Below, piece after piece: positions 1 to 64,000 of a stretch of DNA of 64,000 nt. Each line of letters begins with the position of its first letter. Position 1 is the stretch's first letter. Source of the stretch: Cellulomonas sp. P24. GTDB lineage: Bacteria > Actinomycetota > Actinomycetes > Actinomycetales > Cellulomonadaceae. The position numbers were made by a program, and so were the translations under genes. The stretch spans positions 3,038,001 through 3,102,000 of the forward strand of contig NZ_JAJDFX010000002.1 in the NCBI RefSeq assembly GCF_024704385.1, in the 5' to 3' direction. Below the pieces are notes generated by a model. That model worked only from the letters and a program-made list of their open reading frames with translations. It ran no database searches and was not told the DNA's origin.

Positions 1-2576
1 AGCCGCTCCTTGTCGTCGTCGAGGACGTTCACTGGGCCGACCAGGCAAGCCGCGAGCTGATCTCGTTCCTCTTCTCGAGACCGTTCGAGGCACCTGTCGC
101 GCTCGTCGTGACGTACCGCAGCGACGACGTCCATCGTCGGCACCCTCTGCGGTCCGCCATCGCCGAGTGGTCCAGGCTCACGACGGTGCACCGCCTCCAC
201 CTCGCCCCTCTCAGCGAGGGCGAGGTCCGCACGCTCATCCAGACTCTCCACCCGCTGCCGCTGCCGGAACGCGACATCCAGGCGATCGTCTCCCGTGCCG
301 AGGGGAACGCGTTCTTCACCGAGGAGCTGGTCCTCGCGACCCAGATGGGGACTCGGGCCCTGCCCAACGACCTGGCGGACCTCCTCCTCGTCGAGCTCGA
401 CCACCTCGACGAGCGCAGCAGAACCGTCGTCCGGGCGGCAGCCGCCGCCGGTCGTCAGGTCACGCACCAGCTCCTCTCGCGAGTCGTCTCGGTCCCCGCG
501 CCGGACCTCGACCTCGCCCTCCGGCAGGCGGTCGAGTCGCACATCCTGGTCCTCTCGCACGACGACAGCTACGCGTTTCGCCACGCCCTGCTCGCCGAGG
601 CGATCTACGACGACCTCCTCCCCGGGGAGCGGGTCCGGCTCCACGCGGCCTACGTCAGTGTGCTGAGGTCCGGCGAGGTCCCGGGGACGGCGGCGGAGCT
701 CGCCCGACACGCTCGGGCTGCGCGGGACGCCCCGACTGCGATCCGCGCGAGCATCGAGGCAGGCGACGACGCGATGGCGGTCGGCGCCCCCGAGGAGGCG
801 GCCCGGCACTACGAGATCGCGCTCGAGCTGCTGGCCCGGGCCGTGCCGCAGGCGGGCGGTGGGGCCGCCGCGGGCGGATCGGTGCGGGCGGTCGGGCCCG
901 TCGAGGTCGACGACGCCGACAGTGGCGAGCACGCGATCGTCGGGCTCGTGCTCAAGGCAAGTGACGCCTTGATCGCCTCGGGTGATCCCTACCGTTCCGT
1001 GAAGCTCATCGCCGACCACCTCGGCATGCTGTCGCCTGAGGCCGACCCGTCAGCACGCGTGCGCCTCCTCGTCGGACTCGCGGCCGGGACGTTCCTCACG
1101 GAGACCGACCTGGATCCGCTGGAGCTCACCGGCGAAGCGATGTCCCTCGTCCCGGACGTCCCTCCGAGTCCGCTTCGGGCCGAGGTCCTGTCCGTCCATG
1201 CCAAGGCGACGATCCATCGCCTCGGCGGCCAGGACGCGGCGCGCTTCGCCACCCAGGCCCACGACATGGCGCTCAGTCTGGGCCTGCCACGGGTTGCCGC
1301 AGAAGCGACGTTGACCCTCGCCCAGATCGACAACCTCACCGGTGACGCCGACGCGGCCCGCTCCCGCTTGGAGCGTGTCGTCGCGCAGGCCAGAGCCGAC
1401 GGCGACGTCACGGCAGAGCTGCGCGGACTGGACCAGATCGGCCGGCTGCACTTCGGCCAGGGAGAGTTCCCCGAAGCGCTCGCGGTCTGCCAGGCGGCCG
1501 ATCGCCGGGCCCGGGAGAGCGGGCGACCCTGGACTCCCTACGGGGTCGATGCGCGTGCGATCTCTGCCATCACCGCCTACACGATCGGCGACTGGGACGC
1601 GGCACTGCGTACCGTCGACGTCTCCGGTCAGTCGCCGCCACCGATGGCCGAGGCGCTCCTTGCCGCGGTCAAGCTCAGCGTCCTGGCAGGGCGGCGTGAT
1701 CCCGGGGCGCCCGAGCTCGTGGAGATCACCCGTGCCTGGTGGGGTCGCGACGGGATGACGGCCCTGCTCGCGGGTGGAGCAGCGATCGACGTCCGCGGCG
1801 ACCGTCACGAGATCGATGACGCCGTCGCCGTCCACGACGACGTCATCGGGAACCTCCGGCGCCTGTGGCAGGGGTCGACGATCTGGGTCCAGGTCCGCCT
1901 CAGTGCGCTCGTCCTGGGGCAGCTCGCCAACCACGCCCCGCGCGTTGCCCGATCGGAGCTCGCCGCACTCGGGTCCTCCGGCGCGAGGTTCGTCGCCGCC
2001 GCTGCGGACGTCTGGGACCACCAGTCGATGACCGGACCGGCACGGGTCGAGGTTCGTGCGTGGCGAGCGCGTGTCCTCGCCGAGCATCTCCGGTTGCGCT
2101 GGTTGACCGACGTCGACGCCCCGGCGGAGGACGACCTGGTCCGTGCCTGGCGGGAGAGCGTTGCGGCCTTCGAGGAGTGGGGCGACGTCTACGAGCTGGC
2201 CCGGTCACGAGCCCGCCTCGCCGTCGTCCTGCGGGCGGCCGGTGACGCGGACGAGGCGCGCACTCTCGCCGACGCCGCACGGGCCACGGCGCGCACGCTC
2301 GGGGCCGAGACACTGCTGGCCGAGCTGCGCGGCCTCGGCGGTCCGGCACGCACCACGTCCGCACGTGTCGCCACCACCAGTGCCCTCACCCCCCGCGAGC
2401 GCGAGATCCTCGGTCTCGTGGCCCAAGGGCGATCGAACGCCGAGATCGGCCGCCGGCTCTTCATCAGCGCCAAGACGGTGAGCGTCCACATCTCGAACAT
2501 CATGGCCAAGCTCGGCGCCCGTGGGCGCACCGAGGCGGTGGCCGTGGCTCGCCGCGACGGGGTCCTGTCCGACTGA
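1..2576 (+). CDS. LuxR-family (LAL-type) transcriptional regulator with ATPase/TPR region, 5' partial
   Basis: The reading frame is open from the window edge (frame 3), so the start lies upstream. The first visible residues, LLVVVEDVHWAD, are the Walker B motif of the STAND/AAA ATPase found in large MalT-like LuxR regulators. A helical repeat middle region follows, rich in Ala/Leu/Arg and TPR-like. The last 65 residues form a LuxR HTH beginning LTPREREILGLVAQGRSN. The domain order ATPase, helical sensor, LuxR HTH is that of a cytoplasmic ATP-dependent transcription activator. Its ligand and targets cannot be told from the sequence. It converges on rph with no shared promoter. Confidence 0.9.
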   Translation, partial: PLLVVVEDVHWADQASRELISFLFSRPFEAPVALVVTYRSDDVHRRHPLRSAIAEWSRLTTVHRLHLAPLSEGEVRTLIQTLHPLPLPERDIQAIVSRAEGNAFFTEELVLATQMGTRALPNDLADLLLVELDHLDERSRTVVRAAAAAGRQVTHQLLSRVVSVPAPDLDLALRQAVESHILVLSHDDSYAFRHALLAEAIYDDLLPGERVRLHAAYVSVLRSGEVPGTAAELARHARAARDAPTAIRASIEAGDDAMAVGAPEEAARHYEIALELLARAVPQAGGGAAAGGSVRAVGPVEVDDADSGEHAIVGLVLKASDALIASGDPYRSVKLIADHLGMLSPEADPSARVRLLVGLAAGTFLTETDLDPLELTGEAMSLVPDVPPSPLRAEVLSVHAKATIHRLGGQDAARFATQAHDMALSLGLPRVAAEATLTLAQIDNLTGDADAARSRLERVVAQARADGDVTAELRGLDQIGRLHFGQGEFPEALAVCQAADRRARESGRPWTPYGVDARAISAITAYTIGDWDAALRTVDVSGQSPPPMAEALLAAVKLSVLAGRRDPGAPELVEITRAWWGRDGMTALLAGGAAIDVRGDRHEIDDAVAVHDDVIGNLRRLWQGSTIWVQVRLSALVLGQLANHAPRVARSELAALGSSGARFVAAAADVWDHQSMTGPARVEVRAWRARVLAEHLRLRWLTDVDAPAEDDLVRAWRESVAAFEEWGDVYELARSRARLAVVLRAAGDADEARTLADAARATARTLGAETLLAELRGLGGPARTTSARVATTSALTPREREILGLVAQGRSNAEIGRRLFISAKTVSVHISNIMAKLGARGRTEAVAVARRDGVLSD

Positions 2577-2738
2577 GGGGTCCCGCCCCTGACCGTGGCC
2601 GAGGCGATTCCTGCGGGGGTTCTCCGTCTGGAGCATGGCGGGCACATCAGCACGAACGCGCGCGTCGACGACGCCCTCGTCCGGCGGCGTGCGCAGGGCG
2701 ACTCGCGCCGCGTGCGCGCACGCCGACCTGACCCTGGT

Positions 2739-2752
2739 GACCCGATCGGGTC
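2739..2752. terminator. Perfect 14-bp palindrome in a convergent intergenic gap (possible bidirectional terminator)
   Basis: GACCCGATCGGGTC is fully self-complementary. It lies in the 194-bp gap between the convergent LuxR gene and rph, 19 bp beyond the rph stop. There is no T tract, so termination is only inferred from position. I see no other structure in the gap. Confidence 0.3.
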
Positions 2753-2770
2753 CGGACGTCAACCGGTCGG

Positions 2771-5368
2771 TCAGGGCAGGATCTCGACGTACCCGTCGCC
2801 TCCGTGCACGCGGATCCGCTGCCCGTCGTGAATCAGGCGGGTGGCATCGGCCACGCCGACGACGGCCGGCAAGCCGTACTCCCGGGCGATCACGGCGCCG
2901 TGAGTCATCGCGCCGCCCACCTCCGTCACCAGCCCAGCGATCGCGACGAACAGCGGTGACCAGCTCGGGTCGGTGTGGGTGGTCACCAGGATGTCGCCGG
3001 CCTCGAGATCGGCCTGAGCCATGTCGAGGATCACGCGGGCGCGGCCGTCGACGATCCCGGTGGAGACCGGCAGGCCGACGAGGGCGCCGGGCGGTACGTC
3101 GTCGCGTCGGTACGCCCCGGAGAGGACCTCGCCGTCGGAGGTCAGCACCCGGGGCGGCGTGAGCGCCTGGGATGACCGGAACGCGTCCTTGCGCCGATGG
3201 ATGAGCTGGTCGTCGACCTGGTGGGAGCGCGCGACGTCGTGGAGCTCGGCGAACGTGAGGAAGAAGATGTCCTCCTTCTCGGTGAGCACGTTCGCCGCCA
3301 CGAGGCGTTCGGCCTCGCCCAGCAGGGCCTGCTTGTAGATGAGGTAGCGGCTGACGATGTCGTACTTCGGGTACTCCCGGTAACCGATGAAGGTCCGGAC
3401 CCGCTCGATCATCCGCGTGGTCTCGTCGGCCTTCTGCTCCCCGTCCGGCAGGGCCCGCAGGCGTGACAGGACCTCCTGCTCCTTCCGTCGCGCCTCCTGC
3501 TGGCCATGCTCGAAGCGCCGCGCGGCGGCTCCTGGCTCGAAGAGCGCGATGTTGTCGAGGATCAGGGGGACGAGCGTGGTGGGGCGTTCGCTCCAGCGCG
3601 GCCTGGTGATGTCGATCTCGCCGACGCAGCGCATGCCGTACCGGTCGAGATAGGCCTCGATGGCGCGTCGTGCTGCGGTCCCACCCGGGAGCGTCGGCAG
3701 CTCGTCCAGGAAGCCGTCGTCGTCGACTCGCTCCAGGAACGCCACCACCTCCGGATAGGGCCGGATCGCGTCCGCGACGTCGAGCAGCTCCAGTCCCATC
3801 TGCGAGGTGACGTTGCCGGGGGCCGACAGGGTGAGCGTGTCGGCGGCGTTCTTCTCGCCGAGCCACTCCTGCAGGTGATCGTTGAGCCACCACGTGGCTT
3901 CCATCCCCGCCATGATCGCCTGCACGCTCGACGGGTCGCTGAGAACCCGCTTGTGCTCCTGGAACGCCTCGAGCAGGAAGTCGAACAGCGCGGGTCCCGT
4001 CACCGTCCTGATGTCGCGCCGCAGGGCGGCGATCGAGGCCTGGCTGCGCTCGATCAGCTCGGCGACGAGGGCCGGATCGGTCGCGATCGGGGCAGGTGCA
4101 CCGCCCGGTGGCGGGGGACCGGGAACCGCATCCGAACGCAACGGGACGAGGTCGCCGCGGCTCAGGATGGTCTCCAGCGCATCCCTGGTCAGCGGGTCGG
4201 ACCTGCCCACCATCTCCAGGAAGCCGGCACGGCCGGCAGGCGAGGACAGTCGTGGGGTCGCGTCGACGAACAGCCGCCCGCCGGCCTCGAGCATCGGCGC
4301 CATGGCAGTCAGCTGCCACATGGAGAGGCCGAGCGGCTTCATGGCGTCGGTCATCATCTGCTGATGGCCGACGGAGAGGTACACGTGTGTCTCCTGGTCG
4401 CGGGCCGCCGGCACGGGGAACAGCGTGGTGATCGGGCGGCTCTGCACGATCTGGACGTCGTCGTCGACCAGGCACCACTCGATGTCCTGCGGGCAGCCGA
4501 CGCGCGCCTCGATCTGCCGTCCGAGGTGCGCGAGCCGCACGGCCTGTGCGTCCGACAGCGTGGGTTGCTCCTGCCGCGACGGGTCGATCGGCAGCTGCTC
4601 CGTGCCGCCCCCGGGACGGGCGTGAACGGCGCGATGCTTGGTGGCGATCGCCTTGGAGACGACCTCGCCGTCTCGTACCTGGTAGACGTCCGGGTTCACG
4701 AGGCCGGAGACCAGGGCCTCGCCCAGCCCGAAGGTGGCCTCGATGCAGGCAACCTTGCGGTTGCCCGTGACAGGGTCGGCGGTGAACAGGGTCCCGGCCG
4801 CGTCCGGGACGACCATCCGCTGCACGACCACGGCCATCTGGACCGCACGATGGTCGATGCCGTTGTGCAGGCGGTAGGTGACCGCGCGCTCGGTGAAGAG
4901 CGAGGCCCAGCACCGGCTGACGTGGCGGAGGATCTCCGCGGGCCCGACGACGTTCAGGTAGGTGTCCTGCTGGCCGGCGAACGAGGCCGTGGGGAGGTCC
5001 TCCGCCGTCGCGCTGGATCGCACGGCGTAGGCGCCGTCGCCACCGAGCTCGGTGAGCGCGCGCCTGATCGCGGTCGTGAGGTCGTCGGGAATGGCGGCCC
5101 CTTCGAGGGCTCGGCGGATCTGCGCGCTGAGCGTGCCGATCGCGTCCCGGTCCTCCGGGTTCAGGCGCGACAGCTGATCGAGCAGCTTGTCGACCGACGA
5201 CGCCGACGCCATGAGCCGCCCGAACGCGGCCGTCGTCACGCAGAACCCGGCCGGGACGCGGACGCCATCGATCCGCGAGAGCTCACCGAGGTGGGCACCC
5301 TTGCCGCCGACGACCGCGACCTGCGACTCGTCGACCTCATGAAGGTTCAGCACGAGCTGCTCGATCAT
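2771..5368 (-). CDS. rph: Rifampin phosphotransferase (PEP synthase-like)
   Basis: The 865-residue length matches the rifampin phosphotransferase family. An N-terminal PPDK-type ATP-grasp domain contains GGKGAHLGEL near residue 22 and AVRSSATAEDLPTASFAGQQ near 115-135. A long central region follows, the rifamycin-binding part in this family. The C-terminal swivelling phosphohistidine domain has GGAMTHGAVIAREYG, with the catalytic His at about 823. Such enzymes use ATP to phosphorylate the rifamycin ansa-chain hydroxyl, releasing AMP and phosphate. PEP synthase is less likely because an RAE promoter lies upstream. ATG 5368 overlaps the stop of a leader ORF (ATGA), suggesting translational coupling. 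Confidence 0.93.
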   Translation of the reverse strand: MIEQLVLNLHEVDESQVAVVGGKGAHLGELSRIDGVRVPAGFCVTTAAFGRLMASASSVDKLLDQLSRLNPEDRDAIGTLSAQIRRALEGAAIPDDLTTAIRRALTELGGDGAYAVRSSATAEDLPTASFAGQQDTYLNVVGPAEILRHVSRCWASLFTERAVTYRLHNGIDHRAVQMAVVVQRMVVPDAAGTLFTADPVTGNRKVACIEATFGLGEALVSGLVNPDVYQVRDGEVVSKAIATKHRAVHARPGGGTEQLPIDPSRQEQPTLSDAQAVRLAHLGRQIEARVGCPQDIEWCLVDDDVQIVQSRPITTLFPVPAARDQETHVYLSVGHQQMMTDAMKPLGLSMWQLTAMAPMLEAGGRLFVDATPRLSSPAGRAGFLEMVGRSDPLTRDALETILSRGDLVPLRSDAVPGPPPPGGAPAPIATDPALVAELIERSQASIAALRRDIRTVTGPALFDFLLEAFQEHKRVLSDPSSVQAIMAGMEATWWLNDHLQEWLGEKNAADTLTLSAPGNVTSQMGLELLDVADAIRPYPEVVAFLERVDDDGFLDELPTLPGGTAARRAIEAYLDRYGMRCVGEIDITRPRWSERPTTLVPLILDNIALFEPGAAARRFEHGQQEARRKEQEVLSRLRALPDGEQKADETTRMIERVRTFIGYREYPKYDIVSRYLIYKQALLGEAERLVAANVLTEKEDIFFLTFAELHDVARSHQVDDQLIHRRKDAFRSSQALTPPRVLTSDGEVLSGAYRRDDVPPGALVGLPVSTGIVDGRARVILDMAQADLEAGDILVTTHTDPSWSPLFVAIAGLVTEVGGAMTHGAVIAREYGLPAVVGVADATRLIHDGQRIRVHGGDGYVEILP

Positions 5369-5493
5369 CGCGACACCTGCGAAACGGTCGCGGTCGGTCG
5401 CCCGGGACCGGCCACGCGTCGGAGAACGCGCGGTTCGTCAGCACGTCCCTCGTCCGTCGACACCACACCCACGTCGTGCCCCCATCTCCTCAT
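5365..5493 (-). CDS. Candidate leader peptide ORF upstream of rph (42 aa)
   Basis: ATG 5493 opens a 42-codon frame inside the predicted rph leader RNA and ends at TGA 5367-5365, overlapping the rph ATG. Its C-terminus, PGRPTATVSQVSR, resembles the C-terminus of the leader ORF before helR (PGRLTATSDRSR), including 18 of 21 identical bases over the PGRxTAT codons. The ribosome site before ATG 5493 is weak and sits in a 7-bp hairpin. The frame also stays open further upstream, but that part lies outside the expected transcript. Translation is an inference; no known family is recognised. Confidence 0.45.
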   Translation of the reverse strand: MRRWGHDVGVVSTDEGRADEPRVLRRVAGPGRPTATVSQVSR

Positions 5494-5512
5494 CGGCGCC
5501 CTGTCGGCGCCG
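5494..5512 (-). other. RNA hairpin in rph leader covering the leader-ORF ribosome site
   Basis: On the transcribed strand CGGCGCC, a 5-nt loop GACAG, and GGCGCCG form a perfect 7-bp GC stem immediately 5' of the leader ATG. It would be expected to limit initiation at that ATG. The regulatory role is inferred from position only. Confidence 0.4.
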
Positions 5513-5542
5513 TGCTCGGGGGCCGATCTTGCGCCACGACCA

Positions 5543-5573
5543 GGGCCTTGCCGCAAGCCCCCTGTGCGTTGTA
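5543..5573 (-). promoter_or_regulatory. Rifamycin-associated element (RAE) and -10 box of rph
   Basis: On the minus strand 5561-5543 reads GGGGCTTGCGGCAAGGCCC, the 19-bp RAE known upstream of rifamycin-inactivating and resistance genes in actinomycetes. A TACAAC -10-like hexamer (5573-5568) lies 6 nt upstream, so the RAE should fall in the first transcribed bases. The predicted leader to rph is about 175-190 nt. No convincing -35 is visible. The same spacing recurs before helR. Confidence 0.85.
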
Positions 5574-5694
5574 CGTTGGAGACGGCGGGGGAGTGAGATC
5601 CGGGCAACCGTCCGTCGAACAGGCGAGAACCGCAGCGCGTCACGGCCCACCGCGATGGCCCGACGTCGTCAGCGCCGGTCGACGCGGTCCGCCG

Positions 5695-6033
5695 TCAGTG
5701 CCCGAGGAGCCGCAGGGCTGCCGAGTTCAACAGGTACACGACGGCGAGAGTGATCGCCGGGGCGGTGCGCCCGGCGAGGGCGAGCGCCAGTGCGCCCACG
5801 CCGAACCATGCGACCTGGAACGTCACGCTCGCGACTCCGTGAAGGGGTATCGAGGCCCTCGGTGCGGCGAACAGTCCCCACGCGACGGCCATGAGGACGG
5901 GCGCACCGAGCCCCACGAGCACGCGCAGGACGATCGGGTGCACCAGGGTGAACCCGGCGTAACCGGTCGCGGCAAGCACCGCCAGCTCCAGGACGAACGC
6001 GATCGACAAGCTGAGGTAGCGCAGAGACGACAT
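5695..6033 (-). CDS. YrdB family membrane protein (DUF2568-like)
   Basis: This 112-residue protein has four hydrophobic segments (about residues 5-25, 32-50, 63-85 and 90-108) joined by short loops, matching the small YrdB/DUF2568 integral membrane proteins. Function in the family is unknown. ATG 6033 has AGGA six bases upstream (ccgAGGAccctgATG). A TTGACG/TAGTTT promoter overlapped by a GGCTAAT inverted repeat lies just upstream, so the gene is probably repressor-controlled. No regulator for it lies alongside. Confidence 0.8.
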   Translation of the reverse strand: MSSLRYLSLSIAFVLELAVLAATGYAGFTLVHPIVLRVLVGLGAPVLMAVAWGLFAAPRASIPLHGVASVTFQVAWFGVGALALALAGRTAPAITLAVVYLLNSAALRLLGH

Positions 6034-6074
6034 CAGGGTCCTTCGGTCAGTGTGGGAGATGCGATTCCCTCCGT

Positions 6075-6120
6075 GGCTAATGGCATTAGCCAAACTACGA
6101 TCGTGAGCCGAGGTCGTCAA
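6075..6120 (-). promoter_or_regulatory. Promoter and operator-like inverted repeat of the yrdB-like gene
   Basis: On the minus strand TTGACG (6120-6115), 17 bp, then TAGTTT (6097-6092) gives a good sigma-70-type promoter. Just downstream, 6075-6091 reads GGCTAATGGCATTAGCC, with perfect 7-bp arms around a 3-bp centre, placed at the expected transcription start. This geometry suits a TetR or MarR repressor. The regulator is not identifiable in the window. Confidence 0.6.
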
Positions 6121-6219
6121 GAGGGAGCGTGAGGCCGCCTCGCCCCGCCGGCCCGGCCCGGTCGTTCGCGACGGTCGCGGGTCGGGAAGAATCCGGATGG
6201 GGGAGGCGTTCGAGATCCC

Positions 6220-7044
6220 ATGGCACAACCGCAGTCCGAGAGTCGCGCTCACGTCGGAGCTCGAGGCCCAGGTTCGGAGTTGACCGTCTGGGTGGTCGGC
6301 GGTCCCACGGCCGTGCTGGAGCTGGGTGGGCTTCGTCTCCTGACAGACCCGACACTCAGCCCGGCAGGGGTGCACGAGAGTGCGCCCGGCAGACCATTGA
6401 CGAAGACCGAGGCGCCCGCGTTCGACGTCGACGTCATCGGGCCGATCGACGTCGTGCTCCTGTCCCACGACCAGCACGCGGACAACCTCGACCCGGCCGG
6501 GCGAGAGTTCCTTGCGAGTGCGCCGCTGACGCTGACGACGGAGAGCGCCGCGCGTCGTCTCGGCGGTACCGCCCACCCTCTCGCCAGCTGGCACGGGATC
6601 GTCCTGGACCGACCCGCGGGGGGCACGCTGGAGGTCGTCGCCGTTCCGGCGCGGCACGGGCCGGAGGGATGCGAGCCGTCGACCGGCGAGGTCACCGGGT
6701 TCGTCGTGCGCGGCGACGGCCTGCCCACGGTGTACGTCAGCGGTGACAATGCCTCTCTCGAGATCGTTCACGAGATCGCCGACCGGATGGGCGAGATCGA
6801 TGTCGCACTGGTCTTCGCAGGTGCTGCCCGCACGTCGTTGTTCGACGGCGCGCCGCTGACGTTGACCGGCACGGACGCTGCCGAGGCGGCTCGCCTTCTC
6901 GACGCGAGGTGGGTCGTGCCGCTGCACGTGACGGGTTGGGCCCACTTCAGCGAAGGCCCCGACGACGTGCGTGCAGCCTTCGCGGGCGCGAACCTCGCCG
7001 ATCGGCTGCGGGTCATCGAGCCTGGTGAGATCGCCACCTTCTAG
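6220..7044 (+). CDS. MBL-fold metallohydrolase (UlaG-like)
   Basis: The 274-residue product shows the beta-lactamase-fold order of UlaG-like hydrolases: a beta-rich start (VWVVGGPTAVLEL), the metal-binding segment SHDQHADNLD near residues 87-96, ARHGPEG with a second His near 147, SGDN near 175, and PLHVTGW with a C-terminal His near 238. The canonical HxHxDH is reduced to HDQHADN, so the metal set may be atypical. Substrate is unknown. It is monocistronic and converges on a nucleotidyltransferase gene 70 bp away. Confidence 0.82.
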   Translation: MAQPQSESRAHVGARGPGSELTVWVVGGPTAVLELGGLRLLTDPTLSPAGVHESAPGRPLTKTEAPAFDVDVIGPIDVVLLSHDQHADNLDPAGREFLASAPLTLTTESAARRLGGTAHPLASWHGIVLDRPAGGTLEVVAVPARHGPEGCEPSTGEVTGFVVRGDGLPTVYVSGDNASLEIVHEIADRMGEIDVALVFAGAARTSLFDGAPLTLTGTDAAEAARLLDARWVVPLHVTGWAHFSEGPDDVRAAFAGANLADRLRVIEPGEIATF

Positions 7045-7114
7045 CGGTGCGCCTCGGACGAGCTCGTCGACCAGGACGTGTCCTTCTCGGGGTGGACGTC
7101 GGCCCACAGGGGGG

Positions 7115-7971
7115 TCAGTCGGTGCCCAGGGTTCGGCGCGTGAGCTGGGCGATCCCGGTGGGCAGGTGCGCCGGGTGGGCTCCTGCGGCGTCGGCGCTGC
7201 ACCGTGACAAGACGCCCGCAGCGGCTCGGACCGCACGGCGCAGCTCGACGGCATCGAGCCCCGCGACGGTCGCCTCGATGCCTGGGGGAGGAGGTCCGGG
7301 CTGTCATCGAGAACCTGCGACAGTCCGTGCCAGGGGTAGGAGGTGCGGCGGGCCGCCGCCCACAGCATCCAGATCCGATCGCGAGCCTGGTGCAGGCGCT
7401 GGTGCGCCTCCCACAGAGATCCGCGGCGGAGGTACTTGTCTGCGTCCAGCAGAGCACGCCACCCGAGGAACGCCCACTCCCGGACCTGGTCGGCGGACAC
7501 GTCGTAGGCAGACGGCCCCCTGCTCAGGGCCGGCGGATCTTCCTGCCAGTACAGGGGCACGAAGTCCGGTGCCGCGTCTCCGCGGCGCACCTCGACCTCG
7601 GCGATGATCGCGAGGTCCAGCTGGAGGCGGTCGGCGAACTGAACGAAGACCCTCCGGATCGCGAGGTCGGTGCCCTCCGAGCCGCTGAGCAGCACGTCGA
7701 CCGGGCTGCCCAGACCGGGTAGCGCGGCGACCAGCTGGTCCTCGACCTCGCGGATGACCCGCATGCCAGTGGCCCCGCGCGGCGCGGCCACGCCGATGGC
7801 TGCGTCGATGTCCGAGAGCTTGTCGCCCGCGCCTCGGCCGATCGAGCAGCCCACCGACAGGGACGTCACCGCGGAGCTGGACTCGCAGAAGGCCAGCAGG
7901 GCGGCGATCGCTGCTCGGTGACGGCTCATCGCCTCGCCGAGCGACGACAGCCATGCGCGATCGCTCGGCAT
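7115..7971 (-). CDS. Nucleotidyltransferase-domain protein, interrupted by a single-base frameshift
   Basis: The N-terminal part has the polymerase-beta-like nucleotidyltransferase pattern: GCSIGRGAGDKLSDIDAAIG (about residues 40-60) provides the GS-type loop and the DxD-like metal residues. A helical C-terminus follows (DADKYLRRGSLWEAHQRL). After LDDSPDLL the frame breaks at a five-G run (7284-7288, plus strand). With one more base the protein continues as PGIEATVAGLDAVELRR and stops at 7117-7115, for about 285 residues. ATG 7971 is chosen over 8001 because GGAG lies six bases upstream. Substrate is unknown; aminoglycoside-type or housekeeping adenylation are both possible. Confidence 0.75.
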
Positions 7972-8125
7972 CACGGACTCCTCGCGTGGGGACGAGATCA
8001 TTCATCTGGCGCAAGGCTAGTTCCGGCTTGCGGCTCGTCGGGCCGGGCTGACCGCCGTGACGCGCGTGGGTCGACTCCGGCCCGGGAAGCCTCACGACGC
8101 GAACCTCGAGGACCGGAGGCGGCGT

Positions 8126-8890
8126 TCACGCGGCGGGGTCTCGTCGGTGGAGAACGACCCACGCGATGCTCATGGCGACCACGACAGTGGCTGCTTGCAC
8201 GACGACGCCCAGCGCGAGCCCACCGCTGCCGCCTCCGGCGTGGAACAGCTGCGTCCAGCGCATCCAGTAGTGCTCCGGAAGGACCACTGCGACGGCATGC
8301 AGCGCGCGCACGTTCTCGATCATCACGGACCCGATGAGGAAGGCCACGCTGATCCCGAGGGCCTCCACAGATCGAGGGAGCAGCAGACCCAGCGCCAAGG
8401 CGATGGATCCGAGACTCAGCAAGCAAACGGCGAGGTACGCTCCCGCGCCGAGAGTTGCCCAGGCCGCCGTCGCCGTCGACAGGACGCTGACCCCGCCGCG
8501 GTGGTAGGAGTGCCACCCGAACGCCACGGCCCCGGTGAGCACGGCGGCCACCAGGAAGGCAGCGACGACCAGGGCGCTGCAGATCACCAGGGTCCACCAC
8601 GTGCCGGTGATCACTCGGCGCGGGCTCACGGGCCGCACGTACAGGTAGCGCAGCGTGCCCCAGTCGTGGTCCGCGCCGCCCAGGGTGCTGCCGATGACGG
8701 CAACGACCAGGCCGAACAGCACGGGATCCATGAAGTTCAGGCCGGACTCGGCGAAGTTCAGCGCCGAGAGGGTCTCGTCCCCGTGCCCGCCGTGGGTGAC
8801 CACGGCCAGGACGGGGATCCCGATCAGGACGCCGAGCAGCACCAGGCTGCGCACGCGCAGCAGCTGGGTGGCGATCTCAACGCGCAGCAT
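8126..8890 (-). CDS. ABC-2 type transporter permease
   Basis: This 254-residue protein has six hydrophobic segments and the ABC-2 feature DWGTLRYLYVRPVSPRRVITG, a cytoplasmic loop typical of these permeases. The start ATG 8890 overlaps the 3' end of the ATPase gene by 14 bp, so both are one transcript. It forms the membrane part of an exporter or Gld/Nos-type membrane complex with the ATPase at 8877-9791. The substrate is unknown. Confidence 0.85.
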   Translation of the reverse strand: MLRVEIATQLLRVRSLVLLGVLIGIPVLAVVTHGGHGDETLSALNFAESGLNFMDPVLFGLVVAVIGSTLGGADHDWGTLRYLYVRPVSPRRVITGTWWTLVICSALVVAAFLVAAVLTGAVAFGWHSYHRGGVSVLSTATAAWATLGAGAYLAVCLLSLGSIALALGLLLPRSVEALGISVAFLIGSVMIENVRALHAVAVVLPEHYWMRWTQLFHAGGGSGGLALGVVVQAATVVVAMSIAWVVLHRRDPAA

Positions 8891-9791
8891 CGGTCTCTCC
8901 CACCAGCTCGAGGAACGTCTCTTCGAGGCTTCGTCTCGAGCGCACGGCCTCGACGCCCACCCCTGCAGCGACGAGCACCTGGTTGAGCTCCTGGGGGGTG
9001 TGTCCCGGGGCGGTGACGGAGAGGCGATCGCCTCGTCGCGAAACGGACTCCACGCCCGGCACCGTGCGAAGGGCCGTCTCCGCGCCAGCGAGGTCATCGA
9101 CCGCGAACTCGTAGGAGCCGTCGCCCAGCAGGTCCTGCAGCCGTCCTCGGGCGAGCACGGTTCCCTTGGTCATGACGACCGCGTGCGTGGCGAGCAGCTC
9201 GATCTCGGCCAGGAGATGGCTGGAGATCAGGACGGCGGCGCCGCGCTCGGCGAGTCGGCGGAGGTGCTCGCGCAGCGCACGCACCTCGCCGGGATCGAGT
9301 CCGTTGGCGGGCTCGTCCAGGATGAGGAGCTCGGGAGCTCCCATGAGTGCCTGAGCCAGCATCAGCCGCTGGCGCATGCCCATCGAGTAGCTCCTGACCT
9401 TGGCGTCCAGCGCTCGGTCGAGGCCGGCCAGGTCGAGGCTCTCCCTCAGTGCCGGCGGAGGCCACGTGCGTCCTCCCGCGGTCCAGAACAGCTCCAGGTT
9501 GCGCCGTCCGGTCAGGTGCGGGACGAACCCGGGTCCGTCGATCGCCACTCCGACCCGAGCGAGGACGCCCGCGGCGAGTCGGCTCTGTTCTCCCAGCAGA
9601 CGGGCCGTTCCACGCTCTGGCCGCGAGAGGCCGACCAGGACCCGCATCGTGGTGGTCTTCCCTGCCCCGTTGGGACCGAGCAGGCCGCAGATCTGCCCGC
9701 GTTCCACCTCGAAGGTGACTCCATCGATGGCGCGCCGGCGACCGTAGCTCTTGGTGAGCCCGTGGGCCGCGACGACAGTCGCATCAACCAT
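8877..9791 (-). CDS. ABC transporter ATP-binding protein (BcrA-like)
   Basis: This 304-residue protein has Walker A GPNGAGKTT (39-47), a variant signature YSMGMRQRLMLAQAL instead of LSGGQ, Walker B LLILDEPANGLD and the H-loop SSHLLAEIE. The SMGMRQR signature and the extra C-terminal domain of about 90 residues are usual for BcrA/CcmA-type ATPases that partner ABC-2 permeases. It lies directly upstream of, and overlaps, the permease gene. Export of a peptide or antibiotic-like compound is possible but unproven. Confidence 0.9.
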   Translation of the reverse strand: MVDATVVAAHGLTKSYGRRRAIDGVTFEVERGQICGLLGPNGAGKTTTMRVLVGLSRPERGTARLLGEQSRLAAGVLARVGVAIDGPGFVPHLTGRRNLELFWTAGGRTWPPPALRESLDLAGLDRALDAKVRSYSMGMRQRLMLAQALMGAPELLILDEPANGLDPGEVRALREHLRRLAERGAAVLISSHLLAEIELLATHAVVMTKGTVLARGRLQDLLGDGSYEFAVDDLAGAETALRTVPGVESVSRRGDRLSVTAPGHTPQELNQVLVAAGVGVEAVRSRRSLEETFLELVGETDAAR

Positions 9792-9860
9792 GGCGTACTC
9801 CTCTTCCGGGCATAGGGGTGCGAGCGTCGGCCGACGTCGACGGCCGACGACGGGGTGTGA

Positions 9861-10808
9861 TCAGGCGGTGGCGGCGAGCTTCACACGCGTGTGTGCGTGG
9901 TACGCGTGCGTCGCGCGCAAGCCGAGCCATCCGCCGAGCGCTGCGAAGGAGGTGTACACCGCGGCGGCCTCGATGGCGGACGCGAGGATGTCGGGGTCGC
10001 CGATCAGCAGGTCGGGGATCTTCAGCGCGAGGCCGGCGGCCACGGACGCGCTTGCGGCGGCCCGCCACGGGTGGTGGCGCAGGTCCAGCCATCGGGTCAG
10101 GCGCGGGGCACGGGCGTGGGCCGCTCGCCAGGTCCGCCCGACGGCATCGTGCGCCCGACCGAAGGATGCCCAGCGTCCGGCCAGCGAGCCGGCGACTGCG
10201 GCGATGACGTCGAGCACGTCATCGTCGTCGACGCGGTCGGTCAGTCGGGCGGCGTGTGCCGGGGCACGTAGGCCAGCCACGGCCGCGATCGGGACGAGAC
10301 CGGCGACCGTCGCCAACAACAGCCGCTCGACCACGGGCATCCCGGTGCCGAGGTTGCCCGCCGCCACGACGGCCACCGGCAGAAGCAGGCAGCCCGCCAG
10401 CGCGAGGTTGCGCCCCGCGAGCTCGGCCGGACGCCCGCTCAGCGGCTCCGCCCGAAGGCGAGGCGCGACGACGACGAGGAATGACGCGATGGCGGCGCAG
10501 ACAACCGGTACCTGGACCCACAGCTGCATCACCAGGGAGAAGACCGAGTCGCTGGGCCACGCCCGGAGACCGGCGGTCTGCTGCACCGAGAGTGCGGCCG
10601 CGACGAGGGCCGCAGCGGCGCCGGCAGCAACGGCGACCGATGCCCGGTGCAGACCGCGTCGCGCGGCGTGGGCGTCGAGCTCTTCCGTCAGCCGGGCCGG
10701 CGCACCCGGTCGTTGCGGCGCTCGCCCCGCGGTCGACGCGAACGACCGCTCAGCCCCCCGTCGACGGCCCGCTTCGTCAGGTTCGTGATCGTGTCTCGAA
10801 GGTGTCAT
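9861..10808 (-). CDS. Predicted membrane protein of unknown function
   Basis: I do not recognise the family. ATG 10808 gives 315 residues: a charged N-terminus of about 55 residues, four hydrophobic segments up to about residue 180 (around 62-80, 95-115, 140-155 and 165-180), an acidic patch RVDDDDVLDV, then amphipathic and hydrophobic C-terminal segments. A strong promoter TTGACG-16-TACTAT sits 8 bp upstream of the start and overlaps repeats facing the divergent PadR gene. PadR control and a leaderless or very short mRNA are therefore likely. Confidence 0.6.
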   Translation of the reverse strand: MTPSRHDHEPDEAGRRRGAERSFASTAGRAPQRPGAPARLTEELDAHAARRGLHRASVAVAAGAAAALVAAALSVQQTAGLRAWPSDSVFSLVMQLWVQVPVVCAAIASFLVVVAPRLRAEPLSGRPAELAGRNLALAGCLLLPVAVVAAGNLGTGMPVVERLLLATVAGLVPIAAVAGLRAPAHAARLTDRVDDDDVLDVIAAVAGSLAGRWASFGRAHDAVGRTWRAAHARAPRLTRWLDLRHHPWRAAASASVAAGLALKIPDLLIGDPDILASAIEAAAVYTSFAALGGWLGLRATHAYHAHTRVKLAATA

Positions 10809-10815
10809 GGTCTGA

Positions 10816-10865
10816 ATAGTACGCATCCCGTAGTACGCGTCAAGTAGCATCGCCGAACGTATTAT
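10816..10865. promoter_or_regulatory. Divergent promoter region between the membrane protein and PadR genes
   Basis: Minus strand: TTGACG (10843-10838), 16 bp, TACTAT (10821-10816). Plus strand: TATTAT -10 at 10860-10865. The 8-bp direct repeat TAGTACGC occurs at 10817 and 10831 (period 14), and TACG-N5-CGTA forms a small inverted repeat across them. Position over the minus-strand promoter fits PadR autoregulation; no binding data exist here. Confidence 0.55.
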
Positions 10866-10905
10866 GGTGAGCAGGGCCGTCGACACAGGTCCATGGGAAG
10901 GGGGC

Positions 10906-11214
10906 ATGATGCACAGCAACGACGCCCAGATGCTGGTGCTCACGGTTCTGGCCGGAGGACCCCTGCACGGGTACGCCATCAACACCGCGATCGAGGAGCT
11001 CACCGGAAGTCGACTCGGACCGGGCAGCCTCTACGGGGCGCTGGCGCGGCTCGAGGCGCGCGAGCTGATCCGCGCCGTCGATCAGGAGGTCACCGACCGC
11101 CACCGGACCGTGGTCATCACCGACGCCGGCCGCGATCAGCTCAGCGCGGAGCTGCGCCAGATGGCACGGGTGTCGGCCGCGGGACTGCGAGCTCTGGGGG
11201 TGGCGCCGGCATGA
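10906..11214 (+). CDS. PadR-family transcriptional regulator
   Basis: This 102-residue winged-helix protein has LVLTVLAGGPLHGYAINTAI, then GSLYGALARLEARELIRAV and the wing RTVVITDAGRDQL, the standard PadR N-terminal domain. The helical C-terminal dimerisation arm is very short. A purine-rich GGAAGGGGG precedes ATG 10906/10909; an in-frame GTG at 10864 lacks a ribosome site and overlaps the -10 box. Its stop overlaps the next start (ATGA), so it is co-translated with a membrane protein, the usual pairing for PadR regulators of envelope-stress or transporter operons. Confidence 0.88.
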   Translation: MMHSNDAQMLVLTVLAGGPLHGYAINTAIEELTGSRLGPGSLYGALARLEARELIRAVDQEVTDRHRTVVITDAGRDQLSAELRQMARVSAAGLRALGVAPA

Positions 11215-11975
11215 GCGCGACCACGTTCCTGATCGAGCTGTTCCCGCCGGCTGTGCGTGACCGATGGGGCGCGGACCTTCGTCGGGAGATAGACGCGTCG
11301 GGGGTCCGATCGTGGCCGGACACCCTTGTCGGAGCGGCCCGGCTCTGGCTACACCCCAGCGACTGGCCCGAGGGTCGCGGCGGCGAGACCCGCCGCGTCT
11401 TGACCGTGATGCTGTTTGCCATCACGGCGGCCACGGTGCTGGTGTTGCGTACCGTCGCGCCGTCGTCAGTCCTGACGGCCAGTCCTCGCCACCCCGCCAC
11501 CAGCCTGTGGCTCGTGCCCCTGCTGGTCGGTCTTGCCCTGGCCGTGCCACTGCCACCGCTGCAGCGCGACCGGCTCCGCCTCCTGGTCGCCACGGCTACA
11601 CGCACCCTGATCGCACCTGCTGCGGCCGTCCTGGTCCTGTTCGCGCTCGCGTGGAGTGGCTTTGCCGGTCACCTCACCGGGGGTGCCAACGTCGCCCTGG
11701 TCGCCTACTACTGGCTGACTCTCGGTTTCGTCGCGTGTCGGATCTGCGTCCTGATCGCCCGCACCGCCCGGATCGTCACGTTGCCCAGCATCCGACGACT
11801 GTCGATCGCGCTTCTCCTCATCGGGGCAGGGCTGAGCCTGGCCTCCGGCCAGGCCCTCCTCGCTGCCGCGGCACGCGGAGTCGATCTGACCTGGCTCGCG
11901 CAGGTCCTCGCGCTGGGTGTTCTGGCGCTCACGGCGCTCAGCGCCGGACGAGACACGCGCCGAACCGCGGCATAG
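11211..11975 (+). CDS. Membrane protein co-transcribed with PadR, unknown function
   Basis: The 254-residue protein begins with a soluble segment of about 60 residues (LIELFPPAVRDRWGADLRRE, often seen at the head of permease-like proteins partnered with PadR). About six hydrophobic segments follow, from residue 65 onward. ATG 11211 overlaps the PadR stop by 4 nt. I do not recognise the family beyond this. It may sense or transport an envelope-active compound for PadR, but that is inference from gene order. Confidence 0.6.
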   Translation: MSATTFLIELFPPAVRDRWGADLRREIDASGVRSWPDTLVGAARLWLHPSDWPEGRGGETRRVLTVMLFAITAATVLVLRTVAPSSVLTASPRHPATSLWLVPLLVGLALAVPLPPLQRDRLRLLVATATRTLIAPAAAVLVLFALAWSGFAGHLTGGANVALVAYYWLTLGFVACRICVLIARTARIVTLPSIRRLSIALLLIGAGLSLASGQALLAAAARGVDLTWLAQVLALGVLALTALSAGRDTRRTAA

Positions 11976-12111
11976 CCGACCAGACACCTGCTGCGCCCTC
12001 GTTCGCGGCGAGCTCGTCCCCCTCGTGGCAACCGACGGCTGCGGCCCCAGTCTCGGGTAGCCGTAGCCGTGCAGTGCTGACCACCGGGGTTCTGGGGAAG
12101 GCGTCGGCGAG

Positions 12112-12867
12112 TCAGCTGCCGGCGGTGGCCTTGCCGATCCTGGTTGCGATGCCGTCGAGGAGGCAGTCGAGACCGAACTCGAAGCGGGCCGTGTCGTCCT
12201 CGGGCGGTGCGCTGGAGTGGACGTAGCGCCCGTAGGTGGGGTAGTCGCCGGTCGCGAGGAGCCAGTCCAGGCGCGCTGCGTTCGCGTCCTTCGCGTCGTC
12301 CTCGGACGCCCACCCCTCAGGGCTGCGTAGACGGCTTCGGGTGACCTCGTCGTGGGCGCTGGCGCGGGTGTAGGCGGTCACGGCGGCGGCGATGGCAGCC
12401 ATCTGGTCAGTGGTGAGCCCGAGGCCGTCGAGGGCGGTGAGGTTCTGCTCGGCGACGGCAAGGAGCGCTGGGGTGGTGGCGAACAGTATTCGGCCGGGGA
12501 GATCGGTTATCCAGGGGTGGCGCAGGATCACGCTGTGGAACCGCATGGCGGACGCCCGGAGGACGGACCGCCAGTCGCCGCGGGGATTCTCGAGGAGCAC
12601 GCCCTTGCGGACGGTGTCGAGCATCAGTTCCAGCACCTCGTCCTTGCCCGAGACGTACCGGTAGCAGGCCATCGCGGAGACGCCGAGCTCGTCGGCCAGA
12701 CGGCGCATCGAGACTGACGCGATGCCGTCGGCGTCGGCGATGCGCAGCGCAGCGTCGGCGATCGTGCCATGGGTGAGCGTGGGTCGCTGGGTCGCGTGCG
12801 CCTGCGCGACCCGCTCCCAGAGAGGCGGCGCAGCTGCTGGCGGGGCGTCCGTCTTCTGCCGGTTCAC
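12112..12867 (-). CDS. TetR-family repressor of the adjacent MFS pump
   Basis: The 251-residue protein has a TetR HTH at about residues 30-75 (LADELGVSAMACYRYVSGKDEVLELML) and a C-terminal domain like that of tetracycline-type repressors. GTG 12867 is the start, directly after the operator; no ATG fits. It is divergent from the MFS gene at 12922, and a 28-bp inverted repeat fills the 54-bp gap. By the usual logic it represses both genes until the pump substrate binds. Confidence 0.87.
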   Translation of the reverse strand: MNRQKTDAPPAAAPPLWERVAQAHATQRPTLTHGTIADAALRIADADGIASVSMRRLADELGVSAMACYRYVSGKDEVLELMLDTVRKGVLLENPRGDWRSVLRASAMRFHSVILRHPWITDLPGRILFATTPALLAVAEQNLTALDGLGLTTDQMAAIAAAVTAYTRASAHDEVTRSRLRSPEGWASEDDAKDANAARLDWLLATGDYPTYGRYVHSSAPPEDDTARFEFGLDCLLDGIATRIGKATAGS

Positions 12868-12889
12868 GAGTACGACGTTATCAGTTGTG

Positions 12890-12917
12890 TACAGCGTAAA
12901 CTCTCTATTACGCTGTA
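12890..12917. promoter_or_regulatory. TetR operator with perfect 10-bp arms
   Basis: TACAGCGTAA (12890-12899), an 8-bp spacer, and TTACGCTGTA (12908-12917) form a perfect inverted repeat between the divergent TetR and MFS genes. A TATTAC -10-like box (12906-12911) lies inside it, 10 bp from the MFS ATG, so the pump mRNA is probably leaderless and fully occluded by the bound repressor. Confidence 0.75.
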
Positions 12918-12921
12918 AACC

Positions 12922-14423
12922 ATGTCGGATCTGAGAGGACGTACCTCCGCATCCCGAGAAGGGGCGGCAGGACGTGCCCCCAACCGTTGGCGGGCGCTGG
13001 CGGCATGCCTGGTCGCCGGGTTCATGACGCTGCTCGATGTGAGCATCGTGAACGTCGCTCTCCCCTCGATGCAGAGCGGGCTGCACGCCGGGCCGGCGGA
13101 CGTGTCCTGGGTGCGGGCCGGCTACACGCTGACCTTCGGCCTGGTCCTGATCCCCGGCGGAAAGCTCGGCGACGCCGCCGGGCGCAAGCGCATGTTCCTG
13201 GCCGGCGTGGCGATGTTCACCGCCGTCAGCGCGCTGTGCGCCGTGTCACCGGATCCTTCCTGGCTCGTCGTCGCCCGCTTGCTTCAGGGGGTGGCGGGCG
13301 GGCTGCTCAACCCGCAGATCATCGGGCTGATCCAGTACCTGTTCGGTGGGCCCGAACGCGGCAGAGCGTTCGGGCTCTACGGGGCGACGGTCGCGATCGC
13401 TACTGCCGTCGGCCCTCTGGTCGGGGGTCTGCTCATCGCGGCGGGCGGCTGGCGTTGGGTCTTCCTCGTCAACGTGCCCATCGGTCTGCTCGCCCTCGGA
13501 CTGGGTGTTCGGCTCCTCCCCGCAACCCCCGCACGTCGACACGGCGACGGAGTCGACGTGGTGGGCGTGGTGCTGCTCGGGGGGGCGGCATCGCCTCGAT
13601 CATGCTTCCCCTGATCGAGCAGGAGCAGTCGACCGAGACGGCGAACCGGTGGCCGCTCGGCCTCGCGATGGTGCTGCTCGGTGGCTTCGTCGGGTGGGAG
13701 CGGCGTCGGCAGCGCGCCGGGAAGGAGTCGCTGATCCATCTGCACCTGCTCCGCTCCCGCGCGTTCGCCCTGAGCGGCGCCGTCGGGCTGGCCTTCTTCG
13801 CCGGTTACCCCGGCCTGCTCTTCATCCTGTCGCTCTACCTTCAGCAGGGTCTGGGGTACTCGGCCCTGGGGGCAGGTGCGGCGGGGCTGCCCGTCGCGGT
13901 CGGATCGGCGATCAGCGCCTTGGCGAGTGGAGGCGCCGTGTATCGCATGGGGCGCCTGATGGTCCTCCTCGGCCTCGCCGCCGCCGCGCTCGGGCTGGTC
14001 GCCACCGCGCTGATCATCCGTACCGATCCGCACGGCACCATCTGGCTCGACCTCCTCGTCCCCCTGCTCGTCGCCGGCCTCGGCAGCGGTCTGGTGATCG
14101 GCCCCAACCAGACCCTCGCGCTCCAGCACGTCGCCCCAGCCTTCGGCGGAACCGCCGCGGCGATGCTCCAGACCGCTCAGCGGATCGGGATGTCCATCGG
14201 CACCGCCGTCGTCGCCACCCTCCTCTTCGGTCGGCTGAGCGTCGCCCGCGGCGGTTACTCGACGGCCGCCAGCACGAGCCTCTTCGGCGCTGCAGCGATG
14301 GCGGCGGTTGCCCTCGTCATTGCTGCTGTGGACCTCGCTGTCAACCGCCGCCCGCACGACGGCGAGATGTCGAACGCGGCGGCAGCGTCCCGTGACGAGT
14401 CGGTGCCCGACGTCGCCCGGTGA
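12922..14423 (+). CDS. DHA2-type MFS drug efflux pump, interrupted by a single-base frameshift
   Basis: The first 220 codons encode an EmrB/QacA-type transporter start: DVSIVNVALPSMQ in helix 1, GGKLGDAAGRKRMF (motif A) and RLLQGVAGGLLNPQ. The frame breaks at a seven-G run (13579-13585); one extra base joins it to GGIASIMLPLIEQEQ and helices 7-14, ending at 14423. The repaired protein is about 500 residues with 14 predicted helices. Both parts are conserved in character, so a sequencing error is likelier than decay. Substrate is unknown; a TetR repressor is divergent. Confidence 0.85.
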
Positions 14424-14457
14424 CGCATCTCCCGGTGACGCACTCCGGTGCTGGCGG

Positions 14458-14883
14458 TCAGTGCGGTGCGTGCTCGGCTGCGGCGATCAGGTCGTGGAGG
14501 ACCTCGGGGTACAGCGTGCGCAGCTTGCGGTGGACGACTCGCCCGAGCAGTGTCGCCCGCCAGTCGGCCGCCCAGTGGATGTGGGTGCCGCCGTCGGTGG
14601 GGGTGAGGGTCACCCGTGCGACGTACTCGCGAACCGGGAGGCCGCCGACGACGGTGTAGCTCAGGTCGTGCGGTGCGTGGAGCTCGGTGATCTGTTCGCG
14701 GGTGATCGTGCGCCCGTAACGCATCCAGCGCACGGCACCGGCCCCGCGGCGGTTGTCGTCGCGATACCCGCTCTCGTCCCACGGGCCCCAGACGTGGTAG
14801 GTCGTGGCGTCTGCGATGAGCGCCCACACGTCCTCGGGAGAGGCCTGCGTCGTTCCCGACGCCTCGACATGCAACACACCCAT
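14458..14883 (-). CDS. SRPBCC-family (polyketide cyclase-like) protein
   Basis: ATG 14883 gives 141 residues with the START/Bet v1-like pattern: ASPEDVWALIADATTYHVWG, then alternating beta strands and a long C-terminal helix (KLRTLYPEVLHDLIAAAEH). These small hydrophobic-ligand proteins are seldom enzymes of known substrate. The gene is divergent from a TetR gene only 54 bp away, with GTACC/GGTAC repeats between, which makes it the likely main target of that regulator. GGTGG precedes the start by five bases. Confidence 0.8.
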   Translation of the reverse strand: MGVLHVEASGTTQASPEDVWALIADATTYHVWGPWDESGYRDDNRRGAGAVRWMRYGRTITREQITELHAPHDLSYTVVGGLPVREYVARVTLTPTDGGTHIHWAADWRATLLGRVVHRKLRTLYPEVLHDLIAAAEHAPH

Positions 14884-14899
14884 CACGCACCACCCGTCT

Positions 14900-14929
14900 G
14901 TACCAACTGGAACATGTACCGGATGGTAC
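14900..14929. promoter_or_regulatory. TetR-type operator between SRPBCC and TetR genes
   Basis: GTACC-GGAT-GGTAC (14916-14929) is a perfect inverted repeat, and a third GTACC arm lies at 14900-14904. These repeats fill most of the 54-bp divergent gap, so binding would block both starts. Assignment to the adjacent TetR is inferred from position. Confidence 0.6.
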
Positions 14930-14937
14930 GGTCGGGC

Positions 14938-15486
14938 ATGGCTCCATCGCAAGCACGACGCAAGCTGCTGGACGCGGCCGTCGGTCACGCGCTCGACGCC
15001 GGGATCGGCGACCTGAGCCTGCGCGAGCTCGCCGCTGCGATAGGCACGAGCCATCGGATGCTGATCTACCACTTCGGCTCGCGCGAGGGCCTGCTGGTCG
15101 CGGTCGCTGACGCCGTCGAGCGAGCCGAGCGAGACGCCGTGATGGCCGACGGTCAAGGGCGTGAAGGGGCGTGGCGCACCTGGGAGCGGCTCAGCGACCC
15201 GAAGATGTGGCCGCAGGAGCGACTGTTCTTCGAGCTGTACTCGTACGCGCTGCTCGGCCGGCCCGGGACCGACGGGTTCCTGGACGGCATCGTCGAGGAC
15301 TGGGTCGGCCCCGTGGCCGACGGACTCATGGCGGAGGGCGCCGACGAACGCGACGCGCGCGCCGATGCTCGTCTCGGCCTGGCCGTCGTGCGGGGGCTGC
15401 TGCTGGACCTGCTCGCGACCGGCGATCGTGGGGCGGTCGACGAGGCCTACCGCCGCTTCATCGGCCTGGTGCGGCCCGAGGCCTGA
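14938..15486 (+). CDS. TetR-family transcriptional regulator
   Basis: This 182-residue protein has an N-terminal HTH (RELAAAIGTSHRMLIYHFGSREGLLVAVAD, residues ~25-55, given here as the recognition region) and an all-helical ligand domain. ATG 14938 is preferred; an in-frame ATG at 14914 lies within the operator. Divergent to the SRPBCC gene, which it probably controls together with itself. The effector is unknown. Confidence 0.87.
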   Translation: MAPSQARRKLLDAAVGHALDAGIGDLSLRELAAAIGTSHRMLIYHFGSREGLLVAVADAVERAERDAVMADGQGREGAWRTWERLSDPKMWPQERLFFELYSYALLGRPGTDGFLDGIVEDWVGPVADGLMAEGADERDARADARLGLAVVRGLLLDLLATGDRGAVDEAYRRFIGLVRPEA

Positions 15487-15562
15487 CCGGCGCCGGTCTA
15501 CCCGGGTGGCGGTGCGGGTGCCGCCTGGCCAGGCGCGCCGGCGCACATCGAGGTCGGCGTCG

Positions 15563-16027
15563 TCAGGCGCGGCCCGCGGACGTGGCTCTCGAGAGGCGGG
15601 TACGCGCCTCCCGTGCGCGCGACCCGACCTGCTCGAGGACCGTCACGGTGGTGGCCAGGTCCTCGGCGGTGATCCCCTCGACGAGAGGCGCGGTCGTCGA
15701 CGTCACACGCCGGCGCGTCTCCGTGACGAGGGCAGCACCTCGGGGCGAGAGGTGCCACGAGTCGTCGGTGCGGTGGAGGATCCCCTTGTCCTCGAGGGAG
15801 TGCAGTAGGTGGCGACCGGCGGCGGCGTCGACCGCGAGGCCGCCGGTGACGGCGTCGAGGATCGCGGTCTCGTCCGCGCCATGTCGATCGACGAGGGTCA
15901 GCGCCACCCACTCCTCGTAGCCCGCCAGCTCCGTCGTGCGGAGGAGCTCGGAGAGCAAGGATCGCAGGGCGTTCTCGGTCGAGCCGAGGGCGGCGGGCAG
16001 CGGACGCTGGGGTGACGGGGTCGACAT
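15563..16027 (-). CDS. MarR-like winged-helix regulator
   Basis: The 154-residue product has a helical N-terminus, a winged-helix-like core (ETAILDAVTGGLAVDAAAG, LHSLEDKGILHRTDDSWHLS) and a helical tail, as in MarR-type dimers, but without a clear DxRxxxLxLT wing. ATG 16027 is preceded by GAGGAGG four bases upstream, a strong ribosome site. It is divergent from a second MarR gene, with a TTGG-N5-CCAA operator-like repeat between. Cross-regulation of the pair is possible. Confidence 0.65.
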   Translation of the reverse strand: MSTPSPQRPLPAALGSTENALRSLLSELLRTTELAGYEEWVALTLVDRHGADETAILDAVTGGLAVDAAAGRHLLHSLEDKGILHRTDDSWHLSPRGAALVTETRRRVTSTTAPLVEGITAEDLATTVTVLEQVGSRAREARTRLSRATSAGRA

Positions 16028-16047
16028 CGGTCCTCCTCGAAGATTGA

Positions 16048-16060
16048 TTGGTGGCGCCAA
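16048..16060. promoter_or_regulatory. Operator-like inverted repeat between two divergent MarR genes
   Basis: TTGG-TGGCG-CCAA sits centrally in the 83-bp gap, inside a wider imperfect repeat (ATTG...CGAT). Position suggests a shared MarR-type operator. Arms are short, so support is modest. Confidence 0.4.
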
Positions 16061-16110
16061 CGATATCCGATCGCCGGAGACACCGCCAGGCGACGCCGTA
16101 CGCTCGCTGC

Positions 16111-16560
16111 ATGCCTGACGAGCTCCCCGCACGCCTCCGCGGGCTTCCGACCTGGATGGTCAGTCAGGCCGCAGTCCGTTCCCATCGCCTGGTCGTCCAC
16201 GCCCTGTCAGGTTCGGACGCGCGCGGGCATCACTACCGGCTGCTCGTCGCTCTCCACGAGCAGGGGTCCGCCGACCAGTCGCAGCTCGGACGACGCACAG
16301 CGCTCGACCGGAGTGATGTCGCGGTCGCCGTCGACGAGCTCGAGCGCCGTGGCCTGGTGCGTCGGCGGCGCGATCCCGACGACGGCAGGCGCAAGCGGGT
16401 CGAGATCACGGACGCAGGGATCTCGTTCCTCACCGAGCTCGACACGGCGATCTCCTCCGCCCAGGACGAGCTGCTTCGGCCGTTGCCGGCCGACCAACGC
16501 CAGGTGTTCCTCGAGCTCCTGGGGCGGCTCCAGCCGGACCCTGGCGGCACCGGCGACTGA
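16111..16560 (+). CDS. MarR-family transcriptional regulator
   Basis: The 149-residue protein is a canonical MarR: helices with HHYRLLVALHEQGSADQSQL, recognition helix region RSDVAVAVDELERRGLVRR, and the wing RDPDDGRRKRVEITDAG with the DDGR turn. ATG 16111 is chosen because upstream in-frame sequence to 16048 overlaps the operator-like region. It lies 178 bp upstream of the exporter operon at 16739 on the same strand and could regulate it, but the palindrome there does not match the repeat next to this gene. Confidence 0.88.
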   Translation: MPDELPARLRGLPTWMVSQAAVRSHRLVVHALSGSDARGHHYRLLVALHEQGSADQSQLGRRTALDRSDVAVAVDELERRGLVRRRRDPDDGRRKRVEITDAGISFLTELDTAISSAQDELLRPLPADQRQVFLELLGRLQPDPGGTGD

Positions 16561-16629
16561 GAGCGCGGCGGCCGGTTCGAGGGCGCACGTCCGCGCCGGT
16601 GTCGCGTGAACCGCCGAACGCGCACATCT

Positions 16630-16651
16630 CGCAGACGCGTCTGCGTATGCT
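16630..16651 (+). promoter_or_regulatory. Perfect 16-bp palindrome abutting the -10 box of the exporter operon
   Basis: CGCAGACGCGTCTGCG (16630-16645) is fully self-complementary and ends where a TATGCT -10-like hexamer begins (16646-16651). It would lie between -35 and -10, a typical repressor site. The following 5' UTR is about 80 nt. The binding protein is not known. Confidence 0.55.
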
Positions 16652-16738
16652 CGAGGAGGCCGCTACGACATCGGTATCGACGAGCGTCGGCGGCTCACTG
16701 ACCAGCAGGTTCGTACGGTCCTCCACGAAGGCGTGTGC

Positions 16739-17692
16739 ATGTCCGACACCACTCTCGAGCACCTCGGTGCGAGGTCCGGGCACGCCGTCGAGTTCGGGCG
16801 CGATGCGCTGATCGTGTGCGACAACCTCGTACGGATCTACCAGACCGGGACGATCGAGGTGCAGGCCCTGCAGGGGCTCGACCTGCTGGTCGACGCCGGC
16901 GAGATGATCGCGGTCGTCGGCGCGTCCGGCTCGGGGAAGTCCACGCTGCTGGCCGTCCTGTCGGGGGTCGACGCACCGACGGCGGGCCGGGTCCGGGTGG
17001 GCCCGTGGGACCTCATGGCGATGTCCGGGCGCGAGCGCGTCCAGTACCGCCGCAGCATGGTCGGGTTCGTCTGGCAGCAGGCCGCCAGGAACCTCGTGCC
17101 GTACCTGTCGGCCGCGCACAACGTCGAGCTTCCGCTCAGCCTCGCCGGGGCCGGCCGCCGGGAACGCCGGGCACGTCGCGCGGACGTCCTCGAGCTGATG
17201 GGCGTCGGGCACTGCGCCGAGCGCCGACCGCGCGAGATGTCGGGCGGCGAGCAGCAGCGGGTCGCCATCGCCGTCGCGCTCGCCACCAACCCGCGGGTGA
17301 TCCTCGCGGACGAGCCGACGGGTGAGCTCGACACGGCGACGTCCCAGGAGGTCTTCGACGCGCTCCGGGCCGCCAACCGTGACCTGGGGGTGACGGTCGT
17401 CGTCGTCACGCACGACCACATGGTGAGCGGCCAGGTCGAGCGCACCGTCGCCATCCGTGACGGACGGACCAGCACCGAGGTGCTGCGTCGGCCGGCCGAG
17501 GGGGCCGACGGAACCGGCGGTGGCGCCGATGGCACGGACGTCATCGCGGAGGAGTACGCGGTGATGGACCGGGCCGGGCGCGTCCAGGTCCCCCGGGAGT
17601 ACCGCGAGGCGCTCGCGCTCACGCGGCGCGTCAAGCTCGCGCTGGAGGCCGACCACGTCAGCGTCCGGCCCGACCGGTCGGTGACGTCGTGA
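16739..17692 (+). CDS. ABC exporter ATP-binding protein (MacB/LolD-like)
   Basis: The 317-residue product has Walker A GASGSGKST (~58-66), Q-loop WQQAARNLVPYL, signature MSGGEQQRVAIAVALA, Walker B VILADEPTGELD and H-loop VVVTHDHM. An unusual C-terminal extension of about 70 residues after the ABC core contains a Gly/Ala linker. ATG 16739 has GAAGG seven bases upstream. It is the first of four overlapping or closely spaced exporter genes and overlaps the next by 4 nt (GTGA). The MacB-like family works with FtsX-type permeases rather than channel-forming permeases. Confidence 0.9.
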   Translation: MSDTTLEHLGARSGHAVEFGRDALIVCDNLVRIYQTGTIEVQALQGLDLLVDAGEMIAVVGASGSGKSTLLAVLSGVDAPTAGRVRVGPWDLMAMSGRERVQYRRSMVGFVWQQAARNLVPYLSAAHNVELPLSLAGAGRRERRARRADVLELMGVGHCAERRPREMSGGEQQRVAIAVALATNPRVILADEPTGELDTATSQEVFDALRAANRDLGVTVVVVTHDHMVSGQVERTVAIRDGRTSTEVLRRPAEGADGTGGGADGTDVIAEEYAVMDRAGRVQVPREYREALALTRRVKLALEADHVSVRPDRSVTS

Positions 17693-18387
17693 GCGCGTCG
17701 GCGGAACCGGCACCGCCGATGGTCTCGGTCCGCGACGTCGACCGCACCTACGGCACGGGCCGCGCGGCCGTGCACGCGCTGCGCGGCGTCTCGTTCGACG
17801 TCGCCCCCGGCGAGATGGTCGCGCTCGTCGGCCGCTCGGGCTCCGGGAAGACGACGCTGCTGAACGTCGTCGGCGGTCTGGACCGCGCCGACGCCGGCAC
17901 CGTCCGGGTCGGCGGCATCGAGGTGACGTCACTCGACGACGCAGGACTCGTGCACCTGCGCCGCGACATGGTCGCGTTCATCTTCCAGACCTTCGGCCTG
18001 GTCCCGATCCTGTCGGCGGCCGAGAACGTCGGTATCCCGCTGCGACTGCGATCGCTGCCGGTGGTCGACCGCAACCGCCGCGTCCAGCTTCTCCTGGACC
18101 TCGTGGGTCTGGGCGAGCATGCGGACCATCGACCTGACGAGCTGTCCGGTGGTCAGCAGCAGCGGGTGGCGATCGCCCGGGCGCTCGCCGGATCTCCGCG
18201 GCTCCTGATCGCGGACGAGCCGACCGGGCAGCTCGACTCGGAGACCGGCCTGGCGGTCATGGCGCTGATCCGGGCCGTCGTGGAGGCCGAGGGAATGACC
18301 GCGATCGTCTCGACCCACGACCCGGTCATGATCGGGCTCGCCGATCGTGCGATCCGGATCGTCGACGGCCAGCTCACGGATGTGTGA
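17689..18387 (+). CDS. ABC exporter ATP-binding protein, second (LolD/MacB-like)
   Basis: The 232-residue product has Walker A GRSGSGKTT, Q-loop FQTFGLVPILSAAENV, signature LSGGQQQRVAIARALAG, Walker B LLIADEPTGQLD and H-loop STHDP. GTG 17689 overlaps the preceding stop. Two distinct ATPases followed by two distinct FtsX-like permeases suggest either two exporters sharing a transcript or one hetero-complex. No membrane-fusion protein is encoded, as expected for a Gram-positive cell. Confidence 0.92.
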   Translation: MSASAEPAPPMVSVRDVDRTYGTGRAAVHALRGVSFDVAPGEMVALVGRSGSGKTTLLNVVGGLDRADAGTVRVGGIEVTSLDDAGLVHLRRDMVAFIFQTFGLVPILSAAENVGIPLRLRSLPVVDRNRRVQLLLDLVGLGEHADHRPDELSGGQQQRVAIARALAGSPRLLIADEPTGQLDSETGLAVMALIRAVVEAEGMTAIVSTHDPVMIGLADRAIRIVDGQLTDV

Positions 18388-18409
18388 TGACGACCAGCGG
18401 TGACCCGGG

Positions 18410-21400
18410 GTGAGCGGCGCCTGGTGGTTCGTCGTCCGCCGCACCCGCACGCAGCTCGGGGTGCTTGTCGCCGTGCTGGTCGTCCTCGTCGCCGGCACGA
18501 CGCTCCTGGGTACCTGCGCCCTGCTGCTCACCATCGCTCAGGACGATGCCCTCACCGCGGCGCTGCGGGATGCCGCGCCCGGTGCCGTGGATGTCAGTGC
18601 GTCGCTCGGAGTGGTCGGCGGAGACCCGGCCGCGGTCGTCGCCGACGCGACGCACGTGGTCGACACCACGCTCGCGCCGCTCGGCTCGGCGACCTCGACC
18701 TGGCTCACCTCGGCGATGGTGTCCGTCCCCGGCAGCGCGGACCAGCCGGACCGGCAGGGGTATCTGGAGAGTGCCACCGACCTCCCTGACCACGCGCGCC
18801 TCACGGCAGGGCGGTGGCCGCGCGGACAGCTCGGCGACGGGTCCTGGGAGACCGCGGTGCCGGAGTTCGCAGCTCAGCAGCTCGGGCTCAAGATGGGCAG
18901 CCGGGTCGAGCTGCAGGGCATGTCGGGCCGGCAGGTGGGTGGATCCGCGTCGGGCATGAGCGTCGTCGTGGTCGGCACCTTCACCCCGACCGTCGCCGAT
19001 GCCACCACCTGGAACCGCGACCTGCTCGTCGGCGCGGGGTACGCACCCGCGTGGGAGAAGCCCGGGTCGGAGGGGTGGGTGACGCTGCCGACCTACGGGC
19101 CGTTCGTCGTCGACCCGGCAGCGATCCTGGCCGGGCCCGACGGACTCTCTCAGGTCAGCCTCGTCGCCCGGCCCGACCTCACCGATGCGACGGCCGCCGC
19201 GCTCAGGACCGTCCGTGCCTCGCTCACCGGTGCGGGCCGGACGCTCGCGACCGCGCTCGGCGACCGGGTCCGCACCTCGAGCATCACCTCCGGGCTGTCA
19301 GGGACCCTCGACTCGGCCTGGGCGCAGCAGCGGGCGACCCGCTCGGTGGTCCTCGTGCTCGCCCTCATGGGCACGCTGCTCGCCGGCGCCGCGCTGGGGC
19401 TCGCCGGCCTGATCGTCTCGGGGCGCCGGCACGCCGAGACGGGTCTGCTCGTCGCCCGTGGCGCCGGCCGGGCCCAGCGGGTCGCGGCCGCGACGGGGGA
19501 GAGCCTCGTGCTCGCTCTCGTCGCGGCCGCGCTCGCGGTGCCGCTCTCGGTCGCGCTCTACCAGGGCGTGACGCGGTTGCCGCTGCTCGAGCACGCGGGA
19601 ATCACCGGCCACGCCGGCGTGACTGGCGGTCTCGTGGTGAGCGTGCTCGCCGGGTCGCTCTTCCTGGCGTCGATCCTCGTCGTGCCGGCGATCCGCAGCA
19701 CCGAGCACAAGGGACGGTCGCGGTCGCGCCTGCGCGGGGTCGCGGCACGCTCAGGCGGCGACCTCCTGCTGGTCGGCCTTGCGGCAGTCAGCTACCTGCA
19801 GCTCCGCGACCACGCGTCCGACCAGGGTGCAGGCGTCGACCCCGTGCTCGTCGCAGCACCGGTGCTCTGCCTCGTCGCGCTCTCCGTGGCCGCGCTGCGC
19901 ACAGTCCCGTGGGTCGCCCGCGCGGCCGAGCGGTACGCCCGACGGTCGCGACACCTCGTCGGACCGCTCGCCGCGTGGGAGGTCGCGCGTCGACCGCAGT
20001 CGATGGTGGTCGGACTCCTGGTGGTGCTCGGGACGGCGGCCGCGACGTTCGGGGTGTCCTTCGATCGCACCTGGTCGGCCTCGCAGATCGACCAGGCCGA
20101 CGCGCGGGTCGGCACCGCCCTGTCGGTGAACCTGGCGCCGTTGCCGTCCCTCGCGCAAGGGCACACGCTCGCCGGGGTGACGGTGGGGAAACCGACCCCG
20201 GTGACCCACCGGACGATCGGGGTCGGGGCATGGTCCGGCAGCTCGACCGCGGGCGGCTCGGGGGGCACCTGGCTCGTCGGTGTCGACACCACCCGGGCGT
20301 CGACCCTGCTCCGGGGACGCCTCCCCGCGGGTGAGACCTGGGCCTCGCTGACCGCGGGTCTGGCTCCGTCGACCCCGGTCGCGGCCGTCCCGATCGCCTC
20401 GGACGCCCACGGTGTGCAGCTCGCGATCACGGGGACAGGATCGGCCGGAGGACGACCGATGCGCGTCGTGCCGACCGTGGTCGTCCAGGACGCCTGGGGC
20501 GACAGGGCTCCGGTGGTCGGTACCAGCGTGGCCCTCGACGGGCAGCGGCACCTGGTCACCCTGCCGTTCCCGGCGTCTCCCCGGCCGATCGAGGGTGAGC
20601 TCACCGTGGTCGGCGTGGACCTGGACGTCAGCATGGAGCCGGGGGTGCATCCGTCGAGCCTGGACCTGTCGAGCGCGCTCGCCGTGACTGCCGAGATCCC
20701 GGATGGCGGTCGGCAGGGCTCGTCGAGCGCCGCGGAGTGGACCCTCTCCCTCCCGGCTGCGTCCTTTCCGTCGGTGAGCGCCGCGACGGTGCAGGCCGAG
20801 GGCGGGAACGGGGTCACGACCGTCACGACCGAGGCGACCGTTGCGACCTACCTGCTGTCGGTCACGCCCGCGACGATGATGCTCACCCCCTTCGCCGCGC
20901 CGGACGAGGTACCGGTCGTCGTCTCCGAGGACCTGGCGCGCGAGACGAACAGCTGGCCCGGCACCGAGCTCGGGCTGACGGTCGGGTCGGCCACGGTGCG
21001 CGCCCGAGTGGTCGCGACCGCGCCGTACGTGCCGTCTGCCGTCGGGCGTCCCGCCATCCTGGCCGACGAGGACCTCCTGTCGCGGGCGGTCCTCACCCAG
21101 CTCGAGCGCGGGTCCCTGACGGACGCCTGGTGGCTGGGACCGTCGGATGACACCCCCGGGACGGCCGACCGCGTGCGGGCCCTCGGGCTCGGGGAACCCG
21201 TCAGTGCCTCGGTGACCGCCGCGAGTCTCGGCTCCGGTCCGCTCCGGGTCGGGATCCGGGCAGCCCTCGGTCTGCTCGTCGTCGCAGCCGTCGTGCTGGC
21301 TGTGGCCGGCATGGTGCTGCACACCGTGGCGTCGCTCGAGGCGAGGTCGGTGGAGATCGCACGGCTCCTCGGCATCGGCATCTCGCGGCGTGCAGTCGTG

Positions 21401-21678
21401 ACTGTGCACGCCGTTCAGTACGCCGCGGTGAACCTCCTGGTGGTGGGTGCCGGGGCGGTCGCAGGGGGAGCGGTCGCGGCCGTCGTGGGTCCGTACCTTG
21501 CGTTGTCGGAGACCGGACAGGTACCTGTGCCGACGCCGATGCCGGTCATTCCCTGGGGGAGGAGGCCGTCGTGGTCGCGGGCCTGCTCGTCCTGCTCACC
21601 CTCGCCGTCCTCCCCGTCGTCCAGCTGCTCGTGCGCCGCGCGGGCGCAGCCCACCTGCGGCTCGACGGGACGTCATGA
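18410..21678 (+). CDS. FtsX-like ABC permease, interrupted by a single-base frameshift near its 3' end
   Basis: GTG 18410 gives a protein of about 1,089 residues once a missing base is restored in the five-G run at 21555-21559. It then continues GEEAVVVAGLLVLL and stops at 21676-21678. It has an N-terminal transmembrane helix, a large extracytoplasmic domain, a central transmembrane block (about residues 300-560), a second extracytoplasmic domain and C-terminal helices (about 940-1,070). This duplicated FtsX arrangement is common in actinobacterial exporters. The stop overlaps the next gene's ATG. The substrate, perhaps a lipid, peptide or antibiotic, is unknown. Confidence 0.85.
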
Positions 21679-24425
21679 TGGCCGTGCGAGCAGACCCTCG
21701 TCCCTCGCGACAGCGCCGGTCGCGCGTCTTCCTGCCGGGCATGGGCGGACGCGCCCGTGCCGACATCTGGCCGCTGACCGTCGCCGTCGGTGTGATCGCG
21801 CTGACGATCCTCCTGGCGAGCCTCACCCCGCGCCTCGTCGACCGGACCGCCGACGCCGCGCTGCGCGACGCCCTCGCGACCACCGATCTCTCCAGCGGGG
21901 TCGTCGTGACCGTGCCGTTCGTCGACGACAACCGCGGTCCGCGCATCCTCGAGTCGGACCTTGCGGCTCAGGTCGCCGAGCGCGGGGCGGCGCTCGCTGC
22001 CGCCCTGCCGGCGGGGTTGACGGCTGTGCTCGCACCTCCGGTCGCCACGGTGACCAGTGCGCCGCAGACGATGACGCTCGAGCGGAGCGAACTCGGAGCG
22101 GTCGCCCTGACGTTCACGTACGTCGCGCAAGGCGGAGAGCCCCAGGTCCGCTGGCTCGAGGGGGGACCGCCCACGGCAGCCCCGGTCCTCAGCACGGGTG
22201 CGATGGACGGGAGGGAGACGTGGTCGCTGCAGGTCGCCCTGTCGCGCGACACCGCATCGCTCCTCGACGTGCATGCGGGCGACCGGTTGCCCGTCGTCGA
22301 CCAGGTGTCGATGCCCCTGGACGTGACGGTCAGCGGGGTCTTCGTCCCCGTCGATGCGCGGGACCCGATCTGGTCGCACGCCCCCGGGGTCCTCGAGCCG
22401 GTCTCGGTGGGTGCTCACGTCACGACGGACACCGCTGTCACGGCGCTCGTCGGCGCCACCTCTCTTCCGGCGGTCGTCGCCGACTTCCCGATGGGACACA
22501 CCACGCGGACCTACGCGTTCGACGTCGAGCCCCAGGCGTTGCATGCCAACGACATCGGGCGCGTCCTCACCGCGCTCGCCGACGCCGAGGTGCGACCGCA
22601 GACGCTCGGTACGCCGCGAGAGCTGCCGTCGGTGACGACGTCGCTGGACACGATCCTCGTCGCCGCGCGGTCCCACATCCGCGCGGGGCAGGCACAGGCC
22701 TCCGTCCTCCTTGCCGGTGTGGTCGCGGCCGCTGGTGCGACGCTGCTCCTGATGGGGCAGCTCCTGTCCCGACGGAGGGCCGTCCAGCTCGCCCAGTACC
22801 GTGCGCGAGGGGGAGCGCTCACCGGCCTCGCCGTCGAGCTCGGAGCGGAGGCGCTGGCCGTCGCTCTTCTCGGCTGCGGCATCGGGCTGACGGTGGCCGC
22901 AGTGCTCGTCCCCGGGCCCGTCGCGTGGTGGTGGGTGCTCCTCGCCCTGCTCCCGGCCGTCGCCGCGCCCCCGGCCTACGGGGTTCGAGCCGCCGCCCGA
23001 GGATCCGGTGGGACGCGTGTCCCTGCTGGGCGCAGCGATCGGCGGCTCGCGGTGCGGGACCGGCACCTGCGTCGGATCGCCCTCGAGGGGGCGGTCGTGC
23101 TCGCGGCCGTCGGTGCGCTCGCCGCGCTCCGGGTCCGCGGCGTCGTCCCGTCGGCATCGGACCAGGGCGGTGACCTGCTGCTCGCCGCCGCTCCCTCCCT
23201 CGGCGTGCTGGCCGGGGCGGTCGTGCTGGCCCGCGTGCTGCCCCTGGTACTGCGGGGTATCGGCGCACTGGCCGTACGCGTGCCCGGCGCCGTCCCGGTT
23301 CTCGCCGCGGCGCGCGCACAGGCGACGGCCGGTCGGGTCCTGCCGATCGTCGCCCTGACCCTGGCGACCGGACTCGTCACGTTCGGCTCGGTGATCGGGA
23401 CGACGGTCGACCGTGGTCAGATGGCCGGCTCGTGGAGCGCTGTGGGTGCCGACGTCGTCGCGACCGTGGGCACCGATGTCTCGGCCGCGGACCTCGCCGC
23501 CCAGGTGGCGGCTCGGCCAGGGGTCACGACGGCCGTGTCTGGTGCCGTGGAGGACGTCCAGATCCGATCCTCGAGCGGTGGCCACCAGGTTCGGGTCGTG
23601 GCCATCGACGCCGCCGACCTCGCCCGGCTGCTCGCGGCCGTGCCGGTGCCCCTCGGCCAGCACGGACAGCTCGTGGCGACGTCCGGAAGCGACCTCGGGG
23701 TGCTCCTGGGGGCCGACCTGCGCACCGGAGGCGACACCGACCTGTCCATCTTGTGGCGGGGGACGTGGGTCACGGTGCATCCGGCGGGCGCCGCACCTGT
23801 CGTCGGGTCGGACGCCGCCGACCTCGTCGTGGTCGATGCCGGATCCCTCTCCAGCGCTGTGGGCGTCCGGGTCGAGCCCAACACGGTCTGGGTCGTCGGG
23901 CCAGGTGCCCGATCCGCGGTCGCTGCGGTCCCGCAGCTCGCGCACGCGGACCTCGTGGAGCGGTCCGACTGGCTCGCGCGGCAGCGCTCGGCGCCGCTCA
24001 CCGCAGGGCTCGGTCACCTGCTGGCTGCCACGACGGCCGTCCTCGTGCTGCTCGCGGTCCTCATGGTGGTGCTCGGAGCCTCGGCGAGCGCCCCCGAGCG
24101 TGGGGCGATGCTGGCGACGTTGCGCACCACCGGGCTCGGGCGCGGACAGGTCACCCGGATCGCGATCGGCGAGCTGCTGCCGCCGGTGCTCGCGGCGGGC
24201 GCTACCGGGATCGGTCTCGGGGTGCTGCTCGCAGAGCTCGTCGCCGGACCCCTCGGGCTGCGGTTCGCCACCGGTCAGCCGGGGGACCCGACGCTCGCCA
24301 TCGCGTCGTGGGTGCTGCTTCCCGTGGTCGCCCTGGTCCTCGTCGTGGTGGCCGTGGTCGCGGCGGAGTCCTCGCTGACCCGCCGCGAGCGGCTCGGACA
24401 GGTGCTGCGCGCGGGCGCACGGTAG
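21675..24425 (+). CDS. FtsX-like ABC permease, second
   Basis: The 916-residue protein starts at ATG 21675, overlapping the first permease stop (ATGA). It has a basic cytoplasmic N-terminus, a first helix (PLTVAVGVIALTILLASL), a long extracytoplasmic domain, a helix cluster around residues 340-560, a second extracytoplasmic domain and a final FtsX block (LLAATTAVLVLLAVLMVVLG and following helices). The layout mirrors the first permease with little sequence identity, so they probably form a hetero-pair. A hairpin at 24469-24498 closes the operon. Confidence 0.85.
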   Translation: MMAVRADPRPSRQRRSRVFLPGMGGRARADIWPLTVAVGVIALTILLASLTPRLVDRTADAALRDALATTDLSSGVVVTVPFVDDNRGPRILESDLAAQVAERGAALAAALPAGLTAVLAPPVATVTSAPQTMTLERSELGAVALTFTYVAQGGEPQVRWLEGGPPTAAPVLSTGAMDGRETWSLQVALSRDTASLLDVHAGDRLPVVDQVSMPLDVTVSGVFVPVDARDPIWSHAPGVLEPVSVGAHVTTDTAVTALVGATSLPAVVADFPMGHTTRTYAFDVEPQALHANDIGRVLTALADAEVRPQTLGTPRELPSVTTSLDTILVAARSHIRAGQAQASVLLAGVVAAAGATLLLMGQLLSRRRAVQLAQYRARGGALTGLAVELGAEALAVALLGCGIGLTVAAVLVPGPVAWWWVLLALLPAVAAPPAYGVRAAARGSGGTRVPAGRSDRRLAVRDRHLRRIALEGAVVLAAVGALAALRVRGVVPSASDQGGDLLLAAAPSLGVLAGAVVLARVLPLVLRGIGALAVRVPGAVPVLAAARAQATAGRVLPIVALTLATGLVTFGSVIGTTVDRGQMAGSWSAVGADVVATVGTDVSAADLAAQVAARPGVTTAVSGAVEDVQIRSSSGGHQVRVVAIDAADLARLLAAVPVPLGQHGQLVATSGSDLGVLLGADLRTGGDTDLSILWRGTWVTVHPAGAAPVVGSDAADLVVVDAGSLSSAVGVRVEPNTVWVVGPGARSAVAAVPQLAHADLVERSDWLARQRSAPLTAGLGHLLAATTAVLVLLAVLMVVLGASASAPERGAMLATLRTTGLGRGQVTRIAIGELLPPVLAAGATGIGLGVLLAELVAGPLGLRFATGQPGDPTLAIASWVLLPVVALVLVVVAVVAAESSLTRRERLGQVLRAGAR

Positions 24426-24468
24426 CGGCTTCGCGGATCCCGATCGAGCCGCAGCAACGGGACGGGAG

Positions 24469-24498
24469 CCTGGTGACCTGGGCGCCGGTCAGACCAGG
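24469..24498. terminator. GC-rich hairpin between convergent genes (bidirectional terminator candidate)
   Basis: CCTGGT-GACC, an 8-nt loop, GGTC-AG-ACCAGG forms a 10-bp stem with a 2-nt bulge. It overlaps the 3' end of the converging MFS gene. There is no T tract, as is common in high-GC Actinobacteria. Confidence 0.45.
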
Positions 24499-25679
24499 GC
24501 GCGCGTGACCGCGCGTGCTTCGGCCGCTTGCCACAGGACGAGCTGCAGCACCCCGAGGACTGCGACGTAGGGCAGCAGCGTCCACACGCCCATGCCCTGG
24601 GCGATCGCCGCAGCCAGCCAGGGAAGGCCCGCGCCTCCCACGACCGAGACGGCGTTGAGCACCCCGATCGCCGTCGGGACCTGGGCCGTCGGCGCGAGGT
24701 CGGGGACCAGGGCCATCGCCGTCGGGAAGAGCGGGCCGAGGAAGAACCCGAGGAGCGCGAACCCGGCGCCGGCCGCCAGGCCGTGCAGGGCCCAGGTGAG
24801 CACCGTCGCCCCGATCACCCCCGCCATGCAGCCCAGCATCATGCGCTGGGACGTCAGCCCCAGGCGGCGTGCCAACGGGCTGATGACGAACCTCCCGACG
24901 GTCAGCCCCAGCCAGTAGCCGCTCAGGGCGTACCCGGCGGTGAGGGCGAGCAGGCCCTGGTCCTTGACGAGGTAGGTGTACGCCCAGTTGCCGACGCTGA
25001 TCTCCAGCCCCACGTACACCGCGAGGAAGGCCGCGGCGAGCATCACGGACGGCCGTTGCAGGACCTGCGCGAGCAGCCCGTCGCGTGGGGATCGACGCCC
25101 CAGCGGGCGAGGTTCGCGCTCATGGTGCCGCGGGAGCACCAGCGCGAAGCCGACCAGCAGTGCGGCGGTGAGCAGTGCCAGCACGAGGAAGACGGCCGTC
25201 CACGGTCGGTACCGCAGGATCCACGCGGCCAGCACGGGACCGAGGAGTGCCCCGACGCCGAAGAAGGCGTGGAGACGGTTGAGGAGCACGGTCGCCGACG
25301 GCAGCCCCGCCAGGTACACGTTGAGCACCGACTCGAGCACACCCATGCCGTAGCCGGAGAGGACCTGGATGGCCACGAGCACGGCGAAGGTCGGGCGCGT
25401 CGTCGTGATCAGCGCTGCGACGAGGAAGGTCGCGCCACCGGCGAGCAACGCCGACCGGGTACCGAGGCGGCCGACGAGCGCACCCGTGCTCGCTCCCGCC
25501 AGGAAGAACCCTGCCGAGAAGGTGACGAAGGTGAGGCCGATCATCGACATGCTGATGCCGTAGTCGTGGATCTGCGCCGGCAGCAGCACACCACCGACTC
25601 CCGAGGTGACTCCGACGAGGACGAACGCCGCATAGGACAGGACGACCGGGAGCGGCCAGGTGCGACGCCGCATCTGCAT
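24489..25679 (-). CDS. MFS transporter (sugar/FucP-like or drug type)
   Basis: The 396-residue product has 12 hydrophobic helices and motif A-like GALVGRLGTRSALLAGG after helix 2. The first helices (VLSYAAFVLVGVTSGVGGVLLPAQIHDYG, read as two segments) resemble Fuc permease-like and bypass-of-stop MFS proteins rather than DHA2 pumps. ATG 25679 follows AT-rich sequence, GATAACGTTTACC, and lacks a ribosome site, so the mRNA may be leaderless. Substrate is unknown. Confidence 0.82.
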   Translation of the reverse strand: MQMRRRTWPLPVVLSYAAFVLVGVTSGVGGVLLPAQIHDYGISMSMIGLTFVTFSAGFFLAGASTGALVGRLGTRSALLAGGATFLVAALITTTRPTFAVLVAIQVLSGYGMGVLESVLNVYLAGLPSATVLLNRLHAFFGVGALLGPVLAAWILRYRPWTAVFLVLALLTAALLVGFALVLPRHHEREPRPLGRRSPRDGLLAQVLQRPSVMLAAAFLAVYVGLEISVGNWAYTYLVKDQGLLALTAGYALSGYWLGLTVGRFVISPLARRLGLTSQRMMLGCMAGVIGATVLTWALHGLAAGAGFALLGFFLGPLFPTAMALVPDLAPTAQVPTAIGVLNAVSVVGGAGLPWLAAAIAQGMGVWTLLPYVAVLGVLQLVLWQAAEARAVTRALV

Positions 25680-25804
25680 GGTGGCGATGGTAAACGTTAT
25701 CGACGACGGCGTCACGCCGGAGTAGGTACCGGTGACCCGATGACCGGAGGAACCTGACGGGCCTCGACCCGGACGTCGGCTTCGCGGGCACGGCGCGGAC
25801 GGGT

Positions 25805-25831
25805 TTGACCTGTCTACTGGTGAACGGTCAA
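25805..25831 (+). promoter_or_regulatory. TTGACC / GGTCAA inverted repeat upstream of the SRPBCC gene
   Basis: TTGACC (25805-25810), 15 bp and GGTCAA (25826-25831) lie 10-36 bp before ATG 25842. TTGACC may also be the -35. MerR proteins often act on such dyad promoters, and a MerR gene lies just downstream, but the assignment is speculative. Confidence 0.35.
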
Positions 25832-25841
25832 CGGTGGCGGC

Positions 25842-26333
25842 ATGAACACCACGCCACTGGCCCGCCTCGTCGTCGACCTCCCGCTCACCTTCGCCGGTAC
25901 GCCGCAGGAGGTGTTCCCTCTGCTGTGCCCGGTCAGGGAGTACGACTGGATCCCTGACTGGTCCTGCACGATGATCCACAGCACCAGTGGTGTGGCCGAG
26001 CTCGGCTGCATCTTCACCCGGGAGCGGGGCGAGACATGGATCACCACGCGGTACGAGCCGTCGGTGCGGATCGACTACACGATCGTGCTGCCGGGGCTGG
26101 TCGTCCGGACGCTGTCGTTCGAGTTGACGGCCACGGGCCCGCGGACGACGTCGGCGGCGTTGCGCACCACGGCGACCGCCCTCGGTCCGGACGGGGTCGC
26201 GGAGGTCCACGGCTGGACGGCCGACGACCAGCGGCGACTGTGGCGGTTGCGCGAGGAGCAGGCCAACCACTACCTGACCACCGGGAACCTGCTGGTGGCC
26301 GCGCCGACGCCGACGACGCCGACGGTGGGCTGA
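25842..26333 (+). CDS. SRPBCC-family protein
   Basis: The 163-residue product shows the START-like fold pattern: FAGTPQEVFPLLCPVREYDWIP at the N-terminus, beta strands including TWITTRYEPSVRIDYTIVLPG, and a C-terminal helix (RRLWRLREEQANHYL). Function is unknown. It is followed by a MerR HTH frame whose start is unclear; the two are offset by one base at 26330. They are either translationally coupled genes or a fusion broken by a sequencing error. Confidence 0.75.
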   Translation: MNTTPLARLVVDLPLTFAGTPQEVFPLLCPVREYDWIPDWSCTMIHSTSGVAELGCIFTRERGETWITTRYEPSVRIDYTIVLPGLVVRTLSFELTATGPRTTSAALRTTATALGPDGVAEVHGWTADDQRRLWRLREEQANHYLTTGNLLVAAPTPTTPTVG

Positions 26334-26863
26334 CGGTCGGGCGGCTCGCCGCCAGGTTCGGCCTCTCGCGCACCACGCTGCTGTACTACGACCGCCTCGG
26401 GCTGCTGTGCCCGGCAAGGCGGTCGGCCGCGGGGTACCGGGTGTACGACGCGGTCGACGTCGAGCGGCTGGCCACGATCTGCCGTCTGCGTCAGGCCGGC
26501 CTGCCCCTCGCGGAGATCGGGCGCGCGCTGGACTCCGCGACGCCGCACCTCGTCGCGGCTCTGGCCGTCAGGCTCGTCGAGCTCGGTGATCAGATCGAGG
26601 TCCTCCGGAGTCGTCAGCGGACGATCCTGAGCGCGCTCGCGACCGGTCGCGAGGGCGACCGGACGTGGTCGCTGGACAAGGCGTCTCTCGTCGACCTGCT
26701 CGACGGCGCCGGGATCGGACCGGACCGGCAGGAGGCGTGGCACGTGGCCGCCGAGCAGGCCGACGGGGAGCTGCACCAACAGCTCCTGGAGTCCCTCGAC
26801 ATCCCGGCGGACGAGGTGGCGCGGATCCGGCGCGGAGGCGGCGGCGCGGATCCGGCCGGGTGA
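26330..26863 (+). CDS. MerR-family transcriptional regulator, start uncertain
   Basis: TVGRLAARFGLSRTTLLYYD begins a canonical MerR HTH, followed by GYRVYDAVDVERLATICRLR and a coiled-coil helix, with a C-terminal region of about 100 residues. The first MerR residues follow a CTG codon at 26330; no ATG, GTG or TTG with a ribosome site lies near. The in-frame ATG at 26036 would add about 98 residues that are merely the shifted SRPBCC sequence. A CTG start, or one missing base fusing it to the SRPBCC protein, are both possible. The C-terminal effector is unknown. Confidence 0.75.
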   Translation: MTVGRLAARFGLSRTTLLYYDRLGLLCPARRSAAGYRVYDAVDVERLATICRLRQAGLPLAEIGRALDSATPHLVAALAVRLVELGDQIEVLRSRQRTILSALATGREGDRTWSLDKASLVDLLDGAGIGPDRQEAWHVAAEQADGELHQQLLESLDIPADEVARIRRGGGGADPAG

Positions 26864-26910
26864 CCGGTCTGGGGTCGCCTGGCTCCCGACCGTTCTCACC
26901 GATGGCGCTC

Positions 26911-28257
26911 TCAGAAGAACGTGCGGACCAGGTCCACCACGAGCGGGTCGTCACCGTCCGGGTCGTCGATCACCGGGACCAGCGCCCACTTGTCGAAGGC
27001 CGTGCACGGATGGGACAGGCCGAGGCGCAGGCGGTCCCCGACCCGCAGCTGGTCGGACCGGGCGCTCGGAAGGCGCACGAACCCATGCTGGTCGTTCAGG
27101 GCGCTCACGAAGACGTCCTCGAGGCGTGCGCCGTGCTCTCCGGCGACCCGCGCGCACCGCACCTGCGCCTCGGGGAGCCCCTCGTCGTAGGGCAGGTCGC
27201 GCTTGCCACCGTCGACGAGTGCCAGCCCGCGCTCGGGGTGCGAGAGGACACTCACCCAGGCGTGGAGCGCGGCGGTCAGCAGCGGGCCCGTCGTGCGTCG
27301 GTCACGACCGAGCGGCGAGACGCGACGGTAGAAGCCGTCGTCATGCGCCAGGTAGGCGCCTGAACGCAGGACCACGCGTGCACCGGTCCCCGTCAGCGGT
27401 CCGAGCTCGTCCGCGACGAGATCGAAGTACGCGCTGCCACCTGCCGTGACGACCGGCTCGGCGTCGGGCGGGTAGAGGCCGTGCGCCTCGATGCGGAGGT
27501 GCAGTGCCGCGACCTCGCGCAGGTACCGGCGGACGGTCTCGAGGCTCGCGGCGTCGGTCGTGTGCGCGATCGCCCCCTCGTAGCCCGCGACGCCCACCAG
27601 TCGTAGCGCGCTGCTGCGTGCGACGGCGTCGGCGACCTCCAGCGCCGCAGCCTCGTCCCGGGCGCCCGCACGCCCTCCGGGTGCGCCCCGTTCCACCAGC
27701 ACGCCCAGACGTCCGGGCTCGGTCCCAGGGTTGTCCCGGGCGTGCTCGGAGAGAACCGCGTCCATCAGGTGCACCCCGCGTACCGAGTCGACCCAGACCG
27801 TGATCTCGTGCGAGGGGTTCGCCGCGAGCTCGTCGGCGATCCACCGCAGCGCCGGCGGCGAGACGACCTCGTTCGCGAGCATCACCCGGGTCACGCCGTA
27901 CGCGCGCGCGACGGCGAGCTGGGCCGGCGTCGCCACCGTGAGGCCGTATGCACCCGCGTGCAGCTGCTTCGCCCAGAGGGCGGGGGCCATCGTGGTCTTC
28001 CCGTGAGGGGCGAGGTCCAGCCCGCGCTCGTCGACCCAGCTCGCCATGGTCGCGATGTTGGTGGCCACGGCCGGTGCGGTCAGCGTCAGCAGCGGGGTCG
28101 GCAGGTCGGACAACCGCGGAGCAGCCTCGAGCATCTCCGCGACGGTGGCTCCCCAGAATCGCGGCGGCACGGCCTTGAACCGCCAGCCGAGCTGCTCGTC
28201 GGCCAGGCGATCGATGCGGTGGGCGTCGATCGATGTGGGACGCGGGTCAGGGCTCAC
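26911..28257 (-). CDS. PLP-dependent D-serine dehydratase / D-threonine aldolase-like enzyme
   Basis: The 448-residue fold-type III PLP enzyme has an alanine-racemase-like barrel. LDLAPHGKTTMAPALW near residue 90 holds the PLP lysine, and LSHPCTAFDKW near the C-terminus has the His-x-Cys pair that binds zinc in eukaryotic-type D-serine dehydratases. The expected reaction is D-serine to pyruvate and ammonia; D-threonine aldolase activity is the alternative. GTG 28257 begins 14 bp after the stop of RidA, which hydrolyses the enamine/imine such enzymes release. This places it in the same operon as the sugar genes. Confidence 0.8.
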   Translation of the reverse strand: MSPDPRPTSIDAHRIDRLADEQLGWRFKAVPPRFWGATVAEMLEAAPRLSDLPTPLLTLTAPAVATNIATMASWVDERGLDLAPHGKTTMAPALWAKQLHAGAYGLTVATPAQLAVARAYGVTRVMLANEVVSPPALRWIADELAANPSHEITVWVDSVRGVHLMDAVLSEHARDNPGTEPGRLGVLVERGAPGGRAGARDEAAALEVADAVARSSALRLVGVAGYEGAIAHTTDAASLETVRRYLREVAALHLRIEAHGLYPPDAEPVVTAGGSAYFDLVADELGPLTGTGARVVLRSGAYLAHDDGFYRRVSPLGRDRRTTGPLLTAALHAWVSVLSHPERGLALVDGGKRDLPYDEGLPEAQVRCARVAGEHGARLEDVFVSALNDQHGFVRLPSARSDQLRVGDRLRLGLSHPCTAFDKWALVPVIDDPDGDDPLVVDLVRTFF

Positions 28258-28271
28258 GGGCGGTGTCCCCG

Positions 28272-28676
28272 TCAGCCGACGACCGCGAGGGCGTCGATCT
28301 CGACGAGCATCTCCTCGCGGGGCAGCCCGACGATCACGGTCGTGCGCGCCGGGTAGACGCCGGAGCTCAGCCGTGCGCCCAGGAACTGCCCGTAGGCGGC
28401 GTTCATCGCCTCGAAGTCCGTCCGGGCCGCGAGGTACACCCGCAGCATCACGACGTCGTCGAACGACGCGCCCCCGGCGATCAGCACGGCCTCGACGTTG
28501 GCCAGCGTCCGTTCCGTCTGTGCCGCGACGTCGCCGGGGAACACGTACGCCCCGGTGGACGGGTCGACGGGACCCTGACCCGAGACCTGGAGGAGGGCAC
28601 CCGCTCGCACGCCCTGGGAGAACGTGTGGGCGGGCGACGGGCCCCGGCTGGTGGTGATGGCGGAGGTCGGTGTCAT
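28272..28676 (-). CDS. RidA-family reactive intermediate/imine deaminase
   Basis: The 134-residue product has the YjgF/YER057c/UK114 pattern: SQGVRAGALLQVSGQGPVDP, QTERTLANVEAVLIAGGASF, and YPARTTVIVGLP, with the conserved Arg that contacts the substrate carboxylate and EIDALAVV at the end. RidA hydrolyses 2-aminoacrylate and related imines made by PLP dehydratases. Its neighbour downstream is just such an enzyme. ATG 28676 is preceded by GGAAGGG. The gap to the upstream SIS gene is 71 bp. Confidence 0.9.
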   Translation of the reverse strand: MTPTSAITTSRGPSPAHTFSQGVRAGALLQVSGQGPVDPSTGAYVFPGDVAAQTERTLANVEAVLIAGGASFDDVVMLRVYLAARTDFEAMNAAYGQFLGARLSSGVYPARTTVIVGLPREEMLVEIDALAVVG

Positions 28677-28747
28677 GGTGCCCTTCCGGGTGCCGGTGAG
28701 ACGCTCGTGCGCGTCCCGGGGTCGGGTGCCGTCGGAGCCCGGCGGGC

Positions 28748-29782
28748 TCAGGCGGTCTGGGTGATCTTGCGCAGCCCACGCGGTGCGTCGGGGTCGATCC
28801 CCTTCGCGCGCGCGAGTGCCTCGACGAGGAGCTGACCGGGGACGACGAGCGACATCGGCGCGAGCATCGCGTCTGCGTCGGGACCGGCGACCGAGACGCG
28901 ACACTCCGCGGCCAGCTCGGCGTCGCCACCGAACGCGATCACGTCCGCACCTGCCCGCGCGCACCGCCGGGCCACCTCCGCCGTGCCCGGGAACACCGCG
29001 GCATCCCCGGTCGAGGCGATCAGGGCCGTGGGAGTCCCCTCACCGACCATCGCGATCGGACCGTGCAGCAGGTCCGCCCAGGACAGGCCGACCGCCGTGA
29101 CGTAGCACGCCTCCTGGAGCTTCAGCGCGAGCTCCCGCGCGACCGACAGCGCGTAGCCGCGGGCCGCGACGACGAACCTGTCGGCCCCGACGAGCTGCCC
29201 GGCCAGCTGCTCCATGAGCGGGGCCGAGTCCAGCGCCCGCGCCATCTGATCGGGAACCCGCTCGAGCTGGTCGAGCATCTCGGTGTCCTCGGCCAGGACC
29301 AGACCGAGCACGGCCATCGCCGCGAGCTGCGACGTGTAGGTCTTCGTGGCGGGCACGGCGACCTCGCGCCCCGCTCGCGTGACGAGCGCGAGGTCCGCCA
29401 CGGCAGCCAGGTCGGACTCGGGCTCGTTCGTCACCGCGACGGTGCGGGCGCCGCAGCGGGCCGCCCACTCGAGGGTCTCGACGATCTCGGAGGTCGTCCC
29501 CGACTGCGAGAGCCCGACCGCGACGACATCGCCGAGGTCGAGGTCGGAATGGTAGGCGGTGGCGATCGACGGCGAGGCGAGGGTGGCGAGCCGCCCCCGT
29601 GTCGACAGCACGTACTGGCCGTACACGGCCGCGTTGTCCGACGTCCCACGACCGATCAGGAGCACGTGCCTCCGCTCGGCGACGAGCCGTCGGATCGACC
29701 CGGCCGACGCCAGCAGGCTGCTGATCGTGAGGGCGACCGCCGCGGGCTGCTCCCGGATCTCCCGGGCCATCTGCGTCGTCAT
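28748..29782 (-). CDS. SIS-domain sugar-phosphate isomerase/deaminase (GlmS isomerase-like / AgaS)
   Basis: The 344-residue product carries two SIS domains: HVLLIGRGTSDNAAVYGQYV with VGLSQSGTTSEIVETLEWA in the first, and RFVVAARGYALSVARELALK with LLHGPIAMV in the second. This is the isomerase half of GlmS without the glutaminase domain, as in NagB-II or AgaS amino-sugar phosphate deaminases. It likely converts glucosamine- or galactosamine-6-phosphate into a ketose phosphate plus ammonia. ATG 29782 overlaps the kinase stop by 4 nt. Confidence 0.87.
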   Translation of the reverse strand: MTTQMAREIREQPAAVALTISSLLASAGSIRRLVAERRHVLLIGRGTSDNAAVYGQYVLSTRGRLATLASPSIATAYHSDLDLGDVVAVGLSQSGTTSEIVETLEWAARCGARTVAVTNEPESDLAAVADLALVTRAGREVAVPATKTYTSQLAAMAVLGLVLAEDTEMLDQLERVPDQMARALDSAPLMEQLAGQLVGADRFVVAARGYALSVARELALKLQEACYVTAVGLSWADLLHGPIAMVGEGTPTALIASTGDAAVFPGTAEVARRCARAGADVIAFGGDAELAAECRVSVAGPDADAMLAPMSLVVPGQLLVEALARAKGIDPDAPRGLRKITQTA

Positions 29783-30807
29783 GCCGACGTCCGGCGACGT
29801 TCTGCTGCGGCGCGTGAGCGCAGCTCGTTGCGCAGGTGGTCGCGCAGCGTCGCCGGTGCCCGCCACGTGTCGAGCCCCAGCAGGGCCGCGCCGGTGACAG
29901 GAGGCTCGTCGACGATGCGGATGATGGCGCGAGGTGCACGCTCCTGCATCCGGGTGGCGATGGCCTCGACGAGGAACGGGTTGCGGGCGGCGAGCACACC
30001 GCCGCCGAGCACGACCTCGGCCGGGGACTCGAGCAGGTTCAGGCGCCCGAGGGCGACGACGGCGAGCGTGACGACCTCCTCCGCCAGGCGGAGGACGATC
30101 GATCGCGCGACCTCGTCGCCGTCCGCGGCAACGGCCAGCAGCACCGGGACCAGCTCGTGCAGTCGCGCGGTGTCGATGTCGCCGAGGTGCATCCCCGCCG
30201 AGACCGCTGCGACCGTGGAGAGACCGAAGTGCCGGCGGACGGCCTCCTGGAGGGCGGTCGGGCGACCACGACCGTCCTCCGCCCGGACGGCGTACCACAG
30301 GGCGTCGTCGCCGAGCTGCGCCCCGCCGCCCCAGTCGCCCGAGAGCCGGCCGAGGGACGGGAACCGTGCGACCCCGCCCGTGGCGCTGACGCCCACGCAG
30401 TTGATACCGGCGCCGCAGACGACAGCCACGGCATCGCGCGACTCGGTACCGATGCGGAGCAGGGCGAAGGTGTCGTTGTCGACCGCGACGGTCGACGTCC
30501 ACCCTTCCGACTCGATGTGTCTGGTCAGCAGGTCGATCTCCGTCGGGAGGTCCGCTCCGGCCAGGTAGAAGCCGCCGTGGTCCGCGATCGGCTGCTCGGG
30601 GTCGAGCGCGGCGTCCGTCGCGAGCTGGGCCACGAGCCCGCGCAGGATGTCCATCGTGGCGTCGATCCCGATCACCTGGTGGCACGAGCCCGGGCCCCGC
30701 GCGAACGCGAGCAGCGAGCCGTCGCCGGCGATCAGGGCGGCATCGGTCTTGCTGTTGCCGCCGTCGACGGCGAGGATCGCCGGCCGGGGTGGCCTCACCG
30801 TGCCCAT
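29779..30807 (-). CDS. BadF/BadG-type sugar kinase (N-acetylglucosamine kinase-like)
   Basis: The 342-residue ASKHA ATPase has PHOSPHATE-1 ILAVDGGNSKTDAALI (residues ~10-25), AVVCGAGINCVGV near 130, GRLSGDWGGGAQLG near 150 and LGGGVLAARNP near 280. This is the BadF/GlcNAc kinase family. It would phosphorylate an amino sugar or its disaccharide product at C6. ATG 30807 overlaps the GH4 stop by 13 nt; a GTG at 30798 is an alternative. Confidence 0.85.
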   Translation of the reverse strand: MGTVRPPRPAILAVDGGNSKTDAALIAGDGSLLAFARGPGSCHQVIGIDATMDILRGLVAQLATDAALDPEQPIADHGGFYLAGADLPTEIDLLTRHIESEGWTSTVAVDNDTFALLRIGTESRDAVAVVCGAGINCVGVSATGGVARFPSLGRLSGDWGGGAQLGDDALWYAVRAEDGRGRPTALQEAVRRHFGLSTVAAVSAGMHLGDIDTARLHELVPVLLAVAADGDEVARSIVLRLAEEVVTLAVVALGRLNLLESPAEVVLGGGVLAARNPFLVEAIATRMQERAPRAIIRIVDEPPVTGAALLGLDTWRAPATLRDHLRNELRSRAAAERRRTSA

Positions 30808-32054
30808 GCGAGGTAGTCCTTGTTCTCCGAGACGAGCAGGTCCGTCAGCTTCTCGGCAGGCTCGTACTGACCGACCAGCGGGTGGGCGAGCAGCGCCCGC
30901 GTCACCCGGTCGCGCCCACCGTGGACGGCCGCGTCGAGCGCGAGCCTCTCGTACGCGGCGACGTGGCTGATGAGGCCGGCCATGTCGGTCGGGACCTCGG
31001 CGATCGGCAGGGCGGTGATCCCGTCGGCGTTGACGACGGCAGGCACCTCGATCACGTGGTCGTCGGGCAGGAAGGGCAGAGCACCGTCGTTGCGGAGGTT
31101 CACCACGTGCCGCCCCTCGTCGTTGCCGAGCAACGAGCCGAACAGCTCGATCGCTGCCTCCGAGTAGAACGCGCCGCCGCGCCCCTTGAGCGCCTCGGGC
31201 TTGGTGTTCACCCGAGGGTCGGCGTACTCCTTCAGGAGCGCCTCCTCGATCGCCATGACCGCCTCGGCCCGGGTCGGCGACGTGAGCTGCCGGCTCAGCA
31301 CCGCGTCGTGCGTGTAGTAGTACTGCAGGTACGAGGACGGCACGGCACCGAGGAACGTCAGCAGCGCCGGCGGGAGGTCCACGGCCCCCGCCACGTCGGC
31401 GAGGTGGTCTCTCAGCAGGACGGGCAGCATGTCGACGCCGTCGACGTCGACCGCACGCTCCCAGGTCAGGTGGTTCAGCCCGACGTGCTGGAGGTGCACC
31501 TGCAGCGGATCGGCCTGGAGCAGGCCGGCGAACGTCCGCTGCAGCGTGATGGCGACGTTGCACAGGCCGACCGCACGGTGGCCCGCCTCGAGCAGCGCGC
31601 GCGTCACGATGCCGACCGGGTTGGTGAAGTCCACGATCCACGCCGTGGGCTTCGCGTGCGCGCGGACGACCTCGGCGACGTCGAGCATCACCGGCACCGT
31701 CCGGAGCGCCTTCGCGAACCCGCCCGGACCCGTCGTCTCCTGCCCGATGCAGCCGCACAGGTGCGGCCAGGTCTCGTCGCCGTGGCGGGCACGCTGCCCG
31801 CCGACGCGCAGCTGGATCAGGACGGCGTCGGCGTCCGAGACCGCGGCGACCAGGTCCGTCGTCGCGACGACGCGCCCGGGGTGCCCCTCTCGCGCGAACA
31901 TGCGCGTCGAGACGCCTGCGACGAGCTCGAGCCGGGTTCGGTCCGGGTCGACCAGCCACACCTCGTCGACGGCGATCTGGTCGCGTGAGCGCGCCAGACC
32001 GTCCATCAGCTCCGGGGTGTACGTGGATGCCCCACCGACCACTGCAATCTTCAC
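30795..32054 (-). CDS. Family 4 glycoside hydrolase (6-phospho-beta-glucosidase-like)
   Basis: The 419-residue enzyme has the NAD-binding start MKIAVVGGASTYTPELMDGL, the DFTNPVGIVTRAL segment, and GLCNVAIT plus GLNHLTW, which in GH4 provide the metal-binding Cys and His. GH4 enzymes use NAD+ and Mn2+ to cleave phospho-glycosides by oxidation-elimination. The operon has an ABC importer rather than a PTS, so an unphosphorylated or kinase-phosphorylated beta-disaccharide is a likely substrate. Very close spacing (3 bp) follows the upstream permease gene. Confidence 0.9.
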   Translation of the reverse strand: MKIAVVGGASTYTPELMDGLARSRDQIAVDEVWLVDPDRTRLELVAGVSTRMFAREGHPGRVVATTDLVAAVSDADAVLIQLRVGGQRARHGDETWPHLCGCIGQETTGPGGFAKALRTVPVMLDVAEVVRAHAKPTAWIVDFTNPVGIVTRALLEAGHRAVGLCNVAITLQRTFAGLLQADPLQVHLQHVGLNHLTWERAVDVDGVDMLPVLLRDHLADVAGAVDLPPALLTFLGAVPSSYLQYYYTHDAVLSRQLTSPTRAEAVMAIEEALLKEYADPRVNTKPEALKGRGGAFYSEAAIELFGSLLGNDEGRHVVNLRNDGALPFLPDDHVIEVPAVVNADGITALPIAEVPTDMAGLISHVAAYERLALDAAVHGGRDRVTRALLAHPLVGQYEPAEKLTDLLVSENKDYLAWAR

Positions 32055-32057
32055 GAC

Positions 32058-32903
32058 CTATCCCTTCACGCCGGTGAATGTGATTCCTTCGACAAAAGTC
32101 CGCTGGGCGAGGAAGAAGACGACGACCACCGGGATCGTGACCAGCACGGTGACGGCCATCGTGGTGCCCCAGTCGGTTCCGTGCGTCCCGTGGAACGTCG
32201 CCATGCCGTAGGCGACCGGCCAGCTCGACGGGTTCTCGGACGCGTACAGCAGCGGTCCGAAGTAGTCGTTCCACGCGTGGAAGAACAAGAAGATCCCCGA
32301 GGCGGCGATGCCGGGACGCGCCATCGGGATGATCACCCGTCGCAGCACCCCCCAGTCGCTGCAGCCGTCGAGCCGCGCCGCATCGACGTACTCCGGGGGG
32401 ATCGTCAGGAAGAACTGACGCAGCAGGAAGATCGAGAAGGCGTCGCCGAGAAGGTTCGGGAGGATCAGCGGCCACAGCGTGCCGGTGAGCCCGATCTTGG
32501 CCCACATGACGTAGATCGGGACGATCGTCACCTGGGGCGGCAGGAGCATCGCGATGATCACGGCGAGGAAGATCGCGTTCCTGAACCTGATCTCGATCTT
32601 CGCCAGGACGTACGCCGCGGGCACCGACGACAGCAGCATGAAGACGGTCGCCAGCACCGCGTACAGCGCCGAGTTGCCGAACCAGACGCCGAGCGGGGCC
32701 TGGGTGAACGCCTTGGTGAAGTTCCCCCACTGCCACGGCTCGGGCCACAACGACGCGGTGAGCGTCTGGTTGCTCGACATGAACGACGTGAGCAGCACGA
32801 ACAGGAGCGGTCCTGCGACCAGGACGCCGAGCGTGACGAGGACGGTGTGCTCGGCCACCCAGAGCAGGAGGCGTCCGGGCGACCGCCGTGTGCCGGCCCT
32901 CAC
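32058..32903 (-). CDS. Carbohydrate ABC transporter permease (MalG-like)
   Basis: The 281-residue protein has six helices and the EAA loop EYVDAARLDGCSDWGVLRRVIIP that docks on the ATPase. Being the shorter partner without a long N-terminal tail, it is MalG-type. GTG 32903 overlaps the stop of the MalF-type gene (GTGA). No ATPase gene lies nearby, so a shared MsiK-like ATPase elsewhere probably powers it, as is usual for actinobacterial sugar importers. Confidence 0.92.
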   Translation of the reverse strand: MRAGTRRSPGRLLLWVAEHTVLVTLGVLVAGPLLFVLLTSFMSSNQTLTASLWPEPWQWGNFTKAFTQAPLGVWFGNSALYAVLATVFMLLSSVPAAYVLAKIEIRFRNAIFLAVIIAMLLPPQVTIVPIYVMWAKIGLTGTLWPLILPNLLGDAFSIFLLRQFFLTIPPEYVDAARLDGCSDWGVLRRVIIPMARPGIAASGIFLFFHAWNDYFGPLLYASENPSSWPVAYGMATFHGTHGTDWGTTMAVTVLVTIPVVVVFFLAQRTFVEGITFTGVKG

Positions 32904-33904
32904 GAGCCGGCCCCCGTCGAGAAGGCGTTGAAGCGACGCAGGAGGGCCGCGATGAAGACGGTCGCGACGACGAAGAGAAGGACGGCCATCGCGGCGGCGT
33001 ACCCCAGCTGGAAGCTCCCGAACCCTCGCGCGTACAGCCACCCGGTGTACGTCAGGAGCGAGTTGTCGGGATACCCGATCACGAGGGACAGGTTCTGGCT
33101 CTCGACGCCGGTCTTGCCGCTGGCGACACCCGACGCGACCACGGCCTCGGTGAAGTACTGGAGTGCGGCGATCACCCCCGTGATCACGGCGAAGATGAGC
33201 ACCGGCACGAGGTTCGGGAGCGTCACGAAGACGACCTTCTGCAGACCGTTCGCGCCGTCGAGCGACGCCGCCTCGTACTGGTCCCGTGGGACGTCCAGGA
33301 GGGCGGCGACGAAGATGATCATGATGTCGCCGAGCACCCACATGCCCAGGAGCACGAGCGACGGCTTCGACCAGGCCGGGTCGTTGAACCAGAGCGGTCC
33401 GTGTATCCCGAGGTGGCTGAGCACGAGGTTCACCGGGCCGGTCCCCGGGTTGAACAGGAAGACGAACGCCACCACGGAGGCGACCGGCGGCACCAGCGCC
33501 GGCAGGTAGAACAGGGTGCGCCAGAAACCTGAGGCGTGCTTGGCGCGGACGATCAGGCCGGCGACCACCAGGGCGCTGGCGATCCGCACCGGCACCAGGA
33601 TGGCGACGAACCACAGCGTGTTCAGGCTCGCCTTGACGATGCTCGGGTCCTGCGTGAACAGGTACTGGTAGTTGCGCAGGCCGACCCATCGCGGGGCGGA
33701 GACCAGGTCGAACCGCGTGAACGAGTAGAAGATGTTCGCGGCAAGGGGGTAGAGGAAGAAGACCCCGAGGCCCAGCAGGGCCGGGGTGAGCATCCCCCAG
33801 GCCACCACCGTGCGACGGTTCCGCGCGCCTCCCCACCCGGTCCGGCCGGGGGAGCGGACGGCACGCATCGCCCGCCCCCCCGTGTGGTCCGTCGTGATCG
33901 CCAT
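32900..33904 (-). CDS. Carbohydrate ABC transporter permease (MalF-like)
   Basis: This 334-residue protein has a basic cytoplasmic tail of about 30 residues, six predicted helices and the EAA loop DQYEAASLDGANGLQKVVFV. It pairs with the overlapping MalG-type permease and the binding lipoprotein encoded 10 bp upstream. ATG 33904 is taken. Substrate is inferred to be an amino-sugar oligosaccharide from the downstream kinase and SIS genes. Confidence 0.92.
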   Translation of the reverse strand: MAITTDHTGGRAMRAVRSPGRTGWGGARNRRTVVAWGMLTPALLGLGVFFLYPLAANIFYSFTRFDLVSAPRWVGLRNYQYLFTQDPSIVKASLNTLWFVAILVPVRIASALVVAGLIVRAKHASGFWRTLFYLPALVPPVASVVAFVFLFNPGTGPVNLVLSHLGIHGPLWFNDPAWSKPSLVLLGMWVLGDIMIIFVAALLDVPRDQYEAASLDGANGLQKVVFVTLPNLVPVLIFAVITGVIAALQYFTEAVVASGVASGKTGVESQNLSLVIGYPDNSLLTYTGWLYARGFGSFQLGYAAAMAVLLFVVATVFIAALLRRFNAFSTGAGS

Positions 33905-33914
33905 CGCCGGGTGG

Positions 33915-35249
33915 CTACTTGCTCATCGCAAGAGCGTTGTCGATGTCCTGGTCGACCTTCTTCAGACCGGTGTCCAGGTCGCCACCCTTGCCCTGCTCGT
34001 AGGTGTGCCAGTAGGTCTCGAAGGTGGTCTGGCTCGTGCTGCCGATCCTCGTGATGTCCGACGACATCGCGTGCGGGGAACCGGCGATGTCGAGGAACGT
34101 GGTGAACTCCGGCGGGAGCTGGAGGTTCGGCGAGGCGAGAGCGGCCGTGGTCGTGGGCACGTTCTTGATCCCGTTGGCCAGCTTCACCACGGCGTCGGTG
34201 TTGAGCGACAGGTACTTGATGAGCGCCCAGGCCGCCTCGGGGTTCTTCGAGTCCTTGGCGATGCCGGCCACCGTGCCGGTGGCGTAGCCGCCGCCGTAGA
34301 GATCCGTGTGGTTGTCGGCGGTCGGGAAGGGGGCCGTGGCGTACTTGAGGTCCGGCGCCTGGTCCGCGATGAACGCCGTGCGCCACTCGCCGTCGAGGTT
34401 CATGGCGACCTGGCCGGTCTGGAAGGCGTTGTCGGCGGACCACTCGTCACCGAGACCCGCGGTGAAGGTCTTGAGCTTGTCGTAGCCGATCGCGTCGACG
34501 AAGCCCTTCTGCCACGTGAGCAGGTCCTTCCACGCCGGGCTGTCGATGGCGCTCTTGCCGTCCTTCGTCCAGGTGGCGCCGACGGTGGGGGCGAGCTGGG
34601 TCGCGGTGTTCTCGTAGTAGCCGAGAAGCGGGTTGAACCCGAGAGTCTTGATCGACCCGTCGGCGTTGTAGGTCGTCAGCTTCAGAGCCATGTCCTGCAG
34701 CTCGCTGAACGTCTTGGGCGGGGCGGTGTAGCCCGCCGCGGACAGCAGGTCGGTGTTGTAGTAGAGCCCGTAGACGTCGGCCAGGACCGGGAGCGAGCAC
34801 TGGGTGCCCTCGAAGGCGGTGTACTTCCGGAACGTGTCCGGGATCTGGGTCAGGTCGACGCCGTCGCGCGAGATGAGCGGACCGAGGTCGCGGAAGGCGC
34901 CGGACGAGCAGAACGTCCCGAGGTTGTCGATCGAGCTGGACAGGGCGACGTCGACGTCTCCTCCGGTGCTGATCACCTTCGCGAGCTTGGAGTCGTCCTG
35001 TCCCGAGTGCACCTCGACCTTGACCCCGGGGTTCGCTGCCTCGAAGTCGTCGATGACACCCTGGAACGCTGCGGCCTCACGGTCCGACCAGCCGTGCCAC
35101 ACCGAGATGGTGCCGGTCAGCGCCGTCGGCGCAGCGGACGCGATGGGGGCCGCGCCGTTCGTCGTCCCCCCGGAGCATGCTCCGAGGGCGAGCGCCGCCA
35201 CGGCCGGGATGGCCGTCGCCGCGAGGAGTCTGGAGTAACGGTGCTGCAT
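33915..35249 (-). CDS. Extracellular sugar-binding lipoprotein of the ABC importer
   Basis: The 444-residue protein has a lipoprotein signal (AVAALALGACSGG, lipobox LGAC with Cys ~24). A family 1 solute-binding core follows: TISVWHGWSDREAAAFQGVI, VEVHSGQDDSKLAKVISTGG, and conserved Trp/Tyr residues for sugar stacking. It would present an oligosaccharide to the two permeases downstream. ATG 35249 has AGAGG seven bases upstream. It lies 47 bp downstream of the ROK gene on the same strand. Confidence 0.93.
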   Translation of the reverse strand: MQHRYSRLLAATAIPAVAALALGACSGGTTNGAAPIASAAPTALTGTISVWHGWSDREAAAFQGVIDDFEAANPGVKVEVHSGQDDSKLAKVISTGGDVDVALSSSIDNLGTFCSSGAFRDLGPLISRDGVDLTQIPDTFRKYTAFEGTQCSLPVLADVYGLYYNTDLLSAAGYTAPPKTFSELQDMALKLTTYNADGSIKTLGFNPLLGYYENTATQLAPTVGATWTKDGKSAIDSPAWKDLLTWQKGFVDAIGYDKLKTFTAGLGDEWSADNAFQTGQVAMNLDGEWRTAFIADQAPDLKYATAPFPTADNHTDLYGGGYATGTVAGIAKDSKNPEAAWALIKYLSLNTDAVVKLANGIKNVPTTTAALASPNLQLPPEFTTFLDIAGSPHAMSSDITRIGSTSQTTFETYWHTYEQGKGGDLDTGLKKVDQDIDNALAMSK

Positions 35250-35296
35250 CGCGGAACCTCTTTCATCGTGGGGGAGGGCGGACGAACGGAGAGCAG

Positions 35297-36481
35297 CTAG
35301 TCGGATGTCGAGCCGACCTTCTTGAAGAGCAGGTCGCGCACCTTCGTGATCACGAGCTCCTGGACGCCGCGGAGGACGGTGCTGTCCGGGACGGCCGTCG
35401 TGACGACGTCCGGGAGCCAGTGGGAGCTGTGGCGGATCGAGCGCTGCACGAGCTCCGCGAGCTCGGCCCCGCCCATCTGGCCGGTCGGTCCGCCCAGCAC
35501 GACGCGCTCGGGGTCCAGGACGGACAGCACCGGCATGACACCCATGGCGATGCGCGGTGCGAGATCCTCCAGGACGGCGAGGCGCTGCGGGTGCCCGGCG
35601 AGCGCGACCACGAGCTCCTGGTAGCTGCGGGCCTTGACCCCGTGGACCCGGGCGAGCCGGATGAGGGCCGGGCCGCCGATCAGGTCCTGGAGCGTCTCGG
35701 CACCGGGGTCCAGCGCGGCGGACCGCTTGGGGACCTCGAGGTAGTCGATCTCCCCGGCGCCCCCCGACACGCCGCGGTGCACGTGGCCGTCGAGGTCCAC
35801 GGAGAGGCCGAGCCCGTGGCCCATCCACACGAGCGCGAAGCTCGACACGTCCGTCCCGGCACCCTGCTTGCGCTCGGCGATGGCGGCCAGGTTCGCGTCG
35901 TTCTCGATCACGACCTCGCGGCCGAGGGCGTCCTCGAGGTGGCGCCGGATTCCCCGTCGTGGCCATCCGGGCAGGTCACCGACGAACCGCAGCTGGTCGG
36001 TGCGGGGGTCGACGGCGCCGGGGATGCCGATGCACACGACGCTGACGGCACTCTCCTCCACGCCGCTGGCAGCGCATGCTGCGGCGATCGACTCGGTCAC
36101 GTCGGAGACGGCGCTGCGGTCGCGGGAGGCCCGCGAACGTGCGAGCTCGGCCACCGGGTGCTCGCGTCCGTACGCGTCCACCACCGTGGATCGCATGGCC
36201 TTCTCGTCGATGTCGATCGCGACGCCGAGGACGGACGTGGGGCGGATCGCGTAGCTGGCGGCGCTCGGACCGCGTCCGCCGGGCACCGAGCCCGCCACCT
36301 CGATGAGCCCGGTGGACTCGAGGTTCCCGACGATGTGGGACGCGGTGACCTTCGACAGGCCGGAGAGCTCGCTGAGCCGGTTGCGGGTCAGCTCGCCGTG
36401 CTCGAGCAGCAGTGACAGCGCCGTGCGCTCGTTCCGCTCCCGCAACCAGGACTGCGTCCCCGGCACTGTCTCCGTCGACAT
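35297..36481 (-). CDS. ROK-family repressor of the sugar operon
   Basis: The 394-residue protein has an N-terminal winged helix (NRLSELSGLSKVTASHIVGN) and a ROK sugar-kinase-like domain (GVAIDIDEKAMRS, VCIGIPGAVD, GLGLSVDLDGHVHRGVSGGAGE). The usual zinc-binding Cys cluster after GGAGE is not seen (EIDYLEVPKRSAALD), so zinc may be absent. ATG 36481 has AGGAG five bases upstream. It heads the operon and probably represses it until an amino-sugar phosphate or the disaccharide binds. Confidence 0.9.
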   Translation of the reverse strand: MSTETVPGTQSWLRERNERTALSLLLEHGELTRNRLSELSGLSKVTASHIVGNLESTGLIEVAGSVPGGRGPSAASYAIRPTSVLGVAIDIDEKAMRSTVVDAYGREHPVAELARSRASRDRSAVSDVTESIAAACAASGVEESAVSVVCIGIPGAVDPRTDQLRFVGDLPGWPRRGIRRHLEDALGREVVIENDANLAAIAERKQGAGTDVSSFALVWMGHGLGLSVDLDGHVHRGVSGGAGEIDYLEVPKRSAALDPGAETLQDLIGGPALIRLARVHGVKARSYQELVVALAGHPQRLAVLEDLAPRIAMGVMPVLSVLDPERVVLGGPTGQMGGAELAELVQRSIRHSSHWLPDVVTTAVPDSTVLRGVQELVITKVRDLLFKKVGSTSD

Positions 36482-36523
36482 CGGACTCCTCAGACTCGAT
36501 CCGGACGAGGCCGGCAAGATCTA

Positions 36524-36563
36524 TTAGGAAAGTATGTTGCTGGTAGTTCACCATGGATGTCAA
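36524..36563 (-). promoter_or_regulatory. Promoter and ROK-like operator half-site of the sugar operon
   Basis: Minus strand: TTGACA (36563-36558), 18 bp, CAACAT (36539-36534). The TTAGGAAAG motif (36524-36532, plus strand) covers the expected transcription start and matches one half of the TTAGGAAA-type sites bound by actinobacterial ROK repressors; the other half is degenerate. The rest of the 36564-36757 stretch holds no convincing gene. Confidence 0.5.
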
Positions 36564-36757
36564 TGGGTGGCGACCGGGCAGGATGCCGTCCCGTCGACCC
36601 TTGTCACCAGGCGGCGTCGCGCTTCGTCCCGGTCGTGCTCGGCGGTCGCGCTCCCACCGCAGAGCTGCGACGGAACAGGGGGTGTCGCTGGCGTCGAGGC
36701 TGGATGGGCGCCTGCCTGGCGAGCGAGGAGGGGGTTGCGTGTGGCTATATACCACCC

Positions 36758-36776
36758 CTAGATATTGATGATCTAG
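36758..36776 (+). promoter_or_regulatory. CTAGAT-N7-ATCTAG operator-like repeat before the HicB-like gene
   Basis: Perfect 6-bp arms around ATTGATG lie in a locally AT-rich stretch, followed by TATCGT (36783-36788) as a possible -10. The repeat would overlap the -35 region. Since the downstream protein has an HTH, autoregulation is plausible. Confidence 0.45.
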
Positions 36777-36846
36777 CGCTGCTATCGTGACGATGTCACG
36801 TGCAGGCCGTGCGTGCAGCAGGCGCACTCATGAGAGGACCACCCAC

Positions 36847-37323
36847 ATGTCCGAGACCGCAGCGCAGGGAGCGTCAGGGGCCGGCCGGCTGCCGGCGAAC
36901 CCGTTCGCGGACTGGCCGCTCGACAAGAGCTACGTCGGCAAGGCCACCCCCCGAGAAGGTGGCGGTTGGCAGATCCGGGTACTCGTTCACGAGCCCGACG
37001 CCGAGGGCCAGGCCCGCGTGGTCGGCATCACCGAGTGCGCCACCCTCGAGCAGCTCGAGGTCAAGACGTGGGAGCTCGTGCGTGCCCTGACCGACGACGC
37101 GGACGTGCATGTCGTCTCGGCCCCGGACATCGGTGACGACGAGCTGATGACCCGCGTCATCGGCGCCTGGGCGGCCATGAGGGAGGCCAAGAACGCCGAG
37201 GCAGAGGCGGCCAGGCGCATCCGCGAGGTCGTCAAGGAGCTGCGCGACCGTGGCCTGTCCATCACCGACATCGCGTTCCTCACCCACGTCTCACGCGGCC
37301 GCGTCTCCCAGCTCCTCGTCTGA
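36847..37323 (+). CDS. HicB-like protein with C-terminal HTH, no HicA partner
   Basis: The 158-residue protein has an N-terminal segment resembling the HicB partial RNase H fold (GGWQIRVLVHEPDAEGQARV, then ECATLEQLEVKTWELVRALT, residues ~40-85) and a C-terminal HTH (LSITDIAFLTHVSRGRVSQLLV, ~136-158). That layout is usual for HicB antitoxins, where the HTH represses the locus. No short HicA-like frame lies before or after it. It may be an orphan regulator. AGGA lies about 10 bases before ATG 36847. Confidence 0.6.
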   Translation: MSETAAQGASGAGRLPANPFADWPLDKSYVGKATPREGGGWQIRVLVHEPDAEGQARVVGITECATLEQLEVKTWELVRALTDDADVHVVSAPDIGDDELMTRVIGAWAAMREAKNAEAEAARRIREVVKELRDRGLSITDIAFLTHVSRGRVSQLLV

Positions 37324-37417
37324 CGACGCGGGCGCTGCGCGGGAACGCGACCGGTCCCCACCACCGGCGAGCTGAGCGGCACACGGTGCCCCCGGCCTCA
37401 CCGCCGCTCCGGCCGGT

Positions 37418-39046
37418 TCACACCCTCCGGCGCTGCCGCGGCTCGAGGCGCACCCAGCTGAACCGGACGGCCACCACGGCGGCTCCGGCGAGGGTCCAGG
37501 CCGCCAGCACGCCGAGGTGCACCCAGGAGAACCCCCCACCGAGACCGGTCGCTCCGGCCGCCGACGTGAGGGCGTTGGTCGCGTGGCGCAGGGGGAAGAA
37601 CCAGGACAGTCCCTGCAGCACCGGCGGGTAGCTGACCCCGACGACGAACACGTCGGAGATGAAGCACAGCGGCAGGAGGACGCCGAGGGTGACCCCGATC
37701 ATCGAGGACGCCGAGCGGACGAGGGTCATGACGGCGATCCCCACGACGGCGAAGCACGTCGTCGCGAGCAGCAGGGTGAGCAGCACCGCGGGCAACGCCG
37801 CGGGAATCGGTGTGCCGTACATGACGCCGCCGACCACGTCGATCCCGGCCAGCGTCACCACGGCGACCACCTGGGCGCCGACGACCCGCCCGGCCAGGAG
37901 CGTCCAGGCGGGCAGTGGCGTGGCGTGCATCCGCTGGAGCACGCCCAGGTCGCGGGCCTCCGCGAGGCCGGTCGGGAGGTTGACGTAGGCCGTGACCGCG
38001 GCCCCGTACGCCGCCATGGTCGCGGCGAAGAACGCCCCGAGCGTCTGGCCGTCGGCCATGCGCTGGTCGCCGCCGCCGTTGACGGTCGGGATGAGCGCCA
38101 CCAGCAGGATCGGGAAGGCGATCGCGAAGAACACGGCCGTCGCGTCACGGGTGAGGACCCGCACGGAGTGCTGCACCTGGCCGACCAGGAGGGCGGCGGG
38201 CGACGGGGAGGTGGTGCGGCGGGGTCGGGCGTCGGACGCGCGGGCGGAGCGTGCCTGGCGTCGTCGCACCGCGGTGCGGTCCTGCTCGCGGCGCAGGGCC
38301 CATGCCGCCACCAGCGCTCCGCCGACCCCCCACGCCGCGATGGCCGCGAGGTGGTCGAGCTGGAAGCCGGTGCCGGTCAGGTACGGGTTGAACGCGTCAC
38401 CGAGCAGGTTCACCAGGTGCTTGAGCGGGAACATCCAGCCGAGCGTCGACATCCACGACGGCAGCGTCCCGTTGACCATGAACGTGTCGGACACGAACGC
38501 GATGGGGATGACGATCCCGTTGGTCACCGCGATCGTGGCCTGCGGCGTGGGCAGCAGGAGGGCGGCGGCCAGACCCATCGCGCTGAACGACACCGACGCG
38601 AGCACCAGGGTCACCAGGACCGCCGGCAGCGTCCTGGCGAAGACCTGGACGCCGTAGAGGGCTGCGCCGGTGCCGATCACCAGAGAGGTGGCGACGAGCC
38701 CGAGGAGGAGGGCGGCGCCGATCCGTCCGCCGAGCAGGGCCCACCGCGGCAGCGGCGTGCCGCCCTGGCGCTTGAGGACGCCGGTGCTGCGCGCCTCGGC
38801 GAACCCGGCGGCGAGGAACGAGAACGTCGCCATGACGACGCCGAAGCTCGCCATCGACGGGGCGAGGAACTGGGCGAGCCGGACGCCCTGACGGCTGTCG
38901 ATGGTCTCGTTGCCGACCACGGCCGCGAGCAGGATGAAGAACAGCAGCGGGAACACGATGCTGAGGATCATCGTGAGCGGCGTCCGACGCAGTGCGACCA
39001 GCTCGTGGCGGACCTGACGGCCGAGCAGCGCCAGGTCGGCGCTCAC
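37418..39046 (-). CDS. ABC-2 type permease, two permease domains in one chain
   Basis: The 542-residue protein contains two ABC-2 permease units (about residues 1-255 and 290-542) joined by a basic linker (RRRQARSARASDARPRR). Both units share the pattern MATFSFLAAGFAEARSTGVL / MAAYGAAVTAYVNLPTGLAEARDLGVLQ. Most ABC-2 exporters use two separate chains, so this is an internal duplication or fusion. GTG 39046 overlaps the ATPase stop by 4 nt (GTGA). Drug export is likely but not shown. Confidence 0.87.
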   Translation of the reverse strand: MSADLALLGRQVRHELVALRRTPLTMILSIVFPLLFFILLAAVVGNETIDSRQGVRLAQFLAPSMASFGVVMATFSFLAAGFAEARSTGVLKRQGGTPLPRWALLGGRIGAALLLGLVATSLVIGTGAALYGVQVFARTLPAVLVTLVLASVSFSAMGLAAALLLPTPQATIAVTNGIVIPIAFVSDTFMVNGTLPSWMSTLGWMFPLKHLVNLLGDAFNPYLTGTGFQLDHLAAIAAWGVGGALVAAWALRREQDRTAVRRRQARSARASDARPRRTTSPSPAALLVGQVQHSVRVLTRDATAVFFAIAFPILLVALIPTVNGGGDQRMADGQTLGAFFAATMAAYGAAVTAYVNLPTGLAEARDLGVLQRMHATPLPAWTLLAGRVVGAQVVAVVTLAGIDVVGGVMYGTPIPAALPAVLLTLLLATTCFAVVGIAVMTLVRSASSMIGVTLGVLLPLCFISDVFVVGVSYPPVLQGLSWFFPLRHATNALTSAAGATGLGGGFSWVHLGVLAAWTLAGAAVVAVRFSWVRLEPRQRRRV

Positions 39047-39975
39047 GGCGCAGCCTCCTCGGCGTCCTCGGCATCCTCCTGACCGCCGACCAGGTCGAGG
39101 TAGACGTCCTCGAGGCTCGGGCGCGTCAGCGTGAGGCTCTCGAGCTCGACACCTCTGCCGACAGCCCACGCGGCGAGCGCGTTGACGTCGGCGGTGGCCG
39201 AGGACGTCCGCACGTCGGCCACCGAGCCAGCGACGCGCATCTCCTGCCCGATCCGGGGCAGGTCGGCGGCGGTGACCCCGGACGGCAGCCGGAACGAGAT
39301 GACCGTGGACTGCCCGGCCGAGGCAGCGAGCTCCTCGGCCGTGCCCTGGGCGACCACCCGGCCGTGGTCGATCACCACGAGACGGTCGGCGAGGTGCTCG
39401 GCCTCGTCGAGGTAGTGCGTCGTGAGCAGGATCGTGGCCCCGAGGTCGCGCAGGCCGTCCACCAGGTCCCAGGCCCTGCGCCGAGCCGACGGGTCGAACC
39501 CGATCGTCGGCTCGTCGAGGAACAGCACCTCCGGCTGCCCGACGATCCCCAGCCCCAGGTCGAGCCGGCGTCGCTGCCCGCCGGACAGCGTCCGGACCCT
39601 CGCGTCGGCCTTCTCCTCCAGCCCGACGAGCCGCAGGACGTCGTCGACGGCGCGGGGGTGCGGGTAGTAGCCCGCGTGGAGCCGGATGAGCTCACGCGGG
39701 GTGAACTGGTCCTCGAACCCGGCCTCCTGGAGGACGACGCCGATCCGCTCGCGCAGCGACCGCCCACCGGTCTGCGGGTCCATCCCGAGCACGCGCACCG
39801 TCCCGGAGTCCGGGCGACGGAAGCCCTCGAGGATCTCCACGGTGGTCGTCTTGCCGGCACCGTTGGGGCCGAGCAGGGCCAGGACCTCGCCCTGCTCGAC
39901 GGCGAGGTCGATGCCGTCGACCGCCAGGACCTCTCCATAGGCCTTGTGCAGGCCCTCCACGACCACTGCTGCCAT
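39043..39975 (-). CDS. ABC-2 exporter ATP-binding protein (DrrA-like)
   Basis: The 310-residue product has Walker A GPNGAGKTT (~35-43), Q-loop LQEAGFEDQFTPREL, signature LSGGQRRRLDLGLGI, Walker B VLFLDEPTIGFDPSARR, the H-loop TTHYLDEAE and a C-terminal domain as in DrrA-type drug exporters. ATG 39975 is chosen because GAGG lies five bases upstream; GTG 40023 is open but lacks a site. It partners the doubled permease. Confidence 0.92.
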   Translation of the reverse strand: MAAVVVEGLHKAYGEVLAVDGIDLAVEQGEVLALLGPNGAGKTTTVEILEGFRRPDSGTVRVLGMDPQTGGRSLRERIGVVLQEAGFEDQFTPRELIRLHAGYYPHPRAVDDVLRLVGLEEKADARVRTLSGGQRRRLDLGLGIVGQPEVLFLDEPTIGFDPSARRRAWDLVDGLRDLGATILLTTHYLDEAEHLADRLVVIDHGRVVAQGTAEELAASAGQSTVISFRLPSGVTAADLPRIGQEMRVAGSVADVRTSSATADVNALAAWAVGRGVELESLTLTRPSLEDVYLDLVGGQEDAEDAEEAAP

Positions 39976-40244
39976 CGGGACCTCACCGCTGCGGTTGTTC
40001 GAGCAGAGACGTGCATGCGTCACCCGCGTCCTGACTACTCCTCAGACGGCCCCTGTGGTTGGGCCGTCGGTCCCGACCTGATGGTGGCGGTGGTGGCCTC
40101 GTCGATCAGCTCGGCAGGGTCTGCACCGCTGAGGGGTGCCGGGCATGTGGGGCCGGCGCACTGGTGGCGAGGGAGCGACGCAGTGGATGACCTCGCTCGC
40201 CGAGGTTCGGACCGCGGCACGGGGTGACGCGATTCACCCGAGCT

Positions 40245-40276
40245 TGCACTAGATGAAATTTTGCATGAGATGTAAT
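40245..40276 (+). promoter_or_regulatory. AT-rich direct repeats upstream of a TetR gene
   Basis: TGCACTAGATGAAAT (40245-40259) and TGCATGAGATGTAAT (40262-40276) match at 12 of 15 positions with a 17-bp period. TAATCT (40273-40278) is a possible -10 eight bases before ATG 40286, giving a leaderless or nearly leaderless mRNA. Probably the TetR autoregulatory site. Upstream 40024-40244 shows no gene. Confidence 0.45.
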
Positions 40277-40285
40277 CTTTGGCTC

Positions 40286-42740
<2,455 letters not shown>

Positions 42741-42774
42741 CCAGGGACGTCGGTCGAGTGGGTGCGATGCGCTG

Positions 42775-42895
42775 ATCTGAGTGATGCGCGTGAGGGCCTC
42801 CCGCGAGAGTGGAACCGCCGAGGTATCCGCTCCGCCGACAGGAGGCCCTCGTGCCCCACGCTGACGCTGCCCCGGCGCCTCGGGCTCGGCTACGC
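42775..42895 (+). mobile_element. Probable IS481-type insertion sequence remnant (left end and transposase start)
   Basis: GAGGGCCTCC (about 42793-42802) and GGAGGCCCTC (42841-42850) are perfect 10-bp inverted copies. An AGGAGG site and GTG 42851 follow, reading VPHADAAPAPRARLR, which resembles the conserved start of IS481-family transposases. After about 15 codons the sequence runs into the antisense 3' end of the SDR gene, so only the IS end remains. The family assignment is from memory of the N-terminal pattern. Confidence 0.4.
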
Positions 42896-43649
42896 GAGGC
42901 CGCCGTTGGTGAAGATGACCTGGCCGTTGACCCAGCGGGCGGGGCCGGCGAGGAAGGCGATGGTCTCGGCGATGTCGTCGGGCCGGCCGAGTCGCTCCAG
43001 CGGGGCAGCCTTGGCGAGGTTCGCGATGGTGGTCTCGTCCTTGCCGTCGAGGAAGAGGGCGGTGGCGGTCGGGCCGGGGGCGACCGCGTTGACGGTGACG
43101 TCCTTGCCTCGCAGCTCGCGGGCGAGGATCAGGGTGAGGGCCTCGACTGCGGCCTTGCTCGCCACGTACGCGCCGTAGGTGGGGAACTGGGTGCGGGTGA
43201 CCGACGTCGAGACGTTGATGATCGCCCCCCGGACGGACCCGGCGGGCGGCCTGCTGGGCGACGACGAACGTCCCGCGGATGTTGGTGCGGTGCATCCGGT
43301 CGAGGTCGTCGAGGTTCAGCGCCGCGATCGGCGCCAGGAGCATGATGCCCGCGGTGTGGACGACGACGTCGATCCCGCCGAGCTCGGCTTCCACCGCGTC
43401 GAAGGCCGCCGACATCGCGTCCTCGTCGGCGACGTCCCCACCGACCGCGATCGCGCGGCCTCCCGCGGTGCGGACCGCAGCGACGGTCTCCTCGGCCTTG
43501 GCCCGGTTGCCGGCGTAGTGCACGCCGACGGCGATGCCGTCCTGCGCGAGGCGCTCGACGACGGCGCGGCCGATGCCGCCGGAACCGCCGGTGACCAGGG
43601 CGACCCTGGGTGCGGTGGTGGTGGGTGCGGTGTCGATGGTGCTGGTCAT
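42890..43649 (-). CDS. Short-chain dehydrogenase/reductase, interrupted by a single-base frameshift
   Basis: The N-terminal frame has the Rossmann motif VALVTGGSGGIGRAV, then VGGDVADEDAMSAAFDAV and VVHTAGIMLLAPIAAL. After VRPG it shifts at the six-C run 43225-43230 (plus strand). With one base removed it continues AIINVSTSVTRTQFPTYGAY with the active-site Tyr and Lys (YVASK), then VNAVAPGPTATALF, and ends VNGQVIFTNGGLA: 252 residues in all. ATG 43649 follows AAGGAG. A TetR gene is 104 bp upstream on the same strand. Confidence 0.85.
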
Positions 43650-43753
43650 GAGGAGCTCTCCTTCGGGTGCGATGCGGTGAGGCGCGCCGTGCTCGGGCGC
43701 GACGGAGCGCGTCCCCGCGCAGCGGGAGACGTGCGGTGGTGTCGCGGCAGTGG

Positions 43754-44452
43754 TCAGCTCGGACGAGGTCGGGACTGGAGGCGTTCCAGCCACTCGTCCA
43801 GCAGCCCCGCCTCGCGGTCGGTGAACAGGTCGCCGACCGTCGCCGGGAGCGCGCTCCGCAGGGTGGTCGCCGCGACGCGGTCGGGCTCACCCGCGTCGGT
43901 GGCGGGGGTGGCATCCGATACGAGCGCGCCGTGCACGACGTCGCGCAGCGTCGTCGACAACGCCGCATCGGCGTAGAGCTCGGGGCGCAGGATCATCGCG
44001 AGAGCGACGCCGGTGTTCGCCGCCATCACCACCCGCGCCGCTGCCTCGGGATCCAGGCGCAGGCGTCCTTGTGCAGCCAGCCGGTCGAGGACCTCACGGA
44101 GCAGCCGCATCGCCTCGGCCGCGGACTCGGCCCGGGCGACGGCCCCTGACCCGAAGAGCAGCAGGTAGGCGTTCGGGTGGGCGAGGGCGAATATCGTGTG
44201 GCTGTCCCATCCCGACCGCAGGTCCTCGAGCGGGTCGGGAGAGCGTTCGGCGGAGCGCTTCATGCCCAGGTACTCGTCCCACACGTGATCGACGGTGGCG
44301 GCGAGCAGCCCCTCCTTGTCGCCGAACAGCCGGTAGAGCGCCGGCTGCTGCACCCCGGCCGCCTCGCAGACCGCGCGGGTCGAGATGTCGCCGCTCGGCG
44401 AGCGCGCCAAGAGGTCCGCCGCCGCCTCGACTATCGCCGCTCGTGTGGTCAC
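43754..44452 (-). CDS. TetR-family transcriptional regulator
   Basis: GTG 44452 gives 232 residues with a TetR HTH (RAVCEAAGVQQPALYRLFGDKEGLL, residues ~28-52) and a helical C-terminal domain. Upstream lie TAACACT direct repeats and a 20-bp inverted repeat, so autoregulation is likely. The SDR gene downstream on the same strand is probably in its transcript. Confidence 0.87.
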   Translation of the reverse strand: MTTRAAIVEAAADLLARSPSGDISTRAVCEAAGVQQPALYRLFGDKEGLLAATVDHVWDEYLGMKRSAERSPDPLEDLRSGWDSHTIFALAHPNAYLLLFGSGAVARAESAAEAMRLLREVLDRLAAQGRLRLDPEAAARVVMAANTGVALAMILRPELYADAALSTTLRDVVHGALVSDATPATDAGEPDRVAATTLRSALPATVGDLFTDREAGLLDEWLERLQSRPRPS

Positions 44453-44463
44453 GTCATCGACGA

Positions 44464-44510
44464 TAACACTCCGGTGGTAACACTGCAATCATCGGTGTGG
44501 TAGCACCGAT
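44464..44510. promoter_or_regulatory. Operator cluster upstream of the TetR gene
   Basis: ATCGGTG-TGGTAG-CACCGAT (44491-44510) is a perfect inverted repeat with 7-bp arms. Closer to the gene, TAACACT occurs twice (44464-44470 and 44478-44484, period 14). Both are well placed for repressor binding over the TetR promoter and toward the hydrolase gene end. Confidence 0.6.
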
Positions 44511-44574
44511 ACTCCTGGTGCTCACCCGCTGCCCGGGGCGAAGTCGCCCGTCGCGAGGACGCCCGCGCCACCGG

Positions 44575-45414
44575 TCAGCCGAGGAGCCCCTGCTGGCCCA
44601 GCCAGGTGTGGAGCTGATCGATCCAGCCGTCGGAGGGCAACCCCTGGTGGTGCATGCCGAAGCCGTGCCCTCCCGCAGCGTAGGCGTGCGCCTCGACAGG
44701 ACGGCCCGCGGACTGCCACGCGGTGTACAGCGCCAGGCACGACTCGACGATCAGCGCGCCGATGGTGTCGTCGGAGGCCCAGGCCTGGAACAGCGGCGGC
44801 GCCTCCGCCGGGACGGTCAGGTCCTCCCAGACGGACCCGTAGATCGCGGCGAGGAAGTCCGGGCGGCCGGGGGCGGGGGTGTCCAGGGTGGTGGCGGTGG
44901 CGACGAACGCGCCCGCGGAGAATCCGAGGATGCCGACCCGGTCGGTCGCCACCCCCCAGTCCGCCGCGCGTCCGCGGACCATCTCGAGGGCGCGCGCGCC
45001 GTCGGCGACGGCGATCGGCCGGTGGTCCCGAGAGAGCTCGGTCATCCTCCCGGGGACGTTCATCACGGCCTCCATCTGCGCGGTCAGCTCGGCCTCGTCG
45101 CGGGCAGTGGGGAGGAGGCGGTAGTGCAGCACGAACGCGGCGATCCCACGCGCGGCGAACCAGCGTGCGACGGCGGAGCCCTCGTTGACGATCGAGAGGA
45201 AGTGGTGCGCACCGCCGGGGCAGATCACCACGCCGGTGCCGGTCGCCGCCGCCGGGTCCGGCAGGTGGGCCGTCAGCGTGGGACGGGTGACGTTGCGGAG
45301 GAGCGGGTCGTCGGGGTGGCGGGGGTCGGTGCTGATGAGGGAGCCGTCGGGGCCGGTGGCGTCCGGCCACAGCTCGATCGGTCCCTCGACGCGGGTCTCT
45401 TGGTGGTGGGTCAC
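44575..45414 (-). CDS. Alpha/beta hydrolase (esterase, BD-FAE/acetyl xylan esterase-like)
   Basis: The 279-residue product has VVICPGGAHHFLS (oxyanion His-Gly-Gly-like), the nucleophile elbow GFSAGAF near residue 163, QAWASDDTIG with the acid Asp and AGGHGFGM with the catalytic His. This pattern fits small-molecule or carbohydrate esterases. GTG 45414 has AAGG eight bases upstream; ATG 45480 is an alternative. No signal peptide is visible, so it is probably cytoplasmic. Confidence 0.85.
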   Translation of the reverse strand: MTHHQETRVEGPIELWPDATGPDGSLISTDPRHPDDPLLRNVTRPTLTAHLPDPAAATGTGVVICPGGAHHFLSIVNEGSAVARWFAARGIAAFVLHYRLLPTARDEAELTAQMEAVMNVPGRMTELSRDHRPIAVADGARALEMVRGRAADWGVATDRVGILGFSAGAFVATATTLDTPAPGRPDFLAAIYGSVWEDLTVPAEAPPLFQAWASDDTIGALIVESCLALYTAWQSAGRPVEAHAYAAGGHGFGMHHQGLPSDGWIDQLHTWLGQQGLLG

Positions 45415-45673
45415 GAGGGAACCTTCCGGTGTGCTGGGTGCCTCGGTCGCACCCGGGGCTGGTGTCAGGTCATGATCCAACCGGGATCCGGCTCCGTCGG
45501 GAAGTCCTGTCCGCGGGTGTCGCCGAGAGCTCCTCGCGGCACCGGTCGACGTGCGGGTGCCCCATCGACCGGGCGGCCCCGGTCGACCGCGGGGCGCTGG
45601 GCCGTTCGGGTGAACGGTGCGGGTAGTGGGACCGGGACGCTTACTTGAGCCCGTGGTGATGTCGATGGGCCAT

Positions 45674-45752
45674 CTGAGTGACGAAAAGGCAAACCCATCG
45701 CGAGGTGGGGACGCAAAGCCACGGGACCCTCGAGGTCAGCCGGGCCGCCGAA
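45674..45752 (+). ncRNA. Cyclic di-GMP-I (GEMM) riboswitch
   Basis: The core consensus is present in order: GGCAAACC (45688-45695), a short helix, then GGGGACGCAAAGCC (45707-45720) and AGCCGGG near 45738. The rest of the fold is a P1b helix with GCGA loop and a second helix (ACCCTCGAGGT). It lies about 230 nt upstream of a STAS-like gene and a diguanylate cyclase, matching feedback control by the cyclase product. The upstream 45415-45673 shows no gene. Confidence 0.85.
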
Positions 45753-45840
45753 CCAGGAGAGCTGTTGGTCGTCGTGTCGAAGAGTCGTACGACCGGTGCG
45801 CGCGGCGCCGTGCCGCGTGAGCAGGCCGGTGCCACGCCTG

Positions 45841-45910
45841 GCCACGAGTCAAGACCGGTGGCTCGGCCACCCGGGGCGCCAAGCCATGGGGCTGCGCGAG
45901 CCCGACGTCT
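45841..45910 (+). ncRNA. Possible second, degenerate c-di-GMP-I aptamer or expression-platform hairpins
   Basis: GTCAAGACC, a perfect hairpin GGTGGC-TCG-GCCACC, then GGGGCGCCAAGCC and GGGCTGCGCGAGCCC repeat the order of the first aptamer (CAAACC, helix, GGGACGCAAAGCC, helix). The key ACGCAAAGCC box is altered, so ligand binding is doubtful. It may be the expression platform instead. Confidence 0.35.
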
Positions 45911-45980
45911 CACCTCCGAGGTACGGTCAGGATCAGCCCGTCGGGGGGGACCCACGCGCCGGGCGACGATCGGGGATCCG

Positions 45981-46364
45981 ATGAACGACAACACGGAGAT
46001 CGCCCACCCGAAGTTCCGCATCTGGCTCCGGCAGGACGGCGTGGTTCACCTCGTCTGGGCGCCGCGGGTCGCGACGGGTCTCGAGGACGCGGTCGCGGCG
46101 GTCGAGGCGATGGAGAGGCTCACCGGCGGGCGCCGGGCCCCGCTCCTGGTGGACACGCACGACTCCGGCCCGCAGGATCGGGCCGCGCGCATGGAGTTCG
46201 TGCGCCGGGGCGACCTCGTGTCGGCTGTCGCCCTGGTCGTCGCAACCCCGCTCAGCCGGATGATGGGGGACTTCTTCCTCACCGTGAGCAAGCCCAAGGT
46301 GCCGACGCGGCTGTTCGACGACGAGGCGTCCGCGCTCGCCTGGCTCGCGGAGGTCGGCGGGTGA
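45981..46364 (+). CDS. STAS/SpoIIAA-like small protein of unknown function
   Basis: The 127-residue product has an alternating beta/alpha pattern (FRIWLRQDGVVHLVW, then LEDAVAAVEAMERL, PLLVDTHDSG, and VALVVATPLSRMMGDFF), like STAS-like domains that sit near signalling proteins in Actinobacteria. ATG 45981 has GGGGA four bases upstream. It follows a c-di-GMP riboswitch, and its stop overlaps the GTG of a diguanylate cyclase gene, so it is likely a partner or regulator of that cyclase. Confidence 0.65.
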   Translation: MNDNTEIAHPKFRIWLRQDGVVHLVWAPRVATGLEDAVAAVEAMERLTGGRRAPLLVDTHDSGPQDRAARMEFVRRGDLVSAVALVVATPLSRMMGDFFLTVSKPKVPTRLFDDEASALAWLAEVGG

Positions 46365-47239
46365 CGACGCCGACCCGGTCTGGGGATGACGAGCCGTCGC
46401 GGATCCCGGGTCGGTCGGGGTCGTCCCGCGCCGGCCCGCCGACGGACCGAGACGACGCGAAGGTCCACGATCTCGAGCGTCGGCTGGAGGACGTCGTGCG
46501 AACCATCCAGGACTTCGCTGCGCTGCGGTTCGAGGCCCGCGCGCCGGTCGGTCCTGCTGGTGACATCGTCGACGCCGTCTCGGCCGGCGTGAACTTCCTC
46601 GGTGAGGAGCTCGAGGCGTCGTTCCACGAGATCGAGCGCCGGGTCGCCGATCGCACGGCCGAGCTGGCGAAGGCCACGCGGGAGCTCAGCCGCCGGGCGC
46701 ACCACGACGAGCTGACCGGGCTGCCGAACCGCACCGTCTTCTGGGACCGCCTGTCCCACCGCCTGGACCTCGCGGACCGGCGTGAGATCGGCTTCGCCGT
46801 TCTGTTCCTCGATCTCGACGGGTTCAAGACGGTCAACGACACCTGGGGTCACGGTGCCGGCGATCAGCTGCTCGTCCACGTGGCTCGACGCATCCGTCGT
46901 CAGCTGCGGTCCGGGGACACCGCCGCCCGCCTGGGAGGAGATGAGTTCGTCATCCTCCTCGATGCCGTCGCCACGAGAGAGGCGGCGCTGGTCATCGCGC
47001 ACCGCCTCAACGAGGCGCTCCGAGCGCCGTACGAGATCGGGACGCATCGGCATGTCACGACGAGCAGCGTCGGCGTGGCCATGGGTGTGGGCAACCTCCC
47101 GACCGCCGATGCGATGGTCGCCGCAGCCGACGCCGCCATGTACGACGCGAAGCGACGCGGCCGAGGACTGTGCGTCCTCTACGACGAGGACCGTCACGGC
47201 CGGGCGCCGTGCGCCGAGGCGGACGCGGCCGGCGGCTGA
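46361..47239 (+). CDS. Diguanylate cyclase (GGDEF) with coiled coil and I-site
   Basis: The 292-residue protein has a helical N-terminus (coiled coil, residues ~30-120) and a full GGDEF domain: HHDELTGLPNRTVFWDRL, LFLDLDGFKTVND, RLGGDEFVILL, and ADAAMYDAKRRGR. RSGD lies five residues before GGDEF, forming the inhibitory RxxD I-site. It converts two GTP into c-di-GMP. GTG 46361 overlaps the STAS-like stop. With the upstream riboswitch this makes a double feedback loop: at RNA level and by product inhibition. Confidence 0.93.
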   Translation: MTTPTRSGDDEPSRIPGRSGSSRAGPPTDRDDAKVHDLERRLEDVVRTIQDFAALRFEARAPVGPAGDIVDAVSAGVNFLGEELEASFHEIERRVADRTAELAKATRELSRRAHHDELTGLPNRTVFWDRLSHRLDLADRREIGFAVLFLDLDGFKTVNDTWGHGAGDQLLVHVARRIRRQLRSGDTAARLGGDEFVILLDAVATREAALVIAHRLNEALRAPYEIGTHRHVTTSSVGVAMGVGNLPTADAMVAAADAAMYDAKRRGRGLCVLYDEDRHGRAPCAEADAAGG

Positions 47240-47276
47240 CGAGACGACACCCACCCGCCGTGTCCCGCCCCAACCC

Positions 47277-47346
47277 GCGAGATCGTGAGTGCGGCGCGAG
47301 ATCGTCAGTCTGGACGTGCGATCTCGCGCCGCACTCACGATCTCGC
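47277..47346. repeat. Perfect 28-bp inverted repeat with 14-nt loop
   Basis: Arms at 47277-47304 and 47319-47346 are exact reverse complements. Each arm holds two copies of GCGAGATCG, giving four units in 70 bp. It stands between the cyclase gene and the TSUP gene. It may be a terminator of the c-di-GMP operon, but the modular units look like a dispersed REP-type element. Confidence 0.9.
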
Positions 47347-47421
47347 GATGGTCTGCGGGGTGTCGGCGGACGCGGCGCGAGGGATGGACGACGGACGCCA
47401 CGGACGGCATCCCCGACTACG

Positions 47422-48309
47422 ATGCAGCGCGCGATGCCCGGCCGCCCGGTCGGGACGTGCCGGCCACATCGATCTCGGACGGCGCGGCGTCCCCGCGTCG
47501 ACACCACCCGAGAGGTCGATCCCACGCTCGCGAACCTGCTCCCGACGCTCGACCCGGGCACGCTCGCCCTCCTCCTCGTGGCGGCCCTGTCGGCGGGCTG
47601 GGTCGACGCCGTGGTCGGTGGAGGCGGGCTCATCCAGCTCCCCGTCCTGCTCCTGACGCCGGGGCTCACCCCGGTCCAGGCGCTCGCCACGAACAAGCTC
47701 GCGGGCGCCATGGGGACCGCGACGAGCGCAGCCACGTACTACCGGCGGATCCGGCCGTCGCTGCGGACCGCGCTGCCGACTGCGGGAGTCGCCGCTGCGG
47801 CAGCCTCGCTCGGCGCCCTGTCGGCGACCGCGGTCCCGTCAGGGGTGCTCGAGCCGGTGATCTTCGTCATCCTGCTCGGCGTCGGCGCCTACACGGCGCT
47901 CCGTCCCGCTCTCGGTGAGGTCACCGCGCTTCGCTTCAGCGGGCATCGGCATGCGATCGCCGCCGGCCTCACAGGCGCGGTGATCGGCTTCTACGACGGT
48001 GTTGCCGGGCCCGGCACCGGAGCGTTCCTCGTGTTCACGCTGGTCGGGCTCCTCGGCTACGGGTTCCTCGAGGCCAGTGCCACCGCGAAGATCGTCAACC
48101 TCGCGACCAACCTCGGTGCGCTGGTCCTGTTCGCCAGGCACGGTTCCGTCATGTGGAACCTGGGGCTGTGCATGGGCGTCGCCAACCTGACGGGTGGCTA
48201 TCTCGGGGCCCGGACCGCGGTCAGGGGCGGCAGCCGGATCGTGCGGATCGTCTTCCTCATGGTGGTCGGCGCGCTGGTGGTCCGCCTCGGGTTCCAGTTC
48301 TTCCGGTAG
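47422..48309 (+). CDS. TSUP family (TauE/SafE) membrane exporter
   Basis: ATG 47422 (or 47434) gives about 295 residues. Eight hydrophobic segments follow the TSUP pattern: GWVDAVVGGGGLIQLPVLLL near the start, ATNKLAGAMGTATSA, and the internal repeat GFYDGVAGPGTGAFLVF with TAKIVNLATNLGAL. These transport sulfite, sulfonates or related organic anions. The first about 35 residues are poorly hydrophobic, so the true start may be further downstream. No neighbour points to a substrate. Confidence 0.85.
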   Translation: MQRAMPGRPVGTCRPHRSRTARRPRVDTTREVDPTLANLLPTLDPGTLALLLVAALSAGWVDAVVGGGGLIQLPVLLLTPGLTPVQALATNKLAGAMGTATSAATYYRRIRPSLRTALPTAGVAAAAASLGALSATAVPSGVLEPVIFVILLGVGAYTALRPALGEVTALRFSGHRHAIAAGLTGAVIGFYDGVAGPGTGAFLVFTLVGLLGYGFLEASATAKIVNLATNLGALVLFARHGSVMWNLGLCMGVANLTGGYLGARTAVRGGSRIVRIVFLMVVGALVVRLGFQFFR

Positions 48310-48367
48310 ACGGCAGGCGTTGCCGCCGGTCGACCCGACGCGTGCAGCGCTCGGGTGAGGGCGCGCA

Positions 48368-48409
48368 GGTGGCGGTGCTCAGGTGGCAGTGCTCAGGTAC
48401 CGGTGCTCA
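48368..48409. repeat. Three tandem 14-bp repeats at the lipoprotein 3' end
   Basis: GGTGGCGGTGCTCA, GGTGGCAGTGCTCA and GGTACCGGTGCTCA follow each other without gap and cover the lipoprotein stop codon at 48393-48395. They may arise from replication slippage; copy number could vary between strains. Confidence 0.8.
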
Positions 48410-49088
48410 CGGCAGCCAGTGCGGTCGTCCAGTCGGTGGCGATCGCGCGCTGGGCGGCGGTCAGGGTGATCGCGCCTCGGCACACCAGGGCGTGCAGGCG
48501 GCTCTCGACGGCGTCCTTCGCGTTGGTGAACGACGAGGCCGTGGCCGCGTTCGGCTCGGGCCACAGGTTGCGCGGGTCGTTGGGGTCCCCGCCCAGCTCG
48601 AGTGAGATCAGATGGTCGTACTCGACGACGTGCGGGTTCCCGGCATAGGCGTAGGCGGCTACGGAGGCGGCCTTCTCCCGCCGGGTGATCGCCGTCGGAG
48701 GTCGGATGGACGCGGTGTACCCGGAGCGGCAGATCGTGGTCGCCAGGGTCGCAGGCGTCACGGTCGGGCTGATGGCGCCCGGGGTGCAGGTCGGGTCGGG
48801 GAGCACCTTGCCGGCGGCGGCGTCCAGGACGCGGTAGTGGCAGGTGCCGGGTGCAGGTTGGGGCTGGACCGTGTAGTGCCCGGACGGGCCGGGGCCGATC
48901 GCGATCGTCGTCGTGACGGAGGTGCTCGGGCCGGTGGCGGTCGCGGAGGCGGAGGGTGCGGTGCCCGGCTGTGTCGTGCCGGGCTGCGTGGCGGCGGACA
49001 GCGGCAGGCCGGTGGTGGCCGCCGCGCAACCCGACAGGAGTGCGCCGGTGAGGGCGAGGAGGGCGAGGGGGCGGGTGCGGTTGGTCAT
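48393..49088 (-). CDS. Lipoprotein with HNH-like motif, function unknown
   Basis: The 231-residue protein has a lipoprotein signal (LALLALTGALLSGC, Cys ~21), a Thr/Pro/Ser-rich linker to about residue 70, then a compact domain with EYDHLISLELGGDPNDPRNLW, similar to HNH nuclease cores (DH...LGG...N..P). The catalytic set looks incomplete and the cell-surface location is unusual for a nuclease. Such proteins are widespread in Actinobacteria with no known role. Confidence 0.7.
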   Translation of the reverse strand: MTNRTRPLALLALTGALLSGCAAATTGLPLSAATQPGTTQPGTAPSASATATGPSTSVTTTIAIGPGPSGHYTVQPQPAPGTCHYRVLDAAAGKVLPDPTCTPGAISPTVTPATLATTICRSGYTASIRPPTAITRREKAASVAAYAYAGNPHVVEYDHLISLELGGDPNDPRNLWPEPNAATASSFTNAKDAVESRLHALVCRGAITLTAAQRAIATDWTTALAAVSTGT

Positions 49089-49169
49089 CGGTGCTCACTG
49101 TGGTGGCTCGGCCGATGATGCGGTGGACGACGCGCCGGGGATCGTCGGCGGGCGGGGCAGATTCGTTGT

Positions 49170-49190
49170 ATGCCATATAATCATTGGCAT
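49170..49190 (+). promoter_or_regulatory. Perfect -10 box inside an operator-like repeat, leaderless SDR start
   Basis: ATGCCA (49170-49175), TATAATCAT, TGGCAT (49185-49190) form an inverted repeat. The spacer holds a consensus TATAAT (49176-49181), eight bases before ATG 49189, so transcription should begin at or next to the ATG. The MarR encoded by the next gene is the likely binder. Confidence 0.65.
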
Positions 49191-49923
49191 GATGGCAACG
49201 AGTCGAACCGATCCCGTCGACGAACCGTCGGGCCCGGGCGGGCGCGTGCTGCTGATCGGCGCGTCACGCGGCCTGGGTCTTGCGCTGGCCCGGCAATGGG
49301 CCGGCGAGGGCCGCGAGGTCGTGGCCACTGTCCGGGGTCCGGGTTGGACCGCGCTGCACGACCTCGCCGACGCGGACCCGGAGCACGTCGAGATCGAGAC
49401 CCTCGACATCACCGTGCCCGCACAGATCGTCGCGCTGCGTGATCGCCTGGCCGGCCGCCTGTTCGACCTCCTGTTCGTGAACGCCGGCGTGACCAACCAG
49501 CCGGAGGGGACGGTGGCCGAGACCTCGGTCGAGGAGTTCACCCGGGTGATGGTCACGAACGCCCTGAGTCCGCTGCGCGTCATCGAGGCACTTCAGGACC
49601 TCGTCGACCCCGCGGGCACGATCGGGGTGATGTCCTCCGGGCAGGGCAGCGTCGCCAACAACGAACGTGGCGGGCACGAGGTGTACCGCGGGAGCAAGGC
49701 CGCGCTCAACACGTTCATGCGCAGCTACGCGGCGCGGCACCGGGACGACCGTCGGACTCTCGTCCTCATGGCACCCGGCTGGGTACGGACGGACCTCGGC
49801 GGTGCGGACGCGCGCCTGAGCATCGAGGAGAGCATCCCCCGCGTCGCCTCGACGCTCGACGCGCTCCGGGGCAGCCGCGGACTGCACTACGTCGACTACC
49901 TCGGTCGGACGGTGCCGTGGTGA
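49189..49923 (+). CDS. Short-chain dehydrogenase/reductase
   Basis: The 244-residue product has the Rossmann motif VLLIGASRGLGLALARQ, LFVNAGVTN, GTIGVMSSGQGSV and the active-site YRGSK, followed by APGWVRTDLGG. It is a classical NAD(P)-dependent SDR. ATG 49189 (or 49192) is leaderless. The stop overlaps the start of a MarR gene, and a repeat sits on the promoter, so an aldehyde or quinone response is plausible but not shown. Confidence 0.87.
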   Translation: MMATSRTDPVDEPSGPGGRVLLIGASRGLGLALARQWAGEGREVVATVRGPGWTALHDLADADPEHVEIETLDITVPAQIVALRDRLAGRLFDLLFVNAGVTNQPEGTVAETSVEEFTRVMVTNALSPLRVIEALQDLVDPAGTIGVMSSGQGSVANNERGGHEVYRGSKAALNTFMRSYAARHRDDRRTLVLMAPGWVRTDLGGADARLSIEESIPRVASTLDALRGSRGLHYVDYLGRTVPW

Positions 49924-50366
49924 CCGCGACCCCGGGGGCTCCCGGACAGGAGGCATGGGCTCTGATGCACCGGTTCGTCGAGGCGAACAACCGCCGCCGC
50001 GAGCTCGCCGACACGCTCGGTTTCCGCCTCGGTGGCGGACGCGGGAAGGTCCTCGTCCAGCTCCGGGACGGACCGATGACCCTCCGCCAGCTCGCGGACC
50101 TCAACAAGATCGATGCGCCGTACACCACCCTGATCGTCGACAAGCTCGAAGCCCACGGCCTCGTCGAACGCCGGCCGCACCCCGACGACCGACGTCGCAA
50201 GCTGGTCGTGCTCACGGCTGCCGGGCGCGACGCCCTCGCGACCATCGACGCGATCCTGCAGCGCCCGCCGGAGGCGATCGGCCACCTCCCCGACGACGAC
50301 CTCGCTCAGCTCACCGCGATCCTCACCCGTCTCCTCGAGGCCGACCCCGACGGCGCGACGGCCTGA
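49917..50366 (+). CDS. MarR-family transcriptional regulator
   Basis: The 149-residue protein has a winged helix (MTLRQLADLNKIDAPYTTLI, then VDKLEAHGLVERRPHPDDRRRKLVVLTAAG) with the DDRR wing. It is translationally coupled to the SDR (GTG 49917 or 49920 overlapping the SDR stop at 49921-49923). It probably autoregulates the pair at the ATGCCA-N9-TGGCAT repeat. Confidence 0.88.
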   Translation: MVTATPGAPGQEAWALMHRFVEANNRRRELADTLGFRLGGGRGKVLVQLRDGPMTLRQLADLNKIDAPYTTLIVDKLEAHGLVERRPHPDDRRRKLVVLTAAGRDALATIDAILQRPPEAIGHLPDDDLAQLTAILTRLLEADPDGATA

Positions 50367-50388
50367 CCGGCACGTCCTCGCGCGATAC

Positions 50389-50403
50389 CCGGGCCTCGCC
50401 CGG
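50389..50403. terminator. CCGGGC-CTC-GCCCGG hairpin between convergent genes
   Basis: Perfect 6-bp GC stem in the 37-bp gap between the MarR and EAL-domain genes. No T tract. Likely a bidirectional terminator by position. Confidence 0.4.
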
Positions 50404-52863
50404 TCAGGGCAGCGGGTCGGTGGTCGGTTCGTGACCGTCGAGGTCGTCGGTCCCGGAGCCGCGCTCCGGCGCCGGTCTCTTGGTGACCCGGGCGTGCTCC
50501 GCCCGGATCCGGTCGCTCGCCTCGCTCCGACGACCGGCCAGGGCCGTGTGGCGGTCCTGCTCGGCCTGGTCCCTGTCGTCGGCCTCGGTGGCGCGGTCCG
50601 CGGTGGCGCGGCTCCGGTCGTCCTGAGCGCTCTGTCGGGCCGACGACGACCCTCCGGTGTCGCGCCCGGTGTCGCGTCCGTGGGCGTGCGCGCCGGTGCG
50701 GTCCCGGTCGTCGGCGATGAGCTCCCGCGCGGCGGCCGCGCGATCGCGCAGGTCCGCACGGTCGTCGCGGTCGTCGCCGTCCTCGTCGCGGCGGTCCGCG
50801 ATCGCCTCCCGGACGTCGGCGAGACCGTCGCGGCCGTCCGCGATGGCGTCCCTGTCGTCCGCGGCGTCGCGACGTGACCGCGAGGGCGCCGGTCCCGCAC
50901 CACCGGCACCGTTCCGACGGGACGGGAGGTCGGCGGGCGTGTACGACGCGAGCCACGTGGTGAAGGCCTCGAGGTCCAGCGGGCGGCTGATCAGGTAGCC
51001 CTGCGCGAAGTCGCAGCCCATGCCGCGGAGCAGCTCGAGCTGCTCGGCCGTCTCCACGCCCTCGGCGACGGCGAGGACTCCCACGCTGTGCGCCAGGGCG
51101 ATCGTCGAGGCGACGATCGCTGTGTCGGCGACGCGGGTGCCGAGGCCGGACACGAACTCGCGATCGATCTTGATCCGATCGACCGGGAAGTGCTTGAGGT
51201 GCAGGAGCGAGGAGTACCCGGTCCCGAAGTCGTCGAGGTCCAGGCCGATACCGAGCGCCTTGATGGCATCGAGGGCGGCGCCGACGGCGCCGAGGTCGGG
51301 GAGCAGGACGGACTCCGTCACCTCGACGGTGACCGTCGCCGGCGCGCAGCCGGCGTCGTGCACGGCCTCGCGCAACATGTCCACGAGGCCAGGCTCGCTC
51401 AGCTGGCGAGCCGACACGTTGATGCTCACGGACCGGGGCCCGCTGACGGAACGACCCAGCTGCGCGGCCGCGAGGCACGCGTTCCTGGCGACCCAGCTCC
51501 CCAGCAGCACGATCTGCCCGGTGCGCTCGGCCACCTCGATGAACGACACCGGCATGAGCAGCCCGACGCCCGGCCGTTCCCAGCGGACCAGTGCCTCCAC
51601 ACCGGCCACGTCGTCGGTCGCCAGGTCCACGATGGGCTGGAAGTGCAGACGGAGCTCGTCGTGCACGATCCCGTGATGGAGATCGTTGGCCAACCGGAAA
51701 CCGGTCGTCGCACCCGTGCGCATCTCCGGGGTGTACCAGACGGCGCGGTCGCGCCCGGTACCCTTCGCGGCGCGCAGCGCATCGAGCGCGGACGGGAGCA
51801 GGTCGTCGACGCTCGACGGTGGATCAGCGACCAGGCCCGAGCTGACGGTCAGTCGCACGTCGTCGTCGCCGGCCCGGAACGGGGTCTGGAGCGCCTTCGC
51901 TGCGCCGGCGAGCCACGACGAGAGCGCGGCGACGGGGTCGTCGACGTCGGCGACCCACACGAACGTGTCGGCCTGCCAGCGGCCCAGGATCCCGGGACCC
52001 TGTGCAGGCAGCAGCCGACGAGCGAGCTCGGAGAGGATCTCGTCGGCCACATCCGGTCCGTAGGTCTGGTTGACCAGGGCGAACGCATCGACATCGATCG
52101 CGGCGACTCCCCGCAGCAGCCCCGGGGGGACCGGCTGGGCCAGGCGGCGCTGGAGCCAGCGCCGCCCCGGCAGCCCGGTGAGCTCGTCGCGCTCCAGGAC
52201 GCCCAGCAGCGGCCTCGGGTCGCTGGGTGATCCCTCCACGGGTGGGATCACCGACTCCGGCCCGGCGGCCGGGTCGAGGGTGGTCGAGGTCTCGCCCCCG
52301 GTGACGGTGCGCAGGATCGCCACCGCTCCGGCGAGGCCGCCACTGGCGCGGATCGGTGCGACCGTCACGGCGAGGGTGGTCCACGAGCCGTCGCGACGTT
52401 CCCAGCGGGACTCGAAGGGCGGCACGGCCTGCGTGCCGAGCAGCCGTTGCCAGACGGTGTCGAACTGCTCGCGGTGCGAGGGCGACAGGATCTGACGGGC
52501 GAGTGTTCCGACCGCCTCGGAGCGCTGCAGCCCGAGCAGGCGCTCGGCCGCGGGGTTCCACTCGCACACCGACCCAGTCCCATCGAGCACGACGGTGGCG
52601 TCCGGCGAGTGCTCGAGCAGCGTGGCGAGCTGCCGCCGCCTCGCCTCGCCGACGGAGGCCGCGGTGACGTCGGGGCGTCGGTGCCCGTCGGCCGGCGCCG
52701 CCGCGCGGCTGTCGGACGGGGTTTCCTCGCGATTCGCCATGCCGGGCTCCCGTTCGGGGCAGCTGGGACCGGGATCGTTTCGCGGTCCGACGGCTGACTG
52801 CTCGAACATACGCTCAGCCTGAGCTTCGCGCGGGCGACTCGCGTCGTGAGTATCGGTCGTCAT
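50404..52863 (-). CDS. PAS / degenerate GGDEF / EAL c-di-GMP phosphodiesterase with Arg-Asp repeat tail
   Basis: The 819-residue protein has a PAS domain (about 75-190), a GGDEF domain whose active motif has decayed to RWQADTFVW (about 215-375), and an EAL domain (about 390-640) with all key residues: VEALVRW, NVSARQ, EVTES, DDFGTGYSS, KIDREF, EGVETAEQ, and QGYLISRP. It should hydrolyse c-di-GMP. The last about 170 residues are highly charged with repeated RDxxAD units (RDAIADGRDGLADVREAIAD), probably a long coiled helix. No membrane segment is seen. ATG 52863 lacks a clear ribosome site; ATG 52809 is an alternative. Confidence 0.9.
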   Translation of the reverse strand: MTTDTHDASRPREAQAERMFEQSAVGPRNDPGPSCPEREPGMANREETPSDSRAAAPADGHRRPDVTAASVGEARRRQLATLLEHSPDATVVLDGTGSVCEWNPAAERLLGLQRSEAVGTLARQILSPSHREQFDTVWQRLLGTQAVPPFESRWERRDGSWTTLAVTVAPIRASGGLAGAVAILRTVTGGETSTTLDPAAGPESVIPPVEGSPSDPRPLLGVLERDELTGLPGRRWLQRRLAQPVPPGLLRGVAAIDVDAFALVNQTYGPDVADEILSELARRLLPAQGPGILGRWQADTFVWVADVDDPVAALSSWLAGAAKALQTPFRAGDDDVRLTVSSGLVADPPSSVDDLLPSALDALRAAKGTGRDRAVWYTPEMRTGATTGFRLANDLHHGIVHDELRLHFQPIVDLATDDVAGVEALVRWERPGVGLLMPVSFIEVAERTGQIVLLGSWVARNACLAAAQLGRSVSGPRSVSINVSARQLSEPGLVDMLREAVHDAGCAPATVTVEVTESVLLPDLGAVGAALDAIKALGIGLDLDDFGTGYSSLLHLKHFPVDRIKIDREFVSGLGTRVADTAIVASTIALAHSVGVLAVAEGVETAEQLELLRGMGCDFAQGYLISRPLDLEAFTTWLASYTPADLPSRRNGAGGAGPAPSRSRRDAADDRDAIADGRDGLADVREAIADRRDEDGDDRDDRADLRDRAAAARELIADDRDRTGAHAHGRDTGRDTGGSSSARQSAQDDRSRATADRATEADDRDQAEQDRHTALAGRRSEASDRIRAEHARVTKRPAPERGSGTDDLDGHEPTTDPLP

Positions 52864-53128
52864 GCTCGAGAGCGCACCGGGTGCCAGGATCCCGCAACGA
52901 TGCCACGACCTGGGGAGGTGGGCGATCACGATCTCGACGGCGCCGCTCATCCTGCTGTCCGAGAACCGCCAGGACGACCGCGACCGGACCACTCTCGCGC
53001 GGGAGCTGCGGTCGCGCCGGCCGGGGGTCACCTCTCGGACTCCCGGATCGACCGTCCTCCGTGGTCGGTGGTCGCTACCCTCGACCCCTGGGTCGGTTCA
53101 GGGGGGCGTCCCTTCGCCCAGACTGCCA

Positions 53129-53330
53129 TTGTCCGCGGCCGACGTTCGCAGCGCGAAGTTCCTCCCCGCCAGGTTTCGGGACGGGTACAGCCCGGACCAG
53201 GTGGACGCCCTCCTCGACCAGGTGGACGCCCTCCTCGACCAGGTGGCGGCGACGCTGGAGGGCACCGCCGCCTGCGCCTCGTGCTCTGGCGGTGTCGATG
53301 ACGCGCCGAGCGATGTCGGCGCAGCTCGAG
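53129..53330 (+). CDS. DivIVA-domain-like fragment, ends unclear
   Basis: From a TTG at 53129 the frame reads LSAADVRSAKF, then RFRDGYSPDQVDALLDQVDALLDQV, a good match to the short DivIVA domain of actinobacterial proteins. It is followed by LEGTAACASC. No ATG/GTG with ribosome site is present, and the frame stays open far into the antisense of helR, so a frameshift or degeneration is likely. The listed end is arbitrary. A 21-bp unit (gaccaggtggac...) is duplicated in tandem at 53195-53236, adding one heptad. Confidence 0.4.
53195..53246 (+). repeat. 21-bp tandem duplication in the DivIVA-like fragment
   Basis: Positions 53195-53215 and 53216-53236 are identical, and a third partial copy of 10 bp follows. 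In frame it encodes DQVDALL twice then DQVAATL. Confidence 0.85.
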
Positions 53331-53422
53331 CTGGCACGGGCCTTCGAGAGGATCGCGACACCGGTCGCGCAGGGAGCTGGTCCGATGACCAGGGGGAGCC
53401 GTGCGCCCCACCGGGTCGCCGG

Positions 53423-55652
53423 TCATGGCTCGGGGATCCCGGGGGTCGTGAGGATCACGAGCTGCTGGGTCGCCCGGGTCATCGCGACGTACCGGTCGAC
53501 AGCCCCCTCGATGCCGGCGCCGAACGTGTGCGGGTCGACGAGGACGACGAGGTCGAACTCGAGCCCCTTGGCCAGCTCCGGTGCGAGCGACGAGACCCGT
53601 GGTCCCGGCGGGAACGTCGGGTCCCCGATGACGCACGCGATCCCGTCCGCATGGGTGGCGCGCCAGGCGTCGAGGACGGGACCGAGGTCCGACGCCGGTC
53701 CGCGGCCGACAGGCACACCGGTGCGCCGGACGGACGTCGGCACGTTCGCGTCCGGCAGCGCCGCGCGGATGACGGGCTCGGCCTCGACCATGACCTCCGC
53801 GGGCGTGCGGTAGTTGAGCGTCAGCGAGGCCACGGTGCTCCGCGCGAGCCCGATCCTCGCGAGCCGTTCCGGCCAGGTCTCGGTGAAGCCGTGCCGGGCC
53901 TGGGCGCGGTCCCCGACGATCGTGAAGCTGCGCGACGGGCACCGCACGAGGAGCATCTGCCACTCCGCGTCGGTCAGCTCCTGCGCCTCGTCCACCACGA
54001 CGTGGGCGAACGGCCCGGCGAGCAGGTCCAGCCCGGTGCGGGGTGACGTGACGTCCTCGGCCAGGGCGTGCTGCAGGTCCTGACCGCGCAGCATCGACAT
54101 GACGTGCAGCTCGGAGTCGTCGGTCGCGATGAGGTGGTCCACGACGTCGGCCCTGCGCTCGCGGTCGGCGGCGTCGGCGGCCTCCTGGCGCCGTCGGCGC
54201 CGCGACGCCTCCGGATCGCCCAGGCGGTGGCGCGCCGCGTCCAGGAGCGGCAGGTCCGACACCGTCCAGGCGCTCGGGTCCTCGCGCTGCAGCGCCCGGA
54301 GCTCCCCGGGGGGTGAGCCACGGCGCGCACAGGCGCAGGTAGGCCGGTACCGACCACAGGTCGGCCACGAGCTCGGTCGCCTCCAGCAGCGGCCAGGCGC
54401 GCCCGAAGGCCCGTGCGAGGTCGCGGTTCGCCGCGAAGGACCGGCGGTACACCGCGAGCGGGTCCTCGACGCCCAGGCCGTACGCGTCGAACCCGGGCTC
54501 GTCCGGGTCGTCGCCCTCCTCGTCGTCGAGCTCGCTCCTGACCTTGTCCACCAGGATCCCGAGGAGCGCCTCCCACACCTGGTCACGGGCATCGTTGTGC
54601 GGGGTGCCCGGTTCCGCAGCCGCGAACGCCTCGGCCCAGTCGGCGGCGTCGAGCCGGACGTCGGCCCACGGCGTGACGACCTCGATCGACGACGTCGGTG
54701 GCTTCTCGTAGAACGCGACGGCGGGCTCGATCGACCCGACCATGCGGGCGTCCGCCTTGAGGCGCCGGACCTCCGGGTCCGTCTCCGCGCCGGCTGTCGC
54801 GCCCTCGGGGACGAGGTCGCGCAACGTGCAGGTCTGCACGCCCTCCTCACCGAGACTGGGCAGGACGTCAGAGACGTACGCGAGGTAGGGCTCGTGGGGT
54901 CCGACGAACAGCACCCCGCCCCGGCGATGCCCGAGGCGCGGGTCGGAGTACAAGAGGTAGGCGGTGCGGTGAAGGGCGACGACGGTCTTGCCCGTCCCCG
55001 GGCCGCCGTCGACGACCAGGGCGTCACGGGACCCGGCGCGGATGATGGCGTCCTGATCGGCCTGGATCGTGGCGAGCACGTCACGCATCCGCGGTGACCG
55101 ACTGGCGCCGAGGCTCGCGACGAAGGCCGACTGGTCGTCGAGAGCCGCGTGCCCCTCCCACGCGTCCGCTGCGAAGACCTCGTCCCAGTAGTCGCTGATC
55201 CGGCCGCCGCTCCAGCGGTACCGACGGCGGCTCACCAGACCCATCGGGCGGGCGTGGGTCGCACCGAAGAAGGGCTCGGCCGCGGGGGACCGCCAGTCGA
55301 TCAGCAGCTGCCGGCCCGCGGCGTCCTGGAGCCCCAACCGTCCGACGTAGACGGGTGCGGGGTCGTCCGCGGCGACCATGCGCCCGAGGCACAGGTCCAG
55401 CCCGAAGCGCCGCAGGGTGCGCAGGCGCGCGGTCAGCCGATGGACCTCCAGGTCGCGGTCGAGCGCCTGCTGGCCCGTGCCGCCCGGCGCCCTGCGCTCG
55501 GCAACGAGACGGTCGGACAGCTCGGCGATCGACTGCTCGAGGCACTGCGCGATGGCCGCGAAGTGCCGCTCGTCATCGGCGATGAGCGTCGGGTCGTCCT
55601 TGGCTGCGAGGTGGTCGGGGAGAGCGAACGCGCGAGCTGCTCGGGTGTCCAC
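53423..55652 (-). CDS. helR: HelR: HelD-like RNA polymerase-associated ATPase giving rifamycin tolerance, interrupted by a single-base frameshift
   Basis: The repaired protein is about 742 residues. It has an N-terminal coiled arm, Walker A VDGGPGTGKTVVALHRTAYL near 205, a C-terminal helicase half with VVDEAQELTDAEW, IVGDRAQARH and NYRTPAEV, and VAMTRATQQLVIL near the end. This is the UvrD-like HelD family, whose HelR branch displaces rifamycin from RNA polymerase. One extra base in the C4G6 run 54304-54313 (plus strand) splits the frame between PWLTP and GELRALQR. GTG 55652 lies one base after a leader ORF stop. An RAE upstream supports HelR over ordinary HelD. Confidence 0.88.
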
Positions 55653-55653
55653 G

Positions 55654-55752
55654 TCACCGGCTCCGATCCGAGGTCGCGGTCAGACGCCCCGGACGGCTGG
55701 TCAGCACCCACCACCCGTCGTCCCCGCAGGGACCTTCTGTCACCACATGCAT
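55654..55752 (-). CDS. Candidate leader peptide ORF upstream of helR (32 aa)
   Basis: ATG 55752 is preceded by a perfect GGAGG five bases upstream, the best ribosome site in this leader. The 32-codon frame reads MHVVTEGPCGDDGWWVL at its start and ends PGRLTATSDRSR at TGA 55656-55654, one base before the helR GTG. Its end resembles that of the rph leader ORF. GTCCC-TGCG-GGGAC can form a hairpin within the frame. Translation and coupling are predicted, not shown; no known family is recognised. Confidence 0.6.
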   Translation of the reverse strand: MHVVTEGPCGDDGWWVLTSRPGRLTATSDRSR

Positions 55753-55808
55753 CGGCACCTCCGTCGTCCGCAGCTCCTGCCCAGGCCGGCGATTCTGCGC
55801 CACGAGCA

Positions 55809-55840
55809 GGGCCTTGCCGCAAGACCCCCACTGCGCTATA
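55809..55840 (-). promoter_or_regulatory. Rifamycin-associated element (RAE) and -10 box of helR
   Basis: On the minus strand 55828-55809 reads GGGGTCTTGCGGCAAGGCCC, the RAE with one extra T compared with the rph copy. TATAGC (55840-55835) lies 6 nt upstream, the same spacing as for rph. The next 21 bases downstream match the rph leader at 17 positions. The leader to helR is about 155-175 nt. No clear -35. Confidence 0.82.
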
Positions 55841-55946
55841 TCGTGAAAGTGGAGGGACGCGGGAGGTCACCTCGCCGGCCACGACGTCACGGCCCTGGCG
55901 GACGGGCGGCGGCGCCGATGACGGGCGCCGGGCTAGTCTCCGGATC

Positions 55947-56555
55947 ATGGCGCAGCGGCAGGACGCGAGGCGGAACCGGGAGCGTCTCGTGGTGGCCGCC
56001 CGCGAGGTCTTCCAGGAGAGCGGGGCAGCGGCGCCGCTCGATCTCGTCGCACGCCGTGCCGGTGTGGGTCGCGCCACCCTGTACCGCAACTTCCCCGACC
56101 GCGTCGCTCTGCTTGCCACGCTCTTCGAGGAACGGCTCGCAGAGCTCGAGGAGCTCGTCACCTCCTACCGCGGTGACGACGTCTTCGAGCGCCTTGTGGT
56201 CGAGCTCTGCCGGTACGAGCTCGGGATCCCCGGCTTCGGTGCGCTGCTGAGCGGTCTCGCGACCGTGGAGCGGTCAGCGCTGGCTCGGGTCGACGCTGCT
56301 GCCGAGAGTCTTCTGTCGCGGGCGCTCGAGCGCTCGGCCGGCGCCGGCCTGCTGCGTGCGGACCTGCGCGCCGGGGATGGGGTGATGATCGTCGCGATGC
56401 TCAACGGTGTCCTGATCGCGCACGCGGGGGAGGCGCCGCGGGAGGCTGTGGGCCGCGCGCTCGGGCTCGTGCTCGACGGCGTGCGCGCGCCGGCCCGGAT
56501 CGGCGCCCCGGTTCCCGCCCCGATCCCCGGAGCGACCCACGACGGGCCGTCGTGA
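55947..56555 (+). CDS. TetR-family transcriptional regulator
   Basis: The 202-residue protein has a TetR HTH (DLVARRAGVGRATLYRNFPDRVALL, residues ~32-56) and a helical ligand domain, with a Pro/Ala-rich tail. A TAGTCT -10 lies seven bases before ATG 55947, so the mRNA may be leaderless. It is divergent from helR (about 295 bp between start codons) and 146 bp upstream of the flavin dehydrogenase gene on the same strand. I see no matching operator. Confidence 0.85.
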   Translation: MAQRQDARRNRERLVVAAREVFQESGAAAPLDLVARRAGVGRATLYRNFPDRVALLATLFEERLAELEELVTSYRGDDVFERLVVELCRYELGIPGFGALLSGLATVERSALARVDAAAESLLSRALERSAGAGLLRADLRAGDGVMIVAMLNGVLIAHAGEAPREAVGRALGLVLDGVRAPARIGAPVPAPIPGATHDGPS

Positions 56556-56701
56556 CCGCGTGCGCCGTCTCGCTGGCCGCGGCCGGTCTCGCCACGGCTC
56601 GGCCGGTGCGCGCAGGTGGTCCTTGTCGGCTGTCGGTGCGGCCGTCCGAGCGCTAGCGTCGTAACGGACACGGTGTCCGGTACGCGCGGCTGGAGGTTCT
56701 C

Positions 56702-58359
56702 ATGGACCAGGTGGATGTCGTCGTCGTCGGTGCGGGGACGGGGATGCTCGCAGCGATCACCGCGGCCGAGGAGGGCCTCCGGGTCCTCGTCGTGGAGAAG
56801 GCCGCGTACGTCGGCGGCTCGACGTCGCTGTCCGGTGGCGGCTTCTGGGTGCCGGGGAACTCGATCCTCGCCGAGAACGGCCAGCGGGACGACCCCGCGA
56901 GGGTGCGTACGTACCTGCGGGCCGTCACCAAGGGCGAGGTCCCCGACGAGCGATGGCGTTCGCACGTCGAGCACGGTCCGGCGGCGGTCGAGGTGCTGCG
57001 GCGACGGACCCCGCTGAGGTTCCAGTTCATGGCCGAGTACGCGGACTACTTCCCCGAGCTTCCCGGCGGCTCGGCGACCGGCCGGGCGTGCGAGCCCAGG
57101 CCGTTCGACCTCAAGCGCCTGGGACCCGACCGCGACCTCCTTCTCCCCCGACGATGGCGGCCCCGTTCCCGATGCCGATCACGGGTCGCGGCTACAAGTG
57201 GACCAACCTCGTGGCCAGGTCGCCCAAGGGGTTCGTGACCAGTGCCCTGGCAGTCGCCCAGGGCGTGGGCGGTGCGGCGATCCGACGTGAGTACGCGGCC
57301 GGTGGTCAGGCGCTGGCCGCGGGCCTCCTCGCGGGGCTGCGGTCGATGAACGTCCCGGTGTGGACCTCGAGCCCCCTCACGGACCTGGTGGTCGAGGACG
57401 GCCGGGTGGTCGGCGTCGTGGTCAACCACGACGGCAAGGACACCACCGTGAGAGCCCGCGCGGGCGTGGTCCTCGCATCCGGGGGCTTCGACCGGGACGC
57501 CGCGATGCGGCGGACCTACCAGTCGGAGTCGATCGACGGACGCTGGAGCCTGGGGGCTGCCGCCGACACCGGAGAGGTGATCCAGATCGCCGCGTCGCAC
57601 GGCGCCGACCTCGCCTTCATGGACGCGGCCTGGTGGTTCCCGGTCATCCCGCTGCCGGACGGCACGACCGGTCCGATGCTCGCGGAGCGCTCGTTGCCGG
57701 GACAGATCATCGTCAACGGGCACGGCAGGCGGTTCATGGACGAGGCCGTGAACTACATGACCGCCGGCCAGCTGATCATCGCCAAGCACACCGCGGACGA
57801 CCCGCACATCCCTGCCTGGATCGTCTTCGACCAGCGCTACCGCAACCGCTACCTCTTCGGCGGCGCGCTGTTCCCACGCCAGCCGCTGCCGCCGTCCTGG
57901 TACGACGCCGGCATCGCGAAGAAGGGGGCGACGGTCGCGGCGCTCGCGGACGCGCTCGGCATGCCCGACCTGCCGACCACGGTCGACCGGTTCAACCTGC
58001 TCGCGGCCGCCGGTCGTGACGACGACTTCGGTCGTGGCGACTCGGCCTACGACCGGTACTACGGCGACCCCAGGGTCAGCCCGAACCCGTGCCTGGGCCC
58101 GATCGACAGAGGCCCGTTCTACGCGGTCCAGGTGGTGCCCGGCGACCTCGGGACCTGTGGTGGTGTCCGGGCGGACGCGTTCGCCCGCGTGCTACGCCCG
58201 GACGGGTCGGTGATCCCCGGGCTCTACGCGACGGGGAACGCGGCCGGGAACGCATTCGGCCGGGTCTACCCGGGGCCGGGCGCGACCGTGGGTCAGGGGC
58301 TGAGCTTCGGGTACGTCGCCGCTCGGCACCTGGCCGGGAGGTTCGGCGCTATGGAGTAG
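56702..58359 (+). CDS. FAD-dependent dehydrogenase (3-ketosteroid dehydrogenase/fumarate reductase-like), interrupted by a single-base frameshift
   Basis: The protein begins VDVVVVGAGTGMLAAITAAE (dinucleotide-binding site), EKAAYVGGSTSLSGGGFWVP, and ends GLYATGNAAGNAFGRVYPGP with VGQGLSFGYVA, as in KstD-type flavoenzymes. The frame breaks after DLLLP at the five-C run 57145-57149; one more base joins it to PTMAAPFPMPITGRGYKW. The repaired length is about 552 residues. It could be a ketosteroid delta-1 dehydrogenase, but related enzymes act on other cyclic ketones and no steroid genes lie nearby. Confidence 0.8.
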
Positions 58360-58372
58360 CAGCGTCGGCAGG

Positions 58373-59251
58373 TCAGGCGACCTGGACCGAGCGGATCGAG
58401 TTGCCGAACCAGAACCGCTCGATCGCGGTGGTCGGCGGCGCCTCGGGGTCCGTGGCCGCGCCGAGCGTGAGCAGGAGCGGCACGTAGTGGTCGGCCGTCA
58501 CGTGCGCGATCGCTGCGCCAGGTGCCTTGGCCCGGTAGTCGGTCAACGCGTCGACGTCGCCCCGGGCGAGGGCGTCGGCGGCCCACTGGTCGAAGGCGCG
58601 GGTGTGCCCGGCGAGGGCGGGGTCGGCGAACACCGCGAAGCTGTGGGTCATGAACCCCGACCCGATCACGAGGATCCCCTCGTCGCGCAACGGTCGCAGG
58701 CGCTCCCCGAGGGCGAACAGGGCCTGGGGGTCGAGCGAGGGCATGCTCACCTGGACCACCGGGACGTCGGCCGCGGGGAACATGGCCATCAGCGGGATGA
58801 ACGCGCCGTGGTCCAGGCCGCGGCCGGTGTGCTGGTGCAGCGGTGTGGTGGAGCCGAGGGTGGCGGCGATGCGCTGGGCGAGCCGCGTCGCGTCGGGGGT
58901 GGGGTAGCGCAGCGTGTAGTACCGCGGGTGGAAGCCGCCGAAGTCGTAGTACAGCGGCGTGCCGGCTGCGCTCGCGGAGATCGCCACGGGGGCGTTCTCC
59001 CAGTGTGCGGACACCACCACGATGCCCCGCGGCTTCGGCATGGTCTGCGCCCAGGCGAACAGGTCGTCGAGCCACTGCGGGTCGTCGAGGACCGGTGGCG
59101 CTCCGTGGCTGAGGAACAGCGCGGGCAGCCGACCGTCCGCCGGCTCCCAGGTGCGCTGCGCGCGGGCCAGGGGGAGGACCCGCGCGAGCAGGTCGTCGTA
59201 CGCCCCGGCCGGGACGGCGGGGTCGAACGGATCGTGGCTGGTGCCGGTCAT
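58373..59251 (-). CDS. Class III extradiol dioxygenase (4,5-DOPA dioxygenase, YgiD/LigB-like)
   Basis: The 292-residue product has FLSHGAPPVL with the first metal His near 48, VVVSAHWE with the second near 80, DHGAFIPL near 147 and HVTADHYVPLLLTLGA near 250. This is the DODA-type LigB fold using Fe(II) or Zn(II). Family members open catechol rings. It may act in aromatic degradation; a DoxX gene lies 67 bp upstream on the same strand and could be co-transcribed. Confidence 0.9.
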   Translation of the reverse strand: MTGTSHDPFDPAVPAGAYDDLLARVLPLARAQRTWEPADGRLPALFLSHGAPPVLDDPQWLDDLFAWAQTMPKPRGIVVVSAHWENAPVAISASAAGTPLYYDFGGFHPRYYTLRYPTPDATRLAQRIAATLGSTTPLHQHTGRGLDHGAFIPLMAMFPAADVPVVQVSMPSLDPQALFALGERLRPLRDEGILVIGSGFMTHSFAVFADPALAGHTRAFDQWAADALARGDVDALTDYRAKAPGAAIAHVTADHYVPLLLTLGAATDPEAPPTTAIERFWFGNSIRSVQVA

Positions 59252-59318
59252 GGTCGGTGCTCTCCTCCGCAGGTGATGGCGTCGCAGGCCGGGCCCGCGG
59301 ACCCGGCCCGCGACCGTA

Positions 59319-59690
59319 CTAGAAGCTCCAGGAGCCGAAGCGACCCCAGGCGATCACGACCGCGATCGCGAGCAGCACGACGTTGACGACGATCTGCTGC
59401 GGCTCCGAGCGGCGGGCGTGGGTGACGGCGGCGCCGACCATGACCAGGCCCAGGCCCACCGCGGCCAGCGGGGTCAGCACGGTCGCGATCCCGGTGGCGG
59501 CGGGCAGGATCAGCCCCAGGGCACCGAGGACCTCGACGGTGCCGATGAACCTGACCATCGGTGCCGAGACGTCGGCGACCCAGCCCATGGTCGTCTCGAG
59601 CCTCTCCTTCGGCTGGCTGAGCTTCATGCCTCCGGCGGCGAGGAACGCGAGCGCGAGCAGGGACTGCAGGATCCACAGGACGGTGTTCAC
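59319..59690 (-). CDS. DoxX family membrane protein
   Basis: The 123-residue protein has four hydrophobic helices and the DoxX pattern LALAFLAAGGMKLSQPKERL and GTVEVLGALGLILPAATG. DoxX-like proteins are thought to support quinone or thiol redox chemistry in the membrane. It is flanked by a dioxygenase and a quinone oxidoreductase on the same strand, 67 bp and 39 bp away, likely one MarR-controlled operon. Confidence 0.88.
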   Translation of the reverse strand: MNTVLWILQSLLALAFLAAGGMKLSQPKERLETTMGWVADVSAPMVRFIGTVEVLGALGLILPAATGIATVLTPLAAVGLGLVMVGAAVTHARRSEPQQIVVNVVLLAIAVVIAWGRFGSWSF

Positions 59691-59729
59691 GGGTCTCCTT
59701 CGAGAGGGGTGGTGGGTCGCGGGCCCTGC

Positions 59730-60632
59730 TCAGACCGTGAGGACGACCTTGCCCTGGGCGTGCCCGGCCTGGACGTAGGCGTGGGCCTCGGCGGCCTGCC
59801 TCAGGGGGTACGTGGTGTCGATCCGCGGGGTGTAGGAGCCGGCGGTCCCGAGCTCGGCGGCAAGGGCCAGGTTCGCGGGGGCGTTCGCCGCGCCCTGCAC
59901 CATCGTGACGCCCAGCGCGGCGGCACCGAAGTCGGCGACGGTCGCGACCTTCGCCGGGTCGCCGACGATCGCGACGAGGTCGGCGAGCGAGCCGGACCCG
60001 GCGAGGTCCAGCGCGACGTCCACGCCGCCGGGTGCCACCGCGGCGACCCGGGCGGCCAGACCCTCGCCGTAGGTGACCGGCGTCGCGCCGAGCGAGCGCA
60101 GGAAGTCGTGGTGCCGCTCGCTCGCGGTGCCGATCACGGTCGCGCCGCGGGCGACGGCGATCTCGACGGCGGCCGAACCCACGCCGCCGGCGGCACCCTC
60201 GAGGAGGATCGTGCGACCGGCGAGGTCACCGAGCGCGTCGAGACCGGCGATCGCGGTCGTGGACACCAGGCCGGCGGCGGCCGCCTGCTCGACCGACCAC
60301 GTGGAGGGGACGGGTGCCCAGGCGCCCAGCACCGCAAGATCCGACGCGCTGCCGGACACGGCGAGACCGAACACCTCGTCGCCGACCGTGACGCCTGTCG
60401 TGCCGTCGCCGACCTCGTCGACCACCCCGGCGGCGTCGCTGCCGGGGACGGCCGGGAACGTGGTCGGCATCATCTCGGCGAGGTACCCGGCGCGGATCTT
60501 CCAGTCGATCGGGTTGACGCTGGCGGCCCGGACCCGGATGCGGACCTGTCCGGGTCCCGCGTGCGGCTCGGGGGCGTCCTCGAGCGTCAGCACCTGGGGG
60601 TCGCCGTACTGGTGGAAGCGCACTGCGCGCAT
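59730..60632 (-). CDS. NADP-dependent quinone oxidoreductase (zinc-free MDR)
   Basis: The 300-residue product has RVRAASVNPIDWKIRAGYL (no zinc Cys), VPGSDAAGVVDEVG and ILLEGAAGGVGSAAVEIAVARG with a Rossmann motif. This is the quinone oxidoreductase/zeta-crystallin branch, which reduces quinones or enones with NADPH. ATG 60632 has GGAGG seven bases upstream. It is divergent from a MarR gene, with two inverted copies of a 17-bp element between; electrophile-sensing control is typical of such pairs. Confidence 0.9.
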   Translation of the reverse strand: MRAVRFHQYGDPQVLTLEDAPEPHAGPGQVRIRVRAASVNPIDWKIRAGYLAEMMPTTFPAVPGSDAAGVVDEVGDGTTGVTVGDEVFGLAVSGSASDLAVLGAWAPVPSTWSVEQAAAAGLVSTTAIAGLDALGDLAGRTILLEGAAGGVGSAAVEIAVARGATVIGTASERHHDFLRSLGATPVTYGEGLAARVAAVAPGGVDVALDLAGSGSLADLVAIVGDPAKVATVADFGAAALGVTMVQGAANAPANLALAAELGTAGSYTPRIDTTYPLRQAAEAHAYVQAGHAQGKVVLTV

Positions 60633-60673
60633 CGTGTCTCCTCCGTCCGGGTCCGGTGCTCGACCGTGACCGC

Positions 60674-60729
60674 GATTACTTGATATGGAAACCATCCTGA
60701 CTGGCATTTACTTCCCGTGTCAAGTAATC
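60674..60729. promoter_or_regulatory. Two inverted 17-bp MarR-type operator elements
   Basis: GATTACTTGATATGGAA (60674-60690) and, on the other strand, GATTACTTGACACGGGA (60729-60713) face each other between the divergent oxidoreductase and MarR genes. The second also forms TTACTT-N8-AAGTAA. TTGATA and TTGACA inside them may serve as -35 boxes of the two promoters. Confidence 0.7.
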
Positions 60730-60736
60730 TCGAGGC

Positions 60737-61240
60737 ATGGACGACGACGCACCCCCTCGGTGGCTGACCGACGAGCAGACGCGGGCCTGGATCGCGCTCG
60801 TCTCGACGACTGTCTGGCTGCCCGCCGCGCTCGACGCCCAGCTCCAGCGCGACGCGGGCGTGAGCTTCGTCGAGTACACGGTGCTGTCGTGGTTGTCGAT
60901 GCGCCCGGGGCGCGCGTCGCGCATGAGCGAGATCGCCGCGTTGGCCAACGTCCGGTTGTCCCACCTGTCCCGCATCGCTGCCCGGCTGGAGGGCCGCGGG
61001 TGGATGCGCCGCGAGCCAGATCCCGACGACGGCCGCGCGACGCTCGCGATCCTCACCGACGCCGGGTGGGACAAGGTCGTCGCGACCGCGCCCGGGCATG
61101 TCGCCGAGGTCAGACGTCTCGTGTTCGACGGTCTCACGCCGGCCCAGGTGGACCAGCTCCAGCAGATCGGCACACGCATCGTCCACGCCGCCCAGCCGGA
61201 CCTGTGCCTGCCGGAGCCTGTCCAGGACGTCCCGGGCTGA
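60737..61240 (+). CDS. MarR-family transcriptional regulator
   Basis: The 167-residue product has VSFVEYTVLSWLSMRPGRAS, recognition region VRLSHLSRIAARLEGRGWMRR and the wing EPDPDDGRATLAILTDAG. The helical N-terminal start WLTDEQTRAWIALV is usual in the branch that pairs with oxidoreductases. ATG 60737 is seven bases after the second operator element, so the mRNA leader is short. No redox cysteine cluster is evident; the ligand is unknown. Confidence 0.9.
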   Translation: MDDDAPPRWLTDEQTRAWIALVSTTVWLPAALDAQLQRDAGVSFVEYTVLSWLSMRPGRASRMSEIAALANVRLSHLSRIAARLEGRGWMRREPDPDDGRATLAILTDAGWDKVVATAPGHVAEVRRLVFDGLTPAQVDQLQQIGTRIVHAAQPDLCLPEPVQDVPG

Positions 61241-61320
61241 TCGCGGCGTGATCGCGTTCCGGTCGCGGCGTGCGGAGGGTCCGCCTCGTCTCCCGGGGCG
61301 GACCCTCCGTGCGCGGTTCC

Positions 61321-62346
<1,026 letters not shown>

Positions 62347-62375
62347 TCACGGACCGGGGCTCGCGGCCACCCGCA

Positions 62376-62429
62376 CCAGACGGAACCGATCGGTTCCGTT
62401 TCTGTACGGTACCGATCGGTTCCGTCTGG
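62376..62429. promoter_or_regulatory. Tandem TetR-type operators between gap and a TetR gene
   Basis: Two palindromic sites centre on CCGATCGG: GGAACCGATCGGTTCC (perfect 16 bp) and GGTACCGATCGGTTCC. Each sits in a 23-bp arm, 62376-62398 and 62407-62429, which are inverted copies with one mismatch and an 8-bp spacer. TAGCCT (62442-62447) follows as a -10 for the TetR gene. Confidence 0.75.
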
Positions 62430-62454
62430 TGCAAGGACGACGTAGCCTTCTCAC

Positions 62455-63024
62455 GTGCCGACCAACGCCCGCGAGCGCCTCCTCGCCACTGCGGAGGACC
62501 TCTTCTACGCGCAGGGCACGCGCGCGACCGGGGTCGAGCAGATCCTCGCGGCGAGCGACGTCGGCCGCGCCTCGTTCTACCGGCACTTCACCAGCAAGGA
62601 CGACCTGATCGTCGCCGTGCTCGAGCGTCGACGACAGTACTGGCGGGACGTCGTCGTCCCCGACGTCCGGGCGCGGGGCGGGCACCCGCTCGACGTGTTC
62701 GACCTGCTCGCCGACCGGCTCGAGGAGACCGGCTACCGCGGCTGCGCGTTCCTCAACACCCTCGTCGAGATCCCCGACCCGCAGTCGCCCGCGCACCGGT
62801 GCGCGATCGAGCACAAGGAGGACCAGCGGAGGCTGTTCGCCGAGCTGCTCGCCGAGAACGGCTACGCCGACGCCGACGGCCGGCTCTCCACCCGGCTGCT
62901 GATGCTCTACGACGGAGCGAGCGTCACCGGTCTGCGGGAGAGATCACCTCAGGCCGCGCTCGATGCGCGCGCGGTCGCAGAGCTCCTGCTGTCGGCCGCC
63001 GCGCACCGGCAGCCGGGGACCTAG
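62455..63024 (+). CDS. TetR-family regulator divergent from gap
   Basis: GTG 62455 gives 189 residues with a TetR HTH (EQILAASDVGRASFYRHFTSKDDLI, residues ~28-52) and a C-terminal domain (GYRGCAFLNTLVEIPDP) common in TetR proteins that repress nearby dehydrogenases. The start lies a few bases after its -10, so the mRNA is probably leaderless. The two operators should control both this gene and gap. Confidence 0.88.
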   Translation: MPTNARERLLATAEDLFYAQGTRATGVEQILAASDVGRASFYRHFTSKDDLIVAVLERRRQYWRDVVVPDVRARGGHPLDVFDLLADRLEETGYRGCAFLNTLVEIPDPQSPAHRCAIEHKEDQRRLFAELLAENGYADADGRLSTRLLMLYDGASVTGLRERSPQAALDARAVAELLLSAAAHRQPGT

Positions 63025-63066
63025 AGTTCCGTGCGTGGACGGTCAGAAGCGACACGGAAGGTCGAG

Positions 63067-64000
63067 ATGACGATCGACGAGACGCTCCCGGCGACCGCCG
63101 ACCGGGCCGCTAGCCCGTGGTGGAAGGACGCCGTCGTCTACCAGGTGTACCCACGCTCGTTCCTGGACTCGAACGGCGACGGCATCGGCGACCTCAACGG
63201 CATCACCGCCAAGCTCGACTACCTCCAGACCCTGGGGATCGACGTCGTGTGGCTCAGCCCGCACTTCGACAGCCCGAACGCCGACAACGGCTACGACATC
63301 CGCGACTACCGCGCGGTGATGGCCGAGCTCGGCACCATGGCGGACTTCGACCGGATGCTCGCCGGCATGACGGAGCGCGGCATCCGGCTCGTGATCGACC
63401 TGGTGGTGAACCACACGAGCGACGAGCACCGCTGGTTCGTCGAGAGCCGCCGCGACCGGGACAACCCGTACCGCGACTTCTACATCTGGCGCGACGGTCA
63501 CGACGGCGGCCCCCCGAACAACTACTCGTCGTTCTTCAGCGGCTCGGCCTGGGAGCACGACGACGCCACGGACCAGTACTACCTCCACTACTTCGCCGCC
63601 AAGCAGCCGGACCTCAACTGGGAGAACCCGACGGTCCGCGACGAGGTCGTCGACCTCATGCGGTTCTGGCTGGACAAGGGCGTGGCCGGGTTCCGCATGG
63701 ACGTGATCCCGTTCATCTCCAAGCCGGACGGGCTCCCGGACCTGACGGCCGACGAGCTCGCGCACCCCGAGGTCGTCTACGCGAACGGCCCGCGCCTGCA
63801 CGAGTACCTGCAGGACCTGAACCGACGGGTCCTCGCGCCCTACCAGGCGATGTCCGTCGGCGAGGCATTCGGCGTGGGACTCGACCAGGCGGCGCTGTTC
63901 ACCGACGCGCGGCGCGGCGAGCTGAGCATGATCTTCCACTTCGACATCGTCCGCATGGACCGCGACGGCTGGCGGCAGACGGGCTGGACCCTCCCGCAGC
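63067..64000 (+). CDS. GH13 alpha-glucosidase (oligo-1,6-glucosidase-like), 3' partial
   Basis: ATG 63067, with GGAAGG six bases upstream, opens 311 codons that run off the window end. The GH13 motifs are in order: WWKDAVVYQVYPRSFLDSNG, region I DLVVNHTSDEH, region II GFRMDVIPF with the nucleophile Asp (~220), and region III VGEAFG with the acid/base Glu (~265). The VNHTSDEH and YDIRDY segments fit the oligo-1,6-glucosidase/alpha-glucosidase subgroup. No signal peptide is present, so it is intracellular and acts on imported malto- or isomalto-oligosaccharides. Confidence 0.9.
   Translation, partial: MTIDETLPATADRAASPWWKDAVVYQVYPRSFLDSNGDGIGDLNGITAKLDYLQTLGIDVVWLSPHFDSPNADNGYDIRDYRAVMAELGTMADFDRMLAGMTERGIRLVIDLVVNHTSDEHRWFVESRRDRDNPYRDFYIWRDGHDGGPPNNYSSFFSGSAWEHDDATDQYYLHYFAAKQPDLNWENPTVRDEVVDLMRFWLDKGVAGFRMDVIPFISKPDGLPDLTADELAHPEVVYANGPRLHEYLQDLNRRVLAPYQAMSVGEAFGVGLDQAALFTDARRGELSMIFHFDIVRMDRDGWRQTGWTLPQ

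Follow-up and report, generated by a model that had tools for sequence, protein, structure and literature searches.

Rifamycins act on RNA polymerase, the ribosome not being their target, and induction by rifamycins has been reported for genes controlled by a rifamycin-associated element (RAE). In mycobacterial helD the RAE overlaps a -35 region (PMC10719064), while the rifampicin alarm of Bacillus subtilis helD works by two convergent promoters (PMC12802891). Termination-reinitiation at overlapping or abutting gene pairs is a known process (PMC6728339). The window analysed here (the whole stretch of 64,000 nucleotides from Cellulomonas sp. P24) holds two rifamycin resistance genes, helR and rph, each preceded by an RAE and by a short leader ORF that ends at the start of the gene. 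For the leader of helR, the reading that we favour, with somewhat better than even confidence, is that a decayed start of the rifamycin glycosyltransferase gene rgt has been kept as a translational coupler or enhancer of helR, for which place and frame would matter, and the peptide and its Trp codons would not.

Layout of the leader ORF and the helR start

Re-reading of the minus strand bore out the layout given in the original prediction (GGAGG, 5 nt, ATG, 32 codons, TGA, one base, GTG of helR). The leader starts with the ATG at 55752-55750 and translates as MHVVTEGPCGDDGWWVLTSRPGRLTATSDRSR (32 codons); its TGA at 55656-55654 is followed by a single C (55653) and by the GTG of helR (55652-55650), and the stop thus adjoins the start of the next gene, as in a coupled leader. 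The features of this region are:

55758-55762, minus strand: leader ribosome site GGAGG, 5 nt ahead of the ATG, read from the sequence
55654-55752, minus strand: leader ORF, 32 codons plus TGA, interpreted as the decayed 5' end of rgt
55661-55664, minus strand: Shine-Dalgarno site (SD) of helR itself, GGAG, 8 nt ahead of the GTG, with a counterpart in relatives
53423-55652, minus strand: helR, start GTG at 55652, matched by the NCBIfam HelR profile in two frames

The claim that helR has no other good ribosome site fails on account of the GGAG at 55664-55661, which has the same place and spacing as in the CGGAGCTGATGAC that directly precedes the GTG of many relatives. The share of helR loci with an SD varied with the definition used. 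If each locus was scored at its best candidate start, 92 of 116 unique RAE-helR loci had an SD (core match of at least 4 bases); by a stricter window around the aligned start, 116 of 202 RAE-helR loci did.

Positions 1-418 of the HelR profile were matched in one frame and positions 424-706 in another, the frame change near 54.3 kb reflecting either a pseudogene or an assembly error. A FAD-binding protein (PF00890; window 56702-58359, plus strand) is also split between two frames, near 57.15 kb, and the assembly probably contains one-base errors here; since both genes are split, the frame of the leader could itself be affected by such an error. Divergently beside helR lies a gene for a TetR-family regulator (PF00440; window 55947-56552, plus strand), for which, as a regulator acting at the RAE, the fetched loci with their limited flanks gave one weak match beyond the locus of the window.

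RAE sites and the promoter ahead of helR

An exact-pattern search of the genome returned just two RAEs, one ahead of helR and one ahead of rph (gene names from NCBIfam), and both genes accordingly carry the upstream palindrome that defines RAE-controlled rifamycin resistance genes. Against the consensus used for matching, the RAE before helR has 2 mismatches, and 0.01 matches were expected by chance.

55808-55827, minus strand: RAE before helR, core CTTGCGGCAAG at 55823-55813
55792-55822, minus strand: promoter-like pair TTGCGG (inside the RAE) and CAGAAT, spacer of 19 nt, read from the sequence
5542-5561, minus strand: second RAE, before rph, consensus match

Transcription towards helR would start near 55785. 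On the opposite strand (55814-55842, plus) the RAE contains TTGCCG, 17 nt before TATATC, a promoter-like arrangement facing away from helR; when read in that direction, several other loci have similar ctata blocks after the RAE.

Survey of helR, rgt and rph loci

RAE sites were present in 94 of 200 genomes of the family (100 sites in all), and 92 of these sites were fetched, with 8 left out. On the strand read, helR follows 64 of the 92 (window included), neither helR nor rph was matched on that side of another 27, and the remaining site is that of rph in the window. Among 250 unique helR loci, 200 had an RAE within 400 nt and 22 a near-full rgt between RAE and helR; the remainder consisted of 1 locus with rgt and no RAE in the stretch examined, 6 with a more distant RAE and no full rgt, and 21 without an RAE in that stretch. 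No second RAE was found between rgt and helR in the 22 RAE-rgt-helR loci. The final set comprised 254 helR loci (RAE near in 202, far in 28, none in 24) and 39 rph loci (near in 25, none in 14).

As the Rgt reference we used L082, whose best NCBIfam match was NF000354 (Rgt) at 442 bits, under the curated cut-off of 800. An RAE lay within 300 nt in 38 of 50 unique rgt loci, and in 31 of these 38 rgt starts 61-66 nt past the RAE core. The genome of the window itself contained no rgt at E 1e-80, and in the sample of its family no RAE-rgt-helR operon was seen, the rgt loci of that family (L080-L082) being without a helR match.

rgt stubs in related loci

Downstream of the RAE, several rph and helR loci code for fragments such as VRVLLSTYGGRGDV, which correspond to the N-terminus of Rgt. 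When a stub was defined as a match of at least 8 bits to a profile of the first 36 Rgt residues, stubs were present in 18 of the 202 RAE-near helR loci and in 6 of the 25 RAE-near rph loci, and three equally large decoy sets yielded 0. The profile-positive helR stubs start 52-76 nt past the RAE. Larger or different remnants were also retained: Rgt residues 1-21 and 341-402, the middle being absent, in L342; about 67 N-terminal residues in L278; and C-terminal or internal pieces in L256 and L255. Of six loci with a far RAE, three had the N-terminus (L165, L269 and L290), one the C-terminal half (L108) and two no rgt (L118 and L142). The loci form a series from the intact RAE-rgt-helR operon to the short stub.

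Two stub leaders carry repeats. In L283 a 15-nt unit is repeated in frame (LGSELLGSELLGSELVP) just upstream of helR, ending on the helR start region, and L322 differs from L289 by a 13-nt duplication in the 5'UTR ahead of the stub start, the leader codons being identical. Since this duplication sits in the 5'UTR, it is the untranslated part that takes the frame-breaking indel.

The leader in the window has two adjacent Trp codons midway (GWWVL), which had been put forward as a sensor of translation speed, and a sensory peptide working by attenuation or stalling at this pair might tune helR to the speed of translation. The proposal did not survive the comparison and is very improbable: adjacent Trp occurs in none of the 24 other stub translations, among which the conserved control codons of an attenuator are therefore lacking, and the competing hairpins or terminator found no support in the one fold made of the leader RNA (55768-55610), which had a z of +1.41, with 186 of 200 shuffles as stable. 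The drugs concerned, moreover, target RNA polymerase and not the ribosome. A scan of the window for RNA families gave no match at the leader and returned only a riboswitch elsewhere, a c-di-GMP-I-GGC riboswitch at 45679-45753 (plus strand; 65.5 bits, gathering score 59).

Probable descent of the window ORF from rgt

Against the Rgt N-terminal protein profile the ORF of the window scored under the 8-bit cut-off, and it is for this reason termed a probable stub purely on DNA evidence. Its ATG lies 60 nt downstream of the RAE core, next to the 61-66 nt of most RAE-rgt loci, and its 5'UTR and first codons are like those of rgt, strongly so in the 5'UTR and moderately in the ORF alone.

55680-55790, minus strand: 5'UTR plus first codons, the part that aligns with the rgt stub in L285 (positions worked out by hand from that alignment)

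When the window region was ranked against 267 regions downstream of an RAE (181 helR, 36 rgt, 21 rph and 29 other), the best match was L285, in which the stub MRVLLSTYGSCGDGGPLVG precedes helR; next came L081 and L082, which are rgt genes of the family. Each of the nine top matches was either an rgt gene or a locus matching the N-terminus of rgt, and stub-free helR regions (for example, L133 and L006) ranked lower. The score of the window-L285 alignment was reached by 0 of 2,000 shuffles (7 of 2,000 for the ORF part alone), and with correction for picking the best of 264 regions the best score of the window was reached by 0 of 300. The ORF alone gave a z of 3.87 against 74 rgt and stub starts (mean 0/400, best 1/400) and of 2.96 against 202 stretches at the same position in which no stub was detected, although some stubs may have been missed; as the latter value stays at 2.96, much of the signal is carried by the 5'UTR (z 8.2). 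The last list of z-scores from the ORF-rgt comparison was inflated by a new shuffle for each target and was left out. In frame, MHVV..TE.GPCGDDG of the window corresponds to MRVLLSTYGSCGDGG of rgt, the Trp pair falling at decayed rgt codons. The leader ORF of the window is probably the decayed 5' end of rgt.

An origin from rox was rejected: L071 starts alike (GACGGAGGTGCGGGATGCATG), but the four rox regions did not beat shuffles. Also ruled out was an orthologous, conserved leader peptide, no comparable ORF being present in G036 (L073), which alone in the genus, apart from the genome of the window, has the matching region (2 of 3 genomes, including that of the window). Absence of the frame from close relatives had been named beforehand as an outcome that would count against the leader; what was found counts against a conserved gene and leaves a recurrent, non-orthologous coupling leader unaffected. 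In a search with the leader peptide in 297 genomes of the order, all of the matches listed other than the window had an E of at least 0.0014, and 243 of the 297 genomes had some match at E up to 1.

A new or chance origin of the leader in a longer 5'UTR, without relation to rgt but possibly with coupling to helR all the same, would account for the score under the Rgt profile cut-off. Many RAE-helR loci of the family have some unfiltered ORF near helR, and when no SD was required, an ORF of at least 12 codons ended there in 28 of 116 unique loci. Such an origin seems rather improbable in view of the start position, the 5'UTR and the DNA match to rgt and stubs, and of the fact that comparable SD-bearing ORFs at other loci read as rgt stubs. 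With the SD filter, ORFs of at least 12 codons ending near helR remained at 3 of the 116 loci, namely the window, L167 and L169, and the latter two carry rgt-like stretches. When the 184 loci without a profile stub were screened for the architecture of the window leader (an SD, a start 50-90 nt past the RAE, a length of 20 codons or more, and a stop no further than 4 nt from helR), 3 had such an ORF, namely the window, L305 (VQVLWSTYGM...) and L321 (VHVSPSTYGSRAG...), and by eye those of L305 and L321 appear to be rgt stubs. The co-occurrence of RAE distance, SD, length and stop position exceeds chance.

Frame bias of the stubs

Among the 18 profile-positive helR stubs, 16 have the old rgt frame in one shared register relative to helR, the exceptions being L169, in another frame (TGA-C-ATG, like the window), and L253, in the helR frame with a stop 180 nt upstream. 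Relative to the helR start with the best SD, 14 stubs stop at +4, and the others at -1 (L169), -38 (L109), -53 (L278) and -180 (L253); for L285 the chosen start is TTG, and its stop lies at +13 against the aligned GTG. The six rph stubs divide into four in the +4 frame and two that continue in frame into rph. Compared with an expectation of 1/3 per frame, the bias had a p of 1.7e-6 for 16 of 18 stubs. Clustering at 60% identity merged all stubs into two groups, GC-rich DNA aligning loosely, and the 14 helR clusters, of which 12 share the frame (p 8.2e-5; 16 of 20 with rph, p 2.5e-5), were drawn by hand from pairs above 75%, a threshold picked after the 60% output had been seen.

As a control, 23 intact rgt genes upstream of helR were distributed over the three frames as 7 (stub frame), 14 and 2, and in 20 of these 23 operons the rgt stop lies at least 28 nt before helR. 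The bias of the stubs was not inherited, since intact rgt-helR operons lack it, and its presence in the stubs points to selection for reinitiation at the helR start. Termination-reinitiation at this start is probably under selection in the stub class, with the coupling selected and the peptide not. The stub of the window is outside the 24 counted stubs and in the minority frame, shared with L169, in which the stop falls at -1 and not at +4. The original prediction was that helR may depend on its leader. Coupling of the two gains comparative support, since the frame kept by the rgt-derived leaders of relatives is the one that mostly terminates at the start of helR; the argument from a missing SD of helR has to be dropped.

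The same frame bias, absent in intact operons, makes it unlikely that the leader is a functionless, decayed rgt stub, whose start and open frame persist as G+C-rich DNA has few stops and beside which helR uses its own SD. The SD of helR does fit such a course, as do the 184 of 202 RAE-helR loci under the stub cut-off. The leader peptides of two close pairs vary freely (8 nonsynonymous codon changes and 1 synonymous), but in this small test the codons of helR were likewise without a synonymous excess, and the comparison is hence uninformative.

The rph leader

5365-5493, minus strand: rph leader ORF, start ATG at 5493 or GTG at 5472, its TGA overlapping the rph ATG at 5368
2771-5368, minus strand: rph, rifamycin phosphotransferase, NCBIfam RIF_Ptrans_rph, 1572 bits (cut-off 999)

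The rph leader of the window, which ends GRPTATVSQVSR, aligns with the 5' region of L192, a locus with a profile-positive stub, and its direct match to rgt was marginal (mean p 0.012, best p 0.072); it is probably an rgt stub too. The likeness that had been noted between the end of the helR leader and the rph leader is retained here and best explained by both having begun as rgt stubs, although the letters shared at the C-terminus, GACCGCGACC, are weak evidence (p 0.02 one way, 0/300 the other). Among 200 genomes of the family rph was found only in that of the window, compared with 40 of 345 genomes of the class, which suggests that RAE-rph (window 2771-5561, minus strand) was gained by transfer.

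Proposed history and action of the helR leader

In some actinobacteria the RAE would drive an rgt-helR operon. The lineage of the window would have lost most of rgt and kept the promoter at the RAE along with the 5'UTR, the ribosome site and some decayed codons of rgt, remnants that would now adjoin the 5' flank of helR. Once this promoter is active, presumably on rifamycin, ribosomes would initiate at the old rgt start, read 32 codons, terminate one base ahead of the helR GTG, and could restart there, aided by the GGAG. The RAE, the SD of helR, the resemblance to rgt, the intact operons, the stubs of relatives and the frame bias were computed; from these we infer the transcription and translation of the leader, its coupling to helR, and a former rgt at this locus. 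More generally, it may be, as a tentative proposal held at a little under even confidence, that when RAE operons lose rgt the stub repeatedly becomes a coupling leader, selection keeping the old start and a frame that ends on helR or rph with any peptide, so that the ribosome site of a dead gene would serve as a main entry for a living one.

Comparison with known systems

The literature searched, mostly without subscription papers, treats the RAE and HelR, and gave no recognised account of rgt stubs or of helR and rph leader ORFs. On the reading favoured here, leader ORFs ahead of helR and rph would be scars of gene loss at a common rifamycin-inducible promoter, with the source operon named. 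The natural series (intact rgt, partial rgt, short stub, none) could be used to measure what coupling is worth to a resistance gene, and leader ORFs of rgt origin should not be taken for sensory peptides or for helR start sites.

The locus resembles the RAE-controlled rifamycin resistance genes described in actinobacteria (PMC10719064) in having the RAE palindrome before helR and rph, while the account there, in the part of it consulted, covers the promoter and the RAE, with no leader ORF or rgt stub. Like helD of B. subtilis (PMC12802891), helR would be a rifampicin-induced gene of the HelD family, but control there lies with convergent promoters, and a search of the main text for leader and uORF terms returned none. 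With uORFs that sense ribosome-targeting antibiotics, such as that of E. coli topAI (PMC12121999), it shares a short ORF upstream of a stress gene; the helR leader differs in being without conserved stalling codons, and the drug hits RNA polymerase. It is closest in build to pairs that use termination-reinitiation (PMC6728339), where stop and start likewise overlap or abut and the SD lies inside the upstream frame, with the difference that reinitiation is putative here and that the frame upstream of helR is not a full gene but a vestige of 32 codons.
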